Shown: piece by piece, positions 1 to 27,473 of the stretch
Position numbering within the stretch: position 1 is the stretch's first letter
Layout: each line of letters begins with the position of its first letter
IMG/VR virus record: IMGVR_UViG_3300025083_000178
Coordinates: 1-27,473 of that record
Direction: 5' to 3' (one strand)
Source of the DNA: a virus
Length of the DNA: 27,473 bases
Position numbers and translations under genes: made by a program
The notes under the pieces: generated by a model
Databases searched by the model: none
The model's input: the letters and a program-made list of their open reading frames with translations, nothing else
Told to the model about the DNA's origin: nothing

Positions 1-1037
1 TTAGACGTTTTGGCGCAGAGAAGTGTAAAATAGTCGATTTAAGACCGTTTAAGGATGCTAATGAGGTTTTGGTTAAGGAAGGTGTAGAAAGTCTCCGTAA
101 TCGCCTTAAAATGGCTGAAGCGCCCAAAGTAGAAGGTGTTTTTGATGTTGATGATGTTGTTGAGTCTATGATGGATGGTTTTGAGAATGGTCAAGAAAGA
201 GGTTCAAGTACATACATTCCTCACATAGATAGGGCTTGGACTTGGAGAATGGGCGAGGTTAATATATGGACTGGGTATCAGAATGAAGGAAAGTCTTTGC
301 TTTTGAACCAGCTTGCTACTGTTAAAGCATTTCACGATGGTTGGAAGTTTGGAGTGTTTAGTCCAGAGAATATGCCGATGAAAGACTTTTTTAACGACAT
401 TGTAGAGATGTACATTGGTAAGAGTGCTGACCCATATTACAAGAATAATCAGATGACAAAGGATGAGTATTATGAGGCGATTAACTTTGTAAAGAAGCAC
501 TTTTTCTTAATATACCCAAGAAAGAACTTTAACTTGGATTCTATATTTGATAGAGCAAAGTTTCTTGTTAAGACAAAGGGTATTCGTTCCTTAATCATTG
601 ACCCATACAATACGGTACAGCATAAGATGTACAAGGGAGAGCGTGAAGATTTATATATAAGTCGTTTCATGAGTGAGTTAAAGAGATTTGCTATTGAGAA
701 TCACATATCTGTAAATTTAGTGGCGCATCAAGTTACACCACAAAAAGATGAAAGTGGCAGATATTACAAGCCTGATGTGAATAGAATTAAGGGTGGCGGT
801 ACGTTTTCAGACAAGGCAGATAACGTGATGTTTGTATGGAGGCCTAATCGTGCTTTGGATTTCTCGGATACAAGCGTTATCTTTGGTTCACAAAAGATTA
901 AGAAGCAAAAGCTAGTTGGTATTCCACAGGATGTGGAGGGCATCAATTTTAACATAAGAGAACAAAGGTATTACTTTGATGGATACACACCATTTAAGGA
1001 TATAGATGTTTTAAGATGCGAAAAAAAGCAAGAGTAG
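1..1037 (+). CDS. TOPRIM primase / DnaB-type replicative helicase, C-terminal part (5' truncated)
   Basis: This is the end of a phage primase-helicase that unwinds DNA at the fork. The frame is open from base 3, so the TTG at 69 is not a real start. The upstream codons read RRFGAEKCKIVDLRPFKDAN, which resembles the end of a TOPRIM domain (conserved KDANE), as in T7 gp4/Twinkle-like fusions. Counting from the TTG codon, Walker A is GYQNEGKS (69-76), Walker B is the hydrophobic stretch ending in IIDPYN (about 174-180), and a VAHQ sensor follows near 220, as in RecA-fold DnaB helicases. The stop overlaps the next gene by 22 nt. The helicase call is strong; the primase half is inferred from about 25 residues because most of it lies outside the window. 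Confidence 0.9.
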   Translation, partial: RRFGAEKCKIVDLRPFKDANEVLVKEGVESLRNRLKMAEAPKVEGVFDVDDVVESMMDGFENGQERGSSTYIPHIDRAWTWRMGEVNIWTGYQNEGKSLLLNQLATVKAFHDGWKFGVFSPENMPMKDFFNDIVEMYIGKSADPYYKNNQMTKDEYYEAINFVKKHFFLIYPRKNFNLDSIFDRAKFLVKTKGIRSLIIDPYNTVQHKMYKGEREDLYISRFMSELKRFAIENHISVNLVAHQVTPQKDESGRYYKPDVNRIKGGGTFSDKADNVMFVWRPNRALDFSDTSVIFGSQKIKKQKLVGIPQDVEGINFNIREQRYYFDGYTPFKDIDVLRCEKKQE

Positions 1038-1333
1038 ATGCAAACCAAAAAGAAGTAGTAAAACAATTAAGAGATTTAGGCGTTTCAGTCTTACACACCC
1101 ATCAGTTGGGTAGAGGTGCGCCAGACTTAATATTAGGGTACAGAAATGAAAACTTTATGATTGAGTTAAAAGACGGAAATAAAACAAAGAGTCAACAGAA
1201 GTTAACACCTGATGAGGTAGAATTTCAAGAGAAGTGGAATGGTAATTATGCTGTTTGTAATTCGATTGAACAAATTTTAACTATAATAGATTATGTTGAC
1301 GAAGGAAGAGTTGTTAGAAAAACTCGCAAATAA
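1016..1333 (+). CDS. VRR-NUC-type PD-(D/E)xK nuclease
   Basis: This 105 aa protein has the compact layout of the VRR-NUC family of phage and bacterial nucleases, often linked to recombination or branched DNA processing. Visible motifs are an N-terminal DANQKEVVKQLR helix, GAPDLILGY with the catalytic Asp (D37), and FMIELKDG with the E-x-K pair (E50, K52), followed by KLTPDEVEFQ and YAVCNS. The gene starts inside the helicase gene (22 nt overlap) and overlaps the sigma-like gene downstream by 41 nt, so it belongs to a translationally coupled replication operon. The role is inferred from the family; the substrate cannot be read from sequence. Confidence 0.85.
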   Translation: MRKKARVDANQKEVVKQLRDLGVSVLHTHQLGRGAPDLILGYRNENFMIELKDGNKTKSQQKLTPDEVEFQEKWNGNYAVCNSIEQILTIIDYVDEGRVVRKTRK

Positions 1334-1832
1334 GTATGATGATTGGTACAACATGGCGATGTCGTTTAGTATTTCAAGTGAGCAAGCTAAAGAGCTTGTC
1401 CAAGAGATGTTTGTTAGGATTTTTGACTATGTTAAAGACCCACAAAAAATTATGTATAATGATACAGAGGTTAATACCTTTTATATTTATATTACGTTAA
1501 GAAATTTATATTATGCAAATATACACACAAGCTGCAAAAAGAATCCTATTGTATTTTCAACGGATAAGATTACGGATGATGATTTTAAGGGAATGTATGA
1601 GGATAGCTTGGATTCTATCGAAGAAAAGGAAAAAGAAGAAGAGCTATTTAAAAGAGTTGAAACTCTGGTTGAGGATTGGTATTGGTACGACAAAGGTATC
1701 TTCAATCTTTATTATCATAGGGGTATGTCTATGAGGGATATTGCCAGAGAAACTAAAATAAGTTTAAGTAGCATATTTAATACATTGAAAAATGCAAAAG
1801 AAGCAATCAGAAAAGAAATCACAGGAGATTAA
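1293..1832 (+). CDS. Small sigma-70-like RNA polymerase sigma factor
   Basis: The 179 aa protein has the two-domain layout of a minimal (ECF-like) sigma factor. A region 2-like segment covers about residues 20-60, with the typical EQAKELVQEMFVRIFDYV helix. An acidic linker follows (about 100-120). A region 4-like helix-turn-helix covers about 138-176 (LYYHRGMSMRDIARETKI, then SSIFNTLKNAKEAIRKEI). Such a factor could direct host RNA polymerase to middle or late phage promoters. The gene overlaps both neighbours by 41 nt. The late structural operon has no obvious host-type promoter, which fits this role but does not prove it. An HTH transcription activator of the same fold is the alternative. 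Confidence 0.8.
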   Translation: MLTKEELLEKLANKYDDWYNMAMSFSISSEQAKELVQEMFVRIFDYVKDPQKIMYNDTEVNTFYIYITLRNLYYANIHTSCKKNPIVFSTDKITDDDFKGMYEDSLDSIEEKEKEEELFKRVETLVEDWYWYDKGIFNLYYHRGMSMRDIARETKISLSSIFNTLKNAKEAIRKEITGD

Positions 1833-2178
1833 GTCAACAGGTCTTGGCGATACCGTAGAGAAGGTATTTCGTAAGACTGGCATTGATAAATTAGCGAAGG
1901 CAGTTCTCGGAGAGGATTGCGGTTGCGATAAGAGGCAGGAAATACTAAATGATTTATTCCCTTACGGTAAATACAATGCACCAACGGATGAAGAGTTAGA
2001 TACAATTCAATGGTTATTTGAGAGGTCAAGAAACACGATTAGCGGTAGTATGGTTAAAGAGATTTATTCTGTTTATAATCGTATCTTCAAAGATAAATTG
2101 CAGCCCACAAATTGCAGCAGTTGTTTCAAGCCTGTAAAGCAAAAACTACTAAAGATACACAATGAGTTTAATAAGTAA
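1792..2178 (+). CDS. Conserved phage protein with Cys pairs, function unknown
   Basis: This 128 aa protein starts inside the sigma-like gene (41 nt overlap) and ends inside the next gene (17 nt overlap). It begins with a Lys/Glu/Ser-rich tail, then GLGDTVEKVFRKTGIDKLAK, then a CGC motif (DCGCDKR) near residue 44. A second cysteine pair, CSSC, lies near 108-111. Four cysteines in two pairs could bind a metal, which is inference only. Similar small proteins (GLGDTVEK with a CGC motif) occur in Bacteroidota phages to my knowledge, without a known role. The position between a sigma factor and a nuclease gene suggests an early or middle function in DNA metabolism or regulation. Confidence 0.8.
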   Translation: MQKKQSEKKSQEIKSTGLGDTVEKVFRKTGIDKLAKAVLGEDCGCDKRQEILNDLFPYGKYNAPTDEELDTIQWLFERSRNTISGSMVKEIYSVYNRIFKDKLQPTNCSSCFKPVKQKLLKIHNEFNK

Positions 2179-2641
2179 CAATAGGCGGAATTACAGCAAC
2201 TCAATAGGAAACAAAGCAGAGCAAGTTTTTTTTGATATTGTTAAGTCTAAAGGGGTAAGTATAGTTAAGTCCAATAGAGAAGATGATATATTTAAGCATA
2301 TAGACTTTTATGTTAATGATGTTGGTATTGACATCAAAGCTAGAAGGCATTTAGATTGTATATGGCTTGAGAGAACCAATGTTCATGGGAAAAACGGATG
2401 GTTAAGAGGTGAGGCGAAATATATAGGTCTGGAGATAGTTGAGTTGGATTCGTTCTGTTTCTTCAAGAGAAGTGATTTACTTGAATATGTAAGTAGATTT
2501 ACCGAAACAACATCCAGTAAAGATTGTTACTTTAAATGGTACACAAGAAGTGATTGGGAAAGAAAAGACGAAATAATAAAGGTTCGTTATAAAGATATAC
2601 AACACTTGGAAGTAAAAAGATTGAATTATGCCACTAATTAA
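2162..2641 (+). CDS. PD-(D/E)xK-fold endonuclease-like protein
   Basis: The 159 aa protein carries the pattern of the restriction endonuclease-like fold. A helix with Glu (GNKAEQVFFDIVKSKG, E20) comes first, then a strand with Asp (HIDFYV, D48), then GIDIKAR with D57 and K59. This matches the E...D...DxK core of small PD-(D/E)xK nucleases and Holliday-junction-resolvase-like proteins. The C-terminal half is aromatic and basic. It overlaps its upstream neighbour by 17 nt and the small downstream gene by 14 nt. It may process recombination or packaging intermediates; the exact activity is unknown. It is the second of three probable PD-(D/E)xK proteins within 3 kb. Confidence 0.65.
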   Translation: MSLISNNRRNYSNSIGNKAEQVFFDIVKSKGVSIVKSNREDDIFKHIDFYVNDVGIDIKARRHLDCIWLERTNVHGKNGWLRGEAKYIGLEIVELDSFCFFKRSDLLEYVSRFTETTSSKDCYFKWYTRSDWERKDEIIKVRYKDIQHLEVKRLNYATN

Positions 2642-2783
2642 ACCAAAGAAATACGAGAAGCAGAAAGATTTTGTAGTGCGTTGCATAGGTAATGCCAAAA
2701 TGGTTTCTGAATATAAAGACATAGACCAGAGAATGGGAGTTTGCTACACCATATGGAAAGAGAACTTCAATCCAAAGAAGTAA
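2628..2783 (+). CDS. Small protein with RC...VC...W motif (51 aa)
   Basis: This short gene starts at an ATG inside the nuclease gene and encodes 51 aa with many Lys residues at the start. It carries the pattern RC-x4-KMVSEY-x-D-x-DQR-x3-VCYTIW. That Cys/Arg/Tyr/Gln/Cys/Trp spacing is often found in phage proteins as a short domain, sometimes fused to head proteins, with no proven function. Here it stands alone. It is the last gene before a clear promoter at 2812-2842, so it probably ends the first operon. The coding call rests on start-codon overlap, the recognisable motif and the compact spacing. Confidence 0.7.
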   Translation: MPLIKPKKYEKQKDFVVRCIGNAKMVSEYKDIDQRMGVCYTIWKENFNPKK

Positions 2784-2811
2784 AATAGTTAGACTCTTTT
2801 TTTGTTTATAT

Positions 2812-2842
2812 TTTGTTAATTACTAAATAGTTTGTATATTTG
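2812..2842 (+). promoter_or_regulatory. Bacteroidota-type promoter
   Basis: A TTTG -33 box at 2812-2815 is followed after 19 bp by TATATTTG at 2835-2842, a full match to the TAnnTTTG -7 box. Transcription would start about 5 nt downstream and give a short leader before the ATG at 2860. This is the best host-type promoter in the replication block. Unlike the accessory-island promoters, it has no phased TAAC repeats. Confidence 0.8.
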
Positions 2843-2859
2843 CTTAAAATAATAAGTAA

Positions 2860-3054
2860 ATGGACAAGTTATTAAGATTCATATTATCCCCCTTAAACTT
2901 ACTGAAGTTAGTATTTGTAATCGTTCTTGTATTCATATTCTGGATGCTTGAAAGTGTATTGCAGATAATTCACTACATGCTTAACACACCTTTGTCTTGG
3001 TTATTGAATAAAATAGAAAAGTTAATTAAGTTACTAATAAAACAAATAAAATGA
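2860..3054 (+). CDS. Small single-span membrane protein
   Basis: The 64 aa product has a strongly hydrophobic segment at about residues 13-40 (LLKLVFVIVLVFIFWML and following) flanked by basic residues, and an amphipathic Lys-rich C-terminal helix. It is the first gene after the promoter at 2812-2842 and overlaps the next start by 4 nt (ATGA). No family is recognised. A membrane-acting early protein (superinfection exclusion, host takeover or holin-like) is possible, but no lysis partner is nearby. Confidence 0.7.
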   Translation: MDKLLRFILSPLNLLKLVFVIVLVFIFWMLESVLQIIHYMLNTPLSWLLNKIEKLIKLLIKQIK

Positions 3055-3290
3055 GTAAATCAAATGAGTTATTTCAGAAGATGCGAGAGCGAGGTTCTCT
3101 TGCTCCTGAACAAATAGATAGGATGGAAAGAAGATACCAAGAAGAAATGGAACTTGCCGAGTGGAAGTATTCAGAAGAAGCTAAACAAAAGAGAGAAGAG
3201 ATTAAGTATGCGCTAAACAAAGTGTTTGAGCAATTTCACCCCATGCAATTTATATCGCCAGAACTAGCAAAAAGAAGAATAGATGAGTAA
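3051..3290 (+). CDS. Small charged coiled-coil protein, unknown
   Basis: The 79 aa product is highly charged and predicted to be helical: PEQIDRMERRYQEEMELAEW and then EEAKQKREEIKYALNKVFEQF (shown in part) form a probable coiled coil at residues 18-62. It overlaps the membrane protein gene by 4 nt and the exonuclease gene by 8 nt, so all three are probably translationally coupled. The place directly before a RecE-like exonuclease suggests an accessory recombination role, but there is no motif to support that. Confidence 0.7.
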   Translation: MSKSNELFQKMRERGSLAPEQIDRMERRYQEEMELAEWKYSEEAKQKREEIKYALNKVFEQFHPMQFISPELAKRRIDE

Positions 3291-4071
3291 TCAGATAGTT
3301 ACACTAGACGGAAAGTTTTGGGATAAAGACTCTATCCTAAAGCAAATGGACAACGATGAGTTCTACTATGAATACTTGGGTAAGAACGCCTTGAGTAGTA
3401 GTAGTGTGAAGTTACTTAACAAATCGCCTAAAGCATACGCAAAGTCTTTAAGGTTTGCTAACAAGCGAACAAGCGCCATGACTGCTGGGTGGCTTTTACA
3501 CTTGGCTGTCTTTGAGCCTGAAAAGTTTGGACACCTTAATTGGGTGGATGCTAGCACAAGAAACACCAAGATATATAAGGAGGCGTTTGCTGACAATCCA
3601 ATGACATTCTTGCGTAAAGAGTATGAAGATACTATGAGACTCGCTGATGCCTTGTATAATAACAATGATGCTGCTCAACTAATTGAAGGATTAGAATATG
3701 AGAAGCCAGCTATCGGAAACATTATGTCTATACCTTTTAGGGGTAAAGCTGATGCGCTGAATGTAGGTGAGACTATTGTTGACCTTAAAACAACAACAGG
3801 TCTTGCAGAAGGTAGCTTTCCTTATAACTGTAAGAAGTATGGTTATGCAAGTCAAGTATATATTTATTGCAATTTGTTTGGGATAGAATATAAAGATTTT
3901 GTATTTTTATGTATAGATAAGGAAACCAAAGACATTGGCGTTTACAATGTAAGTGAAGATTTCTATTATGAAGGAGAGCGATTAGTTGATAATGCGGTTG
4001 ATGTATTTAAGACTTGGTTTTCTGACAACCCAAAGAATATAGACCAATACACTATAAAAGGAATACTTTGA
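3283..4071 (+). CDS. Exonuclease VIII (RecE)-like PD-(D/E)xK nuclease
   Basis: The 262 aa protein matches the RecE/exonuclease VIII-like group of phage recombination nucleases, which resect double-strand ends for annealing. It shows LSSSSVKLLNKSPKAYAK near residue 37, the conserved His block GWLLHLAVFEPEKF (H73), then FRGKADAL (D157), IVDLKTT (D167 and K169) and YASQVYIYCNLFG with Q191. This is the H...D...DxK...Q order of the family. Its length corresponds to the nuclease domain alone. No single-strand annealing protein is recognisable next to it; one could lie upstream of the window. It overlaps the preceding gene by 8 nt and abuts a possible TTG-started gene. Confidence 0.85.
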   Translation: MSNQIVTLDGKFWDKDSILKQMDNDEFYYEYLGKNALSSSSVKLLNKSPKAYAKSLRFANKRTSAMTAGWLLHLAVFEPEKFGHLNWVDASTRNTKIYKEAFADNPMTFLRKEYEDTMRLADALYNNNDAAQLIEGLEYEKPAIGNIMSIPFRGKADALNVGETIVDLKTTTGLAEGSFPYNCKKYGYASQVYIYCNLFGIEYKDFVFLCIDKETKDIGVYNVSEDFYYEGERLVDNAVDVFKTWFSDNPKNIDQYTIKGIL

Positions 4072-4202
4072 GAAAAAAGAAACTAACACAGCAAGAGAGA
4101 ATTAAATCACTTGAAAAGGCAGTAACAACGTTATACGCCATGATTCAAGCGGTAATTCAAAAGTTGCCAGACGATAAAAAAGATGACGTATCACCAAGCT
4201 AA
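4068..4202 (+). CDS. Small helical protein with TTG start (44 aa)
   Basis: A frame opens at TTG 4068, overlapping the exonuclease stop (TTGA), and runs to TAA 4200-4202. The product is basic and helical: RKKKLTQQERIKSLEKAVTT is followed by YAMIQAVIQKLPDDKKDD, with leucine/valine heptad spacing. It ends inside the next gene (20 nt overlap), in keeping with the style of the operon. No ATG is usable at the right place, so the call depends on a TTG start and on filling an otherwise empty 110 bp. Function is unknown. Confidence 0.55.
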   Translation: MRKKKLTQQERIKSLEKAVTTLYAMIQAVIQKLPDDKKDDVSPS

Positions 4203-4383
4203 AGAAGAGTGCCGAGAGGATGTTTTACTCTCATTGAGAGATGGAATGCTGGTTCTTGAAGAAGTTAAGTTCTTAATAGAATACTTTAAAGATACAGAGC
4301 AGTATGAATGCATACAAGGTGCAATGGAAGCGTATGAACAATATAAACAAGAATTAGATGGAATTATCACTAGATTACCTTAA
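4183..4383 (+). CDS. Small acidic helical protein, unknown
   Basis: The 66 aa product is acidic and helical (EVKFLIEYFKDTEQYECIQG, then AMEAYEQYKQELDGII). It overlaps the gene upstream by 20 nt and the DnaA-like gene downstream by 26 nt. No domain is recognised. The tight packing argues that it is real and co-translated with the DnaA domain IV-like protein. Confidence 0.65.
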   Translation: MTYHQAKEECREDVLLSLRDGMLVLEEVKFLIEYFKDTEQYECIQGAMEAYEQYKQELDGIITRLP

Positions 4384-4834
4384 AAAATTAGTAGAGGAAA
4401 AGACTGGCGTTAAGCTGGGCGCAAAGACAAGAAAAAGAGAAGTTGTATTTGCTAGAAGAATGTATTACAAGTTGATGAAAGAGTTTTACAAAAAGATGTC
4501 TCTTGACTCAATAGGAAAGACATTGCCTTTAAAACAGAATCATGCTACTGTATTGCACCAGATAAATCAATTTGAAATAGACTACGCCCAAGACAAGGTG
4601 TTTAGGAATAAGTATAATTCAATACGAAATGAATTTTACGGTCTTGCAGGAGAGCCAGAGATTGATTTAGAAGAAGAGAACATGAGACTTAAACTAGAGG
4701 TTTCTGACTTAAAGAAGGAGATTGAGAAGTTGAATAATGATTTAAAGGAAGCTATATCCAATAACATACAACCGAGAAATCAACAGACAAAGGTTTATTA
4801 CGCCTCTGAAGGGATAAGCGCTTCAATATACTAA
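4358..4834 (+). CDS. Stand-alone DnaA domain IV-like DNA-binding protein with coiled coil
   Basis: Residues about 24-76 look like the DNA-binding domain IV of the replication initiator DnaA. They include RKREVVFARRMYYKLMKE, a SLDSIGKTL turn, and NHATVLHQINQFE, which corresponds to the DnaA signature that contacts the DnaA box (usual form DHTTVLHA). The AAA+ ATPase domain is missing. Residues about 100-135 form a probable coiled coil (EEENMRLKLEVSDLKKEIEK and following). It may mark the phage origin, or compete with or recruit host DnaA. It sits at the end of the replication block, before a 49 aa gene and terminase. The domain call is good; its role is inference. Confidence 0.8.
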   Translation: MELSLDYLKKLVEEKTGVKLGAKTRKREVVFARRMYYKLMKEFYKKMSLDSIGKTLPLKQNHATVLHQINQFEIDYAQDKVFRNKYNSIRNEFYGLAGEPEIDLEEENMRLKLEVSDLKKEIEKLNNDLKEAISNNIQPRNQQTKVYYASEGISASIY

Positions 4835-4840
4835 CAAGAC

Positions 4841-4990
4841 ATGAAACTAAAGAAGAATACATTTATAAGGGCATACGCCTACTTTAAAGACCAATTAGCA
4901 TTGGCAAAAGAAAAAGAAGATAACGAAGATGTGGTTAAGTATTACAATCGCCAGATTGATACATTGATGACTAGGTATTACTCACAGTAA
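4841..4990 (+). CDS. Small protein, unknown (49 aa)
   Basis: ATG 4841 lies 6 bp after the stop of the DnaA-like gene. The product is helical and charged (TFIRAYAYFKDQLALAKEKE, then DVVKYYNRQIDTLMTRYYSQ). It is the last gene before terminase. The coding call rests on the spacing and on plausible composition; no motif is recognised. Confidence 0.6.
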   Translation: MKLKKNTFIRAYAYFKDQLALAKEKEDNEDVVKYYNRQIDTLMTRYYSQ

Positions 4991-5033
4991 ATCAGATAGT
5001 TAAACACTTTGGTATGAACTTTATTATTTAAAC

Positions 5034-5483
5034 ATGCCAAGACAAAAAAAGAGAAGTCTAATATCAGACGAGAAGAAAGCTGAATTAGGAATACCAATCA
5101 AGCCAAAACCAGAGCCGAAAGAGAAGCAACCACACGTTCCATATTCTGATGGAAGAAGGAACAACGGTGCAATAAAAGGAGTGTCCAGAGGGCAAGGGCG
5201 AAAGCCTAAAGCCAAAGAAGCGGACATAAAGAACTTTGCGCTAGGTTCAATGAAGCGTGCCTTTGGAAGTGAGAAGAAGGCGTGGGAAGCACTTGCAGAG
5301 ATGAGTAAGGAATCCTTTGCACACTTGCGCCTACTATGGGAGTACAAGTATGGTAAGCCGAAAGAGCAGAAGGATATTAACGTAAAGCAGGAAGTAAACA
5401 TTCCTGTTATATCTTTCCTGCAACCAGAGGAAACTATTGACATCGAAGCAACAGAGATAAAGGATGAAGAAGGTAAATCTTAA
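5034..5483 (+). CDS. terS: Terminase small subunit (probable)
   Basis: This 149 aa protein lies directly upstream of the large terminase gene and overlaps it by 20 nt, the usual place for the small subunit that recognises phage DNA for packaging. The N-terminal third is basic and proline-rich, with a GRRNNGAIKGVSRGQGRKPK stretch. A helical segment follows at about residues 60-110 (KNFALGSMKRAFGSEKKAWE and ESFAHLRLLWEYKYGKP). The C-terminus is acidic. The DNA-binding fold is not obvious, so the name comes mainly from position and from the recurring YKYGKPKEQ-type sequence known from small terminases. Confidence 0.7.
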   Translation: MPRQKKRSLISDEKKAELGIPIKPKPEPKEKQPHVPYSDGRRNNGAIKGVSRGQGRKPKAKEADIKNFALGSMKRAFGSEKKAWEALAEMSKESFAHLRLLWEYKYGKPKEQKDINVKQEVNIPVISFLQPEETIDIEATEIKDEEGKS

Positions 5484-6681
5484 TCCTAAATACAACCCTC
5501 TGTTTAGAGACCCAAGCAGATACTTTGTAATTACAGGTGGTAGGGGAAGTGGTAAGTCGTTTGGCGTAAACACATTCTTGGTGCTTCTAACATACGAAAC
5601 AGGGCATCGCATACTGTTTACACGATATACAATGACTTCGGCATCTATGTCTATTATTCCAGAGTTCTTGGAGAAACTTGAACTGATGGGTATTGCAGAT
5701 AACTTTACTATAACAAAGAACGAGATTATAAATAACCTAACAGGAAGCAGCATTCTGTTTAGTGGTATTAAGACTGCGAGTGGAGACCAAACAGCCAAAC
5801 TCAAGTCTATTCAAGGTGTTACGACATTTGTCTTGGATGAAGCAGAGGAACTTACAGACGAGGAATCGTTTGAGAAGATAGACTACTCTGTTCGTGCTAC
5901 TGGAAAGCAGAATCGCTGTATCCTTATCTTAAACCCCACAACTAAACAGCATTGGATATACGAGAGGTTTTTTGAGAATAGAGGCATTACAGACGGTTAC
6001 AATGGCGTTAAAGAGAACGTCAGCTACATACACACAACCTACCTTGATAACAAGCAACACTTATCTCCATCCTTTGTAGAGCAAGTGGAGGTAATGCGCC
6101 AAAGGAGACCAGAGAAGTACAAGCACCAGATATTAGGTGGATGGCTTGAGAAAGCAGAAGGAGTTGTGTTTACTCATTGGGAGATTGGCGATTTTAATAA
6201 CGAGTACGACACTATCTTTGGACTTGACTTTGGATTCAGCGTTGACCCTTCAACCCTAACTGAAGTTGCGGTAGACAAGCTACGAAAGACTATATGGATA
6301 AAAGAACACTTCTATAAAGCTGGACTCTCTACATCTAATATATTTGAGATGTGCCGAAGGTATGCAGGAAACAATCTGATTGTATGCGACAATAGTGAGC
6401 CTCGACTTATATCAGAGTTAAAGACAAAAGGACTTAAAAACATTACACCTACTATAAAAAAGAAAGGTAGCATCTTATCAGGCATCGCTCTTATGCAAGA
6501 CTACAATATAATAATCGATAAGGACTCTGTGAATTTAATACGAGAGTTTAACAACTATGCTTGGAAACTGAAGGGTAGCATACCACGAGATTCTTGGAAT
6601 CATGGCGTTGATGCTAGCAGGTACGCAATTCAATACGCCCTTGAAAGAACTGTGCCGAAGGGTATGTATGTACTGCGTTAA
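5464..6681 (+). CDS. terL: Terminase large subunit (ATPase and nuclease)
   Basis: This is the packaging motor subunit. The N-terminal ATPase has Walker A GGRGSGKS (residues 25-32) and Walker B TFVLDEAEEL with D125 and E126. A motif III-like LILNPTT follows at about 154-160. The C-terminal RNase H-like nuclease shows the three acidic positions: FGLDFGFSVDPS (D255), IVCDNSEPRLI (D309) and HGVDASRYAIQYAL (D383). The total of 405 aa is normal for the PBSX/Terminase_3-type group. It is the last gene of its operon: the next gene is on the other strand, and the rest of the head genes are 12 kb away, which is unusual. Confidence 0.95.
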   Translation: MKKVNLNPKYNPLFRDPSRYFVITGGRGSGKSFGVNTFLVLLTYETGHRILFTRYTMTSASMSIIPEFLEKLELMGIADNFTITKNEIINNLTGSSILFSGIKTASGDQTAKLKSIQGVTTFVLDEAEELTDEESFEKIDYSVRATGKQNRCILILNPTTKQHWIYERFFENRGITDGYNGVKENVSYIHTTYLDNKQHLSPSFVEQVEVMRQRRPEKYKHQILGGWLEKAEGVVFTHWEIGDFNNEYDTIFGLDFGFSVDPSTLTEVAVDKLRKTIWIKEHFYKAGLSTSNIFEMCRRYAGNNLIVCDNSEPRLISELKTKGLKNITPTIKKKGSILSGIALMQDYNIIIDKDSVNLIREFNNYAWKLKGSIPRDSWNHGVDASRYAIQYALERTVPKGMYVLR

Positions 6682-6707
6682 AACACGCCATTTGAGCCTT
6701 ACTGTTT

Positions 6708-6742
6708 GGGGTTTCAGCGCACTTCTCGCAAAAGATGACCCC
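6708..6742. terminator. Weak inverted repeat between convergent genes
   Basis: GGGGT at 6708-6712 pairs with ACCCC at 6738-6742, with an inner GCG/CGC pair. It lies between the ends of the terminase gene and the leftward gene, where a bidirectional terminator is expected. There is no long T-run, so this is only a weak candidate. Confidence 0.3.
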
Positions 6743-6767
6743 AAGTACCACTAGAAATTTAAACGCT

Positions 6768-7229
6768 CTATTTCGCACTTTTTTCTATTTCCTTTTGTAA
6801 GTTAGCCAGCGCCCTCCAAGCTACTTTAGCGGAGTGCCTAATGCCATCAGTATCAATCGTACCTGCTTCAAGTAAATGCCGAGATAGCGCATCTAATTCG
6901 TCTCCTGACTTGCTTCTATCCCACGCCAGAGGTTTATCAGGATTGTGTTGTTGCTGACCAGCGTAAGAGCAACGAGCAACTTCTCTTATTGCATCTGGAA
7001 AGTAATTCAATACCCCTGTAAAGATTGGAGTTTGCTTTCTGCTAAATTCAATAGGGGTTTCTGTGAATTCAATACCTTGATTGCTTTGCAATTCAATAGG
7101 GTTATCTGTGAATTTAACACCCCTGTTTACCTTAAATACACAGGCTTGATTTTCTTCTTGTTTATTGGGTATAGCTTCAATATCCCCTTCTTTATTCCAT
7201 TTATACATATATTTGCCTTTAAATATCAT
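6768..7229 (-). CDS. dATP/dGTP diphosphohydrolase-like protein (MazG-like all-alpha)
   Basis: This is the only clear leftward protein gene. Residues about 70-150 resemble the phage dATP/dGTP diphosphohydrolase family (formerly DUF5664), related to the all-alpha NTP pyrophosphatases. Visible are FPDAIREVARCSYAG, then DELDALSRHLLEAGTIDTDG (H118, D126, D128) and IRHSAKVAWRALANLQKE (H132). Such enzymes hydrolyse purine dNTPs, and some act in phages with modified purines. Residues 38-76 are not family-like: they are translated from a DNA repeat array (GVKFTDNPIEL, GIEFTETPIEF). The ATG at 7229 is only 5 nt past a TATATTTG box, so translation would be leaderless; the ATG at 7208, preceded by AAAGG, is an alternative start. 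Confidence 0.75.
   Translation of the reverse strand: MIFKGKYMYKWNKEGDIEAIPNKQEENQACVFKVNRGVKFTDNPIELQSNQGIEFTETPIEFSRKQTPIFTGVLNYFPDAIREVARCSYAGQQQHNPDKPLAWDRSKSGDELDALSRHLLEAGTIDTDGIRHSAKVAWRALANLQKEIEKSAK
7004..7126. repeat. Array A of AATTYAATA-CCC/GGG units inside a coding region
   Basis: Five degenerate units, all in the same orientation on the plus strand, begin near 7004, 7044, 7065, 7090 and 7112. Each has AATTCAATA or AATTTAACA followed by CCCC, GGGG, CC or GGG. Two of the gaps contain TNTCTGTG before the next unit. The array lies in the leftward gene and stays in frame, adding about 38 residues to the protein. The stretch GATTGCTTTGCAATTC at about 7079-7094 recurs almost exactly in array B. 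Confidence 0.75.
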
Positions 7230-7233
7230 GATG

Positions 7234-7241
7234 CAAATATA
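7234..7241 (-). promoter_or_regulatory. Leftward promoter -7 box for the diphosphohydrolase-like gene
   Basis: The minus strand reads TATATTTG, a full TAnnTTTG box, only 5 nt before the ATG at 7229. A good TTG -33 box at the right distance is missing; the phased TAAC repeats at 7260-7292 occupy that place. Confidence 0.5.
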
Positions 7242-7259
7242 TAAAATATTTTACAAATA

Positions 7260-7292
7260 CTTAACATTGGCTTAACATTGGGTAACATTAGG
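7260..7292 (+). promoter_or_regulatory. Phased 11-bp TAACATT array (operator candidate 1)
   Basis: Three tandem 11-mers, CTTAACATTGG, CTTAACATTGG and GTAACATTAGG, fill this interval exactly. The TAAC cores start at 7262, 7273 and 7284. The spacing of one helical turn puts all sites on one face of the DNA. The array lies between divergent promoters and covers the -33 box of the rightward one. Confidence 0.8.
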
Positions 7293-7305
7293 CTTCGTAT
7301 GTTTG
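7277..7305 (+). promoter_or_regulatory. Rightward promoter of accessory operon 1
   Basis: An ATTG -33 box at 7277-7280, 17 bp, then TATGTTTG at 7298-7305 (matches TAnnTTTG). The -33 box directly follows a TAAC core. The transcript would carry the small genes from 7334 to about 8569. Confidence 0.7.
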
Positions 7306-7333
7306 CATCGAACATAAAAATAAACACAATAAT

Positions 7334-7543
7334 ATGGAAATAAAGTATAGTAATAATGACTTTTTAGATTGGTATTTTAGTGGTTCAGACCAAGAAAAAG
7401 AGCAAATACTAATATCATTAGGTGAATGGGCTAAAGATATGTTAATGGAAAGTAAAAAATGTATAATTGACATACAAGCATTAAAAGACCAATGTAACAT
7501 GGATTTGTTCTATGAAGATATGGAATACTTAAAAACACATTAA
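7334..7543 (+). CDS. Small acidic protein, unknown (69 aa)
   Basis: This is the first gene of accessory operon 1. The product is acidic and rich in aromatic residues (NNDFLDWYFSGSDQEKEQIL, then GEWAKDMLMESKKCIIDIQA). It is preceded by an A-rich leader (aataaacacaataatATG), the start context shared by the small genes of this island. No domain is recognised. Small acidic early proteins of phages often bind host proteins, but nothing here shows a target. Confidence 0.65.
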   Translation: MEIKYSNNDFLDWYFSGSDQEKEQILISLGEWAKDMLMESKKCIIDIQALKDQCNMDLFYEDMEYLKTH

Positions 7544-7554
7544 AATAAACACAA

Positions 7555-7719
7555 ATGAATAAAGATGATTTAATAAACAAAATAACAGATAGGTGGACAG
7601 ACAATATATATCAAGATATTGTTGATATATTAGAAACCTATACTATTGCATACGACATTGAAGAAGAAGAAGAAATTGTCGATGCAGTAATTAGTAAGAT
7701 GATTAACATATATAAATAA
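7555..7719 (+). CDS. Small acidic protein, unknown (54 aa)
   Basis: The ATG at 7555 lies 11 bp after the previous stop and follows aataaacacaa, the repeated start context of this operon. The product is helical with a run of Glu residues (AYDIEEEEEIVDAVISKMIN). The frame is closed by TAA at 7717-7719, 6 bp before the next start. No motif is recognised; the coding call rests on the spacing and start context. Confidence 0.6.
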   Translation: MNKDDLINKITDRWTDNIYQDIVDILETYTIAYDIEEEEEIVDAVISKMINIYK

Positions 7720-7725
7720 ATACAA

Positions 7726-8226
7726 ATGGAAATACAAATTGAGTTCGGTGGTTTTTATGGCTACCACGATGATTACATAGTAGATAGATGCGACACATTA
7801 AGCATTGATACTGATGATATAAATTGGCATAGAACACTCGTTCATTATAGTGTAGCTTGGGTGCATAGGTTTACGGATATGACAGGAATAGAATTGTTTT
7901 TTATTGGACTAGACAGTCCACGATACTACAATTACCGCACCGATAATATTATGGCAAAAGTATTGCCTGATGTTGCTGAACACTTGATGACATATATAAA
8001 TGATGAATTTAAGCAATGGGCAAATCCACAATTAACTTCATGCAGCGGATTTCATTCATTCTATAATGGTATTGATGACTTAATAGAACGCAGTAAAGAT
8101 GATGATGATGATAAGGCTATCTTACTCGGAATGGTGTGCAATTACTTAATTGAAGTAATGGAGGTAAACGAAGATGTTTACGAATTAGAATATAATATAA
8201 TAGAGTTAAATGATAAAACAAAATAA
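7726..8226 (+). CDS. Conserved phage hypothetical protein (166 aa)
   Basis: This is the largest protein of the operon. It starts with a beta-rich FGGFYGYHDDYIVD segment and has a SPRYYNYRTDNIMAKVL block at residues about 63-80. Similar 'YNF/YNY-x-TDRI'-type blocks occur in phage proteins of unknown function, as far as I recall. The second half is acidic, with a DDDDDK run and a hydrophobic helix (AILLGMVCNYLIEVME). It has no catalytic motif I can name. The start follows aaataaatacaa, as with its neighbours, and it overlaps the longest form of the next frame by 17 nt. Confidence 0.75.
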   Translation: MEIQIEFGGFYGYHDDYIVDRCDTLSIDTDDINWHRTLVHYSVAWVHRFTDMTGIELFFIGLDSPRYYNYRTDNIMAKVLPDVAEHLMTYINDEFKQWANPQLTSCSGFHSFYNGIDDLIERSKDDDDDKAILLGMVCNYLIEVMEVNEDVYELEYNIIELNDKTK

Positions 8227-8227
8227 A

Positions 8228-8569
8228 ATGAATAACGAAGTTTTAACAGTATTGGAAAATTGCAAAGATTATATTGAGCAAATAAAAGATGATGCACTTG
8301 CAAAGCATTTAGTAAAGGAAATTTATAAAACAATAGAAAATGAACGTATCTGCAAAGATACTATATATATACATGAAACAATATCTCTACACCAATCAGA
8401 TGGAGAGTTATATGTTGAGTATGGCGATGTAGACCATTCTAAAATGCTTGTGTTTAATGTAGGTAATTTGTATAGCGATTTATCGCATTGGATACATTTA
8501 GTTAAGAAGGGAAATGCAGATATGCAAAAGATGTACGCAAATAATATAAAAAATTCAATAGATGATTAG
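8228..8569 (+). CDS. Small protein, unknown (113 aa)
   Basis: I chose ATG 8228 (MNNEVLTVLENCKDYIEQ) because it follows 'aaaataaa' just after the upstream stop, like other starts in this operon. An upstream in-frame ATG at 8210 would add six residues. The product is acidic, with ISLHQSDGELYVEYGDVDHS in its middle, and is probably an alpha/beta protein. No known family is recognised. Confidence 0.65.
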   Translation: MNNEVLTVLENCKDYIEQIKDDALAKHLVKEIYKTIENERICKDTIYIHETISLHQSDGELYVEYGDVDHSKMLVFNVGNLYSDLSHWIHLVKKGNADMQKMYANNIKNSIDD

Positions 8570-8621
8570 TTTAACAACAGGAATTTTATTTTTACTTACA
8601 CTTATATTGTTGTCAAGATAA
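8562..8621 (+). CDS. Possible 19-aa hydrophobic peptide
   Basis: An ATG overlapping the end of the previous gene opens a 20-codon frame for MISLTTGILFLLTLILLSR, a near-perfect single membrane helix with one Arg at the end. It resembles membrane toxin-like or phage micro-membrane peptides in composition only. It is too short for a confident call, and chance cannot be excluded. Confidence 0.25.
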   Translation: MISLTTGILFLLTLILLSR

Positions 8622-8719
8622 GCAATTCAATATATGATTGCTTCGCAATTCAATACCCCCTTCTGTAAATTTAATACCCTATGAATTTAATAGGGGTATG
8701 AATTTAATAGGGGGTGTAT
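8622..8719. repeat. Array B of AATTYAATA-CCC/GGG units (intergenic)
   Basis: Five units begin near 8625, 8647, 8668, 8683 and 8700. They run AATTCAATATATG, AATTCAATACCCCC, AATTTAATACCC, AATTTAATAGGGG and AATTTAATAGGGGG. Neighbouring CCC and GGG units form inverted repeats, for example ATACCC at 8674-8679 pairing with GGGTAT further on. A hairpin ATTGC-TTC-GCAAT lies between the first two. This intergenic stretch has no plus-strand gene up to 8953. Confidence 0.75.
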
Positions 8720-8794
8720 GCTTGGATTTTGGGTGTGTGGTATTCGCCCTACATGGTGTAGGAATAATCTGACGTTAAGGTGTGGATAGTCCAT
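8687..8794 (-). CDS. Possible 35-aa leaderless leftward ORF or leftward non-coding transcript
   Basis: A strong leftward promoter (-7 box at 8799-8806) places transcription start almost on the ATG at 8794. The frame gives 35 aa, rich in His and Pro (MDYPHLNVRLFLHHVGRIPH and so on), and ends inside repeat array B. The geometry TTTGCnnnATG is the same as at the leftward diphosphohydrolase-like gene (7229). The composition is odd and the end falls in a repeat, so a short regulatory RNA is equally possible. It contains a perfect hairpin (CCTACA/TGTAGG) at 8748-8762. Confidence 0.3.
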   Translation of the reverse strand: MDYPHLNVRLFLHHVGRIPHTQNPSIHPLLNSYPY

Positions 8795-8798
8795 TTTG

Positions 8799-8828
8799 CA
8801 AATATACAAAATTGTATGTTAACTCAAT
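8799..8828 (-). promoter_or_regulatory. Leftward promoter in the divergent control region
   Basis: On the minus strand, ATTG at 8828-8825 is followed after 18 bp by TATATTTG (8806-8799), a full -7 box. The -33 ATTG directly follows a TAAC core (8832-8829), as at the two rightward promoters of the island. Confidence 0.65.
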
Positions 8829-8887
8829 GTTAAATCTTTGCTTCATTTGGTAACAATTTGGTAACAATTTCTTAACATTGGCTTAAC
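8818..8887. promoter_or_regulatory. Phased 11-bp TAAC arrays in divergent orientation (operator candidate 2)
   Basis: On the plus strand, TAAC cores start at 8851, 8862, 8873 and 8884, exactly 11 bp apart, in units GGTAACAATTT (twice) and CTTAACATTGG (twice). On the minus strand, two more cores occupy 8832-8829 and 8821-8818, also 11 bp apart. Each set covers the -33 box of the promoter that points in its own direction. Confidence 0.8.
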
Positions 8888-8916
8888 ATTGGAAACAAAA
8901 AAACTTTGCATATTTG
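8888..8916 (+). promoter_or_regulatory. Rightward promoter of accessory operon 2
   Basis: An ATTG at 8888-8891, 17 bp, then CATATTTG at 8909-8916, one base off TAnnTTTG. The -33 box follows the TAAC core at 8884-8887, and the spacing equals that of the promoter at 7277-7305. It would transcribe the small genes from 8954 to 10157. Confidence 0.55.
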
Positions 8917-8953
8917 TACTAACAAAAACAAATAGTAATATAAATAAACAAAC

Positions 8954-9097
8954 ATGAAAACACAAAACACAAACAACAGAACAAACAAAGTAGTGAAAAT
9001 TATCGCCTTAACTATTGCAACAGTTTACAGTATTGCAACCGTTATCGGAGTAGCGTATATTCTACTTAACATCGATAAGGTTTCATTTAATTTCTAA
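8954..9097 (+). CDS. Small single-span membrane protein (47 aa)
   Basis: This is the first gene of accessory operon 2, with the A-rich start context aaataaacaaacATG. A polar Asn/Thr/Lys N-terminus of about 14 residues is followed by one membrane helix (IIALTIATVYSIATVIGVAY) and a short tail. Topology is probably N-in. It resembles other tiny phage membrane proteins in layout only. Function is unknown. Confidence 0.6.
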   Translation: MKTQNTNNRTNKVVKIIALTIATVYSIATVIGVAYILLNIDKVSFNF

Positions 9098-9101
9098 TAA
9101 C

Positions 9102-9197
9102 ATGAAGACAATTGACAAACTAACAAAAAAAGCGGTGCACCTACTTTTATATATTATACCGCTATATTTAGCCCTTCGCATAATATTAACACAATAA
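9102..9197 (+). CDS. Tiny membrane protein (31 aa)
   Basis: The ATG at 9102 lies 4 bp after the previous stop. A Lys-rich start (MKTIDKLTKKAVH) leads into one hydrophobic helix (LLLYIIPLYLALRIIL). It is a second tiny membrane protein next to the first, possibly acting together with it. The coding call is based on tight spacing and composition. Confidence 0.5.
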   Translation: MKTIDKLTKKAVHLLLYIIPLYLALRIILTQ

Positions 9198-9207
9198 AAC
9201 AAAACAA

Positions 9208-9375
9208 ATGGATTTCAAAATAGGGCAAACAATAGTATTTAAGGCATTAACAAGAGATAGCTATAAAAAAGCTACTCGAAAAATAAACGGCTCGCATAGG
9301 GGTTCCCCTACGGTTAAATATAATGGTTGGGATAAATTTGTCGTTCAGCCTTATGAAATAATAGAAATATATTAA
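9208..9375 (+). CDS. Small basic beta-rich protein (55 aa)
   Basis: The product starts MDFKIGQTIVFKALTRDSYK and ends with WDKFVVQPYEIIEIY. The pattern of short strands and a KIGQTIVF opening suggests a small SH3-like barrel, which is only a shape guess. The gene has the A-rich start context of its neighbours (aaaacaaATG). Confidence 0.6.
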   Translation: MDFKIGQTIVFKALTRDSYKKATRKINGSHRGSPTVKYNGWDKFVVQPYEIIEIY

Positions 9376-9394
9376 CACAATAAAACACATAAAC

Positions 9395-9673
9395 ATGAAA
9401 CAAACAAAGATAGTACAAATGTTAGGACGCACAGGTCGACCTGTTGCAAATCAATTTTTAATATTTACTAAAGAAGGTACATATTTTCAAAGCTATAAAA
9501 GTATCATTGCATTCAAGCCAAACGATGAAAGGCGCATTCAGTTAGACTCTTATTATTGGGATTATTCTGCTACGACTGGCAAATATCGAAACGATTTTCT
9601 TGGTGAAGGTATAGCCGACACACGTGCAAAGATAGAAAGCAAACAATACTTTTTAACTAACTTAAATAAATAA
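9395..9673 (+). CDS. Conserved small phage protein (92 aa), function unknown
   Basis: The 92 aa product has a recognisable block order: GRTGRPVANQFLIFT, GTYFQSYKSIIAF, LDSYYWDYSATTGKYRNDFL and DTRAKIESKQYFLTNLN. Proteins with this layout (N-Q-F, FQSY-x-S-I, YW-x-YS-x-TT-x-KYRN-x-FL) are common in phages and mobile elements of several bacterial groups to my knowledge, without a known function. It is the best conserved gene of accessory operon 2. Start context is A-rich (acataaacATG). Confidence 0.75.
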   Translation: MKQTKIVQMLGRTGRPVANQFLIFTKEGTYFQSYKSIIAFKPNDERRIQLDSYYWDYSATTGKYRNDFLGEGIADTRAKIESKQYFLTNLNK

Positions 9674-9674
9674 C

Positions 9675-9818
9675 ATGTACTATATAAACCATAAACACGA
9701 AGCATTTGGAACTGAAACAATAGATGAAGCCAAAACAAGAAAAGAAGCGTTATATCTACTTAATGAATACAGGTTAAGTGGTGGCAATTATTATATAAGT
9801 AAACGAGAAATATATTAA
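9675..9818 (+). CDS. Small protein, unknown (47 aa)
   Basis: The ATG overlaps nothing but starts 1 bp after the previous stop (taacATG). The product has a strand-helix-strand outline: YYINHKHEAFGTETIDEAKT, then RKEALYLLNEYRLSGGNYYI. This resembles small 'DEAKTRKEAL'-type phage proteins by outline only. The next gene starts 2 bp after its stop, so it lies in a compact series. Confidence 0.6.
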   Translation: MYYINHKHEAFGTETIDEAKTRKEALYLLNEYRLSGGNYYISKREIY

Positions 9819-9820
9819 AC

Positions 9821-10015
9821 ATGAAACCAAAACTATACACACAAAGAAACGAATTGACAAAATACGCATTGTGTTGTGGATACGCCCAAACAAGAAACAA
9901 TAAAACGTTAACGTTTATACACAACGTTTATAAGGTTGCATCATTATATGAGGTTAAGTATTTTGATACATTAAAGCAAGCAAGAAGATATTTGTACACA
10001 GGTAAAATAAATTAA
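9821..10015 (+). CDS. Small basic protein, unknown (64 aa)
   Basis: The product is basic, with YALCCGYAQTRNNKTLTFIH followed by NVYKVASLYEVKYFDTLKQA. Its last third (FDTLKQARRYLY) resembles the helix of its upstream neighbour (DEAKTRKEALYLL). The two may be distant relatives with a 'strand, then task-of-arranging helix' outline; this is a weak guess. It starts 2 bp after the stop of the previous gene. Confidence 0.6.
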   Translation: MKPKLYTQRNELTKYALCCGYAQTRNNKTLTFIHNVYKVASLYEVKYFDTLKQARRYLYTGKIN

Positions 10016-10016
10016 A

Positions 10017-10157
10017 ATGAATAGGAATATATTTGAAAATAATTTGCGGATAATTAAAGAAAGCAGGACAAAACAGGGCAAACAAATAAACCACTTGCAG
10101 GACAAAGATTTTATTAAGTGGCTGAATAATAACGGTTTGATTAAGTGGATAAAATAA
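10017..10157 (+). CDS. Small basic protein, unknown (46 aa)
   Basis: The ATG at 10017 is 1 bp after the previous stop. The product is basic and Asn-rich (NIFENNLRIIKESRTKQGKQ, then DFIKWLNNNGLIKWIK). It is the last gene before a clear terminator at 10203-10228 and so ends accessory operon 2. No family is recognised. Confidence 0.55.
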   Translation: MNRNIFENNLRIIKESRTKQGKQINHLQDKDFIKWLNNNGLIKWIK

Positions 10158-10202
10158 AAATAGGAGTAGAAGTATAGTTTTTTTAGTTTGTTTTGTTTAA
10201 AG

Positions 10203-10228
10203 GGGGTGCTATATGCACTCCTTTTTTT
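10203..10228 (+). terminator. Intrinsic terminator of accessory operon 2
   Basis: GGGGTGC at 10203-10209 pairs with GCACTCC at 10215-10221 (7 bp with one G-T pair, loop TATAT), followed directly by seven T residues at 10222-10228. Confidence 0.9.
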
Positions 10229-10247
10229 GTACCCATACCAAAAGAAT

Positions 10248-10302
10248 TAACAATAAATTAACACATATTATTTGTGTAGTATAAAAATTATTTGTATCTT
10301 TA
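10248..10302 (+). promoter_or_regulatory. Candidate promoter with two phased TAAC cores
   Basis: TAAC cores start at 10248 and 10259 (11 bp apart). A TTTG -33 box at 10271-10274 is followed after 20 bp by TATCTTTA (10295-10302), one base off TAnnTTTG. Here the repeats lie upstream of the -33 box instead of over it. Confidence 0.5.
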
Positions 10303-10380
10303 TTGGTTGGACTCTGACGGGGGTCCACCACTCATACCTTATATCTCCACTCTCTACCTACATAATCATTTCCACCTGCC

Positions 10381-10463
10381 ATTCAATTCAATAGGTATGA
10401 ATTTAATACCCTTACTTGTGAATCTAATACCCTTTTCGTATATTAGCTATGAATTTAATAGGT
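10381..10463. repeat. Array C of AATTYAATA-CCC/GG units
   Basis: Four units begin near 10386, 10400, 10422 and 10451: AATTCAATAGG, AATTTAATACCC, AATCTAATACCC and AATTTAATAGG. GGTAT-GAATTTA-ATACC near 10394-10410 is a perfect inverted repeat. The last unit runs straight into the start codon of the next gene. Confidence 0.7.
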
Positions 10464-10727
10464 ATGCCAAAACGTAAGATAAAACCAATTCCATTGCATT
10501 TACAAGACACCGACAAAGCTCGTAAAGCTATCTCTTGGGCGTTTAGAAGCTATTTAAGAGCATATCCCGTTCCAAGTGGGGATTTGTACCATATTGAAAT
10601 AGATAATGGCGTAAAACGCCTTAAATCGCCTGAAACGTACAAAAAAGAAGAATTGACTGATGCTTTGTGGCGCATATACATAAAATATTACGACAACCAT
10701 TTAGAAAAAGTAGGTTATGAATCATAA
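10464..10727 (+). CDS. Small basic phage protein, unknown (87 aa)
   Basis: I chose ATG 10464 (MPKRKIKPIPLHLQDTDKAR) because the five residues before it (MNLIG, from ATG 10449) are the translation of a repeat unit and look accidental. The protein continues KAISWAFRSYLRAYPVPSGD and LYHIEIDNGVKRLKSPETY, with a helical C-terminus. It is basic and may bind nucleic acid, which is a guess. It stands alone between a terminator and the late operon, with its own candidate promoter, so it could be a regulator. Confidence 0.65.
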   Translation: MPKRKIKPIPLHLQDTDKARKAISWAFRSYLRAYPVPSGDLYHIEIDNGVKRLKSPETYKKEELTDALWRIYIKYYDNHLEKVGYES

Positions 10728-10935
10728 CTGGTTACTCATGTTATTATATAATACATGTTATATTATTTATATAGAGTGCATCATGTTATTACTCTTTATG
10801 AAACATAACCTTCTTAAAATGCATATTAAGATACGATACATGTTATTATACATTAAGATATATATTATATATATGTGCCATACGGGCAGATGCATAATCA
10901 ATAAGTACATTTAAACAACCAATTATTATTTAGAT
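10728..10935. other. AT-rich leader of the virion operon with CATGTTAT repeats
   Basis: This 208-bp stretch contains four copies of CATGTTAT at 10737, 10754, 10782 and 10839, and a TGCC-ATACG-GGCA hairpin near 10877-10889. There is no host-type TAnnTTTG promoter with a TTG box. An open frame through it is low-complexity and is not a credible gene. It probably holds the late promoter for the tail module. Confidence 0.5.
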
Positions 10936-11640
10936 ATGAAAACCATAGAATTAGAAATATCAGTTCCAACTGACTTATCAAGCATAACACTTGGACAGTA
11001 CCAGCGTTATATGAAGGTCATTGAAGAGAACGGAGAAGATGCTGATGATTTCTTGGCGCTAAAGACTATTGAGATATTCTGTGATATATCCTTAAAAGAT
11101 GTGCTTAACATTCCAGCTAAAGATGCTGACAAGGTATTAAGTATAATCAACAAGGCGTTTGAAGAGAAACCTAATCTAATACGCAGGTTTAACTTACTTG
11201 GCGTAGATATGGGATTTGAACCGCAGTTAGAGAATATTGCTCTTGGCGCATATATAGATGTTGAAGATAATATATCGGATTGGAGTAGAATGCACAAGGC
11301 GATGGCAGCGTTGTATCGACCTGTCAACTTCAAGCAGAAAGACAAATATACGGTAGCGCCCTATGAACCAAGCGAAGAGGTGTCAAACCTTATGAAGGAA
11401 ATGCCTCTTGATGTAGTAATGAGTGCTATGGTTTTTTTTTACGATTTAGGGAAGGAGTTGTTGAGAGCTATACCGAACTATATACAGAAAAATCTGACGG
11501 AGGAACAGACTTATCAGCTCAAGCAGGCTTTGGCTCAAAATGGGGTTGGTATCAATCAATCTATGCACTCGCTGGAGGAAATATTCTCAACTTTGACGAA
11601 ATCACCAACCTTCCAATTTTCAAGTGCCTCAACTTCCTAA
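10936..11640 (+). CDS. Tail assembly chaperone, short (zero-frame) form
   Basis: The 234 aa protein matches, from memory, the tail assembly chaperone of Bacteroidota siphophages: a start of ELEISVPTDLSSITLGQYQR, then LKTIEIFCDISLKDV, IRRFNLLGVDMGFEP and SDWSRMHKAMAALYRPV. It is the gpG-like partner that coats the tape measure during tail assembly. A T9 run at 11432-11440 lies in its last third, and the -1 frame is open from there to 11702 with protein-like sequence. The zero-frame end (YDLGKELLRAIPNYIQKNL and on to STLTKSP) also looks real, so the region is read in two frames as in the lambda G/GT pair. It lies before the tape measure, as expected. Confidence 0.75.
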   Translation: MKTIELEISVPTDLSSITLGQYQRYMKVIEENGEDADDFLALKTIEIFCDISLKDVLNIPAKDADKVLSIINKAFEEKPNLIRRFNLLGVDMGFEPQLENIALGAYIDVEDNISDWSRMHKAMAALYRPVNFKQKDKYTVAPYEPSEEVSNLMKEMPLDVVMSAMVFFYDLGKELLRAIPNYIQKNLTEEQTYQLKQALAQNGVGINQSMHSLEEIFSTLTKSPTFQFSSASTS

Positions 11641-11702
11641 CATTTGAGAAAGAAAAGAATGAACTAGAAGCTGCAATGATAAAGAAAGCATATAAACGAT
11701 GA
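11412..11702 (+). CDS. Frame -1 extension of the tail assembly chaperone (gpGT-like)
   Basis: This frame opens after a TGA at 11409-11411 and ends at TGA 11700-11702, overlapping the next ATG as ATGA. It encodes SAQAGFGSKWGWYQSIYALA, then NILNFDEITNLPIFKCLNFL and TFEKEKNELEAAMIKKAYKR. The KWGWY-x-SIY-x-LA pattern resembles the T domain of tail chaperones. No start codon of its own is convincing. A -1 slip at T_TTT_TTT (11433-11439) would give a 255 aa fusion in place of 234 aa. It explains the otherwise empty 58 bp before the next gene. Confidence 0.75.
   Translation, partial: CSNECYGFFLRFREGVVESYTELYTEKSDGGTDLSAQAGFGSKWGWYQSIYALAGGNILNFDEITNLPIFKCLNFLTFEKEKNELEAAMIKKAYKR
11432..11440 (+). 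promoter_or_regulatory. T9 slippery site for -1 frameshifting
   Basis: The codons are GTT TTT TTT TAC in the zero frame. The heptamer T_TTT_TTT at 11433-11439 fits the X_XXY_YYZ rule, and tRNAs keep full pairing after a -1 slip. Confidence 0.6.
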
Positions 11703-12169
11703 AAGAGTTTTACGACCTTATAGATAAATTATACGAAGAGCTAAATTCAAGTGAATTTGTAAGTACCGTTACTTTTGGTAACATTATGGATGTTGACTTG
11801 TCCAAGCAGAGTATATTTCCATTATCACACATAAACATTCAGGATGCTGTTTTTGGAGAGCATACAATCACATTCTCGATTCAGGTAATAGCAATGGACT
11901 TGGTTGATGAAAGTAAAGAAGATAGATTCGATAGCGATTCTACACCGCATCAAGGATTAGACAATAAACACGATGTGCTAAACACACAGCTTGCGGTAAT
12001 AAATAGATTGCAGTCTAAATTAAGGCGTGGAGACCTAAACGATGATAACTACGTTTTAGATACCGATGCAACTGCCACTATGTTTGAAGATAGATTTGAA
12101 AATCTAATGGCTGGTTGGGCGCTTTCCCTATCTATATCAATTCCTAATAACGTTGTAACTGTCTGCTAA
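11699..12169 (+). CDS. Neck/tail completion-type structural protein
   Basis: The 156 aa product follows a pattern common in Bacteroidota phages: a helical start, FGNIMDVDLSKQSIFPLSHI, a strand-rich centre (ITFSIQVIAMDLVDESKED), then DVLNTQLAVINRLQSKLRRG and FENLMAGWALSLSISIPNN. The outline fits a tail terminator or completion protein that caps the tail tube, but the name comes from position and fold impression. It overlaps the chaperone extension by 4 nt and the next gene by 1 nt (TAATG). Confidence 0.65.
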   Translation: MKEFYDLIDKLYEELNSSEFVSTVTFGNIMDVDLSKQSIFPLSHINIQDAVFGEHTITFSIQVIAMDLVDESKEDRFDSDSTPHQGLDNKHDVLNTQLAVINRLQSKLRRGDLNDDNYVLDTDATATMFEDRFENLMAGWALSLSISIPNNVVTVC

Positions 12170-12723
12170 TGGAGATTAGATTCAAAAATACTGAAACATA
12201 CGTTAAATCATTCGCAGAGACGAAACTGATTCAGTACTTCCTTGAATCGTATCAAGCATCAAGACAGAGATTAGGAAAGACAAATGCGCCAGTAAAGTCA
12301 AGTGGAGAAGGTGGTGAGTCGTTAAACGTAAGGGTAGAGAACGGAGGTCTTGATATAAACCTATACGGTAACTCTTACCTACAAGGCGTAGACGAGGGTA
12401 CAGAACCATTTAGTCCTAACGTGAACGCTATAAAGGATTGGATTAGACAGAAACCAGTAACACTAAAGGATTTTAGTGGAAGGGCGATGCCAAGAACAGA
12501 ATCTAACATAGCAAAGGTCGCATACAAGATTGGCGAGGCTATATCGCTTCGTGGTATTGCACCAGCCAGATATATTGGTGAAGTTGTTGAAAAAGCATTT
12601 GAAAATATAGTAGACGGTATGCTACCTCCGCTAAAAGAAGATATAACAGATAAATTAGATGAAATACTAAAAAGTGTCGGCTACACAAAGAAAGGCGATA
12701 CATACGTTTTTAAAGGGAAATAA
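12169..12723 (+). CDS. HK97 gp10-like head-tail connector/tail completion protein
   Basis: The 184 aa protein shows the gp10-like pattern: YLQGVDEGTEPFSPNVNAIK, then DWIRQKPV, then IAKVAYKIGEAISLRGIAPA and RYIGEVVEKAF. This is the 'edGr..g..P....I..WI..k......aiar.I..kGi....f' layout of this family, which fills the junction between head and tail. It overlaps its neighbours by one base on each side, so it belongs to the tail operon. The C-terminal 40 residues are acidic and helical. Confidence 0.75.
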   Translation: MEIRFKNTETYVKSFAETKLIQYFLESYQASRQRLGKTNAPVKSSGEGGESLNVRVENGGLDINLYGNSYLQGVDEGTEPFSPNVNAIKDWIRQKPVTLKDFSGRAMPRTESNIAKVAYKIGEAISLRGIAPARYIGEVVEKAFENIVDGMLPPLKEDITDKLDEILKSVGYTKKGDTYVFKGK

Positions 12724-13916
12724 TGGCAAGAATAATAAACACAAGAAGTCCGTTTTACATAAAGGTTTATCACGCATCACTATTTGAGGCGGAACTTAAA
12801 CTATACATATATGAAGGCGCAGGAGATTCAACTCCCGACCCTGAAGATTTAAAGTACACCATAGTTAAAGCAGAGTTAGAAGGTAACAATTACGTTGTAT
12901 TTGAAATATCTGAACTTGTAAGAGACTACATCCAGATAAAGTATGATGGCGAATATGATAGTTATGTAGTTTTGGTAAATCCTATAATTACTGCTTTTGA
13001 TGTAAACGGTAGCACACTTTCTTCACCAACAGTAACGCCAAGTGATTATTATAACCAATTCATAGCAACAGATGGATATGGATATTTTGAAGAAGGTATC
13101 AATCCAGACTTTGATGAAGGACTAATGATGTCTGAAGGTACTATATACAGGGTTAATGACAGAAGTGTGAATATTCCTGTTTACACAGGTAGTACAAATA
13201 GCGTAGCGTTTAGATTGAATGGCGAAACTGTATATTCTAAAAATGTTGTTTATACAGACCCTGCAAACCCCACAACATCTGAAGCAATCCAATACATAGC
13301 TTCTGATAGCAATTCAACAGCAGACAGCTACAAAGAAAGAGTGTTAGAAGATGGTGGTATACTTGAAGCAAACTCATTACTTGAGGCATTTGAGGATATT
13401 GTTGATATAGGCGCTGTTGATGAGGTTTGGGTTAACTACACAAATTCCACAGAAACAAAAACAAAGATACTTAAAGTAAAAACATTCGATTGTTCAAAGT
13501 ATGAGCCAATAAGAGTTACCTTTGTAAATAAGTATGGCGCACTACAAGACCTATATTTTACAAGAAGAAGCAATGAATCTTTGAATATAAAAAAGGAAGA
13601 TTATAAGGCTTCTGTAATGGACTTTGCAAACTTCTCTTATGACACTTCAGAGCATCAAATGAGAACATTGAACTTAATAGGTAATGAGAGCATAACGTTA
13701 AACACAGACTACATAGATGAGTCTTGCAATGAACATATAAAACAGCTTATGTTATCAGAGCAAGTTTGGATGACAAGGCTTACAGACGAAGAGAAAATTG
13801 TACCGTTGAAGCTAAAAACACAATCGCTTCAAATGAAAAAAAGAGTAAACGACAAACTCGTTCAATACAGTATGGAGTTTGATGTTGCAGCAGATAAAAT
13901 AAACAATATTCGATAA
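12723..13916 (+). CDS. Tail-tip/distal tail-type protein (397 aa)
   Basis: The product begins with ARIINTRSPFYIKVYHASLF, a start typical of a protein widely found in Bacteroidota siphophages, then VVFEISELVRDYIQIKYDGE. The C-terminal third has VTFVNKYGALQDLYFTRRSN and HQMRTLNLIGNESITLNTDY and ends in VQYSMEFDVAADKINN. The beta-rich make-up fits a baseplate or distal tail protein. It lies before the tape measure, instead of after it as in many siphophages. It overlaps the 815 aa gene by 1 nt, which suggests that the two act together. Confidence 0.65.
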   Translation: MARIINTRSPFYIKVYHASLFEAELKLYIYEGAGDSTPDPEDLKYTIVKAELEGNNYVVFEISELVRDYIQIKYDGEYDSYVVLVNPIITAFDVNGSTLSSPTVTPSDYYNQFIATDGYGYFEEGINPDFDEGLMMSEGTIYRVNDRSVNIPVYTGSTNSVAFRLNGETVYSKNVVYTDPANPTTSEAIQYIASDSNSTADSYKERVLEDGGILEANSLLEAFEDIVDIGAVDEVWVNYTNSTETKTKILKVKTFDCSKYEPIRVTFVNKYGALQDLYFTRRSNESLNIKKEDYKASVMDFANFSYDTSEHQMRTLNLIGNESITLNTDYIDESCNEHIKQLMLSEQVWMTRLTDEEKIVPLKLKTQSLQMKKRVNDKLVQYSMEFDVAADKINNIR

Positions 13917-16363
13917 TGAATAAAGTTGTACTTTATATAAAAGATGCCGATAACGTTTATCAGGCGGTAGACTTGTTTGAAGATGAAACTATCTCTGTAA
14001 CATCTAAAATACAGGATATACGAGATATAGCAAAAGTGTTTACTGACTTCTCTCAATCATTTACAATACCTGCCTCAAAAAAGAACAATAAGATATTTAA
14101 ACATTTTTATAATTACTTTATATCAGAAGGTGCGTTTGATGCGAGAAAAAAAGTAGATGCCCAACTTGAAGTGAACTACATTCCATTTAGAGATGGTAAG
14201 ATATTTCTCAATGGTGTAAAGATGAAAGAGAACAAGCCATTTGCCTACAACGTAACATTCTTTGGTAATACAGTTACATTAAAGGATTTGCTTGGCGATG
14301 ATGAATTAGAATCACTTACTTGGCTTGACAATTTCACTTACGATTACGACAACACACAAACAAAATCAAGATTTCAGTCTACCGTATCTGTTACGGTTGA
14401 TTCAGAAACATTTACAGCTCCAATAATAGTTCCATTGATTACACACACTAAAAGGTTGTTTTGGGATTCGTCTAACAATAATTCACATACACTATCTGGA
14501 AATATAGATTATCAAAGTGGCGGAGGAACGCATTTACGAGGTGTTCAATATCAAGATTTAAAACCAGCTATAAGACTTATATATGTTATAAGAGCAATAG
14601 AAGAAAAGTATGGTATAGAATTTACAAGAGAATTTTTTGATAGCGATGCTTTTACAGGTGTAGACCATAGAAGCAGAGGTCTTTATATGTGGTTGAGCAG
14701 AGAAAAAGGAGGTATTGGTTCTGGTGAGGCAACTGAATATGTATTAAAGAATTTCACACATTCTTCTGGCGATACCCTTGCTGATTTTCAGACATTAAAT
14801 ATAACGCCAAGTATAGAAGATTCTGGTACAGATACGGATTCTGTATTTAAAATAGAAGAATGGGTAGTTGGTACTGGTACAGCAGCGATAGATTATAGAG
14901 TTCAGTTTGAATTAACTATAACAACAAGCTCATCTTTACTATATGATTTAAAAGTAATAAACACTTTAGATAACAATGCTACAATAGCTGAATTTAATGG
15001 TCAGGATGGAACTCAAACATTTTCATTTGGAAGAAATTTCTCTACTTACGGAGGAACTATATCTGGTATAAAAATGGTTGTTAATGCGGATTCTGCATTC
15101 TCCGCAACCACCTCATTGAGAGTTAGGCAAATAAAAGATAGAGCAAAAGGTATTGATTCTACAATAGCAGACGGATATTATACTTCAGACAATGTAGCAA
15201 CAGTATCTACAATACGACCAACAGAAAGATTACCCAAATTGAAAATATACGATTTTCTTACAGGTATATTCAAGATGTTTAATCTAACAGCTTATTACAT
15301 TGATGATAGAAATGATGCTGATTATGGCAAAATAAAAGTATTACCTCTTGATGATTATTATGAAGATAATCCATCTATATTTGATATAACAAAATATGTT
15401 GATTCAACAGAAACCGACATAGAAGCTACTATACCTTATAGTGAAATTCAGTTTAAATATAAAGACCCAAAGACGTTACTAATGCTTCAGCATAAAGAAG
15501 CATTTAACGAAACATTTGGTGATTCAGAATATAAGCCAGTAGATGTTGATAGAGGAAAACCGTATAAGATTGAAGTACCATTTGGACACATAAAGTACGA
15601 GAGGATATACGATGACGATAATCCAACAATTATAACTTACATAATGTGGGGGTACTCTGCTGGAGATAACTTTAAGCCAGATGCAGATGCAGACCCCCCA
15701 ACAGGAGATTATGATTCTGTATTAACAAATCCATTACTGTTTTACGGTATAAGAATCGCAGGTCTTTCACAAAGATTAAGTTGGCTTGAGGGTACGACTC
15801 ATGATGATTTAAGTAGTTATTGGATGCCATCAAACGGTTCTACAAGAGGTACGACTCAATCATTTCCCGACACAACTGGCTCGGCAACCTCCACAAGTTC
15901 TTTTAAGTTAATAGACTCTACTGGTGATTTTTTAGACCAAGCAGGTGTAAATGATGTTGTAGTTAATACAACTGATAGTACCTCAACAAGAGTTGTTTCA
16001 GTAGATAGTGATACTCAAATTACTCTTCAAGATGATATATTTACTAGCGGAGACTCTTATAAGATATATGGTGATTCAAGACAGACTATTAACTTTGACT
16101 CTGAAATAAACGAATGGTCTGGAGAGGACTACGGTATATATTCAAATTCATTGTTTAATTCATTTTACAAAACATATATACAAGATGTATTCGACCCAAA
16201 GAAAAGAATATTCAAACTAACAGCACATTTGCCAAGTAGTATATTACTTAACTACAAGTTAAATGATAGGTTTCAGATTGGAGACAAGGTGTTTACTATA
16301 AACTCAATAGATACAAACCTAAAAACAGGTGAATCTAAATTAGAATTATTGAACGTATTATGA
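13916..16363 (+). CDS. Large tail protein, tail hub/Tal-like (815 aa)
   Basis: This is the largest protein in the window. The N-terminal part (SKIQDIRDIAKVFTDFSQSF, then TIPASKKNNKIFKHFYNYF) is a hallmark of Bacteroidota phage tail proteins. The middle is a beta-rich segment with Ser/Thr/Gly repeats (about 160-410). Residues about 430-560 return to a conserved part (LPKLKIYDFLTGIFKMFNLT), and the end (LNYKLNDRFQIGDKVFTINS) is compact. A baseplate hub or tail-associated protein is likely. An insertion-like Ser/Thr-rich segment at about 640-700 could be a host-range module. It overlaps the next small gene as ATGA. Confidence 0.7.
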   Translation: MNKVVLYIKDADNVYQAVDLFEDETISVTSKIQDIRDIAKVFTDFSQSFTIPASKKNNKIFKHFYNYFISEGAFDARKKVDAQLEVNYIPFRDGKIFLNGVKMKENKPFAYNVTFFGNTVTLKDLLGDDELESLTWLDNFTYDYDNTQTKSRFQSTVSVTVDSETFTAPIIVPLITHTKRLFWDSSNNNSHTLSGNIDYQSGGGTHLRGVQYQDLKPAIRLIYVIRAIEEKYGIEFTREFFDSDAFTGVDHRSRGLYMWLSREKGGIGSGEATEYVLKNFTHSSGDTLADFQTLNITPSIEDSGTDTDSVFKIEEWVVGTGTAAIDYRVQFELTITTSSSLLYDLKVINTLDNNATIAEFNGQDGTQTFSFGRNFSTYGGTISGIKMVVNADSAFSATTSLRVRQIKDRAKGIDSTIADGYYTSDNVATVSTIRPTERLPKLKIYDFLTGIFKMFNLTAYYIDDRNDADYGKIKVLPLDDYYEDNPSIFDITKYVDSTETDIEATIPYSEIQFKYKDPKTLLMLQHKEAFNETFGDSEYKPVDVDRGKPYKIEVPFGHIKYERIYDDDNPTIITYIMWGYSAGDNFKPDADADPPTGDYDSVLTNPLLFYGIRIAGLSQRLSWLEGTTHDDLSSYWMPSNGSTRGTTQSFPDTTGSATSTSSFKLIDSTGDFLDQAGVNDVVVNTTDSTSTRVVSVDSDTQITLQDDIFTSGDSYKIYGDSRQTINFDSEINEWSGEDYGIYSNSLFNSFYKTYIQDVFDPKKRIFKLTAHLPSSILLNYKLNDRFQIGDKVFTINSIDTNLKTGESKLELLNVL

Positions 16364-16521
16364 TAAAACAGATTATAGATTTATTGCAAGTATCTGATTG
16401 GTATGGCGTATCTCATAACGTAGACATCGCCAAAGGAATATATAAAGGATGCTCTAGTTGGGATGAAGCAAAGAGACAAGTGAAACGAGTGAAAGAATCT
16501 AAAGCATACAAGAATGGCTGA
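16360..16521 (+). CDS. Small basic protein before the tape measure (53 aa)
   Basis: The gene is linked by ATGA to the 815 aa gene and ends 8 bp inside the tape measure gene. The product has QIIDLLQVSDWYGVSHNVDI and then GCSSWDEAKRQVKRVKESKA. No domain is recognised. Start-stop overlaps at both ends make a real gene likely. Confidence 0.65.
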   Translation: MIKQIIDLLQVSDWYGVSHNVDIAKGIYKGCSSWDEAKRQVKRVKESKAYKNG

Positions 16522-18706
16522 ACAAAAGATACTCATATCAATACAGATTAACGACAGTCAGGCTAAAAAGACTAACAAGGCGTTAAAAGTTACTAAAGAT
16601 AACTTTAATAGCCTTACTGATGCCGAAAAGGCTAAAATCATTGCAGACAAGCAATTAACTTTATCATCTAAAGAGGTAGACAAAGCATTAACGCTTCAAG
16701 CGAAAGCTGCCAACAACGCAGCGCAAGCAACTAAAAACGGTAGAACACAGTCTGGTCTTAACAACGCAATCTTACTTGAAACAGGTCGTTTAGCCTCTGA
16801 TGCAAGTTTTGGTTTTACAGCTATAGCAAACAACTTGTCGCAGGTTGTAACATTATTTAGTTCATTCGTAAAAACACAAGGTGGTGTAATAGCATCATTT
16901 AAAGAACTTGGAAGGTCTCTTATGGGTACTGGAGGACTTCTTATATTGGTACAATTACTCATATCTTATGGTGCTGACCTTATTAAGATTTTTGCAAGCA
17001 CATCGGCAGAAGCTGTTAAACTGAAAGACGTGTTTAAGGATGCTGGAAGTCAGGTTCAGGAAACAGCAGGAAGGTTTCAAACATATATAGCTACATTACA
17101 GGATGCTAATGCATCTCAAGAAAAACAGTCTAAAGCTCTAAAGTTATTAAATAAAGAGTTTCCAGATTATATAAAACAGCTTGATAATGCTGGAGTATCT
17201 ATTGAAAGCGTAAAAAATCAAACAGACGAAGCAACAAAACAGAATATATTATATGAAGAGTCAATAAGAAGGATAGCGAGGTCAAAGGCTGCTCAAAGCG
17301 CCATTGAGGAAGAGTCTGCTGCTGAAATTCAAGCTACTTTAGAAACAGAGCGTATTTTACGAGAAACATATAATATGACTTTAGTCGAAGCTCAAGAGGC
17401 TACTAAAGTGTATAATGAAGAGCTAAAAAATGGTCAAACTGTTAGTGCTGGTATGGCTGGTTCAGTTGTAATGACTAATACTGCTGTAAACAGACAGTCT
17501 GAAAATATAAAAGTTTTAGTAGATAATTTAAAAGTAGAGACCGACCAAAGAAAGAAAAATATACAAATATTAGAGGACTATGTTATTCTTGGAGACAAAG
17601 AGACAGAAGGAAGAGGAAACAGAAACAGGGTTTTTAAAGCAGCAGACCTTGACTTTGAGAAGGAAACACAGAAGTCAAGAGAAAGGTTACTCAAGGGTTT
17701 TATAAAAGATGAAAAGCTACAAATTAAAATTAAGTTTGATGGAATTAGGGAGAGGGCGACGTTAAAACAGAAGGAGTTTGAAGATGACCAACAAAGAAGA
17801 TTAGATGAGTTTCTTGCGGTTGAGAAAGACCAAGCAAAAAGATTAGATGCTCAAAGAAGGTTTGATAACGAGATAGCCAAATCTAAAGAATCTTTAAACA
17901 AGTATATAAAGCAACTTAACGCAGAGCAGTTAGTAGCCATAGGCAATTTAACAATAGAACAGGCGCAGAAAATAATAGACGCTGATAGAGAATTACAGTT
18001 TAAGTTACAGGAAAACAGACAAAGAGCAGCAGACCAAGAAATACTGAATGAAGGTATAAAGGCTGGAAACCTATTTAACTTAAAAAATGAACAGTTAGAA
18101 AAGGAAAGAGAAAGATTACAGTTTGCACTTGAAAATGAGAATTTGACCTTTCAAGAGAGAATGAATCTTCAAAATCAGCTTACTAATGTTGAACAGCAGC
18201 AAACCAATGCAAGAATAGAAATAGCCGAACTTGAAGCATTATCAAAAAGACAACTTCTCGACCAGACCGCAAATGCCTTAATGGCTTTTGGCGATTTAGC
18301 TGGTAAACAAACTGGAGTTGGAAAAGGACTTGCTGTTGCAGGTACACTTATATCTACATATAATGCTGCTCAAAGAGCCTATGAATCGCAGTTCCTGCCA
18401 ATACCAACTACAAATTCGCCAATAAGAGGTGCTTTAGCTGCTGCTGCCGCTGTTGCATCTGGTCTTGCAAATGTTAAGAATATTTTAAAAGTTAAAACAC
18501 CTAACGATAAATCTGCTGGTGCAGGTGGAGGAACTACAATTCAGGCACCAGACTTTAATGTAGTAGGCGCATCCCAAGTATCTCAATTAGCAGAGACCGT
18601 TGCTGGACAACAGGCAAAACCAGTAAAAGCGTTTGTAGTTGGAAAAGACATTTCAACGCAACAAGAATTAGATAGAAATATAACAAACACCGCATCATTC
18701 GGTTAA
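16514..18706 (+). CDS. Tape measure protein (730 aa)
   Basis: The protein sets tail length. It is long, helical and rich in Gln, Lys and Glu. It has coiled-coil stretches at about 390-590 (KQKEFEDDQQRRLDEFLAVE, ERERLQFALENENLTFQERM), a hydrophobic segment at about 136-157 (LMGTGGLLILVQLLISYGAD) and an Ala-rich segment near 640 (ALAAAAAVASGLANVKN). By the usual rule of about 0.15 nm per residue, the tail would be about 110 nm, which is an estimate. The Gly-rich region near 680 separates a C-terminal tail. It overlaps the small gene upstream by 8 nt. Confidence 0.85.
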   Translation: MAEQKILISIQINDSQAKKTNKALKVTKDNFNSLTDAEKAKIIADKQLTLSSKEVDKALTLQAKAANNAAQATKNGRTQSGLNNAILLETGRLASDASFGFTAIANNLSQVVTLFSSFVKTQGGVIASFKELGRSLMGTGGLLILVQLLISYGADLIKIFASTSAEAVKLKDVFKDAGSQVQETAGRFQTYIATLQDANASQEKQSKALKLLNKEFPDYIKQLDNAGVSIESVKNQTDEATKQNILYEESIRRIARSKAAQSAIEEESAAEIQATLETERILRETYNMTLVEAQEATKVYNEELKNGQTVSAGMAGSVVMTNTAVNRQSENIKVLVDNLKVETDQRKKNIQILEDYVILGDKETEGRGNRNRVFKAADLDFEKETQKSRERLLKGFIKDEKLQIKIKFDGIRERATLKQKEFEDDQQRRLDEFLAVEKDQAKRLDAQRRFDNEIAKSKESLNKYIKQLNAEQLVAIGNLTIEQAQKIIDADRELQFKLQENRQRAADQEILNEGIKAGNLFNLKNEQLEKERERLQFALENENLTFQERMNLQNQLTNVEQQQTNARIEIAELEALSKRQLLDQTANALMAFGDLAGKQTGVGKGLAVAGTLISTYNAAQRAYESQFLPIPTTNSPIRGALAAAAAVASGLANVKNILKVKTPNDKSAGAGGGTTIQAPDFNVVGASQVSQLAETVAGQQAKPVKAFVVGKDISTQQELDRNITNTASFG

Positions 18707-18718
18707 TTCAATAGTATG
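18705..18718 (+). repeat. Single AATTCAATA unit at a start codon
   Basis: AATTCAATAG runs directly into the ATG of the capsid protease gene (AATTCAATAGTATG). It is the same core as arrays A-C, alone, and shows the motif at a start codon as at 10451-10466. Confidence 0.5.
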
Positions 18719-20191
18719 AAAGTAATAGAATTATTTATAGACGAAGAGGGAGAATTGTCAGGCATTGATGCTATATCAATAGTCGAGCAACCAGCAATAG
18801 AAGAAAATTTTGTTGCTTTAAAAGATGAACTTAAAGTAGAGTTAGCTGATGTTGATAAGGATAAGCGTATTCTTATGGGCGCTGCTCTAATACCTAATAA
18901 AAAGATATACAGAAAAAGTAGAGAAGATGAGTATTATATATACTTCTCTGAAGATACTGTGCGTAGAGCATCTGAACTATTCTTAATGAAGGGGAATCAG
19001 AATAAATCTACTTTAGAGCATCAGGCGCAACTATCAGGTATGTCTGTTGTAGAATCTTGGATTATAGAGGATGATACACATGATAAATCTCGTAAGTATG
19101 GATTGAATATGCCCGTTGGTACTTGGATGGTCTCTATGAAGGTCAACAATGAAGAGGTTTGGCAAAATTACGTTAAGACAGGTAAGGTGAAGGGGTTCTC
19201 AATAGAGGGCTACTTCACCGACAAGATTGCTAGGTCAATGATTCAGAAAGAGAATGATGCTGCTGAAGTATTGTTGGAGATTGCTGATAGCATTGAAGCT
19301 GGAAAGCTAAATCTAAAAACATACGGAGATTACGGAAGTGGTGTTAGAAATAACGCCAAGAGAGGAATTGAGCTAAACAAAAAGGTAAATAACCGTTGCG
19401 CAACCTCTGTGGGAAAAATAAGAGCGCAGCAGTTGTCAAGGGGTGAAAAATTGAGTGTGTCCACGATTAAGAGGATGTATTCATATCTTTCAAGGGCAGC
19501 CGAATACTATGACCCAAGTGATTCAAAGGCTTGTGGTACTATTTCATATTTATTGTGGGGAGGTAAGGCTGGACTTGCTTGGAGTAGAGGTAAACTAAAA
19601 GAATTAGGTGAAATTGAGTTGGCATCTAAAAGGATTGATAACAGACTTGCTTACGACACAAAAGAACAGGCTTTAAAGGTAGCTAAAGATATTGGTTGTG
19701 ATGGCTACCACGTTCACAAATTTGACGGTAAAGATTGGTATATGCCCTGTAAAGAACACAAATTAGCAGAATACGATGACAAAGGAAGAATTAAACGAAG
19801 CAAGAAAGCACCAGATTCCGATACTCCAAATCCTAATCCAAAACGAGGAAGCAAACGCAATCCAAAGGGTGCTGCTGGGAAGTCAAGGGGAGTTACTGTA
19901 CCCGACAGAGTGTTAAAGTCTCTTCAGAAGAAAGCAGATGACTTTAATGAGAAATACAAAGCTAAAAAAGGATATGGAACTACTGTTGGGCAACTGAAGT
20001 CTGTATATCAGCGTGGTGTTGGCGCATTTCAAACATCTCATAGTCCTGCTGTAAAGTCAGCCGAGCAATGGGCGCAGGCTAGAGTAAACGCCTATATATA
20101 CCTTTTAAAGAACGGTAGACCGCAAAATGCTAAATACACTACCGATTACGATTTACTACCAAAGAAACACCCTAAATCAAGTAAGAAATGA
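18716..20191 (+). CDS. XkdF-type capsid maturation protease fused to two phage domains
   Basis: The 491 aa protein has three parts. Residues 1-175 look like the XkdF-like serine protease domain, with MGAALIPNKKIYRK, the His block STLEHQAQLSGMSVVESWII (H102) and the Ser block KGFSIEGYF (S162). Residues about 205-300 form a recurring phage domain (DYGSGVRNNAKRGIELNKKV, STIKRMYSYLSRAAEYYD, then SYLLWGGKAGLAWSRGKL). Residues about 395-491 resemble a DUF5824-type domain (GRPQNAKYTTDYDLLPKKHP). The protease probably trims scaffold and capsid proteins. It lies just before the scaffold and capsid genes. The fusion is longer than usual for this enzyme. Confidence 0.8.
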   Translation: MKVIELFIDEEGELSGIDAISIVEQPAIEENFVALKDELKVELADVDKDKRILMGAALIPNKKIYRKSREDEYYIYFSEDTVRRASELFLMKGNQNKSTLEHQAQLSGMSVVESWIIEDDTHDKSRKYGLNMPVGTWMVSMKVNNEEVWQNYVKTGKVKGFSIEGYFTDKIARSMIQKENDAAEVLLEIADSIEAGKLNLKTYGDYGSGVRNNAKRGIELNKKVNNRCATSVGKIRAQQLSRGEKLSVSTIKRMYSYLSRAAEYYDPSDSKACGTISYLLWGGKAGLAWSRGKLKELGEIELASKRIDNRLAYDTKEQALKVAKDIGCDGYHVHKFDGKDWYMPCKEHKLAEYDDKGRIKRSKKAPDSDTPNPNPKRGSKRNPKGAAGKSRGVTVPDRVLKSLQKKADDFNEKYKAKKGYGTTVGQLKSVYQRGVGAFQTSHSPAVKSAEQWAQARVNAYIYLLKNGRPQNAKYTTDYDLLPKKHPKSSKK

Positions 20192-20328
20192 AAAGTAAAG
20201 AAACAGTAGGACAGCAAGTACCAACAAACTCAAAGAGAGGTTGCTTGTGTAAAAACGGAAAGACATACTCAAGAAGATGCTGTGATGGCACTTTAAGAGC
20301 GCAAGGCATTGGTAAAATACGTGCCTAA
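20188..20328 (+). CDS. Small Cys-rich protein (46 aa)
   Basis: The gene is coupled by ATGA to the protease gene. The basic product has the motif RGCLCKNGKTYSRRCCDGTL followed by RAQGIGKI. Four cysteines in a C-x-C...CC pattern could bind a metal or form disulfides. Proteins with GCLC...CCDG-x-LxAQGIG are common between structural genes of Bacteroidota phages from memory, with unknown function. Confidence 0.75.
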   Translation: MKSKETVGQQVPTNSKRGCLCKNGKTYSRRCCDGTLRAQGIGKIRA

Positions 20329-20391
20329 AAATCTAACAGGTTGTTTAATACTTGTTATTTATCTATAACTATAACTGTTAATTAACATAAT

Positions 20392-20955
20392 ATGGAGAGT
20401 AAAGCTACAAACATTTTGAATGATATTATGCAAAAACTCTCTGCTATTAGTGAGCCAGAAACGAAAGAGGTTGAGAACATCGAAGTTGCAGCCGAAGAAG
20501 TTACTGAAACTCCAGAAGTAGAGGAAGTTGCATTATCTGAAGATTCTGTTGAGGAAGTTGCTACTGAAGAAGTAGAGGCTGCTCTTGATGCTGAATCAAC
20601 TGAAGAAGTTGAGTTAGCTGAAGAATCCGAAGAAGAAGCTACTGAATTGGAAGAAGAAGTTTCCGAAGAAGTAGAACTAATGGAAGGTTATGTGAAGGAA
20701 GAGGATTTCAACTCTAAAATCGCAGAACTCGAAGATATGATTAAGTCTATCAAAGAAGATATGATGGTTGAGTACAGTAAGGTTGAGCAAGAAAAGGCTG
20801 AACTTTCATCTCAAGTCGAAAAGCTATCTGCTGAACCAGCAGCCGAGCCAATCGCACACGCACCATCAGAAAAAACTGAACAAAAAGAGGTGGTTAAATT
20901 CGGTCAGAATCGCCCTGCTAGTACACTTGACCGAGTATTTTCAAAACTAATATAA
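20392..20955 (+). CDS. Capsid scaffold protein (probable)
   Basis: The 187 aa protein lies between the protease and the major capsid gene, the usual place for scaffold. Residues about 20-100 are extremely acidic (EEVATEEVEAALDAESTEEV and similar Glu/Val repeats). A coiled coil follows (about 104-148), then a short basic tail ending in RPASTLDRVFSKLI, the kind of tail by which scaffolds bind capsid protein. It is 63 bp after the small Cys-rich gene and 7 bp before the capsid gene. The Glu-Glu-Val repeats are low complexity. A scaffold cleaved by the XkdF-type protease is the likely life story, inferred from the context. Confidence 0.75.
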   Translation: MESKATNILNDIMQKLSAISEPETKEVENIEVAAEEVTETPEVEEVALSEDSVEEVATEEVEAALDAESTEEVELAEESEEEATELEEEVSEEVELMEGYVKEEDFNSKIAELEDMIKSIKEDMMVEYSKVEQEKAELSSQVEKLSAEPAAEPIAHAPSEKTEQKEVVKFGQNRPASTLDRVFSKLI

Positions 20956-20962
20956 TATAAAA

Positions 20963-21943
20963 ATGAGTAATCAAAAAGTAAATCTATACGCTGGTAATGG
21001 TTCTGTTGATACCATCACCTCTACTTACGCTGGAGAGTTTGCAGGAAAATACATTTCTGCTGCCCTCTTGACAGGTAAAACATTAGCTGAAGGTGCAATC
21101 ACCATCAAACCTAATGTAAAATATAAAGAAGTCGTAAAGAAAGTTGCTTCAACTAACTTTATCGCTGATGCTTCTTGTGATTTTTCTGCTACTGCTGATG
21201 CGCTTACACTTACAGAGCGTATTCTTCAGCCAGAAGAGTTCCAAGTTAACCTAGAGCTTTGTAAAAAAGACTTTAGAGCAGACTGGGAAGCTGTACAAAT
21301 GGGATATTCTGCATTTGACAAACTACCTGCATCTTTCTCTGACTTTATTCTAGGACACGTTTCTGCTAAAGTTGCTGAAAAGACAGAGCAAAACATCTGG
21401 GGTGGTGTAAACGCTAACGCTGGTGAATTTGACGGTATTACAGTTCTTGCTGCTGCTGATGGAGACGTAAACGATGCTGCTAATGGCTCTGAAACATCTT
21501 TCAGTTCTTCTAACATTGCAACACTTCTTGGAAACGTAGTTGATGCTGTTCCTTCTGCTGTTTATGGTAAAGAAGATTTGACTATCTACCTTCCAACTGT
21601 TGCATTGCAATCTTATGTTCGTTCATTAGGTGGTTTTGCCACAGGCGGACAAGGTGCTGCTGGTGTTAACGCACAAGGAAGTCAATGGTACAATCAAGGG
21701 AATGCACTTTCTTTTGAAGGTATTAAAATCCAACATGCACCAGGAATGCCATCTGACCACATCGTTGCTGGTGAGGCTTCTAACATCTTCTTCGGTACAG
21801 GTCTATTAAGCGACCACAACGAAGTAAAAGTAATCGACATGGCTGACATTGATGGAAGCCAGAATGTACGTATCATCATGCGATATACAGCAGGTGTACA
21901 ATACGGTATCGGTTCTGACTTGACGTTACTGACGTTAGCATAA
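20963..21943 (+). CDS. Major capsid protein (HK97-like fold, probable)
   Basis: The 326 aa product follows scaffold and is followed by a terminator. It starts NQKVNLYAGNGSVDTITSTY, has TERILQPEEFQVNLELCKKD and then FILGHVSAKVAEKTEQNIWG, the spine-helix-like part of these capsids, and ends IIMRYTAGVQYGIGSDLTLL. Ala, Gly and Ser are frequent, codon use is more regular, and the sequence is more GC-rich than its neighbours, in keeping with a highly expressed gene. The length is normal for a Bacteroidota phage capsid protein. The assignment is from position, size and remembered family pattern. Confidence 0.8.
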   Translation: MSNQKVNLYAGNGSVDTITSTYAGEFAGKYISAALLTGKTLAEGAITIKPNVKYKEVVKKVASTNFIADASCDFSATADALTLTERILQPEEFQVNLELCKKDFRADWEAVQMGYSAFDKLPASFSDFILGHVSAKVAEKTEQNIWGGVNANAGEFDGITVLAAADGDVNDAANGSETSFSSSNIATLLGNVVDAVPSAVYGKEDLTIYLPTVALQSYVRSLGGFATGGQGAAGVNAQGSQWYNQGNALSFEGIKIQHAPGMPSDHIVAGEASNIFFGTGLLSDHNEVKVIDMADIDGSQNVRIIMRYTAGVQYGIGSDLTLLTLA

Positions 21944-21956
21944 TAATTGTTTAATC

Positions 21957-21984
21957 GAAAGGGGTGGCTAATCCTGCCCCTTTT
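21957..21984 (+). terminator. Intrinsic terminator after the capsid gene
   Basis: AAAGGGG at 21958-21964 pairs with CCCCTTT at 21977-21983 (7 bp, 12-nt loop), ending in TTTT. It may reduce read-through from the capsid gene to the tail tube gene. Confidence 0.75.
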
Positions 21985-22001
21985 ACTAAAAAAGTAAAAC
22001 T

Positions 22002-22556
22002 ATGGCTTGTGATTTAACTGGCGGAAGATTAAGACCTTGTAAGGATGCTGTCGGTGGTATTAAGAAACTACACTTTGTAGATTTCGGTGATTTAGGAACT
22101 TTAACCTATGGTTCTAGTGATGAGATTACTGATATGACTGGTACTTTCGATTATCATACTTATGATGTTAAAGGTAATTCTTCGCTTGAAACAAACATTA
22201 CATCTTCTATGGAGAATGGAACAACATTCTTTGAGCAGGTGTTAAGCGTTACATTGTTTAAGCTAACTAAAGAGGACAATAAAGAATTGAAGTTAATGGC
22301 GTATGGTAGACCACACGTTGTTGTACAAACATTTGATGACAAGTTCTTGTTGGTTGGCGCTGACAATGGTTCTGACGTAACTGGCGGTACTGCTGTAACT
22401 GGTACTGCAATGGGAGACCTAAATGGCTACACACTAACTTTAACTGCTAATGAAATCCGTATGCCATCTTTCGTAGATGGAGGTACTGATGCAGACCCAT
22501 TTGCAGGTATGACAAGTGCTACTGCTACTGAATCTACTCAAAGAGACCCTTCATAA
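22002..22556 (+). CDS. Major tail tube protein
   Basis: The 184 aa product has the pattern of the Bacteroidota siphophage tail tube protein. It begins ACDLTGGRLRPCKDAVGGIK and continues with FDYHTYDVKGNSSLETNITS, SSMENGTTFFEQVLSVTLFK, KELKLMAYGRPHVVVQTFDD and GGTAVTGTAMGDLNGYTLTL. The mix of strands and conserved Gly residues fits the tube fold. It lies between a terminator on each side, as a one-gene unit with high expression likely. Its place is distant from the other tail genes and next to the capsid gene. Confidence 0.8.
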   Translation: MACDLTGGRLRPCKDAVGGIKKLHFVDFGDLGTLTYGSSDEITDMTGTFDYHTYDVKGNSSLETNITSSMENGTTFFEQVLSVTLFKLTKEDNKELKLMAYGRPHVVVQTFDDKFLLVGADNGSDVTGGTAVTGTAMGDLNGYTLTLTANEIRMPSFVDGGTDADPFAGMTSATATESTQRDPS

Positions 22557-22585
22557 ATTTAATAGGGTTGTGAATCTAAAAGGGG
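22554..22585. repeat. Two AATTTAATA-type units before a terminator
   Basis: AATTTAATAGGG at about 22557 and a degenerate AATCTAAAAGGGG at about 22573, joined by TTGTG, resemble arrays A-C. The GGGG of the second unit is part of the terminator stem. Confidence 0.5.
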
Positions 22586-22607
22586 TTGCTTATGCGACCC
22601 TTTTTTT
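22578..22607 (+). terminator. Intrinsic terminator after the tail tube gene
   Basis: AAAAGGGGTTGC pairs with GCGACCCTTTT (loop TTAT, one bulged G and one G-T pair), followed by seven T residues to 22607. Confidence 0.85.
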
Positions 22608-22616
22608 GTATCTTTG
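22586..22616 (+). promoter_or_regulatory. Promoter overlapping the terminator
   Basis: TTG at 22586-22588, 20 bp, then TATCTTTG at 22609-22616, a full TAnnTTTG match. The -33 box lies inside the terminator stem. It would start a transcript for the DUF1566-like protein, portal and fibre genes. Confidence 0.65.
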
Positions 22617-22623
22617 AAACAAA

Positions 22624-22640
22624 TAACAATTTGATTGTTA
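22624..22640. promoter_or_regulatory. TAACAAT dyad (operator candidate 3)
   Basis: TAACAAT (22624-22630), TTG, then ATTGTTA (22634-22640) form a perfect 7-bp inverted repeat just after the predicted transcript start. The half-site equals the core of the phased arrays of the accessory island. Confidence 0.55.
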
Positions 22641-22647
22641 CTTTGAT

Positions 22648-23703
22648 ATGCACATATTACAAGCGATAGACTCGGTACAGAATATAAAGATTAAGCCAAG
22701 AAAAACTGTTTTATCTGGTAGCTGTATTGTTGAGATGACTAACAAATCAGAAAGAAGGACATTTGAATATACTGTCTCTCATAGTTACGACTCATCAACA
22801 AACATAACCACGTTAAGCTTTGCATTTCCTAATCTTATAGCCGAATCATATTACAGTATTGTAGTTAAAGATGATGTTGGAGATATTTACAGAGGAATGG
22901 CTTATGTAACAGACCAAACTGATTTTGATAAATATGAGGTTGGTAAAGGAGATTACATAGTTGAACAAACATTTGACAACGACTTTATTGTAATAGGAGA
23001 TGAGAGTGGTGGAGTAACGCCATCACCAAGCGATGTTACATTGTGTTACGATACTTCGGCTATGGATGCGCTAACATCAGCATTTAAGATATGTGATTTA
23101 TACTGCGTTACAATAGACGAGGTTAATTACGATGATTGGTATTTACCATCAAAAGAAGAAGCTGAAGAGTTATATAGACATATAGGGCGTATCAATCAAG
23201 TTGCTACACAATACGGATATGACCCATATTATGTTCCAGAAGTGGTAGGAACACCATCTGGTCCTAGTCAAACAAATTTATATTATTGGACATCAACAGA
23301 AAGAGTTGAATCACCAAGCAGAGCTTATGTTTATCAAAGATGGTTTTATAATTCACCAATATCAAATTTAACAAAGGACATTCCAGAGAATTGCTACTTA
23401 TCTGAAGTAAATTGTGGTGGTGCGTATTACAACACTAAAAAGACAAGGGTTAGACCTGTAAGATTTGAAGCTGGAGTAAGTGGAAGTGTTGGAGATGGTT
23501 TAACTACAAAGGGTTATGGAGGTATTGTTGCTGGCGCATATACTCTTAATGGAGTAGAGGGTGCATTGATAATTTCCCCAACAGAACCTAAATCTGAAGA
23601 TGCTTACACACAATGGAGTGATTTAGGACAAACAACAACGGGAGTTACAAGCGAAACTGACGGACAAGCAAATACAATAGCAGCATTAGCATTAGGAGCA
23701 TAA
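22648..23703 (+). CDS. DUF1566-like (lectin-fold) virion adhesin with permuted modules
   Basis: The 351 aa protein has an N-terminal beta-rich domain (1-122, probable virion attachment). A DUF1566/Lcl-like segment follows, with DDWYLPSKEEAEELY (162-176), YYWTSTE (212-218) and TRVRPVRF (266-273). Then comes GGIVAGAYTLNGVEGALIIS (291-310), a Trp block (TQWSDLG) and GQANTIAALA (339-348). In the usual family order the GG...GQANT module comes before the WYLPSK...VRPVR module; here it comes after. The domain is a C-type-lectin-like fold and probably binds a host surface structure. It has its own promoter and lies between tail tube and portal. The domain call is good; the role is inferred. Confidence 0.75.
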   Translation: MHILQAIDSVQNIKIKPRKTVLSGSCIVEMTNKSERRTFEYTVSHSYDSSTNITTLSFAFPNLIAESYYSIVVKDDVGDIYRGMAYVTDQTDFDKYEVGKGDYIVEQTFDNDFIVIGDESGGVTPSPSDVTLCYDTSAMDALTSAFKICDLYCVTIDEVNYDDWYLPSKEEAEELYRHIGRINQVATQYGYDPYYVPEVVGTPSGPSQTNLYYWTSTERVESPSRAYVYQRWFYNSPISNLTKDIPENCYLSEVNCGGAYYNTKKTRVRPVRFEAGVSGSVGDGLTTKGYGGIVAGAYTLNGVEGALIISPTEPKSEDAYTQWSDLGQTTTGVTSETDGQANTIAALALGA

Positions 23704-23706
23704 GAA

Positions 23707-24960
23707 ATGGCAAAAAAAGCAAGACATTACGCAAAGAAAAGACCTATTATGAATAATAAAGAAGAAGGTAAAATACATATTGTTCAACTCGGTTCTTATT
23801 CAAGACCAGAGATTAAAGAATACTATAACGATGATTTCGTTGCTTATGGTGAGGACAATGACTATTTCACCTACCTGATAGACAGGTACAACGGAAGTCC
23901 AACAAACAATGCTGCAATCAATGGCATTTCTGAAATGATATATGGAAGAGGTCTTGATGCAACAGACAGTAAAGAGAATGAGTCTGGATATAAGGAGATG
24001 AAAGAACTCCTTAAAAAAGATGTAATTAAGCGAATTACCCACGATTATAAAATGATGGGTCAAGCTGCGTTGCAAGTTATATACACTAAAGACCGCTCTA
24101 AAATCGCACAGGTAGAGCATATACCAGTAGAGACGTTAAGAGCCGAGAAATGTAACTCTAAAGGCGAAATAGAGGCATATTACTACCATTCTGATTGGAG
24201 TACAGCAAGTACAGGAGATAAGCTAACTAGAATACCTGCATTTGGATTCTCTAATGCTGCTATTGAGATACTTTACATAAAGCCATATCGTGCTGGGTAT
24301 AAATACTATTCGCCAGTAGACTATCAGGGAGGATTACAGTATGCAGAGTTAGAAGAAGAGATTGCAAACTATCACATCAATAATATTCAGAATGGATTAA
24401 GTCCATCTATGCTTATCAACTTTAACAATGGTACGCCAGATGCAGAACAGAGAGATGCCATAGAGAATAGCATTATCAATAAATTTAGTGGTAGTTCTAA
24501 CGCAGGTAGATTTATTTTGGCGTTTAACGATAGTAAGGAGTTAGCAGCTACTATTGAGCCAGTACAGTTATCAGATGCACACCAGCAGTATCAGTTCTTA
24601 TCTGACGAAAGCATGCGTAAAGTAATGGTATCACACCGTATCGTATCACCTATGCTTGTCGGCATTAAGGACACATCTGGTTTAGGTAATAATGCGGAGG
24701 AATTACAGACTGCATCTGTACTTATGGATAACACCGTAATCAGACCAATGCAAGTTACTATTCTTGATGAACTTGAGAAGATACTTGAGTACAACGGAAT
24801 TGAATTAGACATCTATTTTAAGACCCTACAACCGCTTGAATTTACTGACTTGACTAATGCTATCAGCGAAGCCGAGATAGAGAAGGAAACAGGCGTTAAA
24901 AAGGATATAGAGGAAGAAGTCAAAGAAAAGGTAGAAGAACAAATTGAAGATGTAGAATAA
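23707..24960 (+). CDS. Portal protein
   Basis: The 417 aa product has portal features: YGEDNDYFTYLIDRYNGSPT near the start, NAAINGISEMIYGRGLD, RITHDYKMMGQAALQVIYTK (the wing/stem), HIPVETLRAEKCNSKGEIEA, and the C-terminal SHRIVSPMLVGIKDTSGLGN, which matches the portal 'R.P...Lg....s.' turn. An acidic tail closes it. Portal forms the vertex ring through which DNA is packaged. It is 17 kb from terL in this window, while in most phages portal follows terL directly. It overlaps the next gene by one base (TAATG). The alternative start at 23749 would remove 14 basic residues. Confidence 0.85.
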   Translation: MAKKARHYAKKRPIMNNKEEGKIHIVQLGSYSRPEIKEYYNDDFVAYGEDNDYFTYLIDRYNGSPTNNAAINGISEMIYGRGLDATDSKENESGYKEMKELLKKDVIKRITHDYKMMGQAALQVIYTKDRSKIAQVEHIPVETLRAEKCNSKGEIEAYYYHSDWSTASTGDKLTRIPAFGFSNAAIEILYIKPYRAGYKYYSPVDYQGGLQYAELEEEIANYHINNIQNGLSPSMLINFNNGTPDAEQRDAIENSIINKFSGSSNAGRFILAFNDSKELAATIEPVQLSDAHQQYQFLSDESMRKVMVSHRIVSPMLVGIKDTSGLGNNAEELQTASVLMDNTVIRPMQVTILDELEKILEYNGIELDIYFKTLQPLEFTDLTNAISEAEIEKETGVKKDIEEEVKEKVEEQIEDVE

Positions 24961-25463
24961 TGGCAACAGCAATATTTATAAAGAGAAGCGACCTTATCAA
25001 GAATACTGCATTAAGCGGTTCGATTGATACTGATAAATTTATTCAGTTCATTAAGATTGCACAAGAGATACACATTCAAAACTATTTAGGAAGCGACCTG
25101 TATGATAAGATTAGTGCAGATATTATTGCCAGTTCTCTTGAAGGAGATTATTTGGCGCTAGTAAACGACTATATACAACCCATGCTTATTCATTATGCTA
25201 TGGTTGAGTACCTTCCGTTTGCGTCTTATACTATTGCTAATGGAGGTGTATTTAAGCACAGTTCTGAAAACAGTACTATTGTAGACAAGCAAGAGATTGA
25301 TTCGCTTATAGCAAAGGAGAGGGATTATGCAGAGTATTATACTCAAAGGTTAATTGACTATTTAAGTTTCAATGCGCCAAGTAAATTCCCAGAATATTAT
25401 AGTAATTCTAACGAGGAGATATATCCTGATAAAAACGCTTTATTTAACGGATGGATGCTGTAA
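24960..25463 (+). CDS. Head-tail connector-like protein (probable)
   Basis: The 167 aa helical protein directly follows portal (1 nt overlap). It begins ATAIFIKRSDLIKNTALSGS and has IQFIKIAQEIHIQNYLGSDL, then DYIQPMLIHYAMVEYLPFAS. This fits the family of small helical connector proteins (gp6-like; resembling DUF6712 as I recall) that form the ring below portal. Position supports it. The C-terminal part is polar and Tyr/Asn-rich. Confidence 0.7.
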   Translation: MATAIFIKRSDLIKNTALSGSIDTDKFIQFIKIAQEIHIQNYLGSDLYDKISADIIASSLEGDYLALVNDYIQPMLIHYAMVEYLPFASYTIANGGVFKHSSENSTIVDKQEIDSLIAKERDYAEYYTQRLIDYLSFNAPSKFPEYYSNSNEEIYPDKNALFNGWML

Positions 25464-25588
25464 GTAAGTACAAACCAAAGAAGGATAACGAAATAAAGTT
25501 AAAGTATTATTTAAACAAAGAAAGAAATGGCAACAGGTTGGGGAAAGATAATAAATGCGATAGGTTTCGGCAAAGTCTACAAAAGTAG
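25451..25588 (+). CDS. Possible small basic ORF (45 aa)
   Basis: An ATG overlapping the end of the connector gene opens a 45-codon frame. The first part (MDAVSKYKPKKDNEIKLKYY) looks plausible. The second half overlaps the next gene by 62 nt and is of low quality. It fills the 63 bp between two genes. Chance is possible. Confidence 0.3.
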   Translation: MDAVSKYKPKKDNEIKLKYYLNKERNGNRLGKDNKCDRFRQSLQK

Positions 25589-25724
25589 TTGGGTTGGAGA
25601 ATATCCTTTTATAAATATTGTAGGTGAAGCAAATGATTATAGAAAAAGAGTATTAGACGATAGCGGTACTATTGAAGCACAAGAGAGTTTAGTAGACACC
25701 CTTCATAACACAGTAAAACAATGA
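25527..25724 (+). CDS. Small structural-region protein (65 aa), unknown
   Basis: The product starts ATGWGKIINAIGFGKVYKSS and continues WVGEYPFINIVGEANDYRKR. It follows the connector gene and overlaps the fibre gene by 4 nt (ATGA). The start is preceded by aagaaaga. No domain is recognised; it may be a small virion component. Confidence 0.6.
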   Translation: MATGWGKIINAIGFGKVYKSSWVGEYPFINIVGEANDYRKRVLDDSGTIEAQESLVDTLHNTVKQ

Positions 25725-27025
25725 GCATATACGATAAAGCAACTTTAGTACAGATACCAAGCGGTTACAAAGCAAGTGGTGCTAAACTCTATTCAGTCCT
25801 ACCTGCTAATGGAGATGGCGATTTTACAGTATCAGCAGATGCAGATGCTACAAGAGTAAACTCTGATGGGCTTATAGAAAGTACAGCAGCAAACCAAGCA
25901 AGGTTAAGCAGAAACTTTATAGACGGAGTAGTACAGCCTGACCCTTTCTTACTTTTAGAGCCTTCAAGGACTAATGTAATAACAAGGTCAGAAGAATTTA
26001 ATTTATGGGGAGACACAGGAGTTACGGTAACAGCTAATGATACAATAGCACCAACAGGCGCACAAACCGCAGACCTTTTAACTTCAAGTGCGAATAATTG
26101 GAGAAGAAGCTTTGTTTATGGGGTTTCAAATGGAACTGTTTATTCGTTTAGTTGCTTTGTAAAAAAACACACCACTACTGATAATATAAGATTTGAACTT
26201 TACAGGGGTGCAAATGCAAGTAATTTAGACTTTGAATTTAGCACAGAAACATTAAGTGCATCAGATGCAAATTTAACCAATTTAAAGGTTGAAAATTATC
26301 CTAATGATTGGTATAGGGTAAGTTGTAAATTTACTGCTAACGGAACGAGTGCAATAGTATATGCATATCCATCACAGGGATATGGAAGTTCGGGAAGTGC
26401 GTATTATTGGGGTGCGCAAGTCGAAGCAGGAAGCTATGCAACATCCTACATACCAACAAGTGGTTCATCAGTTACAAGGACAGCAGACACTTGTAAAAAA
26501 ATAAACTTTGCTGATATGCCTACTGATTACCCTTTTACTGCATTTTGGCAAGGAAGGATTGATGATTATGACAGTAGTGGGTTTACATCACAAGTACCAT
26601 TTTCTCTTGCTGCAACAGGCACATTTAACTGTTATTTTGGATTAAACTTTTATAGTACAAGTCAATTAACATTAAGAAGAAGAAATGATAGCGACAATAG
26701 TGTTTTTGTATCGTTTACAAGTGATAAAGACACTACATACAAGATAGCTATATGCTTTATATCTGCAACTGCTACTAAAATATATATAAACGGAACAGAG
26801 GTGCTTGATAGTACAAGTTTAACTTCTGTACCATACATAGGTGCAGATACACCTGACAGCGTACTTATCGGTCAATTAAGAGATAATACAGATACAGGAA
26901 AAAGAAATAGTTGCGACCAATTTATCTTATTTAACGAAGCACTATCAAACAGCGAACTAGAAACAATAACAAGCTATGACAGCTTTGGGCAAATGGCGAA
27001 AGCATTATTATATACAATAGAATAA
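25721..27025 (+). CDS. Fibre/adhesin protein with carbohydrate-binding and LamG-like domains
   Basis: The 434 aa protein has an N-terminal attachment-like part (1-76), then FLLLEPSRTNVITRSEEFNL (76-95). A CBM-like jelly-roll domain covers about 95-250, ending in AYYWGAQVEAGSYATSYIPT, a phrase typical of phage fibre and head-fibre proteins. A concanavalin/LamG-like domain covers about 265-430 (AICFISATATKIYINGTEVL, FILFNEALSNSELETI). It probably binds host polysaccharide. The next gene is a relative with the same LLLEPSRTN block. It overlaps the small gene upstream by 4 nt. Confidence 0.8.
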   Translation: MSIYDKATLVQIPSGYKASGAKLYSVLPANGDGDFTVSADADATRVNSDGLIESTAANQARLSRNFIDGVVQPDPFLLLEPSRTNVITRSEEFNLWGDTGVTVTANDTIAPTGAQTADLLTSSANNWRRSFVYGVSNGTVYSFSCFVKKHTTTDNIRFELYRGANASNLDFEFSTETLSASDANLTNLKVENYPNDWYRVSCKFTANGTSAIVYAYPSQGYGSSGSAYYWGAQVEAGSYATSYIPTSGSSVTRTADTCKKINFADMPTDYPFTAFWQGRIDDYDSSGFTSQVPFSLAATGTFNCYFGLNFYSTSQLTLRRRNDSDNSVFVSFTSDKDTTYKIAICFISATATKIYINGTEVLDSTSLTSVPYIGADTPDSVLIGQLRDNTDTGKRNSCDQFILFNEALSNSELETITSYDSFGQMAKALLYTIE

Positions 27026-27026
27026 T

Positions 27027-27473
27027 ATGGCAACAAAACTTAAATTAGGAACAGATAATAATTGGGCTACAAAGGTAGATAAGTTGTTAGCTTACAATGA
27101 TGAAAATGGCAACTTTAAACCTATTCAGTTTGATGCCGATAGGGCAAGCACAGCAACAAGGGTAAATAAAGCAGGTCTTATTGAAAACGTAGAACCCAAC
27201 AGACCAAGAGTAGAGTTTGATGGTAACGATGGTTATTTGTTGTTAGAGCCTAGTAGGACTAATTTACTCACTTATTCAGAAGATTTTACTCAATGGGCAA
27301 ACACAGGAAGTGAAACTACTGATACTGCCGATTCTGCAATATCGCTTGATGGTTCGTTAAATGCTACAAAACTTCAAGAAGCTAATAGTAATTTTGGCTA
27401 TCACAGATTAAGCAAAACCATCACAGCTTCATCAGCAACAGATTATGCTTTAAGTATTTTTGTTAAAAAAGGA
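27027..27473 (+). CDS. Second fibre/adhesin protein, paralogue (3' truncated by window)
   Basis: The frame runs from ATG 27027, 1 bp after the previous stop, to the window end (149 codons). It has NKAGLIENVEPNRPRVEFDG, then YLLLEPSRTNLLTYSEDFTQ, the counterpart of the block in the previous protein, followed by the start of a CBM-like domain (TASSATDYALSIFVKKG). The N-terminal 50 residues differ from those of its neighbour but share the RVN-x-x-GLIE motif. It is probably a second receptor-binding protein that arose by duplication. Its end is outside the window. Confidence 0.8.
   Translation, partial: MATKLKLGTDNNWATKVDKLLAYNDENGNFKPIQFDADRASTATRVNKAGLIENVEPNRPRVEFDGNDGYLLLEPSRTNLLTYSEDFTQWANTGSETTDTADSAISLDGSLNATKLQEANSNFGYHRLSKTITASSATDYALSIFVKKG

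Follow-up and report, generated by a model that had tools for sequence, protein, structure and literature searches.

The C-type-lectin-like fold is in wide use among phages and bacteria as a binding scaffold that diversity-generating retroelements also target. A solved representative of the DUF1566 family is the C-terminal domain of Legionella Lcl (Lcl-CTD; PDB 8q4e; Pfam PF07603, Lcl_C, formerly DUF1566). In Lcl-CTD, strands S1-S4 precede the DUF1566 half inside one domain, and the domain is a trimer [PMC11162425]. Below, the segment corresponding to S1-S4 is referred to as the A half and that corresponding to H2-S9 as the B half; in the sequence of Lcl-CTD, A comes before B. Canonical DUF1566 domains of phages and bacteria (e.g., L063, L211, and L084), which are the nearest sequence relatives of both halves of the protein discussed here, are all A-B, and several are located at the C terminus of tail-fibre-like or collagen-like proteins, unlike the present domain, which sits on a small protein next to the portal gene.

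Circular permutation of a sugar-binding fold has precedents, in folds that differ from the present one. Concanavalin A is a circularly permuted carbohydrate-binding domain, with the permutation taking place after translation. Calcium-dependent CBM families are circularly permuted according to Montanier et al. 2010, as cited in PMC4444583. For DUF1566 and C-type-lectin-like domains, a literature search of limited breadth turned up no permuted example, and a natural circular permutant of this fold seems not to have been reported before; a segment-swapped member of the superfamily, collagen IV NC1, is known [PMC3779223].

The phage record and the gene upstream of the portal gene

The stretch of DNA analyzed (the window) is a viral record of 27,473 nucleotides (27.5 kb; IMGVR_UViG_3300025083_000178) and represents a fragment. 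Scanning its ORFs against Pfam, together with comparisons, identified a DnaB-type helicase, an exonuclease, and a large terminase. Other genes that are relevant here are:

18716-20191: maturation protease
20963-21943: probable major capsid protein
22002-22556: 184-aa protein
23707-24960: portal
25721-27025: fibre-like protein

The portal protein identifies Nonlabens phage P12024S/L as the closest isolated phage (42% identity), and P12024S carries homologues of the protease, the capsid protein, and the 184-aa protein in the gene order of the window. The window virus is a marine tailed phage related to P12024S, and these similarities in portal, gene content, and gene order make a marine flavobacterial host likely. 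The protease ORF carries an XkdF-like peptidase together with matches to DUF5824 and DUF3721, and approximately 140 of its residues are absent from P12024S gp01. The fibre protein is LamG/ConA-like and is followed by a second ORF, ~39-40% identical to it (L001:8458-8820); these fibre paralogues differ strongly among close relatives (L005, L008, and L009). With regard to a possible diversity-generating retroelement target, no reverse transcriptase was detected in the 17 ORFs of this fragment that were scanned against Pfam.

Directly before the portal gene lies a 351-aa ORF with an ATG start, the product of which ends with GQANTIAALALGA-stop. Its parts are as follows:

22648-23703, + strand: whole ORF, N-domain and probable permuted C-type-lectin-like domain; conserved in relatives
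22648-22995, + strand: N-terminal domain, residues 1-116; a stand-alone protein at the same locus in most relatives
22996-23034, + strand: Gly/Ser/Pro-rich linker, residues 117-129, from the sequence
23035-23469, + strand: B half, residues 130-274, the canonical second half (H2 to S9 of Lcl-CTD; Pfam Lcl_C 39-117), from profile and structure matches
23047-23076, + strand: putative head copy of the junction segment, residues 134-143, YDTSAMDALT, from a junction PSSM
23137-23148, + strand: WYLP motif, residues 164-167, from the sequence; invariant in the close family
23137-23634, + strand: block exchanged between phage backbones, residues 164-329, from codon-aligned DNA identity
23284-23301, + strand: YWTSTE motif, residues 213-218, from the sequence
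23449-23463, + strand: VRPVR motif, residues 268-272, the canonical domain end, from the sequence
23470-23511, + strand: linker between the old C terminus and the old N terminus, residues 275-288; the most variable part among close relatives
23512-23700, + strand: A half, residues 289-351, the canonical first half (S1-S4 of Lcl-CTD), now C-terminal, from profile matches
23668-23697, + strand: putative tail copy of the junction segment, residues 341-350, ANTIAALALG, from the junction PSSM

The two halves are found where an earlier note on this DNA had placed them in exchanged order: residues 140-273 contain DWYLPSKEE, YYWTSTE, and RVRPVR, and residues 291-348 contain GGIVAG, GALIISP, QWSDLG, and DGQANTIAAL. 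Within the B half, an insertion of ~20 residues (residues 245-263, window 23380-23436, PENCYLSEVNC..) is absent from canonical domains; its two cysteines are conserved in the close family, and L344 and L349 lack it.

The Pfam profile PF07603 gives 25.2 bits over profile positions 39-117 only, below the gathering score of 34.9, and matches five of eight members of this gene at an E-value of 0.01. The DW-x-LP, YW-S/T-S-S/T-E, and VR-x-V/I/F-R motifs are present in order, and the S1-S4 segment follows H2-S9 instead of preceding it. The domain has a topology that is new for an otherwise known family. As it scores below the Pfam cut-off and departs from the canonical order, the most fitting name for it, judged by sequence, is circularly permuted relative of DUF1566/Lcl_C. 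Its likeness to Lcl-CTD lies in a B half that matches H2-S9 and an A half that corresponds to S1-S4; it differs from Lcl-CTD and canonical members in the exchanged halves, the sub-cut-off Pfam score, and the ~20-residue insertion. Searching PDB sequences with a profile of the B-A family found no real relative, whereas canonical profiles find 8q4e.

Order of the halves and profile alignments

Half-profiles were built from 19 canonical domains and used to survey phage and bacterial domains gathered from viral and genome contigs. Among distinct ORFs, 170 were A-B, four A-B-A-B, one A-B-A-B-A-B, and 11 B-A; each of the 11 is this gene in a relative of the window phage. One extra ORF scored as B-A-B, with the upstream A undetected. 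Together with Lcl-CTD, these numbers confirm the earlier claim that A followed by B is the usual order. The note had also reasoned that many members with the swapped order would speak against a permutation. The outcome favors the note: the swapped order occurs in a single gene family of one phage lineage, against 170 other distinct ORFs with A-B. All relatives of this gene in which both halves are complete share the B-A order. Frameshift, sequencing, or assembly error is ruled out, as frame, ends, and order are the same in independent contigs. Because the swapped order is conserved in relatives, it is a real rearrangement, conserved across one phage lineage.

A synteny survey, consisting of two scans with neighboring genes, gave 150 distinct syntenic ORFs. 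The large majority (135) are at most 175 aa long and consist of the N-domain. The remaining 15 exceed this length because they include the lectin-like domain; of these, 13 are complete, every one of them B-A, and no A-B version was present at the locus among the 150. P12024S gp05 (125 aa), which is diverged, and marine phage proteins of ~110-139 aa are N-domain orthologues located before the portal gene, and they lack the lectin-like domain. The permuted domain is therefore an optional extension at the C terminus of a small phage protein, which had gone unremarked in the earlier note. In a phages collection, tblastn gave no match with the whole protein or with the diverged L349, and chance-level matches only with the domain alone.

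On the profile of the 19 canonical domains, residues 138-272 align with profile positions 63-176 and residues 291-346 with positions 6-64. The two pieces cover the profile without loss and are cut exactly at the internal junction. The earlier note had read the swapped order, the cut point, and the DUF1566 family correctly. In the profile search with exchanged halves that the note had proposed, the best single-alignment score rose from 47.4 bits for the native order to 67.2; controls with a shuffled A half (n = 200) had a mean of 49.8 and a maximum of 60.3 bits. Profile-profile comparison with a single canonical profile (80 domains) resulted in two alignments with scores of 105.9 and 70.9. A doubled canonical profile gave one continuous alignment over residues 134-350, with a score of 166.7 for the whole protein and 166.6 for the domain alone, and the swapped family scored 167.4 on the single profile. 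The profile-profile alignment is weak at the ~244-262 insertion and at the end of B. Two pieces on a single profile and one on a doubled profile is, at the level of sequence, the textbook signature of a circular permutation, and it supports that reading in the earlier note.

The whole-protein Pfam score below the curated cut-off (25.2 vs 34.9 bits) is what might suggest that A-like and B-like segments were joined by chance, or misread, with no permutation involved. However, both halves match canonical profiles independently (profile-profile P-values of 2E-17 and 2E-11; single-sequence E-values of 1.1e-16 and 2.6e-9) and are exactly complementary. Chance juxtaposition is refuted by the profile alignments, the ORF order survey, and the doubled-profile test, and we consider this explanation extremely improbable.

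Structure models and predicted closure of the fold

Two AlphaFold models were generated. In model 1 (full length, seven close relatives), the N-domain is predicted to be β-rich with a pLDDT of ~75, while the lectin-like domain has a pLDDT of ~30; this model is useful for the N-domain only. Model 2 covers residues 123-351 with an alignment of 59 rows, in which the A and B pieces of canonical relatives were entered as separate rows together with two natural B-to-A stretches of L089. It has a pTM of 0.67 and a mean pLDDT of 59.7, with the A strands predicted most confidently (pLDDT ~80-90). Model 2 is consistent with a single fold, which it supports but does not prove, because its alignment was picked from random subsets so that the pieces fell on their own half.

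A Foldseek search of the domain model against the PDB gave nothing below an E-value of 0.001. With VIA-align, the first-ranked structure is Lcl-CTD (8q4e), with a Z-score of 3.7 (low by the tool's own notes), an rmsd of 2.5 Å over 79 residues, and 25% identity. Residues 144-274 are paired with Lcl residues 316-401, i.e., the H2-S9 half only, the necessary result when an aligner that keeps to sequence order is applied to a permutant. Of the structural check that the note had proposed, the analysis thus covers the match of the B half to Lcl-CTD and the confidence of the A strands; A would pack on the B half of its own chain, forming one C-type-lectin-like fold.

The A half of one subunit might instead complete the B half of its neighbor, giving an obligate dimer or trimer by strand exchange. 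The trimeric state of Lcl-CTD and the short, variable new linker fit such an arrangement. However, nothing requires exchange, and since the old termini of C-type-lectin-like folds are close together, a linker of 14 residues should be long enough for a single chain to complete the fold. Strand exchange is therefore considered unlikely.

Origin, maintenance, and exchange of the domain

The viral protein L089 contains tandem canonical domains with linkers of ~8 residues, which makes an ancestral duplication step natural. L089:835-3393 is a single viral ORF of 853 aa with three to four tandem canonical DUF1566-like domains. Neighboring ORF pairs, each with a canonical DUF1566 domain, are also present (L059:2542-3843, L060:2647-3897, L088:2866-4105, L131, and L132) and resemble tandem gene duplicates. 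In 515-aa proteins such as L092:2671-4215 (similar in L094, L095, L099, L100, and L103), the DUF1566-like domain is followed by an extra GGVVFKI segment, which looks like the beginning of another copy.

We estimate a probability of about 0.8 that a DUF1566/Lcl-type domain was circularly permuted, most likely through tandem duplication, and forms a C-terminal add-on to the N-domain protein. In this scenario, a canonical A-B domain would have been duplicated in tandem to give A-B-A-B. The first A and the last B would then have been lost, with the cut falling within the helix between the two halves. VRPVR, formerly the C-terminal strand, would now lead through a linker of ~14 residues into GYGGIVAG, formerly the first strand, and the termini of the permuted domain would correspond to the old internal junction, each retaining a copy of the junction segment.

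A junction PSSM derived from 104 canonical junctions (x-N-T-x-A-M-x-A..), scored over a window of -1 to +10, agrees with this outcome. Of the 351 positions, the C-terminal tail (N342) scores best, followed by the beginning of the B half (D135). The same ranking is seen in L003, L006, L011, and L013; the head ranks third in L344 and first in L349, and in L014, L055, and L367 the PSSM did not detect the head copy. Approximately nine junction residues thus seem to have been retained at each end, which is what the loss of the outer A and B from a tandem A-B-A-B would leave behind, although the likeness may have arisen by convergence on a helix-capping sequence. No direct DNA repeats are left within ORF 22648-23703, which suggests that the duplication is old.

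Tandem A-B-A-B proteins (L089, L310, and L165), from which a simple deletion yields B-A, could also have left a truncated repeat: the B of one copy and the A of a second, unpacked, with B acting alone and A a vestige. The synteny survey added three diverged B-A members, L344, L349, and L367 (domain 44, 40, and 50% identical, respectively), in which A is better conserved than B (54-59% vs 39-48% identity). Among sequence pairs short of dS saturation, the A half has a dN/dS of ~0.1-0.35. By these measures, the A half is under purifying selection and maintained rather than a remnant. Moreover, the A half extends all the way to the junction, the two halves add up to a single domain in which nothing but the junction segment occurs twice, and the fold model is most confident in A. 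A truncated repeat is thus a quite improbable explanation, even slightly more so than strand exchange.

Turning to how the permuted domain is used, codon-aligned DNA identity indicates that its middle part has been exchanged. L014 is distant from the window (58% identity in the capsid protein and 30% in the N-domain). Compared with L003, it is 95-100% identical over residues 164-310, ~70% at 129-163, and 73% at 330-351. L055 and L006 follow the same pattern (81-94% over residues 164-329). Conversely, the window and L006 are 98% identical at residues 129-163 and 92% at 330-351, and 65-85% over 164-329 except for 51% in the linker. These patterns show that the 164-329 block moves between backbones while the ends stay. 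In the mosaic alleles L014:4412-5083 and L055:3001-3669, the middle of the domain is common to distant phages and both ends follow the backbone.

Exchange of alleles in this way is usual for phage specificity determinants, and it is chiefly this resemblance that argues, indirectly, for a role in binding. The protein would be an accessory adhesin displayed on the virion, with a ligand on the host surface or in the environment. Conservation of the N-domain and its location among structural genes suggest that it anchors the protein in the particle; the Gly/Ser/Pro linker would then display the permuted domain, which would bind its ligand through loops of B. In a canonical A-B domain, the 164-329 block would be split between both domain ends. 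It is conceivable, though doubtful, that the permutation is itself functional, making the exchangeable part contiguous, with the ends (129-163 and 330-351) providing homology for recombination.

If the fold closes as predicted, the C-type-lectin-like scaffold can accommodate new termini in the helix that links its two halves, and the gene shows a route to permutation, by a tandem duplication that left remnants at either end. Permuted domains of this kind are missed or scored too low by profile libraries such as Pfam. For the phages, the locus represents a small conserved protein adjoining the portal gene that gained an optional lectin-like module, and it is a clear case of such a module being exchanged between diverged phages.
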